In this document: positions 1 through 64,000 of the stretch, piece by piece
Layout of the letters: the number at the start of each line of letters is the position of its first letter
Numbering within the stretch: position 1 is the first letter of the stretch
Source of the DNA: Allorhodopirellula heiligendammensis
Lineage (GTDB): Bacteria; Planctomycetota; Planctomycetia; Pirellulales; Pirellulaceae
Assembly (NCBI RefSeq): GCF_007860105.1
Contig: NZ_SJPU01000003.1
Location: 558,001 to 622,000 of the forward strand
Direction of reading: 5' to 3'
Length of the DNA: 64,000 nt
Notes under the pieces: model-generated
Database searches by the model: none
Seen by the model: only the letters and a program-made list of their open reading frames with translations
What the model was told of the DNA's origin: nothing
Program-made: the position numbers and the translations under genes

Positions 1-1055
1 CCGTGGACCCAGGATAGAAATGATTTGACCTGGCGTGTTTGTACCCAGACGCGGCCGGTGCCAGCGAACTGACATACGAGTCCTTCGCCGCCGAAGAAAA
101 ACGACTTGATTTTCCCTGCGGTGCGTAGTCCCGGCAGAACGGTGACGCGGTACTGCAGCGACTCTTCGAAGGCGACGATGTATCCGGTGTCGACGATGAA
201 GCCCTCCGTCACGTCGATCGGAATAATCGCGCCGTAGGAATTGAAAAAGATATCGCCGGTGCCAGTGGCTTTGAGCAAAACGAGCCCCTCGCCACTGAAG
301 AATCCTTTGGCACCCTGCCATTTTCCGGAGACTTCGACGCCTTCGCTATTGAGCATGTACGCGCCCCGTTGAAGGTATAGCGAATTGCCTTCGAGGCGAT
401 GATAGGCGATGTCACCTGCTGCACCGCCAGCGAACATCACCTCACCGGGGCCACTTTGAGCAGTGAAGGTGTTGATTATTAAACTCTCGCCGCCCAGCAT
501 CCGACCTAGCGTTTTTCCGAGACCGCCTTTGAAGCCAGCTTCCAAGTGCATCGATGGTGTCATCGAAACCATCGCAGAAGGCTCAGCATATAGCTTGCGT
601 CCTTGCGGTATTTGGATGTTGACGATTGAGAAATCCGGACGTTGACTGATCTCGTACTGCAGTTGACTGGTGGTCCCACGCAGTGTTTTCGATTCCTCCC
701 CGCGAGCGCGCCCCGCAGTAGCGGCGGGACCCGTTGCGGAAGTCGTCGCTGGCCGGACCGGTGACGCTCCGCCGGTGGCGAGCGGGGCGGCAGCGATCGG
801 GGCTGGTTTGGCGACCGGGAGTGAGGGCGGTGTTGGGGGTTGCGGAGTTGGTCGTTTCGCGGGAGTGACTGCTAGATCTGCCGCCACAGGCGCAGGAGGT
901 GGGTCCTGCGCGGGTGGCAGGTAGGCATCATCACTCGCCGCAGGGGCGGGGATGGCCATGATTTGGCCGCACTCTTTGCACTTGGCTCTCTTGCCAGCAA
1001 ATTTGTCGTCCAATCGGTAGCGTTTTTGGCAATTGTTACAGGCGATGCTGATCAT
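1..1055 (-). CDS. AIM24/TIGR00266 family protein with N-terminal zinc ribbon (C-terminus off window)
   Basis: The reading frame is open from an ATG at 1055 to the left edge (351 codons), so the C-terminus is missing. Residues 1-30 form a small zinc ribbon with C6, C9, C26 and C29 in a CxxC-x16-CxxC arrangement. A Pro/Ala-rich linker follows to about residue 110, and then an AIM24-type beta domain with the typical repeated phrases FSGEGL, GDIFFNSYG and VDTGYIVAFE. The family has no agreed biochemical role; bacterial members are thought to be cytosolic beta-structured proteins. The gene starts 6 nt after the stop of a second AIM24 gene and ends an operon led by an M48 protease. The ribbon is absent from the two paralogues. 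Family call is confident; function is unknown. Confidence 0.85.
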   Translation of the reverse strand, partial: MISIACNNCQKRYRLDDKFAGKRAKCKECGQIMAIPAPAASDDAYLPPAQDPPPAPVAADLAVTPAKRPTPQPPTPPSLPVAKPAPIAAAPLATGGASPVRPATTSATGPAATAGRARGEESKTLRGTTSQLQYEISQRPDFSIVNIQIPQGRKLYAEPSAMVSMTPSMHLEAGFKGGLGKTLGRMLGGESLIINTFTAQSGPGEVMFAGGAAGDIAYHRLEGNSLYLQRGAYMLNSEGVEVSGKWQGAKGFFSGEGLVLLKATGTGDIFFNSYGAIIPIDVTEGFIVDTGYIVAFEESLQYRVTVLPGLRTAGKIKSFFFGGEGLVCQFAGTGRVWVQTRQVKSFLSWVH

Positions 1056-1061
1056 GGTGCT

Positions 1062-1745
1062 TTATCGTGCCTTGAGTTTGGGGCCGAGCAATTTACCAAA
1101 GCTAGGTGGATTATGACTTTGGCAATAGAGTTTGCCCTGGCCGCTGAATTTGCAAACCAGGCCTTCGCCGCCGAGAATACTCCCGACAAGGCTCGAGCCG
1201 GCTTTTCCGATGCGGAACTGCAAGGTGTCATCAAACGCCACGATGTGACCGGTATCCACCACGTATTCGCCGTTGACGTTAACCTGGTAGATCGAGCCAA
1301 AACTATTCAGGAAGAGATCACCGCTACCGCTACACTTAACCCAGAACATTCCCTCGCCGCTGAACAAGGCTTTCCCGAAGCCCTGCCAAGTTGCGTCGAT
1401 CTCAATTCCAACGGCCGATGCCAACCAACTTGATCCCTGCACGATCAGCGTGCTGCCGGCGAGCGGGTAGTGCATAATATCGCCTAGCAATCCAGGACCG
1501 ATCATCAGCGTCTGGTCGGAAGCTGTGGCGGTAAAGTGATTGAGAAAAAAGTTCTCACCGGCAAACATGCGTTTGAGACCTTTGGCGATACCACCGCCGC
1601 CGCCCTTATTTCGGGACGTTGTCTCGACGCTAAAACCGCTGGTCATGGCGATCATCGCACCGACTTCGCAGGTGATCGATTCGCCAGCCTGCATGGACAA
1701 TTTAGCGATCGACATCGCCGGTTGGGCGAGCAGTTGATGTTGCAT
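1062..1745 (-). CDS. AIM24/TIGR00266 family protein, second paralogue
   Basis: This 227-residue protein consists almost entirely of one AIM24 domain. It has the family's features: an N-terminal strand ending in ESITCEVGAMIAM, a glycine-rich turn with KGLKRMFAGENFF, and later GDLFLNSFG, VDTGHIVAF and LGGEGLVCKFSG. There is no signal peptide or membrane segment, so a cytosolic location is inferred. It begins 6 nt after the preceding AIM24 gene and stops 6 nt before the next one, which points to co-transcription and serial duplication. It is close to the usual family length (about 220-260 residues). Function is unknown. Confidence 0.85.
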   Translation of the reverse strand: MQHQLLAQPAMSIAKLSMQAGESITCEVGAMIAMTSGFSVETTSRNKGGGGGIAKGLKRMFAGENFFLNHFTATASDQTLMIGPGLLGDIMHYPLAGSTLIVQGSSWLASAVGIEIDATWQGFGKALFSGEGMFWVKCSGSGDLFLNSFGSIYQVNVNGEYVVDTGHIVAFDDTLQFRIGKAGSSLVGSILGGEGLVCKFSGQGKLYCQSHNPPSFGKLLGPKLKAR

Positions 1746-1751
1746 GATGAA

Positions 1752-2411
1752 TCAGTAGAGGTGCGAATTGGTCCATGCCGCAAGACCGTCGAACGATCGC
1801 GACTGCATATAAATACGGCCAGGCCCAGACACCCGTGTGACTAAACCTTCACCGCTGAAAAAGCTTGAGAACAGACCGCCTGCCATGGCGATTTGAATAC
1901 CGATCGTCGGTTCGTAGGCTACCAAATGCCCAGTATCGACAATGTAGTCGCTATCGATTTCACGTTGGAAAATTCCGCCATAGGCACCGAACCAGATACG
2001 TCCCTTGCCGCTGACTTTGAGTCGGAACAATCCTTCGCGAGCGATGAACATCCGAAAGCCCGCCCAGCCCAAGCCAAGTTTCACGCCAGGTTCACAGGCG
2101 ATGAATGCGCCTGGTTGCAGGAACATGGTGTTCCCGTTGAGTTCGAGGCACTGGATGTCGCCGGGGAAGGGTTGAGTGAGCACAATGTCGCCACCACTTT
2201 GTGTAGAGAACGTGTTGACGAACATGGACTCGCTGCCGAAGATTCGTTTCAGGACACCATTGACGAATCCGCCACTCCACTGCGTCTTCATCTCGATCGA
2301 CGCGCTCATACTGGCCATGGCGTCCGCTTCGGCAATGATCTCTTCACCGGGCTCTAAGTGAACTCGGATGTTGGCGAAGGAGGGTCGGTCATGAATTTCG
2401 GCTTGCATCAT
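1752..2411 (-). CDS. AIM24/TIGR00266 family protein, first paralogue of the operon
   Basis: This 219-residue single-domain AIM24 protein has the motifs EEIIAEADAMASM, VNGVLKRIFGSESMFVN, GRIWFGAYGG, VDTGHLVAYEP and FFSGEGLVTRVSG. The start ATG overlaps the stop of the upstream M48 protease gene (ATGA), so the two are very likely translationally coupled. Two further AIM24 genes follow with 6-nt gaps. In other bacteria AIM24/TIGR00266 genes often occur in tandem and near membrane or stress genes, but no activity is established. A cytosolic location is inferred from the lack of a leader. Confidence 0.85.
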   Translation of the reverse strand: MMQAEIHDRPSFANIRVHLEPGEEIIAEADAMASMSASIEMKTQWSGGFVNGVLKRIFGSESMFVNTFSTQSGGDIVLTQPFPGDIQCLELNGNTMFLQPGAFIACEPGVKLGLGWAGFRMFIAREGLFRLKVSGKGRIWFGAYGGIFQREIDSDYIVDTGHLVAYEPTIGIQIAMAGGLFSSFFSGEGLVTRVSGPGRIYMQSRSFDGLAAWTNSHLY

Positions 2412-3547
2412 TCGCCCTGCGGTTGATTAGCGGGAAGGTTATGAAGATGTGTCTGCACTTCGGCCCAGTCGATGTCGAGAGGGCGATACTCTTGCGGCGG
2501 CAAATTCGCAATCTGAGCTTTGACGTCGGCTATTCTAGACGCCTCGTCCGGGTGCGTGCTGACCCACGTGAAAATTCCTGGTAGTTCAGCATGATCCTTC
2601 GCCATGATCGAGAAAAACTGGGGCATGCCAGCCGGGTCGATCCTAGCTGCTTGGAGCATTTGCACGCCCTCACGGTCCGCCTCGTTCTCGTGTTCGCGGG
2701 AGTAGTGATTGATCGATGCGGTGTGAAAAAGATCGACCCCGGCGCCCATCAGGCCGCTGACATCGCCGATCAACAGTGTCAACCCAGCCCACACGCCGAG
2801 CGATTGGCCGACACGCTGCAGACCATGTCGCAATGTCACGTGGGACATCTCGTGCGCCAGGACGGCGGCAACCTGCTCGGGCGTCTTTGCACTTTCGATC
2901 AACCCCGTGTAAATGACAATGTGTCCTCCTGGCAGCGCAAAAGCATTGACTGTCGGCGACTCGACGACCTGCACGTTGAATTTCAGTCCTGGAATGGCCG
3001 CTGCGGGGGCCAATCGGTCAACGATCGTCTGCATCGCGTCAACGACGACTCTGTCCTTCACCGGTGGCCCCTCCAAAGTCATCGACTTCATTGCCGCATT
3101 TCCAATCTGCTCGTCGACGCTGGTGGGCAATGCCAGCACCGCAGCTTTGGCAGCGCGTCGGATGCCGAAATATCCTCCAACAACCAACACGGCCAGCGCG
3201 AGCAGGAACGCCGACGCATAAAACAGACTGCGCCTCGACTCACTGCGACGTTGCCGGTGGGAAATGGCCAGTTGGTTATCAAGGGTTCCCGCCGCCGCCA
3301 GAGAAAGGTCTCGGCGAAACTTGGAATCATCTGAGTAGATGGTGAGCGAACGATCGGGATTGCGACAAAAGATCATCCGGCCGTGATAGCCTCCCATCTC
3401 GACTTGGCAGTCGCGGTAGGGAATGACGAAGGATTCCCCGTCGGGGCAGCGCACGGAAACTCCCGCTGGGGCGAGTTCAACCTCCCCGCCAGCTCGCCCA
3501 TCAGGGAGTGAGTCGCTGAAAACACCTCCAGAATAGATGGTTTGCAT
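2408..3547 (-). CDS. M48 family membrane-anchored zinc metalloprotease
   Basis: This 379-residue protein has a cytosolic-looking beta domain (about 1-95), a basic stretch, one membrane segment (about 108-130) and an M48 peptidase domain from about 165 onward. The zinc site is visible as HEMSH with H232 and H236, plus E289 in the ENEAD motif; E233 is the expected catalytic base. The layout resembles YggG/LoiP or Oma1-like enzymes, which act on damaged membrane or secreted proteins. It is the first gene of an operon with three AIM24 genes. Oma1 and Aim24 are both mitochondrial inner-membrane proteins, so the pairing is suggestive, but a link here is inference. The upstream region is shared with the divergent hibernation-factor gene. 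Confidence 0.9.
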   Translation of the reverse strand: MQTIYSGGVFSDSLPDGRAGGEVELAPAGVSVRCPDGESFVIPYRDCQVEMGGYHGRMIFCRNPDRSLTIYSDDSKFRRDLSLAAAGTLDNQLAISHRQRRSESRRSLFYASAFLLALAVLVVGGYFGIRRAAKAAVLALPTSVDEQIGNAAMKSMTLEGPPVKDRVVVDAMQTIVDRLAPAAAIPGLKFNVQVVESPTVNAFALPGGHIVIYTGLIESAKTPEQVAAVLAHEMSHVTLRHGLQRVGQSLGVWAGLTLLIGDVSGLMGAGVDLFHTASINHYSREHENEADREGVQMLQAARIDPAGMPQFFSIMAKDHAELPGIFTWVSTHPDEASRIADVKAQIANLPPQEYRPLDIDWAEVQTHLHNLPANQPQGE

Positions 3548-3623
3548 GGTCTGCGTTCCGAATAGGGACTGGGGGGCGACAAGTTGCCGCGATGGGGTGA
3601 TATATTAACGCAAAGAGATGATG

Positions 3624-3646
3624 TGGTGTGGCGTTTGCACTATAAT
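3624..3646 (+). promoter_or_regulatory. Candidate promoter of the hibernation factor gene, sigma-54-like
   Basis: TGG at 3624-3626, G at 3630 and TTGCA at 3635-3639 reproduce the -24/-12 spacing of sigma-54 promoters (GG-N10-GC), although the CAC after TGG reads TGT. A TATAAT hexamer directly follows at 3641-3646 and could instead be a sigma-70 -10 box, but no good -35 box lies at the right distance. A Shine-Dalgarno-like AAAGGA at 3689-3694 lies 7 nt before the gene's ATG. The call rests on sequence match alone. Confidence 0.35.
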
Positions 3647-3701
3647 TTAGCTGGGTGCCGCATGTCGCTCACCCCATCTTCACCAGTGAAAGGATGACCA
3701 A

Positions 3702-4067
3702 ATGCAGATTCAAACTCACACCGACAACCACATCCGAGGCGGCGAAGCACTTTATGCTCACGTGCAGGAATCCGTTGAGAACGCGTTGGAGCGATACGAG
3801 CAACGGATCACACGTATCGAGGTGTTTTTAGCGGAGGAGCATGCTCATGACAAACATGTCGGGCATAATGAGGACCTCGACAAGCGGTGTGTGATGGAAG
3901 CTCGTTTACGCGGTCTGAAACCCATTTCGGTGCGTCATCACAGCACCACAGTCCGCGATGCATTCGAGGGCGCGGCCGATAAACTGTTACACTTGGTGGA
4001 GAAAACGATCGGTCGACTCGACCAACGTCGCGAACAGGTGACGTATGACGTTGAGTCACTCACCTAA
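3702..4067 (+). CDS. Ribosome hibernation promoting factor / RaiA family protein
   Basis: This 121-residue protein matches the short HPF/RaiA (old name sigma-54 modulation protein) fold: an N-terminal strand MQIQTHTDNHI, helix 1 through the VENALERYEQRI segment, a strand ITRIEVFLAEE, a basic region with MEARLRGLKPISV, and a C-terminal helix DAFEGAADKLLHLVEKTIGRL. Family members bind the 30S decoding centre and keep ribosomes inactive in stationary phase or starvation. The long-HPF C-terminal dimerisation domain is absent. It has a good ribosome-binding site. It is transcribed alone: a hairpin lies downstream and the protease operon diverges upstream. Confidence 0.85.
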   Translation: MQIQTHTDNHIRGGEALYAHVQESVENALERYEQRITRIEVFLAEEHAHDKHVGHNEDLDKRCVMEARLRGLKPISVRHHSTTVRDAFEGAADKLLHLVEKTIGRLDQRREQVTYDVESLT

Positions 4068-4114
4068 CCGAAGCTAGTTGGTTAGGACACGTGTCTAAGA
4101 CAGTTGGCTAGGTG

Positions 4115-4142
4115 CGCCAGACTGCGAATCCGCAGTCTGGCG
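4115..4142 (+). terminator. Perfect 12-bp hairpin between hpf-like gene and membrane protein gene
   Basis: Two 12-nt arms, 4115-4126 and 4131-4142, are exactly complementary and enclose a 4-nt AATC loop. It lies about 50 nt after the stop of the hibernation factor gene. No T-tract follows at once, so this is either a terminator helped by other factors, an mRNA-stabilising stem, or a palindromic protein site. Its place supports starting the next gene downstream, at 4234. Confidence 0.5.
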
Positions 4143-4233
4143 ACGGCGGCTACATTTCGTGCGGCACGTGTTATTTTCTTACGGTCACTCAAATTTTGGG
4201 GAACATGAAAGTGATTTCGAGACGAGGTTCCCG

Positions 4234-5490
4234 ATGAGCTGGGCGGGCACGGTCGATCCAATTTCTTCCGAGCGGCAGTTGTCGCAGGAAACCGTCATTG
4301 ACGCGCCGCCCGGGGTAGCGAACGGCCTTGAGTTGACGTGGGCGAGGCACCTCTGGGCACTGCTCGCAGCAACTGTGTGGAATCTATGGTGCCTGGGCTG
4401 GCTCGTGTTACTGCTGGCTGTGGTGACAGCCATTCCGGTGCTGCAGATCACAGTGCTGGGTTATTTGTTATTTGTGGCAGGACGACTGGCTGGTGGCGAA
4501 ACGCTGCGTCACAGTCTGCCTGGACTGACCAAAGCGGGACAGATTGGGGTAATCGCTGCCTCGCTGGGCCTGGCTTCATTGCCGATTCGCATGTTAGTGC
4601 ACTGGGAGTCTGTCGTCGCGATCATTGAGCCGAGCTCGCGAGCAGCGGTGGCACTTCGCATGCTGGCGATTATCGTGTCCGCATTGACAACCGTCTACCT
4701 GTGGTGGGCCTGGGTTCGTGGTGGTCGGTTATGGCATTTTGTGTGGCCCGAACCCATGCGATTCTTGCGCGAAGTATGGCGCCCGGAGACGTGGTCCAAC
4801 ACAGCTGATCGGATTTGGGAATTTGCGGTCTCATTGCGACTTCCAATGCTGTTTTGGTTGGGACTTCGCGGCGCAGCGGGAACGCTAATCTGGTTGCTCC
4901 CGGCGATGCTGATCATGGTTGTCACGCGCGATGGTCAACGAGCGGTGGCAGGAGTTATCGGTGTGATCGCATTGATCTTGCTTGGTTATGTGCTGCTGAC
5001 ACTGCCCATGTTGCAGGCCCACTTCGCTGCTGAGAAACGATTTCGAGCGATGTTCCAGTGGCGGCAGGTACGGCGCGACCTGCGGTATGCTCCATGGAGC
5101 TACGCGGGAGCGATGTTTCTGACGCTTGTCGTCTTGCCGCTCCCACTGTATCTGCTCAAGATCGAAGCGACGCCGCAAGAAATTGCCTGGTTGCCCTGCC
5201 TGATCTTCGTCTCGTTCATGTTGCCAGCGAGGATCGCTACGGGGTTGGCGCTGCGGCGATGTCGACGGCTTCGAACCGCTGCGGATGCAGGAGAGGAAAC
5301 TCACCGTGGGCAGACTCAACGAATTTGCACCATCGTCTCGCGGTGGACTGTTCGCTTGCTAGTCGCACCTGCGATCGTAGTCGTTTATCTCATCGTCCTC
5401 GGGGGGAGTCAGTATACGAGCTGGGACGGTGTTGATACCTGGGTTCGCCAGCACGCGTTGCTCGTACCAGTGCCGTTTGTCGGATTGTAG
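4234..5490 (+). CDS. Polytopic membrane protein of unknown function (DUF4013-like)
   Basis: This 418-residue protein has roughly eight hydrophobic segments, the first pair just after residue 40, with a long basic loop after the WWAWVRGGRLWHF stretch. I prefer the ATG at 4234 because GAGG sits 6 nt before it; an in-frame GTG at 4159 would add 25 residues but almost touches the upstream hairpin. The ILGYLLFVAGRLAGGE-type turn recalls planctomycete DUF4013-type membrane proteins, but the match is by eye. No catalytic motif is seen. It is convergent with the downstream ligase gene. Role unknown. Confidence 0.7.
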   Translation: MSWAGTVDPISSERQLSQETVIDAPPGVANGLELTWARHLWALLAATVWNLWCLGWLVLLLAVVTAIPVLQITVLGYLLFVAGRLAGGETLRHSLPGLTKAGQIGVIAASLGLASLPIRMLVHWESVVAIIEPSSRAAVALRMLAIIVSALTTVYLWWAWVRGGRLWHFVWPEPMRFLREVWRPETWSNTADRIWEFAVSLRLPMLFWLGLRGAAGTLIWLLPAMLIMVVTRDGQRAVAGVIGVIALILLGYVLLTLPMLQAHFAAEKRFRAMFQWRQVRRDLRYAPWSYAGAMFLTLVVLPLPLYLLKIEATPQEIAWLPCLIFVSFMLPARIATGLALRRCRRLRTAADAGEETHRGQTQRICTIVSRWTVRLLVAPAIVVVYLIVLGGSQYTSWDGVDTWVRQHALLVPVPFVGL

Positions 5491-5508
5491 GTGGCGATCC
5501 AACTTCCG

Positions 5509-6945
5509 TTACGGTTCCACAAAACGTGTGGCAATGACGCGGCGGCGCGGCGTTTTCTTCGGCGTTAACTCCCCCCGCGCGAGTGACAGGGGCGGCACAA
5601 GCCGCTCACATCGATATGACGTGTTGGGCGGCAGGAGCGGTTCGATCGTGGACGCTATCTCATCTTGATCGAGCGTCTCAATCTGCAACGCAATGATAAG
5701 CTGTTGATTGACTGACAGGACAACAGCGTACTCGCAGGGATGATTCCGAACAATTTCCTGTTCGATTGGCAGCGGATGCAGTTTGAAACCGTTTTCCAGT
5801 ACGATCACGTCATCAGCTCGTCCGAGAATTCGTAACTGCCCGTCCGGCTGACATTCGACCAGATCTCCGGTATCCAGCCATCCATTCCCATCGATCTTTG
5901 CTGCGGTTGCTTCTGGATCATCGAGATATCCCAACATCACATTGGGGCCGCGCACGTATAATCGGCGATCACGGATGCGGATCTCACAGTCGTCCACCGG
6001 CGGGCCGACCAATCCCTCCGCTGTCTTGCCAATGGCCGAGCTGCAAATGACCGGCGACGTTTCGGTGCATCCGTATCCCTGAATCACCTCAATGCCGTGT
6101 TGCCGAAGACTAACGAATAAATCTCGATCCATGGCCGCCCCGCCGCACCCAAGCACAGCAAGTTGATTTAGACGTTGATCATTTGATGCCAGCCGTGCAG
6201 CGATCTCCCGTGCCACAACCGGCACGCAATTGATCATTGTCGGTGGGTAGGCGGGATCGATTCGCTCGAGCCCGCGGGTGCCGTAGTCGAGCGTCCAGAC
6301 GCAACCCGAGAGTAGCCACGTTCCCATGTCGCAAGTTCTCGCGTAGGCATGGGCAATCGATAGTAGGGTTAGTCGAATGTCCTCCGGGCATTGCGGGACC
6401 GCACGCAATTTTGCTTTCGCATTGGTCGTCAAGTTGTGCTGCGACAACATCACGCCACGCGGTTGAGCGGTCGTGCCACTGGTCCACAGGACAAGACTCG
6501 GTTGATGAGGATCAACGCGGGCCGCACAATGTTCCAACTGGTGCAGTGCCGACGCAAAGTCATCTCTCGCCGGTAGAGCGTTCTTATTGACAGTTTCCCA
6601 CGCGATACCTTTACTGCGACTGGAAATCTGTCGCCGGATCGCCGTCGGCAGTCGTGCATCGATCGGAATCTCGATGACACCTGATGCCATGCAAGCGATT
6701 GCAATTACGATGTCGGCGGGCAAATTGCGGCTTTCGTAGACGATACGAATACCCTCCGCTCCGCGATGACGTGTACCTCGCGGAACGGACTCATCAGCCA
6801 AGCATTCAATTTGCTGACGCGTCCGATTAACTTCAACAGTGAGTTCTGCCCACGTCTGTGCAGGCTGGTTGGGAGCACGCAGCGCAATCGCATCCGGCCG
6901 GAGCCGTGCATTCTGCATGAATGCATCGAGTAAGTGCTGGCTCAT
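5509..6945 (-). CDS. AMP-dependent synthetase/ligase (acyl-CoA synthetase-like)
   Basis: This 478-residue member of the adenylate-forming (ANL) superfamily activates a carboxylate to an acyl-adenylate, usually for transfer to CoA. The core motifs are present in order: the P-loop-like WTSGTTAQPRGV, the YGCTET motif, GWLDTGDL, and the hinge RADDVIVLENGFKLHP. The C-terminal lysine region is RGELTPKKTPRRR. The start ATG at 6945 overlaps the stop of the upstream RNA methyltransferase (ATGA). An upstream in-frame start at 7047 would lie inside that gene and is rejected. The protein is shorter than typical long-chain acyl-CoA ligases. Its substrate cannot be told from sequence, and it has no carrier-protein domain. 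Confidence 0.85.
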   Translation of the reverse strand: MSQHLLDAFMQNARLRPDAIALRAPNQPAQTWAELTVEVNRTRQQIECLADESVPRGTRHRGAEGIRIVYESRNLPADIVIAIACMASGVIEIPIDARLPTAIRRQISSRSKGIAWETVNKNALPARDDFASALHQLEHCAARVDPHQPSLVLWTSGTTAQPRGVMLSQHNLTTNAKAKLRAVPQCPEDIRLTLLSIAHAYARTCDMGTWLLSGCVWTLDYGTRGLERIDPAYPPTMINCVPVVAREIAARLASNDQRLNQLAVLGCGGAAMDRDLFVSLRQHGIEVIQGYGCTETSPVICSSAIGKTAEGLVGPPVDDCEIRIRDRRLYVRGPNVMLGYLDDPEATAAKIDGNGWLDTGDLVECQPDGQLRILGRADDVIVLENGFKLHPLPIEQEIVRNHPCEYAVVLSVNQQLIIALQIETLDQDEIASTIEPLLPPNTSYRCERLVPPLSLARGELTPKKTPRRRVIATRFVEP

Positions 6946-7730
6946 CGAAGTTGCTTGCTCAACTCGTACAAAAAGATCGCACCAGCGACACCCACGTTGA
7001 GACTGTCGGTCGATTCGTGCATCGGCAGCGTGGTGCGAAGGGAGCAAGCATCCTGGACGGCGCGGTCGAGCCCGCTGGCCTCATTTCCGACAACCAGTAC
7101 AGTTCCGTGGCGAGCAAGTTCGCTGCCTAAAGTGTCAATTGCGATGGCGTCCTTAGCGGGCGTGGTGGCGGCGAACTGGATGCCCTCGGTCTGCAGCTGC
7201 GTGATTTGTTTAACAGGTTCATCGAATTGATAAAAGCGATGATGAAAAACCGAGGCCATGCTGACCCGGATGACTCGGCGAGCGAACGGAGTGATGGTTT
7301 GGGGACCGATCAATATATCGTGAACACCAAGAGCAGCCGCCGAACGCAGCAGGCTACCCACATTTTCGGGATCGCTGATCCCGATGAGTGCGAGTGCGGT
7401 GGGCGGTCGGCGGCGGGCAAGTTCCTCGCACCCCAGCATGGTGGGGCACTCGCCGTGAGCCAACACGCCGCGATGAAAATCGTAGCCGGCAATCTGCTCC
7501 CCAATCTGAGGATCGACCACAAACGCTGGCGTTGAGTCAGGGATCAGTGCGGCATACTTCGATTCTTGCCCACGGTGAAGCAGTAACGATCGCAACGATA
7601 ATTCGCTTTGGAGAAGTCGTCGCACCACCAATGAGCCTTCAGCGATGAAACCATTGCGGGGATCTCGGATCCGCACATCGCGGAAGGCGTTTAAACGCGG
7701 GTCTTGGGGGTCGGTGACTTCGATGAACAC
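6942..7730 (-). CDS. TrmH/SpoU family RNA 2'-O-methyltransferase
   Basis: This 262-residue SPOUT-class methyltransferase has an N-terminal RNA-binding extension (1-110) and the three knot motifs: NVGSLLRSAAALG, LVVGNEASGL, and LPMHESTDSLNVGVAGAI near the C-terminus. The family uses SAM to methylate 2'-OH groups in tRNA or rRNA in the cytosol; which site is modified is unknown. It is the first gene of a two-gene unit and overlaps the ligase gene by 4 nt. Length is usual for TrmH/RlmB-like enzymes. Confidence 0.9.
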   Translation of the reverse strand: MFIEVTDPQDPRLNAFRDVRIRDPRNGFIAEGSLVVRRLLQSELSLRSLLLHRGQESKYAALIPDSTPAFVVDPQIGEQIAGYDFHRGVLAHGECPTMLGCEELARRRPPTALALIGISDPENVGSLLRSAAALGVHDILIGPQTITPFARRVIRVSMASVFHHRFYQFDEPVKQITQLQTEGIQFAATTPAKDAIAIDTLGSELARHGTVLVVGNEASGLDRAVQDACSLRTTLPMHESTDSLNVGVAGAIFLYELSKQLR

Positions 7731-7956
7731 GACGACGGGGTGTGGTTAGAGGGGAGAGTGACGAGTACTGGTGTGGGGATGCCGATTGGAAGTTGTAACG
7801 CTTGTACGGGTCGCACCCAACGGGTACCACCGGGAAGACCGGTTTTGCCAGTTGCTCCTAGATTCAGGCGTTGAGTCCCGCCGATTAAAACGGCTGTCGG
7901 GAAAACTCGGCATGTGCTTTTCGATTCACATGACACGGCAAGAAAGACGCATCGTA

Positions 7957-9036
7957 ATGTCAAATTCAATCTGGGACTGGTGGTTCGGCGACGTACCACA
8001 GGGCTACATGGCGGTCCACCGCTCGCCAAGCCGATACACTGTCCGCCGCCGGTTTCTCGTTTTTCTAGCTGCGATTGGTGCGACGCACGGCGTTGGGGCG
8101 GCATGGCTGTGGGCCGATGGCGGAGCGATTCCCGTCAAAGCTCAGCAGGCCTCCGTTAGTTGGTCGTCGACTGCTTCGTTTGCGATGATGCTCGCGAACC
8201 AAGGGCCCGCCGGCGACGCAGTTCCGGGGAGTCTGCCGGATGCTGCGGCTTCTAATGGCGTCTCGCCTGCTGATGCGGGGCTTGGCCTGGGTGCCGACCT
8301 GAATTCGGATGCGGACAGTACGCTCTCCGCGGACGAACAACGCACCGAGCGTTTGCGGCAGTTGCTCGACGACGACGATAGAACCGAAGATGACGGTCTG
8401 TTATCGATCCCTGACACATCTGAGGAACCCGACAAAGTAGCTGATCCTGACGATGCGACTACTCCCGCAGCGAATGAGCTGGATCCTGCGGTCAAGGACA
8501 ATGAAGGCGTGTTGGCTAAGCCTTTTATCCAGCCAAGATATCCTGAAGTCGAACAGGGACGCTTCGTACTGCCGCCTCTTCGAGCTGTTTCTACCGACCA
8601 AAAGCCGATTGGCAACGGGCGGATTCCGGAAACAGTGAGCGCCGGGGACGAACTCAATATGATTGCGTTGCCTGAAGACGGTGATGAGCGAGCGTTGTTG
8701 GCCGGGGAAGCAGCATGGCCCGAATTGATCCGTCCTTGGGCGGCGCCAAACACATTTTCGCATCCCCTGTATTTTGAAGACCGGATGCTCGAACGGCATG
8801 GTCACGAGCGTTGGGGCTGTTTCCAACCTCTCGCTTCGGGCACGCGTTTCTTCGTCACGATGCCCATGCTGCCTTACCTCGCGACCGTGCAGCCGCCATG
8901 CGAGAACATTTACAGCAAAGGCTACTACCGAGTTGGGTCTCCCACACCGAAATTCTTTCAGCGTCCACCTCTGGAGCGTCGCGCGATTATCGTCGAAGCC
9001 GCAGTGGTGTCCGGAACGTTCATCGCGTTGCCTTAG
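7957..9036 (+). CDS. Conserved hypothetical protein with N-terminal membrane segment
   Basis: I do not recognise this protein (359 residues from the ATG at 7957; in-frame ATGs at 7912 and 7930 are alternatives). A basic stretch RYTVRRR precedes one hydrophobic segment (about residues 31-53) that could be an anchor or a signal peptide. The middle (about 60-240) is acidic and low in complexity, rich in Asp, Ala and Ser, and reads as a disordered linker. The last ~100 residues are ordered and aromatic-rich, with FEDRMLERHG, WGCFQPLASGTRFF and MLPYLATVQPPC. The gene lies 163 nt upstream of a TolC-type outer-membrane protein in the same direction, so a role with that envelope system is possible. 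Confidence 0.65.
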   Translation: MSNSIWDWWFGDVPQGYMAVHRSPSRYTVRRRFLVFLAAIGATHGVGAAWLWADGGAIPVKAQQASVSWSSTASFAMMLANQGPAGDAVPGSLPDAAASNGVSPADAGLGLGADLNSDADSTLSADEQRTERLRQLLDDDDRTEDDGLLSIPDTSEEPDKVADPDDATTPAANELDPAVKDNEGVLAKPFIQPRYPEVEQGRFVLPPLRAVSTDQKPIGNGRIPETVSAGDELNMIALPEDGDERALLAGEAAWPELIRPWAAPNTFSHPLYFEDRMLERHGHERWGCFQPLASGTRFFVTMPMLPYLATVQPPCENIYSKGYYRVGSPTPKFFQRPPLERRAIIVEAAVVSGTFIALP

Positions 9037-9199
9037 CCGACCCACAGGTCGGATCAGAGTTGGAACTTTCAACGGCGGGTCAAATTGCCCGTCGTAATCT
9101 GTCACCCGCTCATTCGAGTTAACGCCCGACAGGGATGTTGAGCGTCTCGAGTTGCAGTGGCCTCACCGAAGTCAATGTTTTTGAAAGATTGAGCTAGCC

Positions 9200-11359
9200 A
9201 TGGATCGGCACCCCCACAAAGACTGCCTCGAAACACCGAGCCACGTCCCAACAACGAAGCCATCAAAGACTCGTACCGGTAACGTGCAGACGCAACGTAC
9301 TCGTGCACGTCGACGGCGGTTGGCTGCGATTCTCTGTGGATGTGTCGCATCGATTGCCACGGTAGGCTGCAATCTAGCCCAGAAGATTCCCGATGGTCCG
9401 CACGATACGGTGATGTCCTATCACGATCACTCGGCGTTGAAGATTGAATATCCTGAGGTTCAGGATTGTGCGACGCCCCAGACAGCGGCGGCCGCAGCAG
9501 CAACGACGCCAAATGCCTTGCAGGATCCCTCGCAACTACCGGCTGTCGAGATCACGCTGCAAGACGCTATCCGCACGGCGCTGGCCAACAGCCCTGTGCT
9601 GCGATCGATCGGCGGTACCATCATCACCAGTCCAGCGGCGATGCGGACCGTTTACGATCCCAGTCTGGCGCACGCCAGTCCCCAGCTCGGTGTGGAAGCG
9701 GCATTGTCAGCCTTTGACGCTCAGTACTCCCAGTCCTTGTTTTGGAACAAGGTTGACGCACCTCGCAACCTCAATCCAGCAGCCATTGGAGGCGGCGGTG
9801 GTGGTGTGACCAACCTGTTCCCGACGTATACCAACCAAACGCTGGGAACCTACAACAACGAGATTCGCAAGAAGACGGCGACCGGGGCCACATTCGCGTT
9901 ACGCAACAATGTGACGTACACACGTACTGACGACCCCAGCCGTCGTAGCCAATTGTTCCCCAGTGCCTTCACGGGCTTCATGGAAGCCGAGTACCGGCAG
10001 CCGCTGATGAGAGGAGCCGGTACTACGTACAATCGGATTGTCGGCACCAGCACAATCCCCGGCACCTACAACGGTGTGTTAATTGCGCGTGTGAACGAGG
10101 ATGTGGCACTCGCAGATTTCGAAGCCGCTGTGATATCCATGGTTTCGGATGTCGAGCAAGCCTACTGGGAACTGGCGGCATCCTACCGGGTTCTTGAAGC
10201 GACCGTGAAGGGACGCGAATCTGCTCTCCAAACCTATCAATACCAGCAGGTGCGGTTGGACGTGGGTGCCGGCCGTAGCGACGAAGAAGCTCAGGCTCGA
10301 TCGCAGTATTACGAATTCGAAGCACAAGTCCAATCGGCACTCGCTGGTGATGCGGGCCTGTACCAAGTTGAGCAGCGGCTACGTTACCTAATCGGCATGC
10401 CCGCCAGCGACGGGACTTTGCTCAAGCCCACGACCGCGCCACTGGACGCCAAGGTTGTGTTCGACTGGCAGAGCGCCCTCGGCCAAGCACTTGTACGCCG
10501 CGTCGAAGTCCGTCGCCAAAAATACAATGTGAAACGTCGCGAACTCGAATTGGTTGCGGCGAGATTGAATCGACGGCCGCAAGCAGACTTTGTAGGTACC
10601 TACCGCTGGGTCGGTTTGGGAGATCACCTGATCGGCAATAGTTCCGGCGCGCCCTACAATCAAAACCTATTCAGTTCTGTGACCAGTGGTCAGTATCAGC
10701 AGTGGGGCGCGGGGGTCGAGTTCTCAGCACCGATCGGCCTGCGTGCTGCCAGCAACGCGGTTGCCCACGCAAACTTAAATCTTCAGCGTGAACGCTCCCT
10801 GCTCAATGAAACCGAACTGCGGATCAGCCACGATCTGTCAGCGTCCGCGCGATCCATCGATCTGACTTATCAGCTCGTCGAAACCAATTACAATCGCTAT
10901 CTCGCCGACCTTCGCCAGGTCGACGTGCTGCGACGACGGTATATCGACGGCACCGATAACATTAACTTTCTCTTGCAGGCCCAGCGACGCGTGGTGGTCT
11001 CGGAAGCGGAGTTTTATCGTTCGATCTCGAACTACAACCTCGCGATCCGTGACTTCCACATGCAAAAAGGTTCTCTACTCGCCTACGCGGAAATTGGTTT
11101 GGCTGAAGGTCCTTGGTGCCCCGGTGCGGAGCGAGACGCGTACGAACTGGGACGGTTCTTGGAACCCAGTCACCATCCAGAAGATATCTGCGTACCTCGT
11201 CCGATCAGCTCGGGACCTTTCGATCCCTCAGAAACCCAACCGGGCGTAGGGGGCGGGTACACCACCGATCAGATGATCGATGTGGGCATCAGTTCTCCCG
11301 GCGACGCGGAATTTGTCAGCCCGCTGCCGCTGAGCGATGGCAATGGACTTGCCGAATAG
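9200..11359 (+). CDS. TolC family outer-membrane efflux lipoprotein
   Basis: This 719-residue protein has an Arg-rich start, a hydrophobic segment and a lipobox-like VGCN (Cys at about residue 53). From about residue 110 it follows the outer-membrane efflux protein pattern of two long helical repeats: VEITLQDAIRTALANSP opens the first, and the second ends with RRYIDGTDNINFLLQAQRRVVVSEAEFYRSISNYNLAIRDF, the usual TolC-like closing helix. Such proteins form the trimeric outer-membrane channel of RND, ABC or MFS pumps. It is longer than TolC because of N- and C-terminal extensions of low complexity. No pump or adaptor gene is adjacent; the RND remnants at 16502-17255 are the nearest related sequence. 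Confidence 0.88.
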   Translation: MDRHPHKDCLETPSHVPTTKPSKTRTGNVQTQRTRARRRRLAAILCGCVASIATVGCNLAQKIPDGPHDTVMSYHDHSALKIEYPEVQDCATPQTAAAAAATTPNALQDPSQLPAVEITLQDAIRTALANSPVLRSIGGTIITSPAAMRTVYDPSLAHASPQLGVEAALSAFDAQYSQSLFWNKVDAPRNLNPAAIGGGGGGVTNLFPTYTNQTLGTYNNEIRKKTATGATFALRNNVTYTRTDDPSRRSQLFPSAFTGFMEAEYRQPLMRGAGTTYNRIVGTSTIPGTYNGVLIARVNEDVALADFEAAVISMVSDVEQAYWELAASYRVLEATVKGRESALQTYQYQQVRLDVGAGRSDEEAQARSQYYEFEAQVQSALAGDAGLYQVEQRLRYLIGMPASDGTLLKPTTAPLDAKVVFDWQSALGQALVRRVEVRRQKYNVKRRELELVAARLNRRPQADFVGTYRWVGLGDHLIGNSSGAPYNQNLFSSVTSGQYQQWGAGVEFSAPIGLRAASNAVAHANLNLQRERSLLNETELRISHDLSASARSIDLTYQLVETNYNRYLADLRQVDVLRRRYIDGTDNINFLLQAQRRVVVSEAEFYRSISNYNLAIRDFHMQKGSLLAYAEIGLAEGPWCPGAERDAYELGRFLEPSHHPEDICVPRPISSGPFDPSETQPGVGGGYTTDQMIDVGISSPGDAEFVSPLPLSDGNGLAE

Positions 11360-11437
11360 CAGATGGCCGTTGCATGGGAGACCACGGGCTGGTTTAGGAA
11401 AATGCTTTCTGAAGCCACGATTCGTGGTGCTACCGGT

Positions 11438-13549
11438 TCAGAGAGATTGCCTCGTCGGCCGTTCGCACACATAGAGCAGGACAACGGACCTCGCTGCGGC
11501 GAGGTAGTGATTGCTCGTCACCTCCACGGCTTGCTCCCACGGAACGATGTCCGCTGGGCTATCCAGGGCCGTATCAATCCACCGACGCCAGTGCCCACTT
11601 TCAAGTGCTGGCAACTCGAAGGTAAGCGGCTCCCAGTAGGCATTCAGGATCCAATGGAAAATGAGTTCGCCGTTATGCAGTTCGCCACCTAAGGCGATAC
11701 AGTGTGACGCATCGCTCCAGTCCGGCTGATGCAAACGAACTCCATGCCACGCTTTCTTGGCTTCGCGCAACATCGTGTTCACGCTGATTCGCTGCTGTTC
11801 ATGTTCGGGATCACGCAGTCTCCGGCGGGCACTCAATAGGTCGACGAATCGATGAACGTCGGCGTGCTTCTCCAAGTCTGTCCAGTCGAACCAACTCACT
11901 GGATTGTCCTGACAATAGGCGTTGTTGTTACCTCGCTGCGTGCGGCGGACCTCATCGCCCATTGTGATCATTGGGATGCCCAGTGACAGCATCGTTGTGG
12001 TGAGAAAGTTTTTCACCTGACGGTTTCGTAGTCGCTCGATCTGAGGATCATCGGTCGGGCCTTCAATGCCGCAATTCCAACTGCCATTGTTATCTGTCCC
12101 ATCGCGGTTGGCTTCCCCATTTGCCTGGTTGCGTTTCGCGTTATAAGAGACGAGGTCGTTCAGCGTGAATCCGTCGTGGCAGGTCACAAAGTTGACGCTC
12201 TGTTCAGCTTCTCGCTCCTTATGACCGTAAAACTCTGGGCTGCCCACAATGCGATCGGCAATCCGGCGAACGGAGCCGCCTTCACCGCGAAAGAAATCGC
12301 GGATGTCGTCTCGGAACCTGCCATTCCACTCACGCCACGAATCACCAACGAAATCCCCTACCTGATACAGTCCGGCGGCATCCCAAGCTTCTGCGAACAG
12401 CTTGATGCCCGCCAATTCAGGTGCCGATTCGATATCCCACAGAACAGGCGGGTTGGGGTGTGGTTGTCCCGAGCTATCCCGGGCCAGGATGGATGCCAAG
12501 TCAAATCGAAAGCCATCGACATGCATCTCCTGAACCCAATAGCGTAGGCAGTCAATGATCATGCGGCGGACAACTGGATTGTCTGCGTTCAGCGTATTTC
12601 CACAGCCACTGTAGTTGGCATAATGCTTGCCTCCATTCTCCAGGTGGTAGTACGTCTGGTTGTCGATGCCACGAAAGCACAGTGTCGGACCCGATTCATC
12701 ACCTTCAGCAGTATGGTTAAAGACAACGTCAAGGATCACTTCGATGCCCGCTCGATGAAGTGCTTTGACCATGTCGCGAAACTCATCGACCATTCCGAGT
12801 GGCCCCGGACGCGAGCTATATGCCTGATGTGGGGCAAAAAAGGAAATGGGTGCGTATCCCCAATAATTCACTTTGCCAACCGGTGCATCAAGTGCATCGA
12901 ATTGAAAGACAGGTAATAACTCGACGGCAGTGATGCCAAGTTGCTGCAAATAAGGGATCTTTTCGATCAAACCCGCGTAAGTTCCGCGTCTGTTGTCATC
13001 CAGCCCGGAGTTCGGGTGCTGCGTGAAGCCCTTCACGTGCATTTCGTAAATGATCGTCTGAGCGGCAGAACGGCGGATAGGTTCGTCGCCCTCCCAATCG
13101 TAAAGGCTCACGTCGACAACGACACTTTTCATGGCCAAAGCAGAGTTTTCGCTAAATCCTTTCGCGGCACCGCGGCAATAGCCTTGGGGTACCACGACTC
13201 CGCGACCGTACGGATCAAGCAGGACTTTCGTGGGATCGAAACGCAACCCGCGTTCAGGCTCATTGGGACCGTTGACGCGATAACCATAGAGTTGGCCGGG
13301 CTCCAAATCAGGCACGAATACGTGCCAATAGTGATAGGTGCGATTCGCAGTTGGGTGCAGAGCTATGGTCCGTACGGGATACGGGTCCGCTTCATGCTCG
13401 AACAATAAGAGCTCGACACTGGTGGCCCGACGCGAGAACAGGCTGAAGTTCACGCCGCCTGCTTGAACCGTTGCACCCAGCGGATAACTGTGCCCAACCT
13501 CGCTTGAACGAGCTTGAACTGCCAGACCTTGTGATTGAGAATCGAGCAT
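11438..13549 (-). CDS. glgX: Glycogen debranching enzyme GlgX (GH13, isoamylase type)
   Basis: This 703-residue protein hydrolyses alpha-1,6 branches in limit dextrins made during glycogen breakdown. It has an N-terminal beta-sandwich (CBM48-like; residues about 15-130) and a GH13 barrel with IEVILDVVFNHTAEG, the nucleophile region DGFRFDLASIL (D350), the acid/base region LFAEAWD (E387) and FVTCHDGFTLNDL. Length and motif order are typical of GlgX/TreX. It lies 48 nt after the kinase/solute-binding fusion gene in the same direction; the gap contains short direct repeats. No other glycogen gene is adjacent. Confidence 0.95.
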   Translation of the reverse strand: MLDSQSQGLAVQARSSEVGHSYPLGATVQAGGVNFSLFSRRATSVELLLFEHEADPYPVRTIALHPTANRTYHYWHVFVPDLEPGQLYGYRVNGPNEPERGLRFDPTKVLLDPYGRGVVVPQGYCRGAAKGFSENSALAMKSVVVDVSLYDWEGDEPIRRSAAQTIIYEMHVKGFTQHPNSGLDDNRRGTYAGLIEKIPYLQQLGITAVELLPVFQFDALDAPVGKVNYWGYAPISFFAPHQAYSSRPGPLGMVDEFRDMVKALHRAGIEVILDVVFNHTAEGDESGPTLCFRGIDNQTYYHLENGGKHYANYSGCGNTLNADNPVVRRMIIDCLRYWVQEMHVDGFRFDLASILARDSSGQPHPNPPVLWDIESAPELAGIKLFAEAWDAAGLYQVGDFVGDSWREWNGRFRDDIRDFFRGEGGSVRRIADRIVGSPEFYGHKEREAEQSVNFVTCHDGFTLNDLVSYNAKRNQANGEANRDGTDNNGSWNCGIEGPTDDPQIERLRNRQVKNFLTTTMLSLGIPMITMGDEVRRTQRGNNNAYCQDNPVSWFDWTDLEKHADVHRFVDLLSARRRLRDPEHEQQRISVNTMLREAKKAWHGVRLHQPDWSDASHCIALGGELHNGELIFHWILNAYWEPLTFELPALESGHWRRWIDTALDSPADIVPWEQAVEVTSNHYLAAARSVVLLYVCERPTRQSL

Positions 13550-13551
13550 AC

Positions 13552-13605
13552 GAGTGGCCGAATGAAGTATGAGTGGCCGAATTAATCAGCGGGCGAATTA
13601 ATCAG
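13552..13605. repeat. Short overlapping direct repeats between kinase and glgX genes
   Basis: A 12-nt unit GAGTGGCCGAAT occurs at 13552-13563 and 13571-13582, and a second 12-nt unit CGAATTAATCAG at 13578-13589 and 13594-13605. The second pair reaches into the last codons and stop of the kinase gene. The pattern looks like local slippage or duplication at the gene end. Confidence 0.7.
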
Positions 13606-15940
13606 TAGCTGGCGCTGCCCACTGATCTCCCCAACTCGTGTAAAGATCGTGAAGAAAAGCCTTCCAATCGGCAGCAGTTCGAGTGGCGGGATAGGGAGCA
13701 GGTTGCATCGGCTCGGGGGCAGACCAGACGACTTCGAACTGACCATCGTGTCGGATTTTGCCAATCCGTGGCGTCTTAAAGCAGTGCTGGGTATCCGGTT
13801 CGATTCGAATGTGACCCTCCGGAGCGGCCAGCCGCTCATTCAACATCGCCCGAATGACTTTTTTCGGGGCGATGGTTTGAGCTTCCCGAACGGCCTGTGC
13901 CCACAGTTGAACTCCCACATAGGCGGCTTCCATCGGATCCGAAACGACGCGCTGCGGATAACGCTGCGTCACTCTTTCGACGAACGCATTGTTTTCAGGT
14001 AGGTCGAGCGACTGGAAATAGGTTAATGCGGCATAATCACCCTCCACGTTTTCAATCGAAAGACTGCGCAGTTCTTGCTCACCCATGCTGAATGACAAGC
14101 ACGGAATATCAGCTGATCGGATATCTGCTTGACGCAGCGCACGGAAGAAATCCGTGTTTGAATCACCCGCAATGGCGCAGAGAATCATATCTGGTTTTGT
14201 TTTGATGATCTCACGAACCACAGGATCAAACTCGGGACTCGATAGCGGCACATACATTTCTCCCACCACGTTTGCGCCCACCGTCGCAACGTGATCTTGG
14301 ATGATCTCACTAGCGGCGCGAGGAAAAACGTAATCCGATCCGACGATGAAAAAGCGTTTCTTCCCGAGCTCTTCGATGGACCAATTGAGGGCTGGAATAA
14401 TCTGCTGATTCGGGGTGGCACCCATGTAAATGATGTTGGGTGACGTTTCCATGCCTTCGTACTGCACGGGATAAACCAACAGGTTGTCATGTTTTTCAAA
14501 AATAGGACGGACGGTTTTGCGACTGGCCGACGTCCAGCAACCGAATACCGCACAGACCTTTTCTTCGACGATAAGCCGTTCCGCTTCCATCGCGTAGGTT
14601 TCGGTGTCGGACCGACCGTCTGCTACGATTGGCTTGATGGGACGGCCCAACAGGCCACCCGTGTTATTGATTTCCTCGATCGCCATGAGCGTGGCGTCAA
14701 CAACGCTGGTTCCGCTTGTCGACATCGTTCCGCTGAGCGATTGCAGAACTCCCACCTTGATTGGCTCACCTTGCGGGACGACCGCACCGGCTGAGGTGTC
14801 ACCCGCAAAATGATGTATGGTCATCGCGATCATAGCTATCACCAACAGCAACGCGGCCCCACCAGCAACGATGGCCCGGAAATTTACCCGCGGCGGTGAC
14901 GGAGTGGGTTTCACGGCGGCGTGCGATGAGCCCGATTGACTGGGAAGATCAATTCTGATTTCCCCCGACAATGCTGCCACGACGGATTGGAGATCGGCCA
15001 GCATCTCCTCAACCGACTGGTAGCGATCGGCGGGTGCCTTCGCCAAGGCGCGAGCAATGATATCAGCACAAGCCGAAGGGATGGATGGATCGTTAACACG
15101 GGGGTCTGGGATGGTCTTCGTGCAGTGAGCGAGCATCACCTGAACAGGACCGCCCGAGTCCTGAAAGGGGCTTTTACCAGTGAGCAGACAGTAATAGGTT
15201 GCTCCCAGTGAATAAATGTCGCTGCGGGCGTCCACATTCAAACCCTGACACTGTTCGGGACTCATGAAATAGGGCGTGCCGATGACCGTTCCCGACTGCG
15301 TCAGATGCGCCGCTGTGAGCGGGTCGGATTCGGACAATTTTACCAGTCCAAAGTCCGTCACCTTCACTCTGTCGTCGGCCGCACGAAGTAAGTTCGCAGG
15401 TTTCACATCTCGGTGCACCAGACCAACTCGGTGAGCCGCTGAAATGCCGCGACATGAATCGATCAGGATGCGAGTTGCCTCGAGTGGCGTTTGCGCACCG
15501 GATTTTTTTAGCTCGTCAGCAATGCTGCCGCCCGACAGTAGTTCCATGACTAAGTAGGGGGTCGCTCCCTCCAGCCCCACCTCGTAGATCGTCGCCACGT
15601 TGGGATGACTCAGTCGACCCGCTGCCCGCGCTTCGGCTCGAAACCGATTGACAAGAACTGAATTTGCAGCAAATCGCTCTGGCAATACCTTGATGGCGAC
15701 GTTGCGCTCGATATGTGGATCGATCGCCTCGACGACAATTCCCATTCCTCCTTGGCCGATCGTCTTGATGACTTGGTACTTGCCAAGAATCTTGCCGACC
15801 CACTGCTGGGGAATACTACCGAACTGTTCGAACGTATCGTCGTCATTCCAGGCCATGCTCCTGGTTGGACCCATTGACAAGTTCGCGTCTGATTCGGGCA
15901 CCATGGGCGGCGGGTCCCCTGACGGTTGATTCGTTGTCAT
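13598..15940 (-). CDS. Ser/Thr protein kinase fused to urea/amide-type solute-binding domain
   Basis: This 780-residue predicted membrane receptor kinase has a cytosolic kinase domain at about 54-320: glycine loop IGQGGMG (61-67), VAIK lysine K84, HRDVKPAN (177-184), DFG (196-198) and a SPE in place of APE. A Pro/Ser-rich linker leads to one membrane segment (about 356-376). Residues 392 to about 770 form a type I periplasmic-binding domain of the UrtA/AmiC/FmdD kind, with IKVGVLQSLSGTM, INNTGGLLGR, VFGCWTSASRK and VYPVQYEGMETSPNIIYMGA. Binding of urea or a short amide outside would then set kinase activity inside; ligand and targets are inferred. The ATG at 15940 has AAGG before it; the TTG at 15961 is rejected. 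It precedes glgX. Confidence 0.9.
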   Translation of the reverse strand: MTTNQPSGDPPPMVPESDANLSMGPTRSMAWNDDDTFEQFGSIPQQWVGKILGKYQVIKTIGQGGMGIVVEAIDPHIERNVAIKVLPERFAANSVLVNRFRAEARAAGRLSHPNVATIYEVGLEGATPYLVMELLSGGSIADELKKSGAQTPLEATRILIDSCRGISAAHRVGLVHRDVKPANLLRAADDRVKVTDFGLVKLSESDPLTAAHLTQSGTVIGTPYFMSPEQCQGLNVDARSDIYSLGATYYCLLTGKSPFQDSGGPVQVMLAHCTKTIPDPRVNDPSIPSACADIIARALAKAPADRYQSVEEMLADLQSVVAALSGEIRIDLPSQSGSSHAAVKPTPSPPRVNFRAIVAGGAALLLVIAMIAMTIHHFAGDTSAGAVVPQGEPIKVGVLQSLSGTMSTSGTSVVDATLMAIEEINNTGGLLGRPIKPIVADGRSDTETYAMEAERLIVEEKVCAVFGCWTSASRKTVRPIFEKHDNLLVYPVQYEGMETSPNIIYMGATPNQQIIPALNWSIEELGKKRFFIVGSDYVFPRAASEIIQDHVATVGANVVGEMYVPLSSPEFDPVVREIIKTKPDMILCAIAGDSNTDFFRALRQADIRSADIPCLSFSMGEQELRSLSIENVEGDYAALTYFQSLDLPENNAFVERVTQRYPQRVVSDPMEAAYVGVQLWAQAVREAQTIAPKKVIRAMLNERLAAPEGHIRIEPDTQHCFKTPRIGKIRHDGQFEVVWSAPEPMQPAPYPATRTAADWKAFLHDLYTSWGDQWAAPATD

Positions 15941-16062
15941 GGCGGCCTTAATCAGATCCAAGTAACATTGGGGTGCACTGTCTAGGTTGTCTGCGAATGC
16001 ATAGCAGACTGTCAGGGTTGACTTTCAATCTCGGGAGTCTGCCTTCTGTCTCGATCACAAGA

Positions 16063-16333
16063 TTATACATGATCTCCTCCGGTCGAAGTCCCCGTTTCAC
16101 CGCTAAGCTCGTGACCTCCCCAGGTCCAGCCAGCGATTTCAGGCATGTCGTCGCCGTATTTGTTGATGTAGTGCCGGTGGTCGATCAGTTTGTTATGAAT
16201 CGCTTGCCCAAATTAAGCCGCTTTGGCACCTAGCTGCGGCAGCCGATCGATGACGTCTTCACAGAGATGAAAACGATCCATTTCATTCATGACGACCATG
16301 TCAAACGGGGGCGTCGTGGTTCCTTCCTCCACC
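16063..16333 (-). pseudogene. Phosphoketolase C-terminal remnant with internal stop
   Basis: Read from 16333 down, the frame gives [20 protein letters not shown], then [18 protein letters not shown], a TAA stop at 16213-16215, and then GQAIHNKLIDHRHYINKYGD and DMPEIAGWTW up to a stop at 16063. This is the C-terminal end of xylulose-5-phosphate/fructose-6-phosphate phosphoketolase, where the family has an AAY-L/F-K turn exactly at the stop; a single base change in the tyrosine codon would explain it. Only about 85 of some 790 codons remain. Nothing upstream in this window belongs to a phosphoketolase. Confidence 0.75.
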
Positions 16334-16501
16334 GTCTCCAGCGGTTTGCCTTGAAACCGCACGGTGGCATCTGTCGATAGGCACTTACCACCAGCAAATA
16401 CCTAAAGGCTGGTCAACTGGTGATCCAGTCCGATGACGCGTGCGAGCGACACCTCACCATCAGTATTGATGACCTCTGCCTTATCACCCAAGGCAACACC
16501 G

Positions 16502-17255
16502 CTAGCCCGCAATCGAATAACGTCGCCGACGATTTTTTCGCCAGATGATCGGGGCTTCCCATGGGCACTTCAATCCCATCGATCACCTGCGAGACAGGGA
16601 TCGAATGCGTCGATAGCTTGGGCGCAATTTGCAGTTCATCCAGTGACGTTGCTGCACGTAGCCGCTGTGATTCAACACTCCGGGCGACAATCGGAATGAG
16701 ATCATCACCTTCCCGGTACTGGCCGACGACGACGCCATCGGAATTTCGCTTCATCACACGCGCAAGATCATCTCGCGAAACGCCGGCGGCGCGGGCGCGT
16801 TCCTGCTTGTCCTGCGGCGTTAAGGCTTGCACCCGTTCACGCCAATTGACTCGCACTTCTTTCGTAAGTGGCGTGTTGCGGAGAATGTCGGCACCTTCCT
16901 CAGCGAGTCGCCGCAGCGTGTCAGGGTCTGCATTTGCTGGGCCGCTGAAACGGGCTTCAATCTTCCAATCGTCGAAAGCCCCGACGGAATATTTGCGGAC
17001 CCGCACCAGGGCGTCCGGGACGTTTTCCTGCACCCATGAATCCGTGGCCGTCACGAGGTCATCGACACCATCAAACGACTTAGCGTTAACAATGATTTGA
17101 GCGTACGAGGTGTACGGATCTTTGGCGCTGACGGGCAGATAAAATCGCGGTGGCCCGCGCCAATGAATGCGCTCATCGACGAGGTCGCGTCATGCTGCTG
17201 AACAAACTCCTCGATCCGTCTCAGGTCCGCGTCGGTTTGCTTCTTAACATTGTCC
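16502..17255 (-). pseudogene. RND efflux transporter remnant (periplasmic porter domain), frameshifted
   Basis: The minus strand encodes a piece of an AcrB/CzcA-like RND permease split over three frames. First comes DADLRRIEEFVQQHD to MSAFIGAG; then, after a 1-nt deletion near 17153, PPRFYLPVSAKDPYTSYAQI onward to IPVSQVIDGIEV; then, after a 1-nt insertion near 16563, WEAPIIWRKNRRRRYSIAG and a stop at 16502. These are porter-domain motifs of about 250 residues from a protein normally over 1000 residues long. Both ends are lost and the membrane domains are absent. The open frame at 16413-17054 is the longest surviving part and should not be annotated as a gene. It is fused head to tail with the phosphoketolase remnant. 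Confidence 0.75.
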
Positions 17256-17265
17256 TGCGGTCGGA

Positions 17266-18936
17266 CTATTCGTCATCGCGATAATATGTTCGCTGCGATT
17301 TCGGCAGCGGATCGAACGCAAGTTGGTCGACGAGGATCCCTTGCGACTTGGCGATACGAAGTGTCGCGACAGCATCGCCATAGAAACCGCCGACTTCGGT
17401 GATGCCTCTCAGCAGACCAGCGACCGTTGCGTCCACTTCAGCGAATGCATCCGGCTTACCGGGGCGAAAACGACTGATCCTGAGCTTTGCGATACCTTCG
17501 TCGCCCTGGCGTTTTTCCAGTGATTCGAGCGGCCGAATAACAATTCCGCCTGATCCGATCATCGACGCCGGGCTCGACAGCGGCGAGAGGTCACCGATCA
17601 GAACGATCTCTGATTTGCGATTGAGTGAGACGACTACGGCGGGTGGCCCGGTGGACTCAATCTCATACATCCGGAATTGGCCGTGGAGGTTTTCTCCGTT
17701 CAGCAAGGCACGACCGTCTTTGCGATCCCGCAGCACGGTCATCACGCCATAACGAGTCTCAAGACTCGCTTCGTCGAGTAGCTCTTTCAGTGCGGCGACC
17801 GTTGAGGTTTGTTCGATACCTCGCAATGCATCCAGGGCTGGGGCGCGGAATGCGGGTTCGGTGCGAATCGCGTCGATCAATGGCTCGATCGCTTCGACCC
17901 GGTCCAGATATGCCAGAGCTTCGGCGGCGTAGAAACGTAGTTCGGGGTTTTCGAGCGACGTCGCTTCGATCAGCGTCGGTACGGCGCTCTCGCCAATCGC
18001 TTCGAGTTGGAGGGCGGCATCCGCTGCCGTCGATGGGGACCGCAGCTCGCTTGCCAGTTCCACCAGTCGACTCTGGGTGCTGCTGGATTCCGCGGCCACG
18101 GTGATCGAGCGGACGACCGCCATCAGGCGGGTTTCGTGGTCTCGGTATCGAGGATGCACATCGAGTTCGATGTAGTCGTCTTCGGTCGGTTTGGCGATGC
18201 CGCGGCGGGTCGAGCCATCGAAGAAGTAGAAGCGGCGGTTGATTGCCTTGGCGAGCGCTTTGGAGACCTCGACATGTTGATACTGCGGACGCACAACCAG
18301 TCCGAGTTTTCGATCGTTTTGAACCACGCCTCCTGAGAGGATGCGACCGGTGACCTGTAGCGTCGGATCAATTGTTCCGTCGTAATCGGCGCGGGTCAAC
18401 ATGCGGCCGGTCGCGACGGCGAGCACATCGCTGCTGCGAACAGCATTTTGCAGCACTTGTTGGTGCCGCATGCGAGTATCGAGCAACCACCCACCGTGGA
18501 GGTCGGTAGCTTCGGTTTTCGGGGGCGTTAAGATCTGTAAGTCGAGCGGATCGCCGCGACGGGCGCCCGGTCGAATCAAGCCACGAACTTGCACAAGGGC
18601 GTTGTCGTCACGTTCTAGGTACTCATTCGGATCGGAGATCGCATTGATCTTCATCTCTTCGAGCAATCGATCGCGGAAGCCCGATGGCATTGCTGGGCCA
18701 CCCGTGCCCGGCAATTGATTGATGACGGCTACACCATCGACACTGATGGGCTGCATGCCGTTGGGGATGGCTGCTTCCCGAATCAGATTGGGCAACTCAG
18801 GAACATGGAGCAACTTTTGCAGATGTTCCGAATCGTCTGTGGCATTTCTCCCCAGCCAGCTCGCGCAGCCGACCGGCACGACGACCCAAACAGCTAGCAA
18901 TGCTGTAGAGAAAAGGCGGTATTGCGAGCGATACAT
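17266..18936 (-). CDS. Lipoprotein with FlgI-like region and HEAT-like repeats
   Basis: This 556-residue protein has a signal peptide with lipobox-like VGCA (Cys about residue 24). Residues about 60-270 recall the flagellar P-ring protein FlgI: a GVAVINQLPGTGGPA turn, VQVRGLIRPGARRGDPLDLQ and LHGGWLLDT. Residues about 295-420 form alanine-rich HEAT-like repeats (SAVPTLIEATSLENPELRFYAAEALAYL, then AIEPLIDAIRTEP). A final FlgI-like region (about 430-556) follows. It is not a normal FlgI, which lacks a lipobox and HEAT repeats. There are no flagellar genes nearby, so an envelope role other than motility is possible. It diverges from the MoxR operon. Confidence 0.65.
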   Translation of the reverse strand: MYRSQYRLFSTALLAVWVVVPVGCASWLGRNATDDSEHLQKLLHVPELPNLIREAAIPNGMQPISVDGVAVINQLPGTGGPAMPSGFRDRLLEEMKINAISDPNEYLERDDNALVQVRGLIRPGARRGDPLDLQILTPPKTEATDLHGGWLLDTRMRHQQVLQNAVRSSDVLAVATGRMLTRADYDGTIDPTLQVTGRILSGGVVQNDRKLGLVVRPQYQHVEVSKALAKAINRRFYFFDGSTRRGIAKPTEDDYIELDVHPRYRDHETRLMAVVRSITVAAESSSTQSRLVELASELRSPSTAADAALQLEAIGESAVPTLIEATSLENPELRFYAAEALAYLDRVEAIEPLIDAIRTEPAFRAPALDALRGIEQTSTVAALKELLDEASLETRYGVMTVLRDRKDGRALLNGENLHGQFRMYEIESTGPPAVVVSLNRKSEIVLIGDLSPLSSPASMIGSGGIVIRPLESLEKRQGDEGIAKLRISRFRPGKPDAFAEVDATVAGLLRGITEVGGFYGDAVATLRIAKSQGILVDQLAFDPLPKSQRTYYRDDE

Positions 18937-19154
18937 GGCTGAATTGTGGTGGCGGGGAGGAACGGAACGGCATTTAACAGGAACGCACCCATGATTTGAT
19001 AAAACCGCAGAGCTAGCGAATTTGCGTCCTTGAGCACAAGATCAAGCTAGGAAAACCCGCGGGGAACCGCTTCCCCCGGCATCACAAACCTGCCGCGTGG
19101 GTTAAACTGCGTTGACTCATTGATTAACATTTGTCCTCGATCGAGACCGTCTGA

Positions 19155-20201
19155 ATGAACCAACCCCCTGTCAGTGAATCCGACGTGGGCTTGCTCCATG
19201 CCGCCCGCGAGCGGGTTTTAGCCCAATTGGGCAAGATCATCGTTGGCCAAGAACACGTGATCGACGAGATTTTGATCTGTTTGTTCAGTCGTGGACACGT
19301 GTTGCTCGAAGGCGTGCCGGGGTTGGCGAAAACGCTGATGATCAGCACGCTGGCTAAAACGCTTGATTTGTCGTTCAGCCGTATCCAGTTCACGCCTGAC
19401 CTGATGCCGGCGGACGTGACGGGGACGGAAATCATCGAGGAGGACCGGGCGTCGGGCCATCGTGCCCTGCGGTTCATGCCCGGACCCCTGTTCGCCAATA
19501 TTGTTTTGGCCGATGAAATTAACCGGACCCCCCCGAAAACTCAGGCCTCTCTGCTCGAAGCGATGCAAGAGCGGCAGGTCACTGCGGGCCGCGAGCGACA
19601 CGTGCTCGACGACCCATTCTTCGTGCTCGCGACCCAAAACCCGATCGAGCAAGAAGGCACCTATCCGCTGCCAGAAGCGCAGCAAGACCGGTTCATGTTC
19701 AAGATTTTTGTCGACTATCCCAGTTTCGATGAGGAATTTGAGGTGGCTCGGCGGACGACTGGTACCGCGACCGAGGTGGCCGAAGCGGTGTTGACTGCGG
19801 AGGAGATTCTGCGACTGCAGCACCTCGTTCGCCAAGTTCCGGTGAGCGACCATGTGATCCGTTACGCGTTGTCACTCGTCCGGCAAACACGTGTTGGCGG
19901 CGCGGGCGTGCCCGATTTCGTTGACGACCTCGTCGGCTGGGGGGCCGGCCCCCGAGCGGTCCAGTTCTTAATCTTGGGCGGCAAAGCCCGCGCGCTGCTC
20001 CAAGGGCGACACCACGTGCAAGTTGACGATATCGCCGCCCTTGCGGGGCCGGTCCTCCGCCACCGGATGGTGGTAAACTTTACAGCCGAGAGCGAAGGTA
20101 TCACGAGCGATGACGTGATTGAACGAATCATCGGAGCGACCCCTACGACCGAAGACGAATTGTCACGCGATGCCCGATTCCAAAAAATATTTGCGACCTG
20201 A
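19155..20201 (+). CDS. MoxR family AAA+ ATPase
   Basis: This 348-residue AAA+ protein has Walker A GVPGLAKT (53-60), Walker B VLADEINR, a sensor 1 region [20 protein letters not shown] and a C-terminal lid domain. MoxR ATPases act as chaperone-like factors that load metals or remodel partners, often with VWA proteins. That partnership is visible here: a DUF58 gene overlaps its end and two VWA-type membrane proteins follow. The length is typical. No membrane segment, so cytosolic. Upstream 18937-19154 holds a small inverted repeat (GGGGAA 19061-19066 / TTCCCC 19071-19076) but no convincing promoter. Confidence 0.95.
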
Positions 20202-21057
20202 GGTCACTGCTCGCATTCGTCGCTTGGAACTGACGGCCCGCCGGGTCGTCGAAGGGTTTCTCTCGGGGATGCATCGCAGTCCGTACTTTGGCCAGTCGAT
20301 CGAGTTCCTGCAGCACCGACCTTATGTGGCCGGCGATGAGTTGCGGCACATCGACTGGAAGGTGTACGCGCGCCAGGATCGGTTGTCGATCAAACAGTAC
20401 GAGGAGGAGACGAACCTTCGCTTGCATCTTTTGGTCGACTGCAGTGGCAGCATGGGATATGGCGAGGGCGACCGGAACAAATTCCAGTATGCCGCTTCGA
20501 TCGCCGCTTCGCTGGCTTACCTCGCGCTGCGTCAGAAAGATGCGGTGGGACTGTTTACGTTCGATACCCAAATTCGCGACAGCATTCCAGCACGCAGCAA
20601 CCAACATCAATTGCATCGGATGCTGCGGTCATTGGCGTCGTCGGACACCGATGGTGATACGGAGCTACCCAAAGTCACCCGCCAAGTCGCTGCGACAATT
20701 CCTCGGGGCGGTTTAGTGTGCGTCATCTCAGACTTGCTCGGTGTGGAGTCGCTCACCGAAGGTCTGCGTTTGCTACGTGCCCAAGGCCATGACGTGGCCC
20801 TGTTTCAGGTCTTGCATGACGACGAAGTGGATTTTGAGTTCACCGGCGCAACGCGGTTCGAGGGACTGGAAGATCCCATGTTTTTGAACTGCAACCCGGC
20901 TGCCTTGCGTGCGGGATACCTCGAGGCCCTCGATCAGTTTCTGGAGCAGGTTCGTCGAACGTGCGGCCGACTGAAGATCGATGCGATGCAGGTCCGCACC
21001 TCGGACCCACTCGATGCTGTCCTCGCCAAATTCCTCTCGGCAAGACAACGTAAATAA
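20170..21057 (+). CDS. DUF58 domain protein (VWA-like), MoxR partner
   Basis: This 295-residue protein has the DUF58 signature [20 protein letters not shown] followed by a von Willebrand A-like domain with MIDAS-type [15 protein letters not shown]58 proteins are usual partners of MoxR ATPases, and some bind metal. The ATG at 20170 overlaps the moxR-like gene by 32 nt; an in-frame start at 20119 would overlap more and lies within its C-terminal codons. No signal peptide or membrane segment, so a cytosolic location is inferred. Confidence 0.9.
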
Positions 21058-21129
21058 GAAATAGATAGTTCGTCGGAAGTTCAGCCGTCGCACTCCAGCC
21101 TCTCCCGCTCTCCCCGCTCCTACTCTCCC

Positions 21130-23751
21130 TTGTTTCTCTACCCCACTCTCGCCGCTGGTTTCCTGTTTGTCGGTGTTCCGTTACTGGTTCACTTGATCAA
21201 TCTGCTGCGCCACCGTCGAACCCAGTGGGCGGCGATGGATTTTTTGCTGGCGAGTTACCGCAAACAGCGGCGCTGGATTGTGTTGCGGCAGCTGTTGCTG
21301 CTGTTGGCTCGATTGGCTGTGGCGGCGTTGCTGATCGCGGTGTTGGCAGGGTTGATTGGCGGCAAACGGTTGATCGGCGCGATTGGTGGACAGACGACGC
21401 ATCACGTGATCGTGCTCGATGACAGTTACTCGATGCGGCAGCGGGTCGGGGGGCTTAGCGGTGAGAGTGAACAGACCGGCGAACCAGCATCGGACGCAAC
21501 TGCCTACGATCGCGCCTTGGGGGCGATCGGTACCTTGGTTCGTCGGCTAAGTGCGGATGAAGGTGTGCATCAATTAACGGTGATGCGGGCGAGTCGAGCG
21601 GCGGTGCTCGGGAACTCGCAGACCGGGACGGCGGATGCGGCAGCAGACATAGCCGCCCAGACGGTCACGCAAGATGCTCGTCAGATCGAGCGACTAATGA
21701 GCACCCGGGCTTCAACGCTACGCACCGATCTCGTTCCAGCGATCGACCTTGCTGGTGACCTGCTCGATGCGAACCCATCCGACGAGCGACGTCTGTACGT
21801 GATCAGCGATTTTTCGCGGCGGGATTGGCAGTCCCCTCGCCGCTTGGCGGCCTCGTTGGAGAAGGCTGAGAAGAGCGGCGCTGAAATTCGCATGATTGAT
21901 TGCGTTGACAGCGCGGACATTGCGTCGCCACGCAATCTGGCGATCACTGATCTGGCTCCCGAACCGGATGTTTGGGTCGCTGGAGTCCCGGTGATGGTCA
22001 ATGTAACCGTGAAGAATTACTCGGACACCGAAGTTAAAAACGTTGCGTTGTCGGCCGCGGTGATCACCTACGGTGACGATGTTAAAGTCGCCGATCCGAC
22101 GTCAGCAATCAGCGGTAAGACGCAGAGTCTGCCAGCGATCATGATTGAGTCGATTCCTGCCGGCCAGCAGTTAACAAAGTCGTTTCAGATTTACATCGAC
22201 CGTCAAGGAACACATGTCGTTCGCGTGGGACTGCCCGAAGACGCGCTGTCGATTGACAATACCCGGGTCTGCACGATCCCATTGGCCGACGCTCAGCGCG
22301 TATTGGTCATCGACGGCAACGCCGATGGGCTTGGTGCCTACCATGTTTCATCGGTGCTCGATCCAGGTAGCCAGGTTCGCATTGGAGCGATACCGGAGGT
22401 GCGTCCCGCGGCGATGCTCCGCGACGCGTCGCTGGAAACGCTCCAGCGATACCGCGCCATCTACCTGATTGATCTTCCCGAGATCAGAGACCGAACGGCA
22501 CAGATTCTCCAGCAATATGTGCGTGATGGCGGTGGGCTCGCGTGGTTCTTGGGAGCCGACGTTTCTGGTGAGAATTACAACCGAGTGCTCGCTGGCGATG
22601 ATCGCCGTCTATTGCCATTTGAACTTGATCGTGTGCAGGGCGTTCAAGATGTGTCTCCGGCGAGCGGTGATGCCGTCACGCCCCGTGAATCGCAGCGGGG
22701 GGGCCTCGTGTTTGGCAAGGATGGTGAACTGCTCGGCCCTATCTCTCGCGCCGGTAATGCCGTTTTTGGTCTTGTCAACATGCAGCGAGCTTGGGCTCCG
22801 GTCGAACCAGTGGTAACAGACGACTTCGATGCTGCACCGGCGGATGTAACGTCAGCAGCGACGTCCGAGCCGGACGGCGTGTCCTCGGATCCGAAGACCG
22901 CCGAGTTGCTCGATACTCGTGTCTTACTCGCACGCTCCGATGGCCAACCGATTGCGGTACGTCATGGGCTGGGACGTGGCCGTATCGTGACAGTGATGTC
23001 GGGTTTAGACGGGGCATGGAACAACTGGCCAGGTGATCCAAGTTTTGTCGTGTTTTTGTTACAGACCAATGCGATGTTGTTCAGCGGGGCGGCTCCTCCC
23101 ACGTCCCGGTTGATCGACGAGCCGGCGACCTTGCCAGTACCCGGCGATGCCTATCTGCCGACGGCAATGTTATTTCTGCCCGCGGATGAACCGCCACGCC
23201 TGTCGATCGAGTTAGAAGCCGATGATCAGTCGCCGCTGATCGAAGTTTCTCCGGCGGAGATGTTAATCGCGGATGAAGCGGGGCTGGACGATTTTCTGAT
23301 GCCTGGTGTCGACGAATGGCAGCGGACAGGCGTTGATGGACAAACCAGTGTGCTGCCGATGGCGTCAGCGTTGAGGCTCGGTGAAAGCGATTTGGCGACG
23401 ATGCCACACGCCGAAATTCTGCGGGACCTGCCCGGGATGAACATCGAGTTCATCTCCACGACGCAATGGGAAAACGATTCCAATGTGGGTGGGATGTCCA
23501 CGTTCCTTTTGGTGCTGCTGTTGTTGTTGGCGATTTTGTTGGCGATCGAGCAAGCTTTGGCGGCGTGGGCTTCGTATCATGTCAAGCCGTCCGCCGCGGA
23601 TGCCGGCGGTCGCAGTTTTCTCCGCCGCGCCTCGGCGCTCGACAGTGCAAATTCCAGGGGTGATTCGCAGCCCCATTCGCGGTCCAGGCACCGGCGGGTG
23701 AAGACGGCCTCCACGCCTCCAGGTACCGATTCTGCAGAGGTGAACCGATGA
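21130..23751 (+). CDS. BatA-like membrane protein with VWA domain
   Basis: This 873-residue protein begins with a BatA-type N-terminal region: FLYPTLAAGFLFVGVPLLVH, then NLLRHRRTQWAAMDFLLASY, then a second membrane segment (about 52-78). A VWA-like domain follows with DDSYSM as MIDAS core, then a CARDB/beta-sandwich-like section (about 285-370), a GATase-like fold near 390-470, and a C-terminal membrane segment around residue 790-815. The only suitable start is a TTG at 21130. The stop overlaps the next gene's ATG. Bat proteins were tied to aerotolerance in Bacteroides, but the role in planctomycetes is not settled. Confidence 0.85.
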   Translation: MFLYPTLAAGFLFVGVPLLVHLINLLRHRRTQWAAMDFLLASYRKQRRWIVLRQLLLLLARLAVAALLIAVLAGLIGGKRLIGAIGGQTTHHVIVLDDSYSMRQRVGGLSGESEQTGEPASDATAYDRALGAIGTLVRRLSADEGVHQLTVMRASRAAVLGNSQTGTADAAADIAAQTVTQDARQIERLMSTRASTLRTDLVPAIDLAGDLLDANPSDERRLYVISDFSRRDWQSPRRLAASLEKAEKSGAEIRMIDCVDSADIASPRNLAITDLAPEPDVWVAGVPVMVNVTVKNYSDTEVKNVALSAAVITYGDDVKVADPTSAISGKTQSLPAIMIESIPAGQQLTKSFQIYIDRQGTHVVRVGLPEDALSIDNTRVCTIPLADAQRVLVIDGNADGLGAYHVSSVLDPGSQVRIGAIPEVRPAAMLRDASLETLQRYRAIYLIDLPEIRDRTAQILQQYVRDGGGLAWFLGADVSGENYNRVLAGDDRRLLPFELDRVQGVQDVSPASGDAVTPRESQRGGLVFGKDGELLGPISRAGNAVFGLVNMQRAWAPVEPVVTDDFDAAPADVTSAATSEPDGVSSDPKTAELLDTRVLLARSDGQPIAVRHGLGRGRIVTVMSGLDGAWNNWPGDPSFVVFLLQTNAMLFSGAAPPTSRLIDEPATLPVPGDAYLPTAMLFLPADEPPRLSIELEADDQSPLIEVSPAEMLIADEAGLDDFLMPGVDEWQRTGVDGQTSVLPMASALRLGESDLATMPHAEILRDLPGMNIEFISTTQWENDSNVGGMSTFLLVLLLLLAILLAIEQALAAWASYHVKPSAADAGGRSFLRRASALDSANSRGDSQPHSRSRHRRVKTASTPPGTDSAEVNR

Positions 23752-26666
23752 TCGTATATGAATTTGCTCGTGCTGCAGCGATCGACGGATGGTGGTTGTG
23801 GGCGTCGCTGGTCGTGGGCATCGTTGCCGCCCTGGCGATTTGTATGTTTTACTATCGTCGCGATGTCGCCGAACTGCCGCGACCGGTCCGTTGGACGCTC
23901 GTGGGGTTGCGGTTGGTCGCCGTGCTCGCCCTCGTGTTTTTGTTTTTTGATTTGGTCCGCCGCACCGAGCGCAGCGTGACACGCCCCAGCGAAGTCGTCG
24001 TCTTGGTGGACACGAGTCAATCGATGTCTCTGCCCGCAAACGACACTCCTGATTCGATGAGTCGTACGCAGGCAGCTGTCGATCTGCTTGCCAATTCCAG
24101 CCTGTTGGAGACATTGGAAGCTGATCATCGCACGAGCGTCTACGCAGTCGGAGGTGCTGGGGGACCGCGATTGATTTCGACTTCCTCGAACTCCGGTGCA
24201 GAGGAAGGGAGGGACGCGAAGACACGCGTCCAGCCGACTCAGCCAGACGCGGGAACTAGTGAGAGTGACGGTTCACCGCTGAGTCCCTTTGCGTTGTTCG
24301 GTTTGTTCTGCTTGGCCGTCTTTTCAATCGCAAGTGTGATGGCATTGGCCACCGGAGCCACTGCGTCACTCCGGCCAGCCCGTGTGGCTTCGGAGGGCAA
24401 TGAGCAATCGTCTAAGCGTAATAACCGCAGCGAAACGGTGGGCTGGATGTTGTGGGTCGCGGCGATCACGATGGTGATCGGTATCATTTCGCTGGGCAGC
24501 GTCTATAGCGTTCGCACGGATCAGTCATTTCCAGCGGTGATTGGGCTTGCCTCGCCTGGTTCCTTAGATGCCTCTGACGATGGGCAGAATGTTGAGGCGG
24601 GCAATGGCGGGGCATCTGACACAGTCAACCCCACCGGTGATGACCTGGAGACGCCGGATGCCGGCGACGATTTGGATACATTGCAGGCCCCTGAAGCGAT
24701 CTCGATTGATTGGGAGGCGCGTTTGGCCGCGACCGATCCCCAGAGCCCCCTGGGTGACGCGTTGCGCTCGATTTTGGTCGACCATGACGCGACGACGTTG
24801 GCTGGTGTCGTATTAGTTAGCGATGGTCAGAGCAACGGTCCCACTCCACTATCGTCGGCCCTGACGATGGCTCGCCGGGACGAAGTGGCATTGTATCCGG
24901 TGGGTTTGGGCAGCAGCCAGCCTCCGACCAATGTTCGCGTAGTCGATCTCGAAGCACCCCGGCGCGTTTATCCAGGTGACAAGTTTGTCGTCGCGGCTGT
25001 ACTGCAGGCCACGGGCAGGTCCACCCTGGAAGTCGACGTCGAGCTGATCGATGCCTTGGACGATGATGGTGAGGACGTCGCTGCGGGAGATAATGAGGAT
25101 GCGGCAGTGACATCGTTGCCCGGAGGTGAGGTGCTTCAGAGTCAGCACGTGCGATTGGAGCCGGACGCCAGTCTGACGGATATCAGGTTCGAGATTGAGC
25201 CGCAAACCGTTGGCCGGCGGCGTCTAGCGGTGCGCATCGTTGCACCTGCGGACGACCACAATCGCATCGACGACATGCAAACCGCACGCTACGAAGTTGT
25301 TGCTCGTAAGTTGAAGGTGCTTGCGATCGCGGGCGGGCCGACCCGCGAGTATCGCTTTGTGCGGAACCTATTTTACCGGGACGAATCAGTCCAACTTGAC
25401 GTTTGGTTGCAGACCGGACGGCCCGGTATGAGTCAAGACGCCGACGCGATGTTAACGGCGTTCCCAGAGACGGCAGAGGAGCTCTTCGAGTACGACGCGG
25501 TGGTGATGTTTGACCCCGACTGGGCGGCGATCGGCACGGCATCTCTCGACCTCATGGATCGCTTCTTGACCCAGCAAGCTGGAGGGATGGTGTTGGTGGC
25601 CGGCCCTGTCTATCACCCCCGAATCACGGCTGATCGCGGTGACGCCAGGACAAATCAAATCCGCGGTTTCTTTCCCGTTAATCTCGCCACACGTGGTCCG
25701 CTGCTAGGCGGCGGACGGCAAGGTGGGCGGAATGCTTGGCCGTTGCAGTTCACCCCCGAAGCGGCCACTGCCGAGTTTTTCTGGATCGCCGATACGCCTC
25801 AGCAAAGTTTTGAGATTTGGCAGGAAGTCGGCAGCGTCTACGACTTCGTGGGCGTCAAGAGCGCCAAGCCTGGAGCGAAGGTCTATGCGTATTTCTCAGA
25901 CCCGACGACGGAAATCAGTGGGAATCTGCCGATCTACTTCGCTAGCCAATTCTATGGTGCCGGACGGGTGTACTTCCAAGGCAGCGGTGAGATGTGGCGG
26001 TTACGAGCGGCCGGAGATCAGTATTTTGACAATTACTACACCAAACTCATTCGTTGGGTCAGTGAAGGGCGATTGCTTCGCGACAGCAAGCGTGGCGTCT
26101 TGTTGGCCGACGCCAGTCGGGCGATGGTGGGGCAGACCGTCACGCTGCGTGCGGTGCTCGTTGACGATCAATATCAACCGCTCAACGAGCCTTTTGTGAC
26201 TGCCAAGTTGCTCTCGCCGGATGGTAGGTTCCGCGATCTTCGGCTGACACCGGCTGCCGATTCGCCACGCGGCGGCACGTATACGGGCAACTTCGTAGCC
26301 ACGAAGAGCGGAGGTTATGAAATCCAGCTGACCGTAGGTGACGCACTCGACGAAGAGGTGCTGCGGCAAAGTGTGCAGGTGCGGTTGCCGACCAGCGAAT
26401 TGGAGCGTCCACGGCGCGCCGACGACGAGTTGATGCAGTTAGCAGCAGCGACCCAAGGTATTTATTTTCCTCTTCAAGACAACGAAGCCACTGCTACGCT
26501 GGCGAACAAAATCACCTCCGAAATCGTGCCCCAGCCTCAAGTCACGGTGCTGGCGGGGACACCGGATTTTCTCTTTGGGGAGCGACGCAACGCTGTCTTA
26601 ATGTGGTTGATCGCGTCAGTACTCACATTTGAATGGGTCACTCGGCGATTGCACCGACTGGCATAG
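23748..26666 (+). CDS. VWA / glutamine-amidotransferase-like large membrane protein
   Basis: This 972-residue protein has two N-terminal membrane segments (about 15-40 and 50-72), a VWA core with VVLVDTSQSMSLP, then a Ser/Gly/Asp-rich insert that contains two more membrane segments (about 180-205 and 225-250). The VWA fold resumes with VLVSDGQSNG, followed by beta-sandwich-like sections and a GATase-like region around KVLAIAGGPTREYRFVRNLF. The last ~20 residues form a membrane segment. It overlaps the upstream BatA-like gene by 4 nt (ATGA) and completes a MoxR-DUF58-VWA-VWA operon. The split VWA domain is unusual. Function is inferred only from the operon. Confidence 0.85.
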   Translation: MIVYEFARAAAIDGWWLWASLVVGIVAALAICMFYYRRDVAELPRPVRWTLVGLRLVAVLALVFLFFDLVRRTERSVTRPSEVVVLVDTSQSMSLPANDTPDSMSRTQAAVDLLANSSLLETLEADHRTSVYAVGGAGGPRLISTSSNSGAEEGRDAKTRVQPTQPDAGTSESDGSPLSPFALFGLFCLAVFSIASVMALATGATASLRPARVASEGNEQSSKRNNRSETVGWMLWVAAITMVIGIISLGSVYSVRTDQSFPAVIGLASPGSLDASDDGQNVEAGNGGASDTVNPTGDDLETPDAGDDLDTLQAPEAISIDWEARLAATDPQSPLGDALRSILVDHDATTLAGVVLVSDGQSNGPTPLSSALTMARRDEVALYPVGLGSSQPPTNVRVVDLEAPRRVYPGDKFVVAAVLQATGRSTLEVDVELIDALDDDGEDVAAGDNEDAAVTSLPGGEVLQSQHVRLEPDASLTDIRFEIEPQTVGRRRLAVRIVAPADDHNRIDDMQTARYEVVARKLKVLAIAGGPTREYRFVRNLFYRDESVQLDVWLQTGRPGMSQDADAMLTAFPETAEELFEYDAVVMFDPDWAAIGTASLDLMDRFLTQQAGGMVLVAGPVYHPRITADRGDARTNQIRGFFPVNLATRGPLLGGGRQGGRNAWPLQFTPEAATAEFFWIADTPQQSFEIWQEVGSVYDFVGVKSAKPGAKVYAYFSDPTTEISGNLPIYFASQFYGAGRVYFQGSGEMWRLRAAGDQYFDNYYTKLIRWVSEGRLLRDSKRGVLLADASRAMVGQTVTLRAVLVDDQYQPLNEPFVTAKLLSPDGRFRDLRLTPAADSPRGGTYTGNFVATKSGGYEIQLTVGDALDEEVLRQSVQVRLPTSELERPRRADDELMQLAAATQGIYFPLQDNEATATLANKITSEIVPQPQVTVLAGTPDFLFGERRNAVLMWLIASVLTFEWVTRRLHRLA

Positions 26667-26694
26667 GTACCGACTGGCGTAAGTACCGACTGGC
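26653..26694. repeat. Three-copy 16-bp tandem repeat at a gene end
   Basis: The core ACCGACTGGC recurs at 26653-26662, 26669-26678 and 26685-26694, a period of 16 nt. The first copy covers the last codons and the TAG stop of the VWA membrane protein gene. It looks like slippage duplication of the gene's 3' end. Confidence 0.75.
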
Positions 26695-27082
26695 GCAGGA
26701 GCAGAGACTCAGCGGGAAAGGACGCGCACCGCAAACGCTGTATGGGAAGGATCGCGTGCCCCATGCAGACGTATGAAACGCTCTACGAGGCAGCGTGCGC
26801 CATGATGGGCGCGTGGGCATTGATCATCGTTGACGAGATCACGGTTTCCGTTGGCAGGATGCTTGAGGAGCGTTGCCCGCCCGTGGTTTCATTCATCGTA
26901 AAAACTTGCGTGTTGGGCTCGGAAAGAAGAATGGCATTGATGCATTGATCGATCGCACGGACGCCGCCGGAGTTTGAGATTACAATGTAGTTACGCAGTG
27001 CGAGACGATGCTGTGGAGGCAAAGCACGTGATCCGTCCATACGTTCCCCGGCAGCGAACCCGAGTGAAGACACGAAAGCACA
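26695..27082. other. Intergenic stretch without a convincing gene
   Basis: About 390 nt between the VWA operon and the small membrane-protein gene. Short frames exist on both strands (26742-26948 plus, 26783-27073 minus), but they overlap each other, show no family motif and lack good ribosome-binding sites. No terminator hairpin with T-tract or RNA gene was seen. Confidence 0.5.
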
Positions 27083-27529
27083 ATGGAGACTGAATCGAAG
27101 AGAATATCGACCTCCGAGTTATCGACTGCCGTCGCTACGCTGCTCGAACGTGAAGAGGCCAGGGCAGAGCTGGCACGCCGCCGGCGGCGTCGGCGCATTC
27201 GCAACGAACGCCGGGACATGCGCGCCCAGGCGGTTCAAATGGCCCGGTCGATCGAACTGATTAAGTGGTACCTAAGCGGCATCGCGACGGTGATGACGTT
27301 GTCGATTTTGATTCTTATTGTCGTTGTTTGGAAGATTGGCAATGAGGCGCAGCGGATTAAGGGCGAGGTCCAAGAGGTGAAGGCAAATGCCGAAAGCATC
27401 ATCGACGGGATCGAGCGTGAAGCAGATTCGATTCGTGACAAGCTGCAGCGCCCATTTCAGGCCATCGGGGGCGCCGTAGGAGGTCAGATCGGACATCGTT
27501 TAGGCCAGGCGATTGGAACCGACGAATAA
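27083..27529 (+). CDS. Small single-pass membrane protein with coiled coil, unknown
   Basis: This 148-residue protein starts with a charged helix (TLLEREEARAELARRRRRRR, about 20-40) that is strongly basic, then one membrane segment (about 67-90: GIATVMTLSILILIVVVW), and an amphipathic coiled-coil-like helix (about 92-130: IKGEVQEVKANAESIIDGI). A glycine-rich tail AIGGAVGGQIGHRLGQAIG could insert in or lie on the membrane. I recognise no family. It lies between the VWA operon and a transglutaminase gene on the same strand. Codon pattern and composition look like a real gene. Confidence 0.65.
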   Translation: METESKRISTSELSTAVATLLEREEARAELARRRRRRRIRNERRDMRAQAVQMARSIELIKWYLSGIATVMTLSILILIVVVWKIGNEAQRIKGEVQEVKANAESIIDGIEREADSIRDKLQRPFQAIGGAVGGQIGHRLGQAIGTDE

Positions 27530-27757
27530 AGAGCACGGCGGATTTCAAATCCGAATACGTCCACAGGGTCTTTCCTTCGACGGTGGACAACGCCTGTTAC
27601 TGAATCACTCGCAAAGCAAAATTAGACCAGCCAGGATGCGATTGCCATATATACAAAGTCCGCCGGACTCTTTCTGCTATGTGACGCACATCAGTCTCCT
27701 CACGCAACACGTCCGCTGCGGTCGGATAAGTCACCATTTCAATAAGGAAGTCCCGAT

Positions 27758-28600
27758 ATGAGTTGCATCGAAGTTGGTTGTCGACTGAATTACTCGGTTC
27801 GTTCCCCGGCGATTTTTCTGTTGAATGTTTCGGTTGCCCGCAACATTCACCAAACGGTGAGTTCAGAAGCGTTGGAAGTTCATCCGTTTCAGCAGGTCGA
27901 GGAATGCGAGGTCGGATCGCTGGGGAACCGGATTGTTCGGATCAACGCTCCGCCGGGCGAATTGACCATTCATTATCATGCCAGCGTCCAACTCCAGGCC
28001 GCTGCCGTTGATTCTACGAATGTTTGCGAGACGGACTACGAACTGCTTCCCCCCGACATGCTTTCGTACCTCAATCCGAGTCGCTACTGCGAATCGGACA
28101 AATTGTACCGGTTTGCGTTCGAGGAGTTTGGTCAATTGATTCCGGGCTACTCACGGGTCACGGCGATCTGCAATTGGACCTTCGAGCAACTTTCGTACAC
28201 GCCCGGCAGCACTGGCCCAACGACGACGGCGTGCGACGTGTTGTTGCAGCGGACGGGGGTTTGTCGCGATTACGCTCATGTTGCCATTAGCCTTTGCCGT
28301 GCGATGGGAATTCCCGCGCGCTATGTGTCCGGCTATGCCGTCAATTTACAACCGCCAGACTTTCATGGATTCTTCGAAGCGTACCTGGACGGACGGTGGT
28401 TCTTATTTGATGCCACACGCTTGGCACCCGTCGGAGGCTTGGTTCGCATTGGAACCGGGCGGGACGCGGCGGACGTCGCCTTCGCGACAATTCGTGGTGA
28501 CACCCAATGCAACGAGGTTGATGTCTGGGCCCATGATCTGAACCCCGGCGACGATTTGCTGAGTCCTGATAATGTGCAAACAGGCGTGAGTTCGGCTTAG
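27758..28600 (+). CDS. Transglutaminase-like cysteine protease family protein
   Basis: This 280-residue protein has the bacterial transglutaminase N-terminal beta region (1-130) and a papain-like core. The catalytic triad is C169 in RTGVCRDYAHV, H203 in FHGFFEAYLDGRW and D218 in LFDATR. Bacterial members are mostly thought to be proteases or amidases. No signal peptide is seen, so it is probably cytosolic. Transglutaminase genes often accompany MoxR/DUF58 operons, which is the order here (19155-28600), though a 390-nt gap and a small gene separate them. Confidence 0.88.
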   Translation: MSCIEVGCRLNYSVRSPAIFLLNVSVARNIHQTVSSEALEVHPFQQVEECEVGSLGNRIVRINAPPGELTIHYHASVQLQAAAVDSTNVCETDYELLPPDMLSYLNPSRYCESDKLYRFAFEEFGQLIPGYSRVTAICNWTFEQLSYTPGSTGPTTTACDVLLQRTGVCRDYAHVAISLCRAMGIPARYVSGYAVNLQPPDFHGFFEAYLDGRWFLFDATRLAPVGGLVRIGTGRDAADVAFATIRGDTQCNEVDVWAHDLNPGDDLLSPDNVQTGVSSA

Positions 28601-29020
28601 CAAGTATCGAAAGATTGGTGAATTCCGAACTTTGCAATTGCGTAGAGATAGGAGCGTGCTAGGATTCGCCGTTGGTCTGCATCGAATCGATCCGAAAGAT
28701 GCTAACTGCCTGTTGATTTACTAACGCGACGCGCCAGCGAGGCACTCCATCTCCTCCCTCGCTTGAGCTATGGGTTTGTATCCGTGCGTTCGTATCGCGA
28801 AAGCAACGGACTCAACAGGCTGTTAAGCCGAGTTGCCATTGCATTTGCGATCGGCGACTCCGTTTCTGTAACTCGCGATTTGCTTTCGCCGAAGACTCTC
28901 TTCGCCTGGCGAATCTCAGCAGGCCACGGATTCGTCCAAGGAGGCGAACATGCAGGCTGGCACGTCCGCGCTTTCCATTCGGCAGGCGCGACCTACATCA
29001 CAGGGACTGGAGAGCGGCGG
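28601..29020. other. Gap before the first GH130 gene
   Basis: The frame of the downstream GH130 gene stays open back to 28763, but those 86 codons show no GH130 resemblance and the family normally begins near the ATG at 29021. No hairpin with T-tract, RNA gene or clear promoter was found. Confidence 0.45.
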
Positions 29021-30136
29021 ATGACTCTCAGGCTGTCGACCGCACTTTTGCTCCGGCCGCGCGACGTCCAACCATCGCAATGCGGATGGGAAGTTGTCGG
29101 CGTATTGAATCCTGCGGTCGTCGCGGTCGGTGATGAGCTTTTCATGATAGCGAGAGTCGCCGAACGTCCTGCCGAAAGGCGTCCCGGATGGACCGCACTA
29201 CCTCGCTGGACGGCAAGTGGCGGCACCGCGGTTGATTGGATTCGCGATGGGGACTTACTGCCTAGTGACGCGCGTGTGGTCACGACGAAAATCAATGGCA
29301 ATCTGCGCCTGACATCGATTTCACACTTTCAGTTACTTCGTCAATCCGTCGTTGACGGAGACTGGGAGACGGTTGGTGTGCTGCGGCCCGAGGGGCCGTG
29401 GGAGGAGTACGGCGTTGAAGATCCGCGAATTACCCGAATCGATGGGATGTACTGGATTACCTATGTCGCTGTGTCTCGATCGGGCGCGGCGACAGCGTTG
29501 ATGTCTTCGCGTGACCTAGTCACCTACGAGCGACATGGAATTATCTTCCCGAGCGAAAACAAAGATGTGGTTCTGTTTCCTGATCGTATCGCCGGTGAGT
29601 ATGTGGCATTGCATCGCCCGACTCCCAAGTCGCACTTTCACCCACCGCAGATTTGGATTGCACGATCCCCGGACCTCGTGCACTGGGGCCGGCACGCGCC
29701 GATTTTAGGTGGATGGCACCCCTGGGAAGCGGATCGCGTGGGCAGTGGAACGCCTCCGGTTCTGATCGACGAGGGGTATTTAATGCTTTACCACGGCAGC
29801 GCAGTGTCGCAGATCGCTGGCACGGTAGGCGCCTATGCCGCAGGTGCATGTTTGTTGGATCGGGAGGACCCCAGTCACGTAATCGCTCGGTCGAGGGAAC
29901 CGATCATGTTGCCGACGACCGACTTCGAAAAGAGCGGCTTCGTTCCGAACGTCGTTTTTCCGACCGCTCAGTTGGACCTTGGCGAGCACATCGGAGTGTT
30001 CTACGGGGCTGCCGACACCTGTATTGCCATGACGTTGCTTTCAAAACGGTCTATTTTGGACTCACTTGAACAGGCCGGGACTCAATCTGACGCAGTTTTC
30101 CGCAAGGGGGAGCCGTCAGGGGGTAGCGGCATTTGA
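29021..30136 (+). CDS. GH130 family glycoside phosphorylase/hydrolase, copy 1
   Basis: This 371-residue five-bladed propeller protein of the GH130 (DUF377) family contains many beta-1,4-mannosyl phosphorylases and some hydrolases. Visible landmarks are VGVLNPAVVAVGDELFMIAR, YGVEDPRITRIDGMYWITYV, DVVLFPDRIAGEYVALHRP, DLVHWGRHAPIL and GSGTPPVLIDEGYLMLYHG. The ATG at 29021 has GGAGAG about 7 nt upstream and gives the usual length; the in-frame start at 28763 would add 86 residues. No signal peptide, so cytosolic. It forms an island with a GT4-type fusion and a second GH130. The substrate is probably a mannoside, but this is inference. Confidence 0.88.
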   Translation: MTLRLSTALLLRPRDVQPSQCGWEVVGVLNPAVVAVGDELFMIARVAERPAERRPGWTALPRWTASGGTAVDWIRDGDLLPSDARVVTTKINGNLRLTSISHFQLLRQSVVDGDWETVGVLRPEGPWEEYGVEDPRITRIDGMYWITYVAVSRSGAATALMSSRDLVTYERHGIIFPSENKDVVLFPDRIAGEYVALHRPTPKSHFHPPQIWIARSPDLVHWGRHAPILGGWHPWEADRVGSGTPPVLIDEGYLMLYHGSAVSQIAGTVGAYAAGACLLDREDPSHVIARSREPIMLPTTDFEKSGFVPNVVFPTAQLDLGEHIGVFYGAADTCIAMTLLSKRSILDSLEQAGTQSDAVFRKGEPSGGSGI

Positions 30137-30312
30137 AACGGAGTCGTTCCAGTGACAACCAGCCCCGGCAGGTAGATCGAGTGTGATTCTAATCTCGTCC
30201 CATATCGCATCGCCTCCGTCCCGCAAGGCAGCGAAGCGATAAGAACGATGGGCACTCCGTCGGACGCTCCCCCTGCGGGCAAACTTTTATCTTACAAGGC
30301 ATCCACCATACT

Positions 30313-32568
30313 ATGACCACGCCCGGCTTACAAAAAATTGCTTTCGTTGGCGACTATTTGCCACGCAAGTGCGGCATCGCGACTTTCACTCATGACCTGC
30401 GTCGCGTCATCGCCGCTACGTCAGGTGCAAAGTGCATCGTCATTCCGATGGACGACATTGCAGGCGGATACACGTACGAGCGTGAAGTCCAATTTCAGGT
30501 CGTCGAACAAGAACTCGAGGACTACCGCGCGGCGGCCGATTTCCTCAATTTTGGCAATGTCGATGTCGTCTCATTGCAGCACGAGTTTGGCATTTATGGA
30601 GGTTCGTGTGGTAGCCACGTTTTGGCACTCATGCAAGATCTACGGATGCCAGTTGTCACCACACTGCACACCGTCTTGTCTGCTCCCAATCAAACGCAGC
30701 GTGCCGTGATGAAGGAGTTAATTCGGCTATCAACACGACTGGTAGTGATGACCGAGCGATGTCGCCAAACTCTGATCGACACGTACTCGGTCGACAGCGA
30801 CAAGGTAGATTTGATTGCACATGGAATTCCAAGCGTTCCCGACACCGATCAGCGGGTTCTCAAAGAGCAGTTCAACGTCGAAGACAAAGCAGTGGCGTTG
30901 ACGTTCGGCTTGCTTTCACCCGGCAAAGGTATCGAGCATGTGCTGCACGCGATTCCCGAGATCGTAGCTAGCTTTCCCAATTTCGTGTATCTCGTACTGG
31001 GAGCAACGCACCCGAGTTTGATACGCGAGCAGGGCGAACGGTATCGCATCAGTTTGGAGCGGATGGCGAAGGAATTGGGGATTACCCAACACGTCAGCTT
31101 CTATAACCGCTTCGTAGAACTCGAGGAGCTGACGGAGTTCATCGGTGCCGCAGATCTCTACATCACGCCTTATCTGAATGTCCAACAGGCGGTATCGGGA
31201 ACATTGGCATACGCGTTTGGATGTGGGCAAGCTGTTATCTCCACGCCTTACTGGCACGCGGAGGAGCTACTCGCCGATGGTCGTGGAGTGCTCGTGCCCT
31301 TCGCAGATTCGGGGGCGATTGCCCGCGAGGTCATCGATCTGCTCGGTAATGACGAGAAGCGGTTGGCGATGCGGTCAGAAGCTCACAGGCTCGGCCGGAG
31401 CATGACCTGGGACCACGTCTCAGTCAGTTATATCGCGTCATTCAATCTCGCGCGAGCGGAGCACAGCGCCCAGCGAAAGCGATTGGCGGTGCGCACGCTC
31501 GACGAGCAACCATTGGCACTGCCCAGGATGCAGCTGGACCATCTGCAGCATCTCAGTGATTCAACGGGTATCGTGCAACATGCTATCTATACAATCCCCG
31601 ATCATGCTCACGGTTATTGCACTGACGACAACGCGAGGGCTTTGATCCTGACGGTATTGATCGAAGAGTTGGGACAAGATTCGCCGGAAGTGCATGCACT
31701 GGCATCGCGATACGCTGCATTCCTCAACGTCGCGTTCGATAGGGACACAGGTCGATTTCGAAACTTCATGAGCTTCGATCGGAAATGGCTCGAAGAAGAT
31801 GGCTCGGATGATTGCCAGGGACGCGCGCTGTGGGCATTGGGGACAAGCATCGGTCGGTCACGTCGCGCTGGATTGACCGCGTGGGCGCGAGAGCTGTTTC
31901 ATCAAGCTTTGCCTGCGTGCGAGAAAACAACCTCACCGCGGACGTGGGCGCTCGGCATCCTTGGAATTCAGGAGTATCTCAGGCGGTACAGCGGCGATCG
32001 CGCTGTGGTCACGATGAGTCAGCGACTCGCTGATCGGCTGATCAATATGTACGAGTCGACCGCCACAGAAAGTTGGCCATGGTTTGAGGATGCCATGACT
32101 TATAACAACGCGAGGTTGTCGCAGTCGCTGATTGCGCACGGCCGCTCTACAGAGAATCACCGTGCGGTCGAAATTGGCATGAAGTCTCTGCGATGGCTCT
32201 GTGCGCAACAGCTTTCACCACAAGGCCGATTTCGACCGATTGGATCCAACGGCTTTTTTCGAGAGGGTGGCGTGGCTGCCGTTTTTGATCAGCAAGCGAT
32301 TGAGGCCCATGCCATGGTAGCAGCAGCCATCGAAGCATTTGCGGTCAGTAAAGACCCGTTGTGGATGGAGCAAGCTCACCTCGCCTTCGATTGGTTTTTG
32401 GGACGCAACGACCTCGGTGAGCCGATCTACGACGCGTCGACAGGCGGTTGCTATGACGGCCTGATGGAAAACCAAGTTAATGAAAACCAGGGCGCTGAGT
32501 CGACTCTTGCCTTCTTGCTCTCGCTAGCTGAAATGCGGCAACTCGCTAATTTGGCTTTAAAACCCTAG
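30313..32568 (+). CDS. GT4 glycosyltransferase fused to helical glycosidase-like domain
   Basis: This 751-residue protein has residues 1 to about 390 as a GT-B fold glycosyltransferase of family 4: an N-terminal GDYLPRKCGIATFTHDLRRV, LQHEFGIYGG, and the sugar-nucleotide half with FGLLSPGKGIEHVLHAIPEI and DLYITPYLNVQQAVSGTLAYA. Residues about 400-751 are a helical, toroid-like domain with HGYCTDDNARALI, SDDCQGRALWALG, WPWFEDAMTYNNARLSQSLI and STGGCYDGL; the acidic residues in these phrases are good catalytic candidates. Such GT4-toroid fusions sit next to GH130 genes in many bacteria. It may build or trim mannose-containing glucans or glycolipids. No signal peptide. Confidence 0.85.
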   Translation: MTTPGLQKIAFVGDYLPRKCGIATFTHDLRRVIAATSGAKCIVIPMDDIAGGYTYEREVQFQVVEQELEDYRAAADFLNFGNVDVVSLQHEFGIYGGSCGSHVLALMQDLRMPVVTTLHTVLSAPNQTQRAVMKELIRLSTRLVVMTERCRQTLIDTYSVDSDKVDLIAHGIPSVPDTDQRVLKEQFNVEDKAVALTFGLLSPGKGIEHVLHAIPEIVASFPNFVYLVLGATHPSLIREQGERYRISLERMAKELGITQHVSFYNRFVELEELTEFIGAADLYITPYLNVQQAVSGTLAYAFGCGQAVISTPYWHAEELLADGRGVLVPFADSGAIAREVIDLLGNDEKRLAMRSEAHRLGRSMTWDHVSVSYIASFNLARAEHSAQRKRLAVRTLDEQPLALPRMQLDHLQHLSDSTGIVQHAIYTIPDHAHGYCTDDNARALILTVLIEELGQDSPEVHALASRYAAFLNVAFDRDTGRFRNFMSFDRKWLEEDGSDDCQGRALWALGTSIGRSRRAGLTAWARELFHQALPACEKTTSPRTWALGILGIQEYLRRYSGDRAVVTMSQRLADRLINMYESTATESWPWFEDAMTYNNARLSQSLIAHGRSTENHRAVEIGMKSLRWLCAQQLSPQGRFRPIGSNGFFREGGVAAVFDQQAIEAHAMVAAAIEAFAVSKDPLWMEQAHLAFDWFLGRNDLGEPIYDASTGGCYDGLMENQVNENQGAESTLAFLLSLAEMRQLANLALKP

Positions 32569-32687
32569 TGACTGATGGTGACGATCGTCGCGTGCAGATG
32601 ATTGTGCATTGGCCATGGATCGCACCCCGTGGCCGCGTCCGCCACGAGATTGAATGACATTCTCCCGTAACGTTCCTCTGGCATATT

Positions 32688-34169
32688 ATGCAAATCAATC
32701 GAACTGGACTCGTGCTCTCGCCCAGCAAGCAACGCGTCGTCTTGCGGCCGTTCCAGCCGCCGGGTAACGAGCGGGTGCTGCGGGTGATCGCCCGTGTCTC
32801 GACGCTCTCTGAACGAGAGGTCGACATCTTGCTCGAACGGGTGCTCACAGAGTTCCACGGGCGACATCAGAAGCCAAAGGAATTTTTTCGGCGACGGTTT
32901 GAAGATATGCGGCAACACCTGCTGACAGATACTCCGCTGAGCGAGAATCGAACGATGCTGTTGGGAGCGTACTTTACTCAAGAATACGCACTGGAATCGG
33001 CGGCATTATTCAATCCCTCGCTGGTATGGCATCCTGACCAAACGAACCTGCCGTCTGGGACGCGACGGTTTGCAATGAGTCTGAGAGCGGTCGGAGAAGG
33101 CCATATCTCATCCATCGTTTTTCGCAGCGGGACGATTGACAGAGACTTGCAGATCAGAATCGATGAGCCTATCCGGTTCGTCACCACGCCACGCTATGTT
33201 CCAGATTCATGTTACGAGAACGCCCTCTTTCGGCGTAAACTGATCGAACTGGGCTTGGGAAACCCGTTCACTTATGACGTGTTGGCGGAGCTTCCGAGTG
33301 AGTTTACGCTTGAACAACTCGAAACACGCTTGACGGCCGCACTCCGTGAGCAGCGATCACGTCACCACATACTTGCTCCCCTGGTAGAGCGAGTCGTGAT
33401 GTTGGCGAAGTCCAATTACGAGATTCAATACACCCCGGATCATGCGTTATCCGAGCGGGTCATTTTCCCGTTCAGTCCGACGGAGACCAACGGCATCGAG
33501 GACGCTCGGTTCGTCGATTTTCACGACGATGATGGCAGCCGTCGCTATTATGCAACGTACAGCGCCTACGATGGCGAGATGGTGTTGCCGCAATTGCTAG
33601 AAACGAAGGACTTCCTGCGGTTCAGAATGCACACGCTCAATGGGCCGGCCGTCTCCAACAAGGGGATGGCGTTGTTCCCCCGGAAGATCAATGGTCACTA
33701 CGCGATGCTGGGCCGGCAAGATGGTGAGCATCTGTATTTGATGTACTCTGACATGCTTTATTTTTGGCATACGAAAGAGCTTATCGTCAAGCCCACCAAT
33801 CCGTGGGAATACGTTCAGATTGGTAATTGCGGTTCGCCAATCGAAACAGACGCCGGTTGGCTCGTGTTGACCCATGGTGTGGGCCCAATGCGAAGATACT
33901 GCATCGGCGCGATGCTGCTAGACCTAGAGGATCCATCGAAAATTATTGCCCGATTGCACGAGCCTTTAATCACCCCCAACGAAATCGAGCGAGAAGGCTA
34001 CGTGCCCAATGTCGTCTACACCTGTGGTGCTATCATTCATGAGAACAACCTCATTATCCCGTATGCGATGTCGGACTACGCCACCACATTCGCTACGATC
34101 AATATCGCCGAGCTCATCTCAGCAATGACATCGCCGGCAACTGCTCGGGACAAATCGAGATCATCGTGA
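32688..34169 (+). CDS. GH130 family protein, copy 2, with N-terminal extension
   Basis: This 493-residue protein has an N-terminal helical section (about 1-180) before a GH130-like propeller, which contains NGIEDARFVDFHDDDG, GMALFPRKINGHYAMLGRQDG, VQIGNCGSPIETDAGWLVLTHG and GYVPNVVYTCGAI. The longer form with the extra N-terminal helices differs from copy 1, so the two enzymes are probably not redundant. It lies 119 nt after the GT4 fusion on the same strand. Cytosolic by absence of a leader. A phosphorylase acting on beta-mannosides is likely but the linkage is not readable. Confidence 0.85.
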   Translation: MQINRTGLVLSPSKQRVVLRPFQPPGNERVLRVIARVSTLSEREVDILLERVLTEFHGRHQKPKEFFRRRFEDMRQHLLTDTPLSENRTMLLGAYFTQEYALESAALFNPSLVWHPDQTNLPSGTRRFAMSLRAVGEGHISSIVFRSGTIDRDLQIRIDEPIRFVTTPRYVPDSCYENALFRRKLIELGLGNPFTYDVLAELPSEFTLEQLETRLTAALREQRSRHHILAPLVERVVMLAKSNYEIQYTPDHALSERVIFPFSPTETNGIEDARFVDFHDDDGSRRYYATYSAYDGEMVLPQLLETKDFLRFRMHTLNGPAVSNKGMALFPRKINGHYAMLGRQDGEHLYLMYSDMLYFWHTKELIVKPTNPWEYVQIGNCGSPIETDAGWLVLTHGVGPMRRYCIGAMLLDLEDPSKIIARLHEPLITPNEIEREGYVPNVVYTCGAIIHENNLIIPYAMSDYATTFATINIAELISAMTSPATARDKSRSS

Positions 34170-34398
34170 TCGCCGTCGGGGAGGACTCGATCCCCATGCT
34201 CCCCTTTCTGTCCTCGTCGGATCCGCCTATGCTGAGACGAGACAATAGGTCGGGCGTCCGTGGCATGATGTGGTTATTACAGTGGCGGTTGCGTCAGCGG
34301 TCAGGACATCGCGTCGACGTCAGATTCGGATTTTGTTCTTTTCGGTATTCCTCCAGGGGACTGCGGGCTCAGTGATCACCATCCCAGCCACTCACCGA

Positions 34399-35472
34399 AT
34401 GAGTTTTCGATCAGTTCATCCGTTGATGCAAGTCATCGCGAGTGTGTTTGCGATTCTGGTGGCGACGGTGAACGCGGACGCGCAAATTCCGGAAGTGTTT
34501 CATCCAGCGGGACCGGCAGCCGAGTCGATAGCCGATTTATTTTGGTTGGTCATCGCTGTCTGTAGCGTGATCTTTCTGGTCGTGACGGGCACACTCATCG
34601 TGTTCATTCATCGGTTCCGTGAGCGTGCGGACGATGGAGAAACTGAGCCGCCCCAGTTGTACGGCAGCCAACCGATCGAGCTTGCGTGGACGGTTGCTCC
34701 CCTAATGATCGTGTTGGTGTTGGCGTTGGTCGTCATCCGGTCGGTAGTCGATCTCAGGGGGGAGCCACCTGCTCAGAACGCCGAGCGTGTGCGTGTGGTG
34801 GGGCACCAATGGTGGTGGGAATTCGAATACCCTCAACATGGATTCACGACCGCCAATGAGTTAGTGATCCCAGTCAGTGATGAGGCCACGAATCGACCAG
34901 TCTATTTGCAACTTGAGTCCGCCGATGTCATCCATAGTTTCTGGGTGCCGAGGCTGGCTGGTAAAACTGACTTGATACCTGGCAAGACGAACCAGATGTG
35001 GATTCAGGCTGATCAGGAGGGCACGTTTGCGGGTCGCTGCGCGGAGTATTGTGGAACGCAACACGCTAAAATGTTGATCCGTGTGCGTGTCGTTTCGCCT
35101 GCGGATTATGCGACATGGATTTCGCACCAGCAGCAGAATGCGCTGCCACCCAGTACCGAGCGTCCCGCTGAATCGCCCTCGGAAACAAAAACAACAGGTG
35201 CTCTCGCAGGGCACGCCCGGTTCATGGAACTGGCGTGCGCCAATTGTCACACCATTGGAGGCACGCATGCGACTGGGAAATTCGGGCCGGATCTTACTCA
35301 CTTGATGAGTCGAGAAACATTGGCTGCGGGGATTATGGACAATGATCGGGAGCATTTGACGCGGTGGATCAAGGATCCCAACTTGGACAAGTCCGGGTGC
35401 CGGATGCCAGATATGCGGTTATCGGATACTGATGTCAAGCAAATCGTCGACTACATGATCACGTTGGAGTAA
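34399..35472 (+). CDS. coxB: Cytochrome c oxidase subunit II with fused cytochrome c domain
   Basis: This 357-residue protein has a signal-like segment (1-29), two membrane segments (about 37-65 and 92-117), a cupredoxin domain with the CuA site (H179, C214, E216, C218, H222, M225), and a C-terminal cytochrome c domain with CANCH (C280, C283, H284) and a downstream Met (CRMPDM). It accepts electrons from the reductase side and passes them to subunit I; the fused haem makes it a caa3-like oxidase. The ATG at 34399 is preferred over a GTG at 34270 that would precede the leader. It opens a nine-gene operon, with 3 nt to the next gene. Confidence 0.95.
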   Translation: MSFRSVHPLMQVIASVFAILVATVNADAQIPEVFHPAGPAAESIADLFWLVIAVCSVIFLVVTGTLIVFIHRFRERADDGETEPPQLYGSQPIELAWTVAPLMIVLVLALVVIRSVVDLRGEPPAQNAERVRVVGHQWWWEFEYPQHGFTTANELVIPVSDEATNRPVYLQLESADVIHSFWVPRLAGKTDLIPGKTNQMWIQADQEGTFAGRCAEYCGTQHAKMLIRVRVVSPADYATWISHQQQNALPPSTERPAESPSETKTTGALAGHARFMELACANCHTIGGTHATGKFGPDLTHLMSRETLAAGIMDNDREHLTRWIKDPNLDKSGCRMPDMRLSDTDVKQIVDYMITLE

Positions 35473-35475
35473 ACC

Positions 35476-37140
35476 ATGGCGATTGCCGAACCCACCATCG
35501 AATCGCCCGCGCCGCCTCTGGTCACGCGGTTGCATGGATGGGTGACGACGGTGGATCATAAACGCATCGGCTTGATGTACCTGATGATGAGTTTGTTTTT
35601 CCTGGTTCTGGGAGGCTTGGAAGTTATCTGGATCCGCATGCAGTTGTGGTCGGCCAATAACACGCTCGTCGAAGCCGACACGTTCAACCAGCTGTTTACA
35701 ATGCACGGCACCACGATGATTTTTTTCGTCGTCATGCCGATGATCGCAGGGTTTGCCAACTACCTCATCCCCCTGATGATCGGTGCCCGTGATGTGGCAT
35801 TTCCGCGACTCAATGCGTTCGGGTTTTGGATGTCGTTATTTGGCGGCATGATTCTTTACCTCAGCTATTTTACGGGCGAGGCTCTCTATGGCGCCGGTTC
35901 TGCGCCCGATGTGGGGTGGTTCGCGTATGCGCCGTTAACTTCTCCCGCGTATTCACGCGGCAGCAGTGTCGACTATTGGATTCTGGCGACGCTCGTCAGC
36001 GGCGTGGGGACGCTCACTTTCGCGATCAATCTGATTGCCACGATCGTGTCGATGCGTGCACCGGGGATGGCAATCGGTAAGCTGCCGTTATTCGTGTGGA
36101 TGATGCTGGTCGATGCCTGGTTGATCGTGTTTGCATTTCCGCCCTTCACCGCCGCCCAAGTTATGTTGTTGATGGATCGACATTTGGGGGCGCACTTCTT
36201 CGATACCCAGGCAGGAGGCTCTGCGATTTTGTGGCAGCACCTATTTTGGTTTTTCGGGCATCCCGAGGTATACATCATGGCCTTGCCAGCCTTTGGAATC
36301 ATTTCGGAAGTGGTGCCGGTATTTTCTCGCAAAGTCATCTTTGGCCACACCACGCTGGCGATGTCGACGACTGCGATTGGATTCATCAGCATGGGGGTGT
36401 GGGCCCATCACATGTTCACTGTCGGCTTGAACGACGGGTTGGATGCATTCTTCTCAGCGGCGAGTTTTTTGATCGCGGTACCCACCGGAATTAAAATTTT
36501 CAACTGGACGGCGACGCTGTACGGAGGTCGCTTGCGGTTGCACACCCCGATGTTGTTTGCACTTGGGTTCCTATCGATGTTCTTGATTGGCGGACTGACG
36601 GGAGTGATGTTAGCGGCGGTTCCAGTCGACTGGCAGGTTTCCGATAGTTATTTCTTAGTCGCCCACTTTCATTATGTATTGTTCGGGGGGAGTTTGTTCG
36701 CGTTGATGGCAGGCCTTTACTATTGGTACCCCAAAGCCACTGGGCGGATGCTCGATGAGACGTGGGGTAAATGGCATTTTTGGCTGCAATTGATTGGCTT
36801 CAACCTGACGTTTGCACCCATGCACATCTCGGGGCTGATGGGCATGCCCCGGCGTGTTTACACCTACCAGGCCGGACAGGGCTGGGAGATTTGGAATCAA
36901 ATTTCAACGGTGGGCGGTTTCGTGATGGGGGCCGGTTTTGCGGTTATGTTCGTCAATTTGCTGTGGTCGCTTCAGCGGGGCAGGATTGCCGGTGACGATC
37001 CTTGGGACGCGTGGACGCTAGAGTGGGCGACGAGTTCGCCGCCAGCATCCTATAATTTCGAAACAATACCCATCGTTCGAAGTCGACGCCCCCTTTGGGA
37101 TAAAAAGCACCCTGAAGATCCGGACTGGATACATGAGTGA
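35476..37140 (+). CDS. coxA: Cytochrome c oxidase subunit I
   Basis: This 554-residue polytopic haem-copper oxidase subunit (about 12 membrane segments) reduces O2 to water while pumping protons. The active-site residues are present: HPEVY with H262 and Y266 (the Cu-ligand/Tyr pair), the CuB pair H311-H312 in WAHHMFTVGLN, and H397/H399 in the haem motif VAHFHYVLFGG. The HPEVY tyrosine indicates an A-type enzyme. The N-terminus has the usual GWVTTVDHKRIGLMY phrase. The last 8 nt overlap the subunit III gene. Confidence 0.97.
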   Translation: MAIAEPTIESPAPPLVTRLHGWVTTVDHKRIGLMYLMMSLFFLVLGGLEVIWIRMQLWSANNTLVEADTFNQLFTMHGTTMIFFVVMPMIAGFANYLIPLMIGARDVAFPRLNAFGFWMSLFGGMILYLSYFTGEALYGAGSAPDVGWFAYAPLTSPAYSRGSSVDYWILATLVSGVGTLTFAINLIATIVSMRAPGMAIGKLPLFVWMMLVDAWLIVFAFPPFTAAQVMLLMDRHLGAHFFDTQAGGSAILWQHLFWFFGHPEVYIMALPAFGIISEVVPVFSRKVIFGHTTLAMSTTAIGFISMGVWAHHMFTVGLNDGLDAFFSAASFLIAVPTGIKIFNWTATLYGGRLRLHTPMLFALGFLSMFLIGGLTGVMLAAVPVDWQVSDSYFLVAHFHYVLFGGSLFALMAGLYYWYPKATGRMLDETWGKWHFWLQLIGFNLTFAPMHISGLMGMPRRVYTYQAGQGWEIWNQISTVGGFVMGAGFAVMFVNLLWSLQRGRIAGDDPWDAWTLEWATSSPPASYNFETIPIVRSRRPLWDKKHPEDPDWIHE

Positions 37141-37744
37141 AACCATCGCCGTGAGCGAGCTATCAACACCCCAGCAGCCCTGTCCTCCACCGGACAGCGT
37201 CACGCTTTCGGCTACGCGAGTGGGCGTGCTCACCTTTCTGTGTTCGGAAGCTGTGTTTTTTGCGACATTGCTGATTGCTTACGTGACCTATCGAGGGGCG
37301 ACACTTCATGGTCCGACTCCCGAAACATCACTAAGTTTGCCCCTGGCGATTTTGGATAGCGTGTTTTTGCTCAGTAGCAGTGTGGCGATCGGATTGGCGG
37401 TCAAAGCGTTTGATCGCAGCGATGTGCCCCGGTTCACGCGATGGATGCTGGTGACCATTGTGCTGGGAAGCTTGTTCCTGTGTGGGACCGCATACGAATG
37501 GTATCAATTGATTGTGCATGATGGGCTGACGATTAGCCGCAATTTATTCGGCACTACCTTTTTCACATTAATCGGCTTTCATGCAGCGCACGTGACGATC
37601 GGTTTGGGTGTGATGAGTTTGTTGCTCTGGAAACGGCGACGAGGAGATCTGGCAGTCGATAGCGAGGCACCTGAAATGGTGTCATGGTACTGGCACTTGG
37701 TTGACACGGTGTGGATCGTGATCGTGTTAGTGGTGTATTTGTAG
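37133..37744 (+). CDS. coxC: Cytochrome c oxidase subunit III
   Basis: This 203-residue protein has five membrane segments and the subunit III phrases GVLTFLCSEAVFFATLLIAY, GTTFFTLIGFHAAHVTIG and WYWHLVDTVWIVIVLVVYL. It is the short form without the first two helices. It stabilises subunit I. It overlaps the coxA gene by 8 nt and is followed after 30 nt by an unknown membrane protein. Confidence 0.93.
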   Translation: MSETIAVSELSTPQQPCPPPDSVTLSATRVGVLTFLCSEAVFFATLLIAYVTYRGATLHGPTPETSLSLPLAILDSVFLLSSSVAIGLAVKAFDRSDVPRFTRWMLVTIVLGSLFLCGTAYEWYQLIVHDGLTISRNLFGTTFFTLIGFHAAHVTIGLGVMSLLLWKRRRGDLAVDSEAPEMVSWYWHLVDTVWIVIVLVVYL

Positions 37745-37774
37745 TCCTGGTGGGCGGAGACGAGTGAGTAGTTC

Positions 37775-38599
37775 ATGAGTGAAGTCAACGAAGAGTCGGA
37801 ATCAATTGGCATGCCTGCACCTACGGCATGGCCGATGGTATCCGCTGCAGGCGTGGCGTTGGCGGCGGTGGGTATCGCAACCAATCCGTTCATTTCAGTG
37901 GCGGGCGTGATGGTGTTGATGGTCGCCATTGGAGGATGGTTGCGTGAGTTGACGCCTGGTCGAGGGGAAATCGAGGAGACGTGGGTTCCCGTGGATCAGC
38001 GTGCTCGCGAGGTCGTTGCGTCGTCGCGCCGTGTTGCCCAGCCACGCGCTGGCCTACCCGGCAACCGCAGTCACTTTCCCGAACGAGTGCACACCTATGC
38101 CTCCGGCGTGGTGGGCGGGCTGCTTGGCGGTGGCGTGATGGCTGGTACTGCCATGTTGTATGGTGTCGTCAGTGGCCGCGGAATTTGGTACCCCATCAAT
38201 ATGCTCGCGGGAATTGTCCTGACACGATTTGACGACGTCAGCAAGTTGGAACTGGAGCGGTTCAGCGTGACCGCGTTCATCATCGCGTCGCTGTTGCACC
38301 TGACTGCTTCCGCGTTGGTCGGCTTGTTTTTCGAGATTGTCTTGCCGACGCTGCCAAAGTCACCTGTATTTTGGGGCGGCGTGGTCGCCCCTCTGATGTG
38401 GACGGGCGTGGTCTATGCGTCCATCGGCATTCTCAATCCGCTGATGAGCGAGCACATTGTGTGGTCGTGGTTCATTGCATCCCAGTTCGCATATGGATTG
38501 ACAATGGGGATCTACGTCGTGAACGCCAAGAAGGTGCCGGCCAGCCACATCGAGGGTGCTTCAACCGCTGACGGCCGCGATCATGAGAGCCAGTCATGA
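37775..38599 (+). CDS. Unknown polytopic membrane protein inside the respiratory operon
   Basis: This 274-residue protein has about seven membrane segments. Residues 15-60 (two helices ending in GGWLRELTPGRGEIEE) look like a subunit IV-type two-helix module. After a basic loop come more helices (about 110-260) with YASGVVGGLLGGGVMAG and FEIVLPTLPKSPVFWGGVVAP. Neither part has a haem- or metal-binding motif that I can name. It overlaps the dihaem cytochrome gene by 4 nt, so it is almost certainly made with the oxidase/reductase. A structural subunit of an oxidase-reductase supercomplex is a reasonable guess. Confidence 0.75.
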   Translation: MSEVNEESESIGMPAPTAWPMVSAAGVALAAVGIATNPFISVAGVMVLMVAIGGWLRELTPGRGEIEETWVPVDQRAREVVASSRRVAQPRAGLPGNRSHFPERVHTYASGVVGGLLGGGVMAGTAMLYGVVSGRGIWYPINMLAGIVLTRFDDVSKLELERFSVTAFIIASLLHLTASALVGLFFEIVLPTLPKSPVFWGGVVAPLMWTGVVYASIGILNPLMSEHIVWSWFIASQFAYGLTMGIYVVNAKKVPASHIEGASTADGRDHESQS

Positions 38600-39306
38600 A
38601 GTGGAGTGATATCTCATTTCTGATCGTGCTTGCGGTCGTCACAGGCTGTGGAAAACCAAACCCGGCGGATCGCTATGTTCGTCCGGATCAGATCAGCAAT
38701 TTTGAAACTCTCTTCGGTCAGAACTGTGCGGGTTGCCATGGAGCAAGCGGGCAATTCGGACCAGCACCCCCGCTCAATGATCCCTTGTTTCAAGCGATCA
38801 TTTCCGACGAACAACTGACCCACCTCGCCGTGGCCGGCCGAGAAGGCACAATGATGCCAGCCTTTGACAAGGCCCAGGGCGGGACACTGACCGACAAGCA
38901 GATTGAGATTCTCGTCCAGGGTATTCGAGCTCGCTGGGCCGGACCTCCCCCGCGGTTAGCAGAGAAGCTTCCCGCATACCAGGTTGATGTCGACGATCCA
39001 GCGGGGATTCGGCAGGGAAGCGTCGCCACCGGAGCGGACCTGTTTGCGACTGTCTGTGCGAGGTGCCATGGCGATGAGGGGCACGGTGGTGACGCTGGTT
39101 CCATTTCCGGCCGGGTGTTTGGCCAACTCATCAGCGACCAGCTTTTGCGACGGATCATCATCACCGGCCGCGCGGACTTGGAAATGCCGAATTTTATCGA
39201 CAGTGGTATGGAGTCAGAGTTGGGGCGACCATTGACCGCGCCCGAGATTATCGACATCGCGACCTACTTGCGAGCGATTCAACAGGAGAACGACGAAAAT
39301 GAATGA
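38596..39306 (+). CDS. Dihaem c-type cytochrome lipoprotein
   Basis: This 236-residue exported protein has a lipobox-like VTGC near residue 17-18 and two cytochrome c domains with CAGCH (C44, C47, H48) and CARCH (C154, C157, H158). Candidate axial methionines lie in TMMPAF and LEMPNF. The best guess is an electron carrier between the Rieske/cytochrome b complex and the oxidase, anchored on the outside of the membrane. It overlaps the neighbours by 4 and 8 nt, so stoichiometric synthesis is likely. Confidence 0.92.
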   Translation: MKWSDISFLIVLAVVTGCGKPNPADRYVRPDQISNFETLFGQNCAGCHGASGQFGPAPPLNDPLFQAIISDEQLTHLAVAGREGTMMPAFDKAQGGTLTDKQIEILVQGIRARWAGPPPRLAEKLPAYQVDVDDPAGIRQGSVATGADLFATVCARCHGDEGHGGDAGSISGRVFGQLISDQLLRRIIITGRADLEMPNFIDSGMESELGRPLTAPEIIDIATYLRAIQQENDENE

Positions 39307-39829
39307 CCAACGCAATGGTGACTGCCCCTGCCAGGGTGGTGGGTCGGTTTCGCGACGGGGTGCCTTGGAGTGGGGGACTTACGTGCTCGGTGGCTTGGCG
39401 GCGGCTGCTACTGGAATCCCGATCGTGGGATTTTTACTGGGGCCATTGACCAAGCATTCCGACCGGTGGATCGCCGCGGGAACCGTCACCGAATTTCCTG
39501 AAGGTCAAACGCGGCTGGTCGACTTGGTCAATCCGCTGGGCAAATCAGACGACGGTGAAAGTGGCAAAATTGCGGTCTACGTCCGCCGTGTGGCGGGTGA
39601 GCAGTTTCAAATCTTCGCGGTCAATTGCACTCACCTGGGGTGCCCGGTCAATTGGATTCCAACGGCTGGTCTCTTCATGTGTCCCTGCCATGGAGGCGTG
39701 TTTTACGACGACGGTTCGCATGCCTCGGGGCCACCGCCGCGGGGACTCTATGAATATGAACATCGCATCGAGGAAGGCCGGTTGATGGTCAAGCTCGGTC
39801 ACCTCCCCACGCTGCAGCAGCCCGCATGA
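39299..39829 (+). CDS. Rieske [2Fe-2S] protein of the quinol:cytochrome c reductase
   Basis: This 176-residue protein has the two cluster-binding boxes CTHLGCP (C110, H112, C115) and CPCHGG (C128, H131), a membrane segment at about 28-50 and a twin-arginine-type start SRRGALEW (R19-R20). An extra CPCQGGG lies at residues 9-15, ahead of the RR pair. It takes one electron from quinol at the Qo site and passes it to cytochrome c. It overlaps the cytochrome b gene by 4 nt. Confidence 0.95.
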   Translation: MNDQRNGDCPCQGGGSVSRRGALEWGTYVLGGLAAAATGIPIVGFLLGPLTKHSDRWIAAGTVTEFPEGQTRLVDLVNPLGKSDDGESGKIAVYVRRVAGEQFQIFAVNCTHLGCPVNWIPTAGLFMCPCHGGVFYDDGSHASGPPPRGLYEYEHRIEEGRLMVKLGHLPTLQQPA

Positions 39830-41433
39830 ATACTCTCACCGCCATCAAGAAGAGAGCAATCGCATCGGTTGGCTGGTTGGAATCGAGGCTGCAGCTGCGG
39901 CAGTCGATCTGGCCGGTGATGCGGCACCCGATCCCTGCCGAAGTCGCCCACAAGAAAGGGTGGTGGTATGTCTTCGGCAGTGTGACAATGACGTTTTTTC
40001 TGTTGCAGGTGGCCACCGGAATCTGTCTGGCAATGGTTTATGAGCCGACAGCTCAATCCGCGTATAACAGCCTGATCGAGCTCAACGAGGTGACGCCGCT
40101 GGGATGGCTGATGCGATCGATTCACTATTGGTCGGCCACCGGGATGGTCGTCATGCTGATCGTTCACATGACTCAGGTCTTTTTAATGGGAGCGTTCAAA
40201 TACCCCCGTGAAGTCACCTGGTTATTCGGGGTGGGATTGTTGGTCCTGACTTTGGGGCTTGCCTTTAGTGGGCAGGTGCTGCGTTTCGACTCCGATTCCT
40301 ACTGGGGTGTGAGCGTTGCCGCTGCCGCCGCAGGACGCGTGCCCTGGGCCGGGCCATCGATCGTGCACTTGATCTTGGGTGGTGAGATCATTGGTACCAG
40401 CACGCTGGGGCGATTCTACGCACTGCATGTGTTCGTGTTGCCGGCGTTATTGGTTCTGCTCCTCGTCGGGCATATTTATTTAGTCGTGAAACGCGGCATC
40501 TCAGAACCGCCTGATCCAGACGAGCCAGTCGACCCTGCCACTTACGACGCCAAGTACGAAAAGCTGCTCGACCGCGGTGTGCCTTTTTTTCCGCATGCCG
40601 TGTACCGGGATGGGATCGCCTGCGCTGCTGCGGTATTGATCGTGGTGGCGTTGGCTGTGACGCTCGGTCCCAAGGGACCGTTGGCATTGCCGGATCCCAC
40701 GATCGTGCACGCGGAGCCGCGTCCTGATTGGTACTTCCTGCCTCTGTTCGCAGTGGCGGCGTTGTCACCGGCATCCATGGAAACGTTTTTGATGCTGGGC
40801 ATGCCTGTCCTCGGTTTGATGGTCCTCGTCGCGATCCCGTTTGTCTCGGGCTCGGGACAACGCAGTGCCAGTCGTCGTCCGGTCGCCGTGCTGTGTGTGA
40901 CGGTGATGTTCGTGTGTTTGACACTGTTGGGCTGGTACGGTCAGGTCTCGCCGTGGTCACCCCAGATGGACGCATGGAGCAGTGAGGCGGTTCCGACTCG
41001 AATCGTGCAACGTCTATCACCACTTGAATTGCAAGGTGCCGTGGTACTGCAGAATAAGGCGTGCCGGAACTGTCATGCGCTCGATGGCAAGGGCGGCCAA
41101 CGCGGGCCAGACTTGACTGACGTGGGCACCCGACTGAATCGTGATGCGATGATTCGACAAGTTGTCCAAGGCGGTGGAAACATGCCCGCCTACGGTCAGA
41201 AGCTCAGCAGCGCAGAGACGAAGGCATTGGTTGCCTTCTTGATGGCGATGCGGCCAGCGGGGCGACCACCGGCAATGATTCCGGCGGCGCCGGCCCCATT
41301 GCAAGGCGATCCAGTGCAAGTCGAACCAGTGCAGACTGACACAGTGCAGGCTGACTCAGTGCAAACGGCTCCGCTAGAGGCGGCAGCACCGACTGCTCCA
41401 ATCGACGCCGACTCCGCAAAATCGGCATCATGA
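39826..41433 (+). CDS. Cytochrome b fused to a C-terminal cytochrome c domain
   Basis: This 535-residue protein joins the two halves of cytochrome b6/subunit IV type in one chain. The haem-b ligands are H100/H114 (13 residues between) and H201/H216 (14 residues between, as in b6-type proteins). The Qo motif is P300-D301-W302-Y303, a PDWY variant of the usual PEWY. Residues about 400-490 form a cytochrome c domain with CRNCH (C413, C416, H417). A Val-Gln-rich repeat (VQVEPVQTDTVQADSVQ) and an Ala/Pro tail end the protein. It replaces a separate cytochrome c1. It overlaps the CtaG-fusion gene by 4 nt. Confidence 0.93.
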   Translation: MNTLTAIKKRAIASVGWLESRLQLRQSIWPVMRHPIPAEVAHKKGWWYVFGSVTMTFFLLQVATGICLAMVYEPTAQSAYNSLIELNEVTPLGWLMRSIHYWSATGMVVMLIVHMTQVFLMGAFKYPREVTWLFGVGLLVLTLGLAFSGQVLRFDSDSYWGVSVAAAAAGRVPWAGPSIVHLILGGEIIGTSTLGRFYALHVFVLPALLVLLLVGHIYLVVKRGISEPPDPDEPVDPATYDAKYEKLLDRGVPFFPHAVYRDGIACAAAVLIVVALAVTLGPKGPLALPDPTIVHAEPRPDWYFLPLFAVAALSPASMETFLMLGMPVLGLMVLVAIPFVSGSGQRSASRRPVAVLCVTVMFVCLTLLGWYGQVSPWSPQMDAWSSEAVPTRIVQRLSPLELQGAVVLQNKACRNCHALDGKGGQRGPDLTDVGTRLNRDAMIRQVVQGGGNMPAYGQKLSSAETKALVAFLMAMRPAGRPPAMIPAAPAPLQGDPVQVEPVQTDTVQADSVQTAPLEAAAPTAPIDADSAKSAS

Positions 41434-43757
41434 GTCAGGCCGATTGGGTCGCGATCCTGAGTTCGTGGCAGTTCAGTCCGATGGTTCTGCTGGGCCTGAC
41501 GTTGAGCACGATCATGTACATGCGGGGTTGGTGGCGGTATCGCCAACGACGAACGTCACCGTTCTCGCTGGGACAGGCTGTGTCTTATGTGGCGGGGATG
41601 CTCGTCGTTTTCGTCGCCCTCCAGTCGCCGCTGGACACCCTGGCTGGGTTTTCTCTGCAGGTCCATATGGTTCAGCACTTGCTGTTGATGATTGTCGCAC
41701 CACCGCTACTTCTTTACTCCGCTCCCATGCTTCCGATGATTGCGGGGCTTCCCAAGCGATTGCGCGACGGGTGGATCACGCCATTTGCAACATGGCGTCC
41801 ACTTCGCCGGGGCATCGCGAAACTCGTCCATCCGGCATGGGCGTGGTGCCTGTTTGTGGCATCGCTATGGATTTGGCACGCCCCTTATTTTTATGGCCTT
41901 GCGCTTGAGTCAGATGTGTGGCATCGGTTTGAGCATGGGTGTTTTTTAGCCACATCGGTCTTGTTCTGGTGGCCGGTCGTGCAGCCGTATCCTTCCCAGC
42001 CGGTTCTATCCCAATTTTGGCTGGTCCCGTACCTGTTCTTAGCAGGGGCTCAGGGCACCGCGTTGGCAGGCATTTTGACCTTCTCGGACCACGTCTTGTA
42101 CGCGAACTATGAGACGACGCCCAGCCTGTGGGGAATCGATCCGTTGACTGATCAAGCGGTCGCCGGTGCCATCATGTGGGTGCCGATGTCACTCGCCTTT
42201 TTGATCGGGCTGGTCTGCGTGGTGAGTCGACTGATGGCAGGGGGACCAACGGAGCGGCGGAGGAACACGCGTCGCCTTTCACCGCAGCTGGTGGCTGGCC
42301 AGCGAAACTTGCCTGTTCACAATCAGGCAGCCAGGACATCGTTCGCTCTCGCCGCACCATTCATCCACGCGGCTAGCCCAACTCGCATCCACCGACTATT
42401 TCGCTCTGGTACCACACGGATGTTATTGCGTGTGGGCATGTTTGTGTTGGCATTGCTCGTCATTATCGATGGGATTCGCGGCCCGCAAGTCTCGCCCCTG
42501 AACCTCGCCGGCGTGCTGCCATGGATCCATTGGCGCGGTATCCTGGTGCTGACCCTGCTCGTGGGAGGAAACTTTTTCTGCATGGCGTGTCCGTTTACGT
42601 CATTGCAAAAGTGCGTGGCCTGGCTAGCGAGGGTTTGTCATGTGCCGTTGCCGCGGCGTCGGCAGTGGCCGATAACGCTCCAAAATAAATGGCTTGCCAT
42701 TGGGACGCTGGCTCTCTTTTTCTGGGCGTACGAGGCGTTTGCATTGTGGGACCGCCCCTTTTGGACTGCGATGATCGCGATCGGTTTCTTTGTCACCGCG
42801 GTTGGGTTCGAATTGTTTTTTGTCCACGCACCTTTCTGTAAGTATGTCTGTCCGATCGGACAATTCAATTTTGTGCACTCGATGATCTCACCTACCGAGA
42901 TCGCTGTGACCGACTCCTATGCATGCTCGAATTGCAGGAGTAAAGACTGCATCGTGGGAAATGCCAGCTCGCCGGGCTGCCAGACGCAGTTGTTCCAACC
43001 GCGCAAGCATGGGAACATGGATTGCACCTTTTGCTTTGACTGCGTGACGGCCTGCCCGCACGATAACGTCGCGTTGATTTCGGTGCCCCGCACTTTGGAC
43101 TTGACGAGTGATCGGTCGCGTTCGAGCATCCGGCGATACAGCGAGCGTCCGGATTTGGCGGCCGTGATTGTCTTTCTTTTTTTTGCCTCACTGGTGAATG
43201 CAGCCTGGATGACAGGCCCGGTGTTGGCTTGGGAAGACCAGCTCGTGCAATGGCTCGGGGTGGGGCGGTTGCCGGTACTGACATTGGGGCTATTCGCTGC
43301 GCTGATCGTCGGTCCGTGGATCATTGTGACAACCATGACGCGACGATCTGAAATTGCTCGCTTCGCTCCGGCGCTCATACCACTGGGCTTCGGCATGTGG
43401 CTGGCGCACTACTCATTTCATTTTTTTACCAGTGCCGATGCGATACAGGTAGCGGGAGCTCGCATGTGGAGCGACTGGACAGGTGGCGAGTTTTCAGCCG
43501 GTCCCGTGGCGTGTTGTTGCTGTCGGGCGGACTCGATTGCGTGGTTGCTGCCGCTGGAGCTGGTTTTTCTGGGGGTGGGATTCTGTATGTCGTTCGTGGT
43601 GAGCTACCGGATTGCGCATCGCGAGTCTGAGCAAAATCGAAGGGGATGGCGACCACTGCTGCCCTGGATCTGTTTAATGGTTGTCTTCTATTTCAGTTGC
43701 GTGTGGGTGCTGTTGCAGCCGATGCAAATGCGCGGTGCCTTAATGACGGGCATGTGA
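41430..43757 (+). CDS. CtaG oxidase-assembly domain fused to NapH/CcoG-type ferredoxin protein
   Basis: In this 775-residue protein, residues 1 to about 270 match the caa3-type CtaG copper-insertion membrane protein (HMVQHLLLMIVAPPLLLYSAPM; WHAPYFYGLALESDVWHRFEH). After an Arg/Ala-rich linker, residues about 335-775 match polyferredoxins of the NapH/CcoG kind: CMACP (C384, C387), CKYVCPIG (C470, C474), then ferredoxin-like clusters C499/C502/C507 and C532/C535/C538/C542. Near the end lies C695-C698, four cysteines in a row. CcoG-like proteins reduce copper for cbb3 oxidases, so one chain that both reduces copper and delivers it to the oxidase is plausible. It is one uninterrupted frame. Confidence 0.88.
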   Translation: MSQADWVAILSSWQFSPMVLLGLTLSTIMYMRGWWRYRQRRTSPFSLGQAVSYVAGMLVVFVALQSPLDTLAGFSLQVHMVQHLLLMIVAPPLLLYSAPMLPMIAGLPKRLRDGWITPFATWRPLRRGIAKLVHPAWAWCLFVASLWIWHAPYFYGLALESDVWHRFEHGCFLATSVLFWWPVVQPYPSQPVLSQFWLVPYLFLAGAQGTALAGILTFSDHVLYANYETTPSLWGIDPLTDQAVAGAIMWVPMSLAFLIGLVCVVSRLMAGGPTERRRNTRRLSPQLVAGQRNLPVHNQAARTSFALAAPFIHAASPTRIHRLFRSGTTRMLLRVGMFVLALLVIIDGIRGPQVSPLNLAGVLPWIHWRGILVLTLLVGGNFFCMACPFTSLQKCVAWLARVCHVPLPRRRQWPITLQNKWLAIGTLALFFWAYEAFALWDRPFWTAMIAIGFFVTAVGFELFFVHAPFCKYVCPIGQFNFVHSMISPTEIAVTDSYACSNCRSKDCIVGNASSPGCQTQLFQPRKHGNMDCTFCFDCVTACPHDNVALISVPRTLDLTSDRSRSSIRRYSERPDLAAVIVFLFFASLVNAAWMTGPVLAWEDQLVQWLGVGRLPVLTLGLFAALIVGPWIIVTTMTRRSEIARFAPALIPLGFGMWLAHYSFHFFTSADAIQVAGARMWSDWTGGEFSAGPVACCCCRADSIAWLLPLELVFLGVGFCMSFVVSYRIAHRESEQNRRGWRPLLPWICLMVVFYFSCVWVLLQPMQMRGALMTGM

Positions 43758-43758
43758 G

Positions 43759-44283
43759 ATGCGGCCGGTCCTACCTCACACTCCGCTCGTGGTTTTACTC
43801 GTCGTTGGCTTGATGACTTCTGCGATGGCATCCCGCGCGATCGCCGACGGTGGCAAGGTGCAGTGGAGTGGTATTGTGGACGGCCGTCGTTATACGGTCT
43901 TCACGTCGCCCACACCGCTTCAGCCTGGGATGGTGGACATCAGCGTGTTGATCCAAAACGAATCGGATGGACGCGTGATGCGAGACGCAACGCTGAGCGT
44001 CAGGTGTCAAGACCGGCAGAGCGAGCGGGTCGTAGAGGGCCGTGCCAGTCAAGCCAATTCAACAAATCGGCTGCTGCAGTCGGCGAAGCTAGATTTGCCC
44101 GTGGCGGGGCAATGGGAAATCGAGATCTGCGACCTTGGGGCAAAGCCCTCGAGCGGACCGCTCGTCAGCTTTGTGGTTATGGTCGCGGATCAACGATTCA
44201 GTATCCCATGGACAGCAGCGCTGGTGACAGCGCCGCTGTGGTTCATTGCCATTTATCTACTTCGGGAACGGATCCGGCGTTAG
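43759..44283 (+). CDS. Small anchored protein with immunoglobulin-like domain (FixH/YtkA-like)
   Basis: This 174-residue protein starts 1 nt after the CtaG fusion. It has a signal peptide (about 1-27), a beta-rich region with YTVFTSPTPLQPGMVDISVL and LPVAGQWEIEICD, and a C-terminal membrane segment (about 150-168) followed by RERIRR. The layout resembles YtkA/FixH-like domains of copper-related respiratory assembly genes, but no metal motif is visible. Its stop overlaps by 4 nt the stop of the convergent porin gene. Assignment to oxidase assembly rests on operon position. Confidence 0.7.
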   Translation: MRPVLPHTPLVVLLVVGLMTSAMASRAIADGGKVQWSGIVDGRRYTVFTSPTPLQPGMVDISVLIQNESDGRVMRDATLSVRCQDRQSERVVEGRASQANSTNRLLQSAKLDLPVAGQWEIEICDLGAKPSSGPLVSFVVMVADQRFSIPWTAALVTAPLWFIAIYLLRERIRR

Positions 44284-45635
44284 AACGTGAAGATCGCGTC
44301 CATACCGAAGATCGCCTTGTTGCGAGCGTTGTCTTCGTTGACGCCTGTTCGGTCGTAGTCAACAATCCAACGCATTTCAGGACGAACCATCAGGTTTGCA
44401 TTGATGTTGTAGTTGATCCCGACAGTTTGGTTGAACAGGTCAGCGCTGTTGAGTCCGGGGTTAGCTGCCCGTACTTCAGGCGTCGCCCAATTGAAGTATT
44501 CCGTACGGCTGCCCAAGGCCAACCGGTCGGTCATCTGATAGATGAAGTAGGTGTTGAGGCCGTAGGTTTGACGAACGAGCGCGTCGGTGGCATCCGTGGT
44601 ATCGAGGTAATCGAACTGGGTCAAGTTCAGCAACTTATCGGTCAACTGGATGGTCGCGATGAAGCTGTGAATGGAACCTCGCTCGCCGCCAACGTTAGGA
44701 GTATTGGTAGCGTTGCTGAAGCGTCCAATGCACGTGGTGTAGAGCAAGCTGAAATTGTCGGTGAACTGGTGGCCAATCCCGCCCAAGAACGCGTCGCCAT
44801 TATCTTCGAATCCACTATCCCAACCGGATACCCAACCGCCGTACAACGTGGTTTTGTCGTTGTTCATGGTGTGCGTTGCCAGGACACCGGTGTGGGTGAA
44901 AGGCTCGGCATTGTAGAAGGTGAACTGGCGGCTGTAGAAGAAGTTGCCGGTTGCTGCCACAACTTCATTGCCGACGATCGTAAAGAAGTGACCGAATTTC
45001 ACCTTGGTGTCACCGTAGGCGACTTCACCGTAGACCTGTGGGAGTGCGTTGCCGTACGCACCGCCGTTGTCCCACGAGTTGTCCCAGCTGTCATTGGTGA
45101 CGCCAAACGCCTGGGTATCTGGGGCGTCGGTACCATAGAGATAGTCGATCCGACCCCCGAAACTCAGCCCGTCCGAGCCATCGGTTGCTTTCTCCAGGTA
45201 GAGCCACTGCTGCTGCAGTTGCACGCGGTCAGCGTAATTATTGAAGTTAGCGGGGGCACCGCCCGTTCCCAGGATGCCGTTCCCTGTATTGTTGCTGGAG
45301 TGGTAGCCGATGTCCGTCCAACCGCCAAAGGACCAACCGTTTCGCTCTTCGAAGAGCGTCCACGGATCGCCAAGTTCCTTTCCGCAGCAGGAGCCGCTGC
45401 CGCACCCGCCTGCTGAGTCACAACCGGAGTCGCAGCCGCCCTCACAACTACCTAGACCAAAATCGCCGAGCTCATAGATGGGTTCGACGGATTCACATCC
45501 ACAAACCGGTTGGCCGCAATCGCACTGCGCCGCGTGCGAAATTAATTGGATTTCGTTATTCTGCTCTGCTGCCGCGGTGCCCGTGTGAATGCCACACGCG
45601 ATGGCTGCGATGAGCGCAAGTTTAGTAAGCTTCAT
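44280..45635 (-). CDS. Beta-barrel porin (BBP2-like) with Cys-rich N-terminus
   Basis: This 451-residue outer-membrane protein has a signal peptide (1 to about 23), a Cys-rich stretch (about 35-90) with ten cysteines such as CDCGQPVCGCE and CCGKE, and then a barrel with alternating hydrophobic strands ending in NKAIFGMDAIFTF. The start GWSFGGWTDIGYHSSNN and the final aromatic F are typical. It would form a passive pore for small solutes. The gene has 551 nt of upstream sequence to itself and to the divergent dehydrogenase gene. Its Cys-rich plug-like segment is unusual for a porin. A GGGAG lies about 15 nt before the ATG. Confidence 0.85.
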   Translation of the reverse strand: MKLTKLALIAAIACGIHTGTAAAEQNNEIQLISHAAQCDCGQPVCGCESVEPIYELGDFGLGSCEGGCDSGCDSAGGCGSGSCCGKELGDPWTLFEERNGWSFGGWTDIGYHSSNNTGNGILGTGGAPANFNNYADRVQLQQQWLYLEKATDGSDGLSFGGRIDYLYGTDAPDTQAFGVTNDSWDNSWDNGGAYGNALPQVYGEVAYGDTKVKFGHFFTIVGNEVVAATGNFFYSRQFTFYNAEPFTHTGVLATHTMNNDKTTLYGGWVSGWDSGFEDNGDAFLGGIGHQFTDNFSLLYTTCIGRFSNATNTPNVGGERGSIHSFIATIQLTDKLLNLTQFDYLDTTDATDALVRQTYGLNTYFIYQMTDRLALGSRTEYFNWATPEVRAANPGLNSADLFNQTVGINYNINANLMVRPEMRWIVDYDRTGVNEDNARNKAIFGMDAIFTF

Positions 45636-46186
45636 TGCTGTTATTAACTCCCAAAGTCCGTAATGGATAGTAGTAAAAGGTTCGATAGCATGGGTCCGAA
45701 TCGCTATCTGATGCCGCCTACATACAGAGAGAAATAACCGCCATGGATCGCTGTCGCCCCACCATCAGATTCCGCAACGCGGAACTTGCGTTTCTCACTG
45801 CGTAGGCTGGAGGTGATTCGGCGCCATGCGTCGGTGCTGCTAGGATTGCATATCGGACTCAAGTCAGAAACAATGCAGAATTGTGCACGATTGACCGGCA
45901 ATCAGTCGCATCTCTGGTTGCGATACGCAGCTCACGAAAAAGAAGCCAACGAGGCTGACTTTGCCGATTACCAAAGATGTGCGGCTGCGCGTGCGGTGGA
46001 TTGGCGGTGATTTGCACACTGTCGACTGCCAAGGAGCGGGGATCCTTCACTTGACGCGCGAGAGCCGGTATCGGCCTTGCGGCGGCGGCCTAGTATTTGA
46101 TACCGCAGGGTGTGAAATAATCAAACAGCGGAAATTTGGGGTCGCGGCTCCTAACGCGGTTTTTAGAAGAAGTCTGATTTCTCGCC
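45636..46186. other. Divergent intergenic region, no gene recognised
   Basis: About 550 nt separate the porin and the PVC-type dehydrogenase, which point away from each other, so promoters for both should lie here. No clear -35/-10 pair, hairpin with T-tract or RNA gene was found. Frames at 45786-46010 and 45961-46383 (plus) lack motifs and are probably chance. Confidence 0.5.
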
Positions 46187-49100
46187 ATGGAAGGCCAGTC
46201 AGGAATGTTTGCAAGACGTCAATGGTCGCTGTTTGCCGTATTTGCGGTCGGCATTGCCTCCCCCTTGGGATTGGGGTTACCCATATTCTCTCCTTTCGCC
46301 ACCGGTTCGGTTGCCGCGGCGACGGAAGCCCAGTGGATTTGGGCCGGTGGGACGGCGGCCGGTCAGGACATCGAAGTCGGTGAGACCTGCTGGTTCCGCA
46401 AAGTTCTGAATCTGCGTGTCCGCGGTGAAGGTTTTGTCGAGATCGCGGCCGACGATGATTACGAGGTCCGGGTCAATGGTCGTGTGATTGGCAAGGGGCA
46501 ATCGTATCGCCAGATGCAGGAGTTCGAAATCTCCGACTACCTGGAAACGGGCCGCAATGTCGTTGCGATTCGAGTCAAAAACACGTCCGGACCAACCGCG
46601 GCGCTAGTCGCCCGCGTCTCAATTCGTCCCGAAGACGAAGACAAATGGTACACATTCAGTTCCGATGAAACTTGGCGGACGAGTCTCGAAGAGCAGGGCA
46701 TGTGGGACAATCCCACATTCAACGATCGGACCTGGGAGTCCGCTTCGGCGTTCGGCGTCTTGGGCGAGACGGTGCCTTGGGATCGTGAACAGACCGTAGC
46801 GGTCGAATCAGAAAAGGAGCAGAGCGAACGATTCCAAATTCAACGGGGCTTCGGCGTCCAACGCGTGCTCAATGACGAGCAAGTCGGTTCCGTCATCGCG
46901 ATGGCATTCGACGAGTTCGGTCATGTCGTGTTGTCGCAAGAACAGGGGCCACTGCTGATTGCCGTTGACCGTGACGATGATGGCGTCCCCGAGGATGTCC
47001 GCACCTATTGCGACCAAGTTGAATCTATCCAAGGCATCTTGCCGCTCAACGGTGAGGTGTTTGTCACAGGCAAAGGCCCCGATGGCACCGCACTCTACCG
47101 GCTCAGCGACAAGAACCGCGACGGTACGTTGGAAACAGTCAAAACACTCATGAAGTTCCGAGGCGAAGGCGGCGAACATGGCCCACACGGGCTGCGTCTG
47201 GGACCTGACGGGATGATCTACGTATCTCTAGGCAGCTATGTACAACCCGTCGGCAAGACCGGCGAAGGGGAAACATTGCGAGATACTTACGAAGGCGATC
47301 TATTGCCCCGGTATGAAGACCCGGCCGGACATGGCCGTGGCATCCAGGCTCCGGGTGGGACGATCATCCGGACCGACATTGAAGGCAAAGTGGTCGAGCG
47401 TGTCGCCGGTGGATTACGGAATACCTACGACCTGGCATTCCATCCATCAGGCAGCCTGTTCGTGCATGATGCCGACATGGAAGCCGATTTGGAAACGCCG
47501 TGGTATCGACCCACCGCATTGATGGAGATCACCGAAGCGGGTGAGTTTGGGTGGCGTCCAGGTTGGGCAAAATGGCCCGAATACTACTACGATCGATTAC
47601 CAAACCTGCTTGATACCGGTCGGGGAAGTCCCACGGGCATCGAATGCTATGAGCATCACATGTTTCCCGTGCGGTACCATGACAGCCTGTTCTTGGCAGA
47701 TTGGTCGGAGGGACGCATCCTGAATGTTCGGCTCAAACCCGATGGCAGCGGATACTCAGCCGACAGCGAAGTCTTTCTCAAGGGCACACCCCTAAACGTG
47801 ACCGACCTCGCCGTCGGCGCCGACGGTGCATTGTATTTTTGTACCGGCGGGCGCGGGACTGCCGGAGGTGTGTATCGCGTTGTCTATCAAGGCAAAGTGC
47901 CGGACGCGATGAAGCAATTAGGTACCGGTATCGCAGCAGCAGTTCGTCAACCGCAGCTCGACGCCGCGTGGGCCCGACAAGCCATTGCCACCGTCCGTCA
48001 TGAACTTGGAGATGACTGGGACCGCCAGGTCGCAGGCGTCGCCTACAGTGACGAAAACCCGGCCGCCTACCGCATCCGCGCCATCAACTTGATGCAGATG
48101 TATGGACCCGTTCCCAGCGAAGAACTTCTCGTTGAACTCTCCAGGACTGCCAATGAAGCGGTTCGTCGCCGGGCGACGATGCAGTTGGGTTTATCGCCGT
48201 CCAAGGGTGCTGCCAGACGATTGGAGGAACTGCTCAGCGACGGGGACTCTCGTGTCGTTCGCACCGCCTGCGAAGCGATTCTCCGCAGCGAGCAGTTTCC
48301 CAGTGATCCCGAGGCTGTGCTGGCATTGCTCGCCAGCCGCGACCGCAATGTCTCCTTCCTGTCCCGGCAGGTACTACAGCGATTGGCCGTCGATACCTGG
48401 AAAGATACCGTTCTCAGTTCCGACGATACTCGCACCGCGATCGTTGGCATGCTGGCCTTGGTCGCTGCCGACCCCACCGCCCAGACAGGCCGTGAAGTGC
48501 TGCAGCGAACCGACAAACTGATGCAGGGTTTTCTCAGTGATAAAGACTTTGTCGATACGCTGCGATTGTGCCAGGTCACGCTGGCTCGTTGTCAGATCGA
48601 GCCCGCTGAAGTTCCGTGGCTGAGAGATCGAATCGCAGCGGAATTCCCATCGGGAGATTCCCGCATCAACCACGAATTGATTCGCCTGGCGACATATCTT
48701 CAGGCGGAAGCGATTGTGCCTCGAGCGATGGAGTACATCGAATCGGATGCTCCCAAGCTCGATCGAGTGCTGACGGCGATGTGCCTGCAGTTTATCGATC
48801 GCGACTGGTCGGCCCAAGAACGTTTTGCAATGCTGAAAATGTACGAACGTATCGCCAGCGAAGACTCCGAAGGATCGCTGCCGATGTACATGGTCGCCGT
48901 GACTCGCGACTTTTCTCGCCACCTGTCCATTGACGACGTCCAAGCTATCCTCGATGAGGGAGCTCGTTGGAGAAATGCGGCTCTCGGAGCGATCTTCCGT
49001 CTCCCCCGCCCCATCGATGACGCGACCGCTGCCAAGCTGCGAAGCCTAGATGACCAACTCGTTGCTGAACCGCAGATCGATGATGTGCACCGCCGACTGC

Positions 49101-50026
49101 GGACCGGCATCATCGCCATGCTCTCAACGGCTGAGGACGACGAGTCTGCCGAGCACCTTCGTAAAATATGGCGTACCGAGCCGGAACGGCGTGCCGTCGT
49201 ATCCTTGGCACTGGCGCAGAAACCCGACGGTGAGAACTGGGACTACCTCGTTCGCAGCCTGAACATTCTCGACGGTCCCTCGGCCGAAGAGGTCGTGACG
49301 AGGCTAAAGGAAGTCCCCATTGCCACCGACGATCCGATGGCACTTCGCGCCTTGGTGTTGATGGGACTGCGTGCCGAGCAGCAGGGCACTCCGTTTGAAA
49401 AAGTCGAGCGGCTACTGGAACATTGGACCGGCATGCAGCGCCCGACCGGCGCCGCCCCGACGATGGAATTGTGGCAGCGTTGGTATGCGAAAACATTCCC
49501 CGATCGCCCCGCAGCCGAGTTGCCCAGTATCGACGAGTCGAAATGGGATCTCGAACAACTGCTGACCTATCTCGAGTCTGACGACGGTGAGGCGGGTGAC
49601 ACCAATGCGGGGCTGGCGATTTTCCAATCTGCCCAATGTGCGAGTTGCCACCGCCACGAGGGAACAGGAGTGTCCATCGGTCCCGATTTGACCAACCTCG
49701 CCAAACGCTTTACCCGGCGCGAGATTCTCGAGTCGATTCTGCATCCGTCGCACGTCGTCAGTGACCAATACGCCAGCAAGCAAGTTGTGACCACATCTGG
49801 TCAGGTTCACGTTGGTATGGTCAGCAATATCGGTGATGGGCTGCAAGTCCGAGATGCTAAGAACGAGATCACGATGATTCCGCATGATGAAGTGGATTCG
49901 GTGGTACCCAAGGGCACCAGCATCATGCCGAGCGGTTTGGTCGACAATCTCACGCAGACTCAAGTGCGGGACTTGATGGCGTACTTGGGGCTGGTTCGTC
50001 CCATCGAAATCGCCACCCGTCCGTAG
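46187..50026 (+). CDS. PVC-type dehydrogenase with sugar-binding-like, HEAT and haem c domains
   Basis: This 1279-residue exported protein begins with a signal peptide (about 1-45). Residues 50-200 resemble a galactose-binding beta-sandwich (FVEIAADDDYEVRVNGRVIG). A beta-propeller of the PVC membrane-bound dehydrogenase type follows, about 225-590 (GPHGLRLGPDGMIYVSLGSY; LFLADWSEGRILNVRL), then HEAT-like helices about 590-1090 and a cytochrome c domain with CASCH (C1151) and the family tail DLMAYLG. Related proteins are numerous in planctomycetes; substrates, perhaps sugars, are not known. An ATG at 46205 is an alternative start. It is transcribed alone. Confidence 0.9.
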   Translation: MEGQSGMFARRQWSLFAVFAVGIASPLGLGLPIFSPFATGSVAAATEAQWIWAGGTAAGQDIEVGETCWFRKVLNLRVRGEGFVEIAADDDYEVRVNGRVIGKGQSYRQMQEFEISDYLETGRNVVAIRVKNTSGPTAALVARVSIRPEDEDKWYTFSSDETWRTSLEEQGMWDNPTFNDRTWESASAFGVLGETVPWDREQTVAVESEKEQSERFQIQRGFGVQRVLNDEQVGSVIAMAFDEFGHVVLSQEQGPLLIAVDRDDDGVPEDVRTYCDQVESIQGILPLNGEVFVTGKGPDGTALYRLSDKNRDGTLETVKTLMKFRGEGGEHGPHGLRLGPDGMIYVSLGSYVQPVGKTGEGETLRDTYEGDLLPRYEDPAGHGRGIQAPGGTIIRTDIEGKVVERVAGGLRNTYDLAFHPSGSLFVHDADMEADLETPWYRPTALMEITEAGEFGWRPGWAKWPEYYYDRLPNLLDTGRGSPTGIECYEHHMFPVRYHDSLFLADWSEGRILNVRLKPDGSGYSADSEVFLKGTPLNVTDLAVGADGALYFCTGGRGTAGGVYRVVYQGKVPDAMKQLGTGIAAAVRQPQLDAAWARQAIATVRHELGDDWDRQVAGVAYSDENPAAYRIRAINLMQMYGPVPSEELLVELSRTANEAVRRRATMQLGLSPSKGAARRLEELLSDGDSRVVRTACEAILRSEQFPSDPEAVLALLASRDRNVSFLSRQVLQRLAVDTWKDTVLSSDDTRTAIVGMLALVAADPTAQTGREVLQRTDKLMQGFLSDKDFVDTLRLCQVTLARCQIEPAEVPWLRDRIAAEFPSGDSRINHELIRLATYLQAEAIVPRAMEYIESDAPKLDRVLTAMCLQFIDRDWSAQERFAMLKMYERIASEDSEGSLPMYMVAVTRDFSRHLSIDDVQAILDEGARWRNAALGAIFRLPRPIDDATAAKLRSLDDQLVAEPQIDDVHRRLRTGIIAMLSTAEDDESAEHLRKIWRTEPERRAVVSLALAQKPDGENWDYLVRSLNILDGPSAEEVVTRLKEVPIATDDPMALRALVLMGLRAEQQGTPFEKVERLLEHWTGMQRPTGAAPTMELWQRWYAKTFPDRPAAELPSIDESKWDLEQLLTYLESDDGEAGDTNAGLAIFQSAQCASCHRHEGTGVSIGPDLTNLAKRFTRREILESILHPSHVVSDQYASKQVVTTSGQVHVGMVSNIGDGLQVRDAKNEITMIPHDEVDSVVPKGTSIMPSGLVDNLTQTQVRDLMAYLGLVRPIEIATRP

Positions 50027-50095
50027 GATTTCGGAAGTGACTGATGTCTTGCCTGTGACCCACCCGTCCGGGCGAGACGGTGCGTTTTTGCCGTT

Positions 50096-50752
50096 TCAGG
50101 CCCGTGAGACGGCACGCCAGGCCCTCATATCGTTGGGGCCACAGAACTGCAACAGGATCGCGCCGCGGGCGGCGTACCGGTCGAATACCTGTTCATGAAA
50201 TTGGTCTTCTCCCGGCCAGGGGTAGCTGTAGACAACGGCAAAATCATCGACTCCCAACCCCAACTCGCGATACGCCGATTCGGTAAGGTGCCCCAAACTG
50301 GGGAGTGTCGGGTCATCGGCCAGATCTTCTGCTCCGGGTGGCAAGAAGTTTCCCAACACCAGTTCGGGTGAAGACGCAGTGGGCCCAGCGGTATCCGCTC
50401 GCAGTGGCCCACACCAATCTGCGAGCGTCTGCCGACCATGCTCGATCAGAACGGCTTCGGATTCGATCCCCACAGCCTCCCAACCAAGTGCATCAGCCAT
50501 CAATGTGACGGCAGCAAAACCGCAGCCCCACTCGACAAAACGGTTGCCGATCAGCATCTGGGATTCACGAATCCATGCGAGCGTCTGGTAGACGAGCTGG
50601 TAGTCGGCCGCAACAAATTGCTCGATTTGGGGCATGTCCCAGCGGTCTTGGAACGCCTCGATCCGACATCGCAGGTCGTGCACCATCGCGTGGACAGGCG
50701 CTGGAAGGGGCCGAACGTCGAGCTGACGGGGCAGTTCAATGGATTGCAACAT
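50096..50752 (-). CDS. Putative SAM-dependent methyltransferase-like protein
   Basis: This 218-residue protein has a motif I-like VEWGCGFAAVTLMADALGWEAVG and an acidic end GIESEA, as in class I methyltransferases. Motif IV is weak (DDFAVVYSYPWPGEDQFH), so activity is not certain. The ATG at 50752 lies 8 nt after the stop of the upstream carbonic anhydrase gene; a GTG at 50785 would overlap it. The two genes are probably co-transcribed. Cytosolic. Substrate unknown. Confidence 0.6.
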   Translation of the reverse strand: MLQSIELPRQLDVRPLPAPVHAMVHDLRCRIEAFQDRWDMPQIEQFVAADYQLVYQTLAWIRESQMLIGNRFVEWGCGFAAVTLMADALGWEAVGIESEAVLIEHGRQTLADWCGPLRADTAGPTASSPELVLGNFLPPGAEDLADDPTLPSLGHLTESAYRELGLGVDDFAVVYSYPWPGEDQFHEQVFDRYAARGAILLQFCGPNDMRAWRAVSRA

Positions 50753-50760
50753 AGGGGGCT

Positions 50761-51285
50761 TTACGAATTCTCGTCCTGGTACCAACTTGCGTACATCAGG
50801 TAATTGGTGGCAATTTTCTCGATCATCTCACGGGCTTGCTCAGGATCGACATCCTTGATACGCCGCGCCGGCGTGCCTGCGTAGAGGCTGCCGGGTTCGA
50901 TTTGAGTTCCCGACAAGACAACCGATCCGGCCCCAATGATCGAGCCTTCGCCAATGTGAACGTGATCGAGGATGACGGAGTTAATACCGATCAAGCAGTG
51001 CTGGTCGATGCGGGCGCCATGGACACACACGTTGTGGCCAATCGACACATTGTCGGCGATTTCGATCACCGATTTCTGATACAGTGTGTGGAGTACCGTC
51101 CCGTCCTGAATATTGACGCGATTGCCAATTCGAATCGAGTTAACATCCCCGCGGACCACGGTGCTGAACCAAACCGAACAATCGTCGCCCATGATCACGT
51201 CGCCAACGACGACAGCATTGTCTGCGAGGTAGCAGCCACGTCCAAACTGGGGGGTGAAGCCGCGTACGGACTTGATTACAGGCAT
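50761..51285 (-). CDS. Gamma-class carbonic anhydrase family protein (left-handed beta helix)
   Basis: This 174-residue hexapeptide-repeat protein (196 residues if started at the in-frame ATG at 51351) has the gamma-CA phrases VVVGDVIMGDDCSVWFSTVVRGD, IGNRVNIQDGTVLHTLYQ and IGHNVCVHGA; the histidines in VLHT, IGHN and VHGA are the expected zinc ligands. It ends with the C-terminal helix SWYQDENS. Members may hydrate CO2 or only bind metal. I chose the start at MPVIKSVRGFTP, where family members begin. A methyltransferase-like gene follows 8 nt later. Confidence 0.85.
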   Translation of the reverse strand: MPVIKSVRGFTPQFGRGCYLADNAVVVGDVIMGDDCSVWFSTVVRGDVNSIRIGNRVNIQDGTVLHTLYQKSVIEIADNVSIGHNVCVHGARIDQHCLIGINSVILDHVHIGEGSIIGAGSVVLSGTQIEPGSLYAGTPARRIKDVDPEQAREMIEKIATNYLMYASWYQDENS

Positions 51286-51501
51286 ATCGGGTTGGGACGA
51301 CGTGGGCGGCGGTAAGTAACTGCAAATGACAGAGCGGGTAACCGCGTTCATCTGAACGAGGACTGCGTCAAATTAGTAGTGGATTCCATGCTTTGGCGCG
51401 TGCAACTACCCTGGATGGGACGCGTGTTAGTGGCTTGTTGTCGCGTTATAAGCTGAAGCGTCTGAGAGTGTAGCGAAATTTCCAACTGAGACTGAGTACC
51501 G

Positions 51502-52329
51502 ATGCAACTACTGAAAAACGCCCTCCTCTGTCTGAGCGTACTGCTGATCTGTGAGACCGCCTTCGCGAAAGCGACGTTGGCGGATGACGCTAAGCCACAC
51601 ATCGTGATGCTGATCGGCGAGCGGGAATACGACACCAAGACCACTTTGCCGAAGTTTGCCAGAGAGCATCTTGCTGGCGATTACCGCGTTTCGTTTGTGT
51701 ACGCCAATGAAGACGATCCCAATGCTTTTGATGGGATTGAAAAAGTTCGGCACGCAGACGTTTTGTTGGTCAGCGTCCGGCGACGCACTCTGCCTCAAGA
51801 ACAGCTTGACGTCATTCGAGCATACGTGGGAGGCGGGAAACCAGTGATTGGCATTCGCACCGCCAGCCACGCGTTTTCGGTTCGCAACCAAGACGTTCCC
51901 GAAAAACACGCCCAGTGGCTCACCTGGGATCAGGATGTCTTTGGAGGCAACTACACCAATCACTACGGCAAGGATCTCGAAACAACCGTCGACCTAGTCG
52001 CCACGGGGACCGTACCGTCAGCGTTATTGCGTGGGCTATCCGCTGATCTGCCGGCAAAGGCCGGTGGCACGCTGTACAAGGTCTCGCCGTTAGCGGCCAA
52101 CACGGGTGTACTGCTGGATGGTGAGGTTCCCGGCCACGCCAGCGAACCGGTCGCGTGGACATTTCGACGCGGTGACGGCGGAGTTTCATTCTATACGTCG
52201 CTCGGGCACGCCGACGATTTCGCCGGGCTAGTCCTGCCACGATTGCTGGTCAACGCGATCGCCTGGTCGATAGTGGAGACGGCGAAGGCGGATGGAGGGA
52301 CGGCACTCGGCCCGGTGGAATCCGACTGA
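51502..52329 (+). CDS. ThuA-like domain secreted protein
   Basis: This 275-residue protein has a signal peptide (about 1-28, ending near ADDAKP) and a ThuA-like fold related to class I glutamine amidotransferases: HIVMLIGEREYDTKTTLPKF, HADVLLVSVRRRTLPQEQL, GKPVIGIRTASHAFS, and a late VAWTFRRGDGGVSFYTSLGH. The nucleophile cysteine of true amidotransferases is not present. ThuA-like proteins are common in planctomycetes beside sugar dehydrogenases; here the dehydrogenase at 46187 is nearby but not adjacent. Function unknown. Confidence 0.85.
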   Translation: MQLLKNALLCLSVLLICETAFAKATLADDAKPHIVMLIGEREYDTKTTLPKFAREHLAGDYRVSFVYANEDDPNAFDGIEKVRHADVLLVSVRRRTLPQEQLDVIRAYVGGGKPVIGIRTASHAFSVRNQDVPEKHAQWLTWDQDVFGGNYTNHYGKDLETTVDLVATGTVPSALLRGLSADLPAKAGGTLYKVSPLAANTGVLLDGEVPGHASEPVAWTFRRGDGGVSFYTSLGHADDFAGLVLPRLLVNAIAWSIVETAKADGGTALGPVESD

Positions 52330-52366
52330 AACACGGCAGTCGGGTGCGCTCCAGGAATGGGGCGGT

Positions 52367-52495
52367 TCACAATGAGCTTGCTCCGGCCGAGTTGAATTTG
52401 GTATCCCCATCAGCGTTGAGATCCAGCTTCGACCAATTGTCGCCCAGGTTGTTATCAGTAGCCTCTGGTGGTGATTGCCCACCCCGAAACTCCAT
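52367..52495 (-). CDS. Possible 42-residue small protein, antisense to the gap
   Basis: A 43-codon frame from an ATG at 52495 to TGA at 52367 reads MEFRGGQSPPEATDN, followed by a Trp/Asn-rich part and the EF-hand-like DLNADGDTKFN. The composition is ordered and acidic and does not resemble the neighbouring frames. No Shine-Dalgarno site is clear. It lies in the gap between a ThuA-like gene and a lipoprotein gene, on the opposite strand. It may be a small gene, the tail of a lost larger gene, or chance. Confidence 0.3.
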   Translation of the reverse strand: MEFRGGQSPPEATDNNLGDNWSKLDLNADGDTKFNSAGASSL

Positions 52496-52530
52496 TGTTG
52501 TAGCGAACGTCTTGCGTTTGCGTCCCACCC

Positions 52531-53436
52531 GTGCGTTTGCATCCCGTTGTTCTATCGCCTCGTCATGAAAACAAACTCGCTTGGCAGGGCGTGTTTCTGG
52601 TGATGCTATCGGCCTGGATCATGGTGTGCGGTGGTTGTGGGACGACCAAAGAGCAACTGGCCACCCAGCAACTGCTCTTGTCTGATGCGGTGGACCGCAG
52701 TGTTTCGACCATCGATTTCCGACCGCTTAGCGGTCAGAAGGTCTTTCTCGATGCGAGCTACCTAAAGTCGGTCAAAGGCGATTTATTTGTCAACGCAGAC
52801 TACGTGACGAGCTCGCTTCGGCAGCAAATCATGGCTGCGGGATGTTTGCTGCAGGAAACTGACAAGGAAGCAGATATCATCATCGAGGCTCGAATCGGTA
52901 CCCTCGGCGCCGACGATCACCGAGTCACCTATGGTATTCCAGAAAACAATGCGCTCGGATCAGCTGCGACGCTGGTGCCCGGGGCCCCTCAGGTCCCCCA
53001 GATACCCGAGCTGGCGCTCGCTCGCCGCGATTCTCGTGAGAGTGCGGCGAAAATTGCGGCATTCGCCTATGATCGCGAAACACGCCATGCTGTCTGGCAG
53101 TCAGGCATCAGCCAATCCCGCTCGACGGCGAGGGACACGTGGGTGATGGGTGTGGGGCCGTTCCAAGCGGGGTCGATTCGTAAGGAGACTCGCCTGGCGG
53201 GCAGCAAACTCCTTAAATTTGGGCGATCCGAAACGGGGTCGCCGCCGAAATTCTTTGACCGGCCGCCCGTCGACTACACCGCCGAGACGAGATTCGACGA
53301 CGGCTGGCCCGTTCTGTCGTCGCCCAGCGATAAAGGAGATGGGATGATCCCCGGAGCGGGCTTGGTTCCCGGCGACGACCTACCACCCATGATCGCCGCC
53401 GAGGTGGATGCCGAGCCGAAAGTGGTCACGCGCTGA
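52531..53436 (+). CDS. DUF6655-like lipoprotein
   Basis: This 301-residue protein has a hydrophobic segment (about 20-33) leading to a lipobox-like VCGGCG (Cys about residue 36). A domain with QKVFLDASYLKSV, DYVTSSLRQQIMAAGCLLQE and DADIIIEARIG-type phrases fits planctomycete DUF6655 lipoproteins. The tail (about 225-301) is Pro-rich and probably disordered. The frame starts with a GTG at 52531; a later GTG at 52591, just before the hydrophobic segment and behind GGCAGG, is also possible. Function unknown; it is likely attached to the envelope. Confidence 0.7.
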   Translation: MRLHPVVLSPRHENKLAWQGVFLVMLSAWIMVCGGCGTTKEQLATQQLLLSDAVDRSVSTIDFRPLSGQKVFLDASYLKSVKGDLFVNADYVTSSLRQQIMAAGCLLQETDKEADIIIEARIGTLGADDHRVTYGIPENNALGSAATLVPGAPQVPQIPELALARRDSRESAAKIAAFAYDRETRHAVWQSGISQSRSTARDTWVMGVGPFQAGSIRKETRLAGSKLLKFGRSETGSPPKFFDRPPVDYTAETRFDDGWPVLSSPSDKGDGMIPGAGLVPGDDLPPMIAAEVDAEPKVVTR

Positions 53437-53795
53437 TTGCGCGACTGCAGTGAGCGGCCACGAGCTCGATCGATTCCGCTGCGCCGTTGCCGGATCGCCG
53501 GCTCCTTACGCGACAGCTGATTTGGCGGCCTGCGCCGCGTTCCCGTGCCGATACGGACCGGACGTACTAGCGATGAGCGGTCGGTTCCCAAGAAAAACTT
53601 GACGCGGCTGTGCGTCGAAACGCGGGAACCTGGCCGGCGCGCCGGGTATTGAATCAGCCCCACGCCGGGCGTGACGATGGATAGAACCTTCCATCGCGTT
53701 GACCCTTGGTATAGCATAGAGGGCTGTCAACCCCCGATAAATGCGTTCGAAGGTGTGTTTGTCGCGAATAACTGCAGCAGAAACCGGAGCCTAAT
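53437..53795. other. Intergenic stretch without a recognised gene
   Basis: About 360 nt, GC-rich at first and then near neutral. Minus-strand frames across it (53274-53717, 53506-53730) are Arg/Pro-rich without motifs and are rejected. No terminator with a T-tract was seen. Confidence 0.45.
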
Positions 53796-54029
53796 GTGAT
53801 GAGCGCGGATTGGTTTTACATGAGCAGCGGGTGGTTTCACAAAGCCAAACGTGTAGGACCACTCACGGACCAGGATCTGCTTCTGCGGATTGATCAAGGT
53901 AAGATCCGACCTGAGACTTTGGTTCAAGGGCACAAGACGCGTGGGCGATGGGTACCGATGAGCTCCGTCGGCCCCGCGATGGCCAGATGGCGTCAATCGC
54001 ATCCAGACAACGAGGAGCGCGCGAGCTAG
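53796..54029 (+). CDS. GYF_2 domain mini-protein
   Basis: This 77-residue protein follows the GYF_2 pattern: WFYMSSGWFHKAKRVGPLTDQDLLLRIDQGKIRPETLV, then GRWVPMSSV. GYF_2 domains are thought to bind proline-rich peptides and usually sit at the end of larger planctomycete proteins; here one stands alone. It is encoded 312 nt upstream of a giant VWA protein with Pro/Ala-rich and Gly/Met-rich parts. Start ATG at 53796 or the next codon at 53799. Cytosolic by absence of a leader. Confidence 0.7.
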   Translation: MMSADWFYMSSGWFHKAKRVGPLTDQDLLLRIDQGKIRPETLVQGHKTRGRWVPMSSVGPAMARWRQSHPDNEERAS

Positions 54030-54341
54030 GCTCGCCTCCATGCTCCATTTCGGGGTGGTCAGGCCAGTGCACCCCCGCTGTCGCGATAACTTCGCGTCCA
54101 CAGCCTTCTTTTGGCATCAAAATCGCGTTATCTGTGCGTTGGAACGCTCCTCGGGAGCAATTGCAGCGGGTCGCTGTGGTGTTTCGCAACACGTGTTGCA
54201 AAATAATACACCTCACAACCCGACCTTTTCTGCGCTCGCTAGCCGATAACAAGCGTTTTTTCGTGGAATCTCCGTTTTTAAGAAATAAACTGAGAGTAGC
54301 GAGTCTCACACCTCTGTCCTCTTCTCCATCTCGAGCCACTG
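54030..54341. other. Leader region of the giant VWA gene with a 14-bp palindrome
   Basis: About 310 nt with no gene. It holds a perfect 14-bp palindrome at 54186-54199 (GCAACACGTGTTGC) followed by an A-rich stretch, 143 nt before the ATG of the VWA gene. Otherwise nothing was found. Confidence 0.45.
54186..54199. promoter_or_regulatory. Perfect 14-bp palindrome, candidate operator
   Basis: GCAACACGTGTTGC reads the same on both strands, with a CACGTG centre. It lies 143 nt upstream of the 1586-residue VWA protein gene. It may bind a dimeric regulator; no regulator gene is nearby. Confidence 0.3.
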
Positions 54342-57300
54342 ATGAAGATGCTATCAGCCTTTTCTCCTCCGACGGTCCCGTCATCGGCACCTCTGCCACC
54401 GAAATCTCTGCTGCACCACGTGCCCCGCATCACCGCGGCGTTCGTGCCCGGCAGCGTTCGTCTGCACCGATTCACCCGGGTTGTCGTGGCTGGGGTCTTG
54501 TTTGTCGGAATTGGCGCGGCGGCGGCACCTGTCGAGGCAGCCTCGCCAGCGACCGGAGAGTCTGGTTTGAAGGTGGCCACCACCACGCGGATCGCGAGCA
54601 ACCAAGGCCAGGCAGATTCGCAAGCCATCGCGATTTCAGTCCAGCCGAGTGCCGACGAGGCGATGATGGCGGCGGCCTCGAATATCCCAACAGATGTTGT
54701 CGTGATGGTGGACACATCGGCAAGTCAAGTTGGCGATTTCCGAACGGATTCGCTGACGGCCGTTAAGATGCTGCTGCGTCGACTGGAGGATCAGAATACT
54801 CGCGTCCAGTTATTCGCCGGCGACGTCGATGCGGTTGCGTTGACGGACCAGTTCACTCCCGCCCTCGCCTCGGAGGTGATTGCGGGCGTCAAGCAACTCG
54901 ATCGCAGACTGCCGTTGGGCAACACGAATCTGGGTGCCTTGCTTGACCGGGCTGCGTCTTCGTTGGCTCAACGCAGTGACGACCACGCTCGTTCGATCAT
55001 TTACATCGGTGACGGCACCTCATTGGACTCGACTCAAGATGCGGCTCGTTTTGAGCGATTGGTTGACTCGTTGCGAGCTGAACACATCACTGTTCATGCG
55101 ATCGTGGTAGGTCCGACCAAGAATCTCGCGACAGTCGGAATCCTGGCAAATCAGACTGGCGGAGTCATTGGAGTGGTGGGAGACGATTCCGCTCAGAGTG
55201 GTGCTGCGGTGATCGCCCGCGGTGTCGCAGACTCTGCCCACATGGCACCGATCTGGATTGAACATGTGGGGAACAACGACGCCTCGGCAGAGGCGGGGTC
55301 GATCAGCTGGGTACATGGGGACCGATTCCCACCCCTGCGACTCGATCGCGATGCAATCTATCTCGGAACTCTGCCAGCTGCTGCGAAGGAAGTGTCCTTG
55401 ACGCTCAGTGGGCAGGCGGGCGGACAAGCGATCAAGCTGCAACTCACTGGCGATATCGAAGCCAGCAACCCTGACATGGCGTTCCTGCCTGGCTTGATTG
55501 CGGACCACAACGCCGGCCACGGATTGATGCTGCCGACAGCGGGATCACCGATGCTACGACAGACAGCGGCGATGCTCACCCAGCGAGCCGAAACACTCAC
55601 CGAAGCAGGCAGCATGGCGTTGCAGCAGGGTAACTTGCGAGGGGCCAAAGCGATTGCGGAAAAAGCGTTGCGTGATGATCCTAATAATCCGCAAGCAAAA
55701 GCACTATTGGAACTATCGGACCCTTCTCAGCAAACCCTCATCGTCCAAAACCCCGGCGGTGAGGAATCCATGGAGGATTTATTCGGCGAAGATGCGGGCA
55801 ACCCCTTCGGCAACGCTGCCGACGACGCGTTCGGTGGTGATGCCGCCGGCGAGGCCAGCGACCCGTTCAGCGATGACTCGGCTGCAGCGGCAGAGCTTCC
55901 CGCTGGCGGCAGTGATGCTGCGATGGACAGCGATGATCCGTTCAGTGAACCCGCTGGAGCAGGCCAACCGGCCGAAGCCCCTGCCGCTGACGACCCATTC
56001 GGCGCAGCCGAGCCGGCTCAGCCAGCCGCTCCGGCGAATAATGCGGGGCTCGACGAGGCAGCAGCACCGTCGGCAACGGTGGATGATCCCTTCGGTGCCG
56101 GTGATGCACCAGCTCCCGTGCAACCACTTGATTCACGTCCTGTGAATCCGCCAGCTGGGATGGGAGCCCCTGGGAATTTCGGTGGCTCGATGATGGACAT
56201 TCCACCGGGTGATGACGAACTGCGCGAAACCGGCGGGGAATTGCTGCAGAACGTTGATAGCCTGCGTTCACGTCAAGAAGGACGACTCCGCGCTGAAGTC
56301 CGAGCCCAACTCCGCGAAGCGACGCGTCAGATTCGACAAGATCCCGTCGGTGTGGCGGGGCGGCTGAAGAGTTTGCTCGCACGTGTGCAAACGACTCCCG
56401 ATATTGATCCTCAGCTGCGTCGGGAATTGGTCGGCGAAGTTCGTGCCGCGATTCAAAACGCATCCTCGCGAGAAGCTCGGTTTCTCGAACAGCAAGTGAA
56501 CTTGGAGGCTCAATCGGCTGCCGCGACCTCACAGGCTCGTCTGCTCGACGAAACCTTCCGGCGTGAGGCCCGCTTGAAAACACTCACCGCCCAGATGAAT
56601 GCGTTGATCGATGAAGGTCGCTACACCGAAGCGGACGGGGCGGTTTCGTTGGAGATTGCTAGAATCTCAGGCGATACGATCACTTTCGATAGTGTGTTGG
56701 GACGTCACGTGACCGATCAAACACTCGCGCTGCAGACGTTCGCACGAGATCGTCGCTACCGCGAATTGCGGGAACGTAACTTCATCGATGCCATGTCGCT
56801 GGTCCTGAAATCTGCGATCCCGTTCGTGGACGATCCCCCGATCGTTTATCCCGATGCCGACGTGTGGCAGCGGCTCAGCCGCCACCGGATTGAACGTTAT
56901 GGTGCGATCGAATTGGTCGGCGATAGCGAAACGGAACGTCGCATTGAGTCTTCACTCGATGATGAAACTTCACAGCGATTCCCAGACACGCCACTCAATG
57001 AAGCGGTGCGTATCATCGCCGAGGCTCATGACATTCCTATCTTGATCAATCGGACGGCTCTGGAAGGCATTGGATTGACCGAGGATACCCCAGTTAATAT
57101 TTCACTGGAAAACGTTTCCTTGCGATCGTTCCTGCGGCTGATGCTGCGGGACCTCGAATTGACGTACATGATTCAGGACGAAGTGTTGAGCATCACCACC
57201 CGTGACGATGCCGATACCAACCTGGTGACCAAGGTTTACCCTGTCGGTGACCTCGTCGTCCCCATCATTCAGATGGGCGGCATGGGCGGCGGCATGGGTG

Positions 57301-59102
57301 GCGGCATGGGTGGCGGCATGGGCGGCGGCATGGGCGGCGGCATGGGCGGCGGCATGGGCGGCATGGGTGGCGGCATGGGCGGCATGGGCGGCGGCATGGG
57401 TGGTATGGGCGGCGGTATGGGGGGCGGCATGTTCGTGATCCCCGACGAGCATTCCCTACGTGACAAAACTGGCCAGGCTGCACCCAAATCAGCCGACCAG
57501 ACGACCAAGCCGGCGATCTCACGCGATGCCAACGATTACGCTCCGATTCGATTAACCGCCAAGGAGGGTCAGTCTGTCGACGATCTGTGGCGTAGCTACT
57601 TCGCTGGACTCAAGATCGATTCGGTCGAACAGTTGACCGTGCTCGATCGACGCGTCAAAGCGACTGTGGGCGAACTGAATGTCAAAGCAGCGGCATTCCA
57701 AGCTGACGGTGACGATTCGAGTTCTCGTGCGAAATTCGATGAAATTCGCGCAGTCATTGCCGGTGCGATCTCAGCAGGTCAGATCCAGCCCTGGATGTAT
57801 CAAGCCTACGCAATTGCGTTGGTGGCGATCGACGCACCTGACTCTGAGGTGGAGCGTGCGTTGCTCTCAGCAGTGGACTTCGCCGAAACCCCCGATGACG
57901 TGCTCAACGTGATTGGGCGACTCGAATCGATTCGCCGTGATGCAGTGGCGTTGAAATTGTGCCGACAGTTGTCAGCAGTCGATCCCGACCGCCGCGAACC
58001 CTACGTGACGGGCCTGCGGCTGGCCAAACGACTCGATAGTCCCAGTGATCTCGCTTGGGCTTGCGAAGGCGTGCTGGGACAAGCATGGCCCGAACAGATG
58101 CAACCACTGGTTGACGAAGCTCGGCTGCTCGCTCGGGCGACGCACCAGGAACTCGTCGAGAGCGGCGATACCGAGGCTGCAGCTATGTTTAGCGAGGCAC
58201 TCCGGCGTGCCACCTCGCACGATGTGATCGTGCGGGTGTGCTGGACTGGCGATGCCGATATTGACCTGGCCGTCGAAGAGCCTGCGGGAACCGTCTGTTC
58301 GCTCGATACACCCGTCAGCGCCGGAGGTGGAACGTTGTTGGGCGATGCCTTCCCTGGCGTGGGAAATGATCCGTCCGGGCAAATCTGTGAAACATATCTC
58401 TGCCCACGAGGTTTCAGTGGCGAATATCGTCTTTCACTCAATCGGATCTGGGGCAACGTTGCTACCGGTAAAGTCACCGTGGACATCCTCACGGATGTGG
58501 GACGGCCCACCCAACGTGTGATTCACCAGCAGATCCCATTGATGGAGAAAAACGCTCGGGTAATCTTCGAGGTTAAATCGGGACAACGGCATGAGGAACT
58601 CGCCCAAGCCCAACTCGCTCACCTCGCCGACTTTGGTCGCAAGGCAGAGCGGGAATTGCTCGGTCAGTTTGCCGGTCCAACTGTGGGCGGTGGCAACAAT
58701 GCCGCGATGCAGCAGTTTCTCCGTGATTTCCCAGCTTTGGCGGCTTCATCTTCCTCCGATGGTTATTCCCCGATTGGTGGGGGCGCGTTGGGCCTCGGTC
58801 CGGGCGGGTTCGGCCCGGGAGGATTCGTCCCGCAGGGCGCCGTAGGATATCAGCCGGTCATCGAGACCATTCCCGAAGGAGCGATGTTGATGGCCCTCGC
58901 GATCATCTCGGCAGACCGCCGCTACGTGCGAATCACACCTTCCCCTAGTTTCATGCAGATTGGTGAGATCTACACGTTCAACTTCGTCTCGGGTGAGACG
59001 GGAACGAGCGGTACCGGCACCGGCGGTGGTACTGGCGGCACGGGAGGCGGCACTGGTGGTGCTACGGGAGGCGCAGCCGCCGGGGGCGGCGGCGTGTTCT
59101 GA
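54342..59102 (+). CDS. Giant VWA-domain protein with Gly-Met repeat
   Basis: This 1586-residue protein has a hydrophobic leader (about 40-68), then a VWA domain with MVDTSASQVGDF as MIDAS core (about 125-300). A disordered section rich in DDPFG-type motifs follows (about 470-620), then a helical region. Residues about 880-970 resemble a secretin/TonB short N-terminal (STN-like) module (TPLNEAVRIIAEAHDIPILI, and LRSFLRLMLRDLELTYMIQD). A Gly-Gly-Met repeat fills about 978-1030. A second helical region, a beta domain with GDADIDLAVEEP and a Gly/Thr-rich tail complete it. Exported or anchored. Function unknown. A strong terminator follows at 59206. Confidence 0.8.
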   Translation: MKMLSAFSPPTVPSSAPLPPKSLLHHVPRITAAFVPGSVRLHRFTRVVVAGVLFVGIGAAAAPVEAASPATGESGLKVATTTRIASNQGQADSQAIAISVQPSADEAMMAAASNIPTDVVVMVDTSASQVGDFRTDSLTAVKMLLRRLEDQNTRVQLFAGDVDAVALTDQFTPALASEVIAGVKQLDRRLPLGNTNLGALLDRAASSLAQRSDDHARSIIYIGDGTSLDSTQDAARFERLVDSLRAEHITVHAIVVGPTKNLATVGILANQTGGVIGVVGDDSAQSGAAVIARGVADSAHMAPIWIEHVGNNDASAEAGSISWVHGDRFPPLRLDRDAIYLGTLPAAAKEVSLTLSGQAGGQAIKLQLTGDIEASNPDMAFLPGLIADHNAGHGLMLPTAGSPMLRQTAAMLTQRAETLTEAGSMALQQGNLRGAKAIAEKALRDDPNNPQAKALLELSDPSQQTLIVQNPGGEESMEDLFGEDAGNPFGNAADDAFGGDAAGEASDPFSDDSAAAAELPAGGSDAAMDSDDPFSEPAGAGQPAEAPAADDPFGAAEPAQPAAPANNAGLDEAAAPSATVDDPFGAGDAPAPVQPLDSRPVNPPAGMGAPGNFGGSMMDIPPGDDELRETGGELLQNVDSLRSRQEGRLRAEVRAQLREATRQIRQDPVGVAGRLKSLLARVQTTPDIDPQLRRELVGEVRAAIQNASSREARFLEQQVNLEAQSAAATSQARLLDETFRREARLKTLTAQMNALIDEGRYTEADGAVSLEIARISGDTITFDSVLGRHVTDQTLALQTFARDRRYRELRERNFIDAMSLVLKSAIPFVDDPPIVYPDADVWQRLSRHRIERYGAIELVGDSETERRIESSLDDETSQRFPDTPLNEAVRIIAEAHDIPILINRTALEGIGLTEDTPVNISLENVSLRSFLRLMLRDLELTYMIQDEVLSITTRDDADTNLVTKVYPVGDLVVPIIQMGGMGGGMGGGMGGGMGGGMGGGMGGGMGGMGGGMGGMGGGMGGMGGGMGGGMFVIPDEHSLRDKTGQAAPKSADQTTKPAISRDANDYAPIRLTAKEGQSVDDLWRSYFAGLKIDSVEQLTVLDRRVKATVGELNVKAAAFQADGDDSSSRAKFDEIRAVIAGAISAGQIQPWMYQAYAIALVAIDAPDSEVERALLSAVDFAETPDDVLNVIGRLESIRRDAVALKLCRQLSAVDPDRREPYVTGLRLAKRLDSPSDLAWACEGVLGQAWPEQMQPLVDEARLLARATHQELVESGDTEAAAMFSEALRRATSHDVIVRVCWTGDADIDLAVEEPAGTVCSLDTPVSAGGGTLLGDAFPGVGNDPSGQICETYLCPRGFSGEYRLSLNRIWGNVATGKVTVDILTDVGRPTQRVIHQQIPLMEKNARVIFEVKSGQRHEELAQAQLAHLADFGRKAERELLGQFAGPTVGGGNNAAMQQFLRDFPALAASSSSDGYSPIGGGALGLGPGGFGPGGFVPQGAVGYQPVIETIPEGAMLMALAIISADRRYVRITPSPSFMQIGEIYTFNFVSGETGTSGTGTGGGTGGTGGGTGGATGGAAAGGGGVF
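57273..57431 (+). repeat. In-gene Gly-Gly-Met coding repeat
   Basis: About 159 nt made of GGCGGCATGGGC-type units (with GGT variants) encode 14 or so MGGG/MGG units. It is a low-complexity tandem repeat and is not a CRISPR array. Because the sequence is nearly the same in each unit, the number of units may vary between strains or be hard to assemble. Confidence 0.9.
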
Positions 59103-59490
59103 GCCCCAGCACCGCAGTTACGTTGGGCTGCATCTACTCTGCAGCATGGCGTCCCAATGGGCTCATTTGTGTCAGCAACGGTCTACCAAGGCCATTTCAT
59201 TCGAAGCCATCGGCCCACCGCGGGTCGGTGGCTTTTTGCATGCCATACCGGCGACGCGATTCGCCCGCAGCACAGCCGTTTTCCCGCCACGACGCTGGGC
59301 CCTTCGCCCGAAATAACGAGCAAAATTGCTTTGAGCTGGTGATTTCACGGCGATGCGACGGAAATTCGATCGAAATTCCGGAATTATCCGCAAGACCGGC
59401 ACAGTTTGACACGATAGAGGTAGTACGCAAGCGAACTGCATGAATTGTCGACAGCGACTTTGCTCATCGCAGTCGCACGCCTTTTAAAAC
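59103..59490. other. Gap with terminator, no gene
   Basis: About 390 nt after the giant VWA gene. Apart from the terminator at 59206-59237 I see no gene, RNA or repeat; short frames on both strands lack motifs. Confidence 0.5.
59206..59237 (+). terminator. Intrinsic terminator of the giant VWA gene
   Basis: An 11-bp stem (59206-59216 with 59222-59232, including two G-T pairs) encloses a 5-nt loop and is followed by TTTTT at 59233-59237. It lies about 105 nt after the VWA gene stop. Confidence 0.8.
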
Positions 59491-60105
59491 ATGACGAAAC
59501 CACGGAAGGTTACTCGGATGACCCGGATACTCAACTCGACACTGACTCGCCTCAGTCTCTGGTCAGCAGCCTTGCTGACGCTAGCCTGCAGCGGTTGCTA
59601 CGGTCTCGGTGGAAACAATATCAGCCTGGGCTTTCTGGAGTACCCCATTCCGGTCAGTCCTTACTACCAGTTTCTGCAGGAACAAAAGTTCCACAACAAG
59701 GAACGCTATGATCGCGTGCCGATCTTAGGGCCGACCACCTCGGGTGGCGCACCGGTGGCACTTGATCCGCCGAGCGATGATGAAGTGATGGTCGCCCTCG
59801 AAGAGGCGCGTCCCGTCCAAGGCGGCATCCCTTTGATCTGGGAAAAGCAACGCAACGACGTGCGAATCATCAAAGAGAAAATTGCCGATTACGTCGATCC
59901 ACCGCGTTTCTATCCGTTAATCGGCCCCGCTCAACTGCACCACGCCCACTACAAGTGCACGATCTACTTCGACGAACGCACAACGGTTGGCTATCCTGTT
60001 CCCCACACGCTGCATGACCGCGAAGCGATTGAATGTGTCTATATCGACCACAACCACTTTCACATGGTCGGCGACGTCGATCCCTACACCACGCCTAATC
60101 TCTAG
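59491..60105 (+). CDS. Conserved hypothetical lipoprotein
   Basis: This 204-residue protein has a basic start, a hydrophobic segment (about 18-32) and a lipobox-like CSGCYG (Cys about residue 36). The rest is ordered: LGFLEYPIPVSPYYQFLQEQ, IPLIWEKQRNDVRIIKEKI, and a His-rich end with HHAHYKCTIYFDERT, IDHNHFHM and DPYTTPNL. The clustered His residues (HHAHY, HNHFH) might hold a metal, but this is only a remark. Start could also be the ATG at 59518. I do not recognise the family; it is transcribed apart from its neighbours. Confidence 0.7.
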   Translation: MTKPRKVTRMTRILNSTLTRLSLWSAALLTLACSGCYGLGGNNISLGFLEYPIPVSPYYQFLQEQKFHNKERYDRVPILGPTTSGGAPVALDPPSDDEVMVALEEARPVQGGIPLIWEKQRNDVRIIKEKIADYVDPPRFYPLIGPAQLHHAHYKCTIYFDERTTVGYPVPHTLHDREAIECVYIDHNHFHMVGDVDPYTTPNL

Positions 60106-60261
60106 GCTATTGGGTGGGTACCAACAATCTCGCTTGGCCCAGCCGAGCTAACGGAGTCGGGCTCTCTTGCCCCTCCGTCGTTGAAGCTGGTGCGATCGCC
60201 ACCTGTCCACTGCATTGCAGTTGGCACCGCATCGACGGCACGGCTATCATGGGGGTTGGCA

Positions 60262-60282
60262 CCCTGGGGAACGCACCCAGGG
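60262..60282 (+). terminator. Small hairpin between two genes
   Basis: Arms CCCTGGG (60262-60268) and CCCAGGG (60276-60282) are perfectly complementary with a 7-nt loop. It lies 157 nt after the lipoprotein gene's stop. There is no T-tract, so it may be a weak terminator or simply structure in a leader. Confidence 0.3.
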
Positions 60283-60330
60283 ACACAACAGCACTCAGTG
60301 ACATGATACAAGTGATTCAAGGAAGTTCTG

Positions 60331-60735
60331 ATGACGGAGCGCAAGCCGCCCGGCATGAGCTTTGATGACTGGATCGAACAGCAGATCCAGGCCGCTCAGC
60401 AGCGAGGCGAGTTCGATAATCTACCGGGTCTGGGCAAACCGATTCCCGATATCGATGAGCCATATCATGAGGGACGCTGGCTGGCTCAGAAACTGCAGCG
60501 TGAGAATATTGACACCTCTGCCGTGCTCCCCACCGCCTTGGCACTCGCCAAAGAGCTAAACGAATTGCCCGACAGGTTACGCTCGCTACAGACGGAATCC
60601 CAAGTACGAGATGTTGTGCAGGATTTCAATGCGCGAGTCCTTCAAGCAATCCGCCGGCCGCCTGCAGGACCCTTGCTACGAGTAAAACCTGTCGACGTCG
60701 ACGATGCCGTTGATGATTGGCGGGCCGATCGCTGA
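60331..60735 (+). CDS. DUF1992 domain protein (DnaJC28-like)
   Basis: This 134-residue protein has the DUF1992 pattern SFDDWIEQQIQAAQQRGEFD, followed by NLPGLGKPIPDID and then helices with LAKELNELPDRLRSL. The family also occurs in DnaJC28 of animals and is found widely in bacteria as a short protein; its role is unknown. No signal peptide, so cytosolic. Nothing else is obviously in its transcription unit. Confidence 0.85.
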   Translation: MTERKPPGMSFDDWIEQQIQAAQQRGEFDNLPGLGKPIPDIDEPYHEGRWLAQKLQRENIDTSAVLPTALALAKELNELPDRLRSLQTESQVRDVVQDFNARVLQAIRRPPAGPLLRVKPVDVDDAVDDWRADR

Positions 60736-61421
60736 GTCCCGCTTAGGTGACGGCGTTTAAGCAGGTGATACTTGATTGCCGATCCAAGACGGTGGAACAA
60801 ACCCGGTGAAGGCGATGTGCCTATTGGATGCCTAAACGAGCAACCTGTTTCGCTGGACGAGACCACTCAACTCCCGATCGCTGTAACTGGAGAACATCCT
60901 TTGCGACTGCAGCATAGATATGCGGTAGCTGCCAAACGTGTGGATGTTCACTGCGTCCGTGCCGGTCTGAGGCGAGGTGATGGTCCGCGAACAGACGCGA
61001 CTGCGGACTGCCGGTCACCGTGGCTGAGCTGAAAGCGGCGGTCCGGCCCGTGCCGCAAGCTCAGCGACGTGTGCGGAAATCGCGATGCTCCTGCAATCGG
61101 AGCGTGCCAAGAAAAGCTCGAGCGCGAGCAATCCAGATCGCTGGTTCGCCGTCTCGAATTCTTTCACCCGCCCCGCCATGGCCGTCTCTTGACGACTGCC
61201 GACAACGAGTGACGAAGCATGACGCGATCATGCAATTCCGGGATCCGAAATCGCTGGCCTCCGACATGGTGATATCGCTGCGATCGGGTCGGAGCCGCAA
61301 GCGGGCGTATGCAATCGAACCGAAACGCAACGCGGGGATGGCGCCCCGGCGAGAGCGACAACCCCGCATCGAACTGGCGTCAGTCATCCTGAAAATCACG
61401 CGGTGAGCCGGCGTTAGCGGC
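60736..61421. other. Long gap with no convincing gene
   Basis: About 690 nt between the DUF1992 gene and the end of the convergent IRE-type gene. Frames at 60772-61032 and 61020-61406 (plus) and 61061-61615 (minus) are Arg-rich, overlap each other and show no family motif, so I do not call them. Decayed gene remains are possible but cannot be named. Confidence 0.45.
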
Positions 61422-63383
61422 TCAATCGTCCTCGGCCTTCGGGGAGTCACTCTCGCTCTCAGGGGGCGACTCCACGACAGGCTTCTCGGGTGCTTCGGCA
61501 GGCGATGGGGCGTCCACGTCAGCATCAGCCTGCATTTCAGCACTCGCCGCCGATGCGTCCTCCTCACCTTCCTCGTCGGACTCACCGGGTTCCGAGTCAC
61601 CGGGTTGTGGGTCACCGGGTTGTGGGCCTGCGGGTTCCGTCACCTCCTGTGACTCTTCTGCCTCCGTGTTCTCTGTTTCCATCGCTTCTTCGTCCGCCTC
61701 TGGCTCGTCCTTGTCTGCCTCTTCTGCGTCTCTCTTCTCGTTCAGCAGTTCCTCTTCACGTTGCCGTTCTTGTTCGGCTAACTCTTGTTTTCTCGCCTCG
61801 AGCTTTTCGCGTTGGGACGTTCTGGCTTGTTCATAGACGGCGGCGTCGACGTTGCCGTACTCACCCATCATCTCGACGAAGGTTTTGAGCGGGAAATCTT
61901 CGGGGATTTCGTCTGAATCGATGGCCTTCATATAGTCGCGGACAGAGTCAAAGAGATCTTCAGCGCTGGTGTCGATAACCAAAATGGGGTAGTCATCGAA
62001 GATTTCCGACCACTGTTGGAAGGATTCCTCGTACAAGTCAATCGCGCGCTCGAGTTCACCTTCCTTGCTGAGGGCCTCTTTGGCTTCATAGATTAATCTC
62101 CGCGCATTGACGGTGCGTTCTTCTTGCTCGGCCTGTGCAAGTGTTTCCCAGTAGGGATAGTTGATCTGCTTGCGATGTCCCTCTGTTTTGATAATTCGCT
62201 CGTCGAGATCGTTGACTGCCTCCACCAATTGCAGGGCTTTCGCACGGACGCTGGGGTCGGCGTCGCGGGCGACCTGAGCCAAGTTGGGCTCGATTCCATG
62301 TTGGTTTTTCTCTGCAATCGACTGTTGCGATTTGGTGCGTTTCTCGGGTGGTGTCATGAGCGCATCTTGAACGACCGGTTCGAAAGACATGATCATCTTC
62401 GTTTCAGCACGTTTGTAGACGTCGCCGGTAATCTCGCGAATCTCGTTAACGGTCTCCGCACGTCGTCGCAGCAGTTCGTCGATCTGCCCCAATTTGATGG
62501 TGAATGACTCGGTTGTGGGAACGGAGCGATTGCCTAGAGCTCGCCAATCTTCGGATGCTCGCTGCCAGGCTTCACGAGCCTGATCGTTGAGGACACCTTC
62601 TTTTTCGATCGCTTCGGCAAAGCGGATCCGCCATTTCGGTCCGGTTTCGTAGAAGTTGATTGGTGTTTGCCGGCGGATGGGGACGCCTGCTTCGACGAGG
62701 TCATATCCGGAATTGAGCCACAATCGCCCGACGAGCCAATTGTCAGGTTTGCGATATGGTCCCAGCGCTTCGGGGCCATCGATCGCGATTCCCTGTTCGA
62801 GCAAGCTCTTGTGCAGAACTTCATCGTCCGCGAACAATCGACGAAACTGGCGTTTTTCATCGGAGGTGCCGAGTTTCGAGCCATAGAACCAGCCGGTGTA
62901 CCAGATCAGCCGCGGCGCCTTGGTATTCTGCCGAACACCCTTGGTCAAAAACTCAGTGCCTTCACGCACCATCTCATAGCGTTGGCGGTAATCGTCAAAC
63001 TCCGTGGAGACGTTGTACGCCAAATTGTGAGCTTGAAACTCCCATACTTTATCAAAGTGTGGCTGCAACAGCAGGATGTTGTTAAGCGTCGCTTTGAGAC
63101 GATCCCATTCGTGCGCGACGTGATACTCGTGGGATTTTTTCCACAGCATCGATGCTGCGACCCCACGCATCCCCAGCGAAGCGAGTTTCATCGTTTCGCT
63201 GGCTGGGCTAATTTCTCCCAGATCGCTCTCAGAGATATCGTACGCATCTCGCATTTGAGCGAGGCGTCCGCCGCCATCACCTCCCCCGCCAGCGGGTTGA
63301 CCGAGCAGGTACAGCGGGATCAACATCACAACCAAAATGGCGAGATATATGAGTTTTCGACGAAATTGAGTCTTGCGATTCAT
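61422..63383 (-). CDS. Large anchored protein with acidic disordered tail ('IRE'-type)
   Basis: This 653-residue protein has one membrane segment (about 10-28: LIYLAILVVMLIPLYLLG) and then a long helical TPR-like region (about 45-500: WKKSHEYHVAHEWDRLKATL, then VWEFQAHNLAYNVSTEFDDY, and ERAIDLYEESFQQWSEIFDD). A charged coiled coil (about 525-560) leads to an acidic Glu/Ser/Pro tail with PGDPQPGDSEPGESDEEGE. Planctomycete genomes label similar proteins 'IRE (iron responsive element)', which says little about function. The start overlaps the stop of the ABC permease gene (ATGA), so it may work with that transporter. Confidence 0.75.
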   Translation of the reverse strand: MNRKTQFRRKLIYLAILVVMLIPLYLLGQPAGGGGDGGGRLAQMRDAYDISESDLGEISPASETMKLASLGMRGVAASMLWKKSHEYHVAHEWDRLKATLNNILLLQPHFDKVWEFQAHNLAYNVSTEFDDYRQRYEMVREGTEFLTKGVRQNTKAPRLIWYTGWFYGSKLGTSDEKRQFRRLFADDEVLHKSLLEQGIAIDGPEALGPYRKPDNWLVGRLWLNSGYDLVEAGVPIRRQTPINFYETGPKWRIRFAEAIEKEGVLNDQAREAWQRASEDWRALGNRSVPTTESFTIKLGQIDELLRRRAETVNEIREITGDVYKRAETKMIMSFEPVVQDALMTPPEKRTKSQQSIAEKNQHGIEPNLAQVARDADPSVRAKALQLVEAVNDLDERIIKTEGHRKQINYPYWETLAQAEQEERTVNARRLIYEAKEALSKEGELERAIDLYEESFQQWSEIFDDYPILVIDTSAEDLFDSVRDYMKAIDSDEIPEDFPLKTFVEMMGEYGNVDAAVYEQARTSQREKLEARKQELAEQERQREEELLNEKRDAEEADKDEPEADEEAMETENTEAEESQEVTEPAGPQPGDPQPGDSEPGESDEEGEEDASAASAEMQADADVDAPSPAEAPEKPVVESPPESESDSPKAEDD

Positions 63384-64000
63384 GCCGCGATCTCACGTGC
63401 TTTCAAGGTAAAATAACTGATTAGGAATGCGAGCAGGACGTAACCAAAGGTGGCTACGGTGTGGCGAGCCAATAACGCGCCGAAAATATCGAAACCTGAC
63501 GCTGCGTATTCCGCGGTGTTGACCATTTTGGGGAGGTTGGGCAGCGATGTGGCGAGCGCGTCGAGCGTGTAGACAATGCCGGCATCGACCGTTTTGATCA
63601 CCGTTGCCGTCACGCTGTCCACGTCCAACTGGGTCGTCATCGCATCTTGCTTGGCTAACCGCACGACGGACTCGATCGGTCCGCCCCCCGCGTTCTGACC
63701 AATGTCGATGTGATAGCGAGTGTTGTAGATCTGCTCGGCCGAGAACCCTAACAGCACGCATACGGCGGTGGCCACCATCGCGACCGGACCGGTCAAAAAG
63801 GTGCTGAACATGACGCCGAACGCCGTCACCATGATCATCTGCAACCAAATCGAGATATAGGCCTTGGTGAGGTTCCAGGCGAATGCATGGTCGGTCGGCC
63901 GCAAGTAGACGCTGGCGGGGGTCATCCCGAGGTATTGTGCGTCATCGAGACAGCGAATCACCACGGTCATGTTCCCGTTTTCATCGACGAGATCCTCAAA
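63380..64000 (-). CDS. ABC-2-type transporter permease (N-terminal part off window)
   Basis: The frame is open to the right edge, so this is the C-terminal 206 residues. It has a leading segment IRCLDDAQYLGMTPASVYLR and then membrane helices (about residues 50-95: ISIWLQMIMVTAFGVMFSTFL and GPVAMVATAVCVLLGF). An external loop of about 80 residues follows, with a last membrane helix near 175-195 (FGYVLLAFLISYF). The layout fits an ABC-2 or lipoprotein-export-like permease. It precedes the IRE-type gene with a 4-nt overlap. The ATPase should lie to the right of this window. Confidence 0.65.
   Translation of the reverse strand, partial: FEDLVDENGNMTVVIRCLDDAQYLGMTPASVYLRPTDHAFAWNLTKAYISIWLQMIMVTAFGVMFSTFLTGPVAMVATAVCVLLGFSAEQIYNTRYHIDIGQNAGGGPIESVVRLAKQDAMTTQLDVDSVTATVIKTVDAGIVYTLDALATSLPNLPKMVNTAEYAASGFDIFGALLARHTVATFGYVLLAFLISYFTLKAREIAA

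Follow-up and report, generated by a model that had tools for sequence, protein, structure and literature searches.

A CtaG domain fused to a NapH-like iron-sulfur half at the end of a caa3 and bc-type operon in Allorhodopirellula heiligendammensis

What might a protein that joins a CtaG domain to a membrane polyferredoxin in one chain do for the oxidase encoded beside it? The question arises in a 64,000-nucleotide stretch of A. heiligendammensis DNA (the window), where a first-pass annotation had reported a single frame with both domains at the end of an aa3/caa3 and bc-type operon. Both statements hold: open reading frames and Pfam matches confirmed the operon context, and Pfam and NCBIfam matches to both domains fall within one frame (41430-43757, + strand, 775 aa), open from the ATG at 41430 to the TGA at 43755-43757. 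The fusion in the window is real. The operon runs CoxB-CoxA-CoxC-CoxD-cytochrome c-Rieske-cytochrome b, then the fusion, then a small beta-sandwich membrane protein:

34270..35472, +: CoxB, caa3-type subunit II with a C-terminal haem c motif (reading of the translation, no family scan; homologues in synteny)
35476..37140, +: CoxA, subunit I (reading of the translation, no family scan; homologues in synteny)
37133..37744, +: CoxC, subunit III (PF00510, 70.3 bits)
37775..38599, +: CoxD-like protein, 274 aa (PF12270, 28.0 bits against 26.9)
38596..39306, +: two-domain cytochrome c (PF13442, two stretches)
39299..39829, +: Rieske protein (PF00355, 31.5 bits)
39826..41433, +: cytochrome b with a fused C-terminal cytochrome c domain (PF00033, 152.2 bits; PF13442, 45.1 bits)
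41430..43757, +: CtaG-polyferredoxin fusion, 775 aa, 16 predicted transmembrane helices (ORF; Pfam, NCBIfam; AlphaFold2; charge-bias topology)
41430..42236, +: CtaG half, residues about 1-269, 7 helices (PF09678, 188.1 bits; conservation; topology)
42237..42407, +: variable, positively charged cytoplasmic linker, residues about 270-326 (charge; low pLDDT)
42408..43148, +: NapH-like half with 4 helices and, by motif, two [4Fe-4S] sites on the cytoplasmic side (TIGR02163, 41.1 bits; 12 Cys; topology)
43149..43754, +: C-terminal extension, 4 helices (conservation; topology)
43759..44283, +: small partner with a signal/TM segment, a beta-sandwich domain and a C-terminal TM segment, weakly FixH/YtkA-like (synteny, Pfam, AlphaFold2)

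The start of the fusion overlaps the stop of cytochrome b (ATGA), and the gene 3' of it begins 1 base after the stop of the fusion. Caa3_CtaG (PF09678) matches residues 29-269 of the fusion with 188.1 bits (cut-off 27.7), and the CtaG equivalog TIGR02737 gives 60.7 bits, below its cut-off of 279.35. Further along, Fer4_5 reaches 21.3 bits over residues 364-401, just below the cut-off of 22. Since the NapH/MauN model TIGR02163 scores only 41.1 bits (residues 371-547) against a cut-off of 213.05, the iron-sulfur half is, as judged from these scores, NapH-like: a distant relative of NapH/MauN and not a member. The same annotation had called this half CcoG/NapH-type, and the CcoG label has to be corrected. 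A search of the window's own genome with TIGR02745 at E<=0.001 matched only another gene, a separate true CcoG (449.7 bits) in a cbb3-like operon; the fused homologue in the L060 genome scored 24.4 bits, far below the cut-off of 316.7; and the alignment of the half with CcoG covers the cluster core alone (104 columns). We therefore rejected CcoG membership. The window genome holds three oxidase operons with three assembly arrangements (the fusion, a lone CtaG, and CcoG), and Cox11 had no match in it. No PDB chain matched the whole fusion, and alignment A3 gave short ferredoxin matches only (best E 0.0022).

The AlphaFold2 model of the fusion has a mean pLDDT of 87.6 and a pTM of 0.73, with pLDDT <50 at linker residues 272-316; residues 267-326 carry a mean net charge of +6.25 in the charge-bias analysis. 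With helix ends set by hand from this model, the charge count gives 16 helices with alternating loop charge and places the clusters, by prediction, on the cytoplasmic side and the conserved His/Met/Asp residues of both halves on the outer side. The NapH-like half has 12 cysteines (C384, C387, C470, C474, C499, C502, C507, C517, C532, C535, C538 and C542), whose conservation points, at motif level only, to a membrane protein with two [4Fe-4S] sites; C384, C387, C470 and C474, the four additional cysteines, are likewise predicted on the cytoplasmic side. All 12, together with the CtaG histidines, are invariant in 33/33 aligned rows (L034 and L074, the same record, count here as two). Predicted at the outer side are H79, M80, H83, H150, H165, H169 and D241 of the CtaG half, each invariant in the same 33 rows, and M594, H660, H664, M765 and M767 of the extension, with W759 close to the outer end of the last helix. 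These six extension residues are kept in 31-33 of the 33 aligned rows. They are also invariant in all 12 rows of the wider family, unfused relatives included, some of which have NapA/NapG-like neighbours, so the extension His/Met site may serve general electron transfer.

Could the fusion be an accident? The first-pass annotation had proposed looking for other proteins with both domains, and 37 further loci turned out to have this two-domain frame (32 full length, 5 running off contig ends; L034 and L074, being one record, counted once). The carriers are mostly Planctomycetota and Verrucomicrobiota, with some Acidobacteriota and one fusion-bearing MAG each labelled Myxococcota and Binatota. 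An assembly join, a frameshift or a functionless chance fusion would fit the rarity in a phylum sample, where at least 3 of 294 genomes, window included, match over both halves (a lower bound, as three candidates were scored for many genomes). Because 37 further loci in several phyla carry the same fusion, in independent assemblies and with invariant cofactor residues, we rejected this explanation; recurrence refutes it and leaves it a negligible probability. The named-genome scan, in which the best 80 of 252 relatives were retained, was seeded with a pair of short peptide patterns from the CtaG half and so misses fusions that lack them. The fusion is the sole CtaG in 9 of 12 genomes tested. 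Cultured, non-pathogenic carriers include Blastopirellula marina DSM 3645 and Acidobacteriaceae bacterium KBS 96, of which KBS 96 has a further CtaG. Second fetches L127, L128, L130 and L131, plus L034, were left out of the trees and synteny counts, and the genome searches covered 12 genomes for cytochrome b, nine for the iron-sulfur half, 18 for CcoG and 18 for the CtaG count, many of them MAGs.

Do such proteins always accompany cox/bc operons, as had been asked of them? In 23 of the 32 loci whose upstream DNA extends for 1.5 kb or more, cytochrome b directly precedes the fusion, so the association is usual but not constant: in the other nine the fusion lies away from cytochrome b, which counts against an assembly role for the oxidase of this operon. 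Seven of these nine (L062 and L071 left out) were searched for an operon-type cytochrome b elsewhere in the genome, and six had one. In all nine, both halves are still one chain. Of the 30 full-length loci in which 600 bases or more lie downstream, 20 have a member of the small-partner family after the fusion, a count on ORFs <500 aa that scores L060 and L115, which have BLAST matches in longer frames, as misses. Among 10 members of this family, Pfam YtkA matches five and FixH two at E<=1, with weak best values (0.00042 for FixH, 0.014 for YtkA), and the window's partner has no Pfam match over cut-off. The partner profile matched, at E 1.4e-7, four aligned partner-gene proteins, of which one has a Pfam YtkA match. 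In a fold search, the AlphaFold2 model of the partner (pLDDT 86.0) weakly resembles the copper proteins CrdA and P19/FtrA (E about 0.001-0.008); its two best fold matches are unrelated proteins, which counts against a copper reading.

Unfused relatives bear on how far the iron-sulfur half is needed. In six Acidobacteriota genomes an operon of the same kind, to the extent that the contigs show it, has an unfused CtaG; searches of these six found no homologue of the iron-sulfur half (0/6) and no CcoG (0/6). Two of the nine genomes with an unfused Acidobacteriota CtaG hold an iron-sulfur-half homologue; the genome of L124 has a second, fused gene (L141) and that of L105 an unfused iron-sulfur homologue (L142). 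The CtaG tree places nine unfused Acidobacteriota proteins inside the fused group, as a single fusion followed by loss would do; this history is tentative, since a tree constrained to keep all fused rows in one group is not rejected either (p-AU 0.162). In the iron-sulfur tree, a close unfused group is neither clearly inside nor clearly outside the fused rows. L080 and L082, counted in the tree as CtaG alone, both end near or at contig ends, and alignment A2 holds 50 rows out of the window and the 82 references listed (35 fused; 14 of the 47 unfused). No split fusion was seen: 0 of 45 unfused CtaG loci had a BLAST-linked iron-sulfur ORF in the fetched DNA, where many loci are short and a distant split gene would escape.

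NapG-like and NapA-like genes, none of which reaches its curated cut-off, occur in the vicinity of far relatives of the iron-sulfur half. The unfused relative L035 adjoins a YtkA-like gene, L031 and L032 adjoin CuA-domain proteins, and the far relative L040 has in its neighbourhood a Sco-cytochrome c protein whose end is YHS-like. YHS domains stand N-terminal to far relatives, over cut-off in L014, L016, L020 and L022 and below it in L015, L018 and L024, with none in L030, L012 and L017; we first took them as strong support for copper and then gave them little weight, because NapG-like and NapA-like genes occur in loci from that same deep group. Altogether, the CtaG-only Acidobacteriota operons and the nap-adjoining far relatives weigh against the iron-sulfur half as indispensable, and because of them rival readings have to be kept.

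Our main reading, to which we give a probability of about 45%, is that the fusion is a membrane-bound assembly factor for the operon's caa3 oxidase, in which the redox half would provide the electrons needed to handle copper on the outer side; the binding of copper, the path and donor of the electrons and the target site are all putative. This reading draws on cytochrome b as the usual upstream neighbour, on the fusion as the sole CtaG of most genomes tested and the lack of a Cox11 match in the window's genome, on the invariant cysteines, His and Asp with their predicted sidedness, on the YtkA-like and CuA-domain neighbours of unfused relatives, on the weak resemblance of the partner's model to copper proteins, and on the literature on B. 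subtilis CtaG and on CcoG given below. The CtaG half would hold copper at the outer membrane face and hand it to the oxidase, probably at CuB. Electrons from a cytoplasmic donor or quinol could enter the NapH-like half via its two cytoplasmic [4Fe-4S] clusters and pass to the outer-face site that conserved His/Met residues would form in the C-terminal extension, where Cu(II) would be reduced to Cu(I), or copper kept reduced, and the CtaG half on the same chain would then receive Cu(I). The small beta-sandwich protein may be an outer-face partner, as is CcoH beside CcoG or YtkA (CtaK) in Bacillus. The fusion suggests, short of proof, a single molecule for both the reduction and the delivery of copper; Cu(II) reduction itself we infer. 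The most specific form, a single-chain cupric reductase and copper insertase that would carry electrons from quinol or the cytosol to an outer-face His2/Met3 site and pass Cu(I) via the CtaG half straight into caa3, is tentative, and we lean somewhat against it. If true, it would stand beside CcoG/cbb3 as a system dedicated to one oxidase, the two coexisting in the window genome. It counts against the main reading that the clusters lie, by prediction, opposite the proposed copper sites, with no relay across the membrane identified.

The electrons might instead never meet copper ions. The iron-sulfur half could be a NapH-type quinol dehydrogenase that delivers electrons on the outer side, for respiration or for the first reduction of a new oxidase (haem, CuA or cytochrome c), with the fusion merely docking it at the oxidase. 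This agrees with NapH being the best named model for the half, with far relatives near NapG-like/NapA-like genes (under curated cut-offs) or CuA-domain proteins, and with extension His/Met residues that are not fusion-specific. However, no NapG-type protein or nap gene was recognised in the window operon by ORF list and Pfam scan (this operon alone was scanned), the fused partner domain would be an assembly factor and not a respiratory subunit, and the halves stay in one chain in the nine loci away from cytochrome b; we consider it unlikely, yet worth keeping in mind. Thiol reduction, by which the redox half would keep the CuA cysteines or Sco-type chaperones reduced with no direct contact with copper, can point to three Sco-type matches in the genome, to the Sco-cytochrome c protein near L040, and to the known need for thiol reduction in CuA assembly (PMC9145763). 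None of the three Sco matches lies on the window's contig, however, and a conserved outer-face cysteine pair is absent, C695-C698 varying across rows, which makes this very unlikely.

Reduction might also take place inside, as with CcoG: the redox half would reduce imported copper, and the CtaG half would then pass Cu(I) either to the outside or, within the membrane, to subunit I. According to PMC7558416, CcoG uses two [4Fe-4S] clusters to reduce Cu(II); all 12 cysteines of the fusion's redox half are predicted cytoplasmic; and CtiP, a CtaG-CopD fusion, is proposed in PMC9145763 to be a copper importer. Yet the poor fit to CcoG given above, the absence of a copper-transport domain from the fusion in the Pfam scan, and the predicted outer position of the conserved CtaG histidines all speak against it, and we hold it to be quite unlikely. 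Returning to the assembly factor with outer-face copper handling, a natural fusion of CtaG with an iron-sulfur carrier suggests that both activities belong together and offers one gene for testing, with ready-made comparisons in the CtaG-only Acidobacteriota clade and in the three arrangements of the window genome. Among the matches listed, titles and abstract openings of open-licence literature gave no description of a CtaG-polyferredoxin fusion.

Each known system resembles the fusion in part. Compared with Caa3_CtaG proteins, it shares the 188-bit PF09678 match, the seven helices, the place near the end of a cta-type operon and the outer-face His and Asp residues (H79, H83, H150, H165, H169, D241; not aligned residue by residue to B. 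subtilis CtaG), but it falls below the equivalog cut-off (60.7 against 279.35) and adds an iron-sulfur half of about 450 residues. FtrD is a polyferredoxin, and the small partner's model weakly resembles P19/FtrA; unlike FtrABCD, however, the seven operon proteins scanned with Pfam included no FTR1 permease match. A plasmid search for FtrD gave 10 distant polyferredoxin records, and in the two neighbourhoods read from it no FTR1 permease was annotated. Four helices with cytoplasmic [4Fe-4S] sites are a feature of NapH/MauN, which the model and charge bias also give for the half; this family supplies its best named model, and far unfused relatives lie near NapG/NapA-like genes, but the score is far below 213.05, a nap gene was not recognised in the window operon, and the fusion continues beyond the half into four C-terminal helices, a long extension that carries HxxxH and MxM. 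B. subtilis needs a CtaG homologue to make active caa3 oxidase, and the metal ligands proposed for CtaG are conserved histidines and an Asp at the outer face (PMC9145763, PMC8239418); as PMC9145763 describes it, the role of CtaG in CuB versus CuA assembly is unsettled, and copper delivery to CuB in Caa3_CtaG oxidases, with its redox state, is an open question. CcoG, a polyferredoxin, is a reported cupric reductase for another oxidase, and CcoG/RdxA/FixG are membrane polyferredoxins with two [4Fe-4S] sites that adjoin an oxidase operon and a FixH gene (PMC7558416), as the fusion is followed by a weakly FixH/YtkA-like gene. In contrast to them, the window protein has no TIGR02745 match, aligns over the cluster core only, and shows no FixG_C Ig-like C-terminal domain in the Pfam scan, a domain that YccM and similar CcoG homologues also lack (PMC7558416). 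CtiP of Corynebacterium glutamicum likewise joins CtaG to a second membrane domain and serves a bc1-aa3 supercomplex (PMC9145763), but there the CopD-like region precedes CtaG, whereas in the fusion the polyferredoxin follows it.

The gene under study encodes one frame in which a CtaG half (residues about 1–269) is joined through a linker to a NapH-like iron-sulfur half with a C-terminal extension:

41430–43757, + strand, CtaG-polyferredoxin fusion (ORF, 775 residues)

Caa3_CtaG matched residues 29–269 with 188.1 bits (cut-off 27.7), and NapH/MauN matched residues 371–547 with 41.1 bits, far below its cut-off of 213.05. The fusion is tightly placed in its operon: in the window sequence its start codon overlaps the cytochrome b stop (ATGA), and a single base separates its own stop from the next start. 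The gene order is CoxB, CoxA, CoxC, CoxD-like, two-domain cytochrome c, Rieske, cytochrome b with a C-terminal cytochrome c domain, fusion and small membrane protein (CoxA and CoxB are named from reading the translation). Because of this domain of cytochrome b (39826–41433), the bc part has a built-in c-type haem of its own, as does the caa3 part; cytochrome b homologues of like length are present in syntenic operons. These operons also hold homologues of the CoxD-like protein (37775–38599), whose Cyt_c_ox_IV match is confined to the first 60 of its 274 residues.

The joining of CtaG to a polyferredoxin is more than chance. When one genome per species was scanned with two peptide patterns from the CtaG half as seeds, 35 loci among the best 80 of 252 relatives held both domains in one frame (5 of them cut by contig ends). 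Together with the same-family genome G121 and an acidobacterial locus (L141) this gives 37 fused loci besides the window, 32 of them full length; by record names they belong to Planctomycetota, Verrucomicrobiota and Acidobacteriota, with one MAG each from Myxococcota (L081) and Candidatus Binatota (L115). In a phylum sample at least 3 of 294 genomes gave a match spanning both halves, and the fusion is the sole CtaG in 9 of 12 genomes tested. Across 33 aligned full-length rows, which include the window, count one record twice and omit L141, the iron-sulfur half keeps every one of its 12 cysteines; equally invariant are H79, M80, H83, H150, H165, H169 and D241 of the CtaG half and M594, H660 and H664; W759 and M767 are each kept in 32 rows and M765 in 31. 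One near relative of a fused protein (that of L067), at L080 2086–3132, stops after the CtaG domain, 58 bases short of the contig end; this could be a frameshift or a genuine shortened version.

The neighbourhood recurs as well. Of 32 fused loci with 1.5 kb or more of DNA ahead of the fusion, 23 have cytochrome b as the gene immediately before it; of 30 full-length loci with 600 bases or more after it, 20 have a member of the small-partner family (window 43759–44283, +) downstream. Nine fused loci are apart from cytochrome b, and an operon-type cytochrome b was found elsewhere in six of seven such genomes tested, the exception being a 1.8 Mb genome (G298). Within the fetched DNA of 45 unfused CtaG loci, BLAST linked no ORF to the iron-sulfur half.

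The first-pass annotation had described the second half as CcoG/NapH-type; of these two names, CcoG does not apply. A CcoG-model search of the window's genome found one gene, at a different place (449.7 bits), which adjoins an apparent fused CcoN/O and a CcoP-like protein, both named from position and haem motifs. Among 18 other genomes the model exceeded its cut-off in one, the fusion carrier TBK1r; in Pan216 it also touched the fusion, with a score (24.4 bits) far short of the 316.7 needed. Profile comparison of the iron-sulfur half with CcoG gave an alignment limited to the 104-column cluster core. The window's genome has three oxidase operons, each with its own assembly arrangement: the fusion in the first, an unfused CtaG of 234 residues after a CoxB/CoxA-like pair in the second, and a true CcoG in the third, which is cbb3-like (L147 8653–13330 and L148 9361–14002 for the latter two). 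Three Sco-type matches and no match to Cox11 were found in this genome.

In close unfused relatives of the iron-sulfur half (L035–L039, 38–40% identical) the C-terminal extension is retained; the gene at L035 adjoins a Pfam YtkA-like gene. Several far relatives bear YHS domains, N-terminal in L014, L016, L020 and L022, and NapG-like or NapA-like genes, all below curated cut-offs, lie nearby in other loci of the same deep group. Far-relative loci also contain CuA-domain proteins or, at L040 (12623–13717), a single protein in which SCO1/SenC and cytochrome c are joined to a YHS-like end that scores below cut-off. Close to this protein are a NapG-like ferredoxin and one of the far relatives of the polyferredoxin half.

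The AlphaFold2 model of the fusion is confident (mean pLDDT 87.6, pTM 0.73) except for linker 272–316 and the last three residues; a search of solved chains found no match. With helices taken from this model and charges averaged over 32 sequences, every cytoplasmic loop is more positive than the adjoining outer segments through all 16 helices (inner segments +1.34 to +6.25, outer segments –1.16 to +0.19, C-terminal tail +0.56). From this alternation both termini are predicted to lie outside, the histidines and aspartate of the CtaG half as well as M594, H660, H664, M765 and M767 to be on the outer face, and the linker and the 12 cysteines to be on the inner side. Cu(I) can be held by His, Met-x-Met and a Trp, as in CusF. 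The small partner is predicted to form a beta sandwich flanked by two helical segments. Its family matched FixH or YtkA models weakly, and its profile matched that of four partner-gene proteins of unfused relatives (E 1.4e-7), one of which is a Pfam YtkA match. The copper proteins CrdA and P19/FtrA were among the nearest solved folds; since their E-values are weak (about 0.001–0.008), many other beta sandwiches score alongside and the top two matches are unrelated proteins, we take this likeness as a hint only.

The fusion fits a design tying electron supply to copper delivery for the caa3 enzyme, in which the two would be coupled; its electron flow, copper binding and target site are what we infer. 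B. subtilis CtaG is required for active caa3 oxidase, the mutant enzyme keeping its haem and not being rescued by medium copper (PMC9145763, PMC13344008). CcoG, likewise a polyferredoxin with two clusters, is described as a Cu(II) reductase that supports the cbb3 oxidase (PMC7558416). The 2026 B. subtilis paper refers back to a suggested cupric reductase that would act locally and be dedicated to oxidase assembly, and gives Firmicutes as having no CcoG homologue (PMC13344008). The chief rival is that the iron-sulfur half plays the role of a NapH-like quinol dehydrogenase. Against the coupled design, the outer-face His and Met residues are common to unfused relatives, some from nap-like loci. 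Also against it are nine Acidobacteriota CtaG proteins that have no iron-sulfur half and fall within the fused clade of the CtaG tree. Eight of them come after a cytochrome b gene of the window's kind and the ninth (L097) lies upstream of cox genes. Homologues of the half are present in the genomes of L105 and L124; a search of the L097 genome found none, and in the other six (L083–L087, L089) neither the half nor CcoG was found. Part of that lineage can therefore do without the half, unless something unrecognised has taken its place. With CtaG alone in the same kind of operon, these six loci amount to a natural loss experiment.

A literature search found no description of a CtaG-polyferredoxin fusion among the open-licence papers listed. 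The known CtaG fusion is CtiP (PMC9145763): there CtaG is joined to CopD, whereas in the window protein it is joined to a polyferredoxin.
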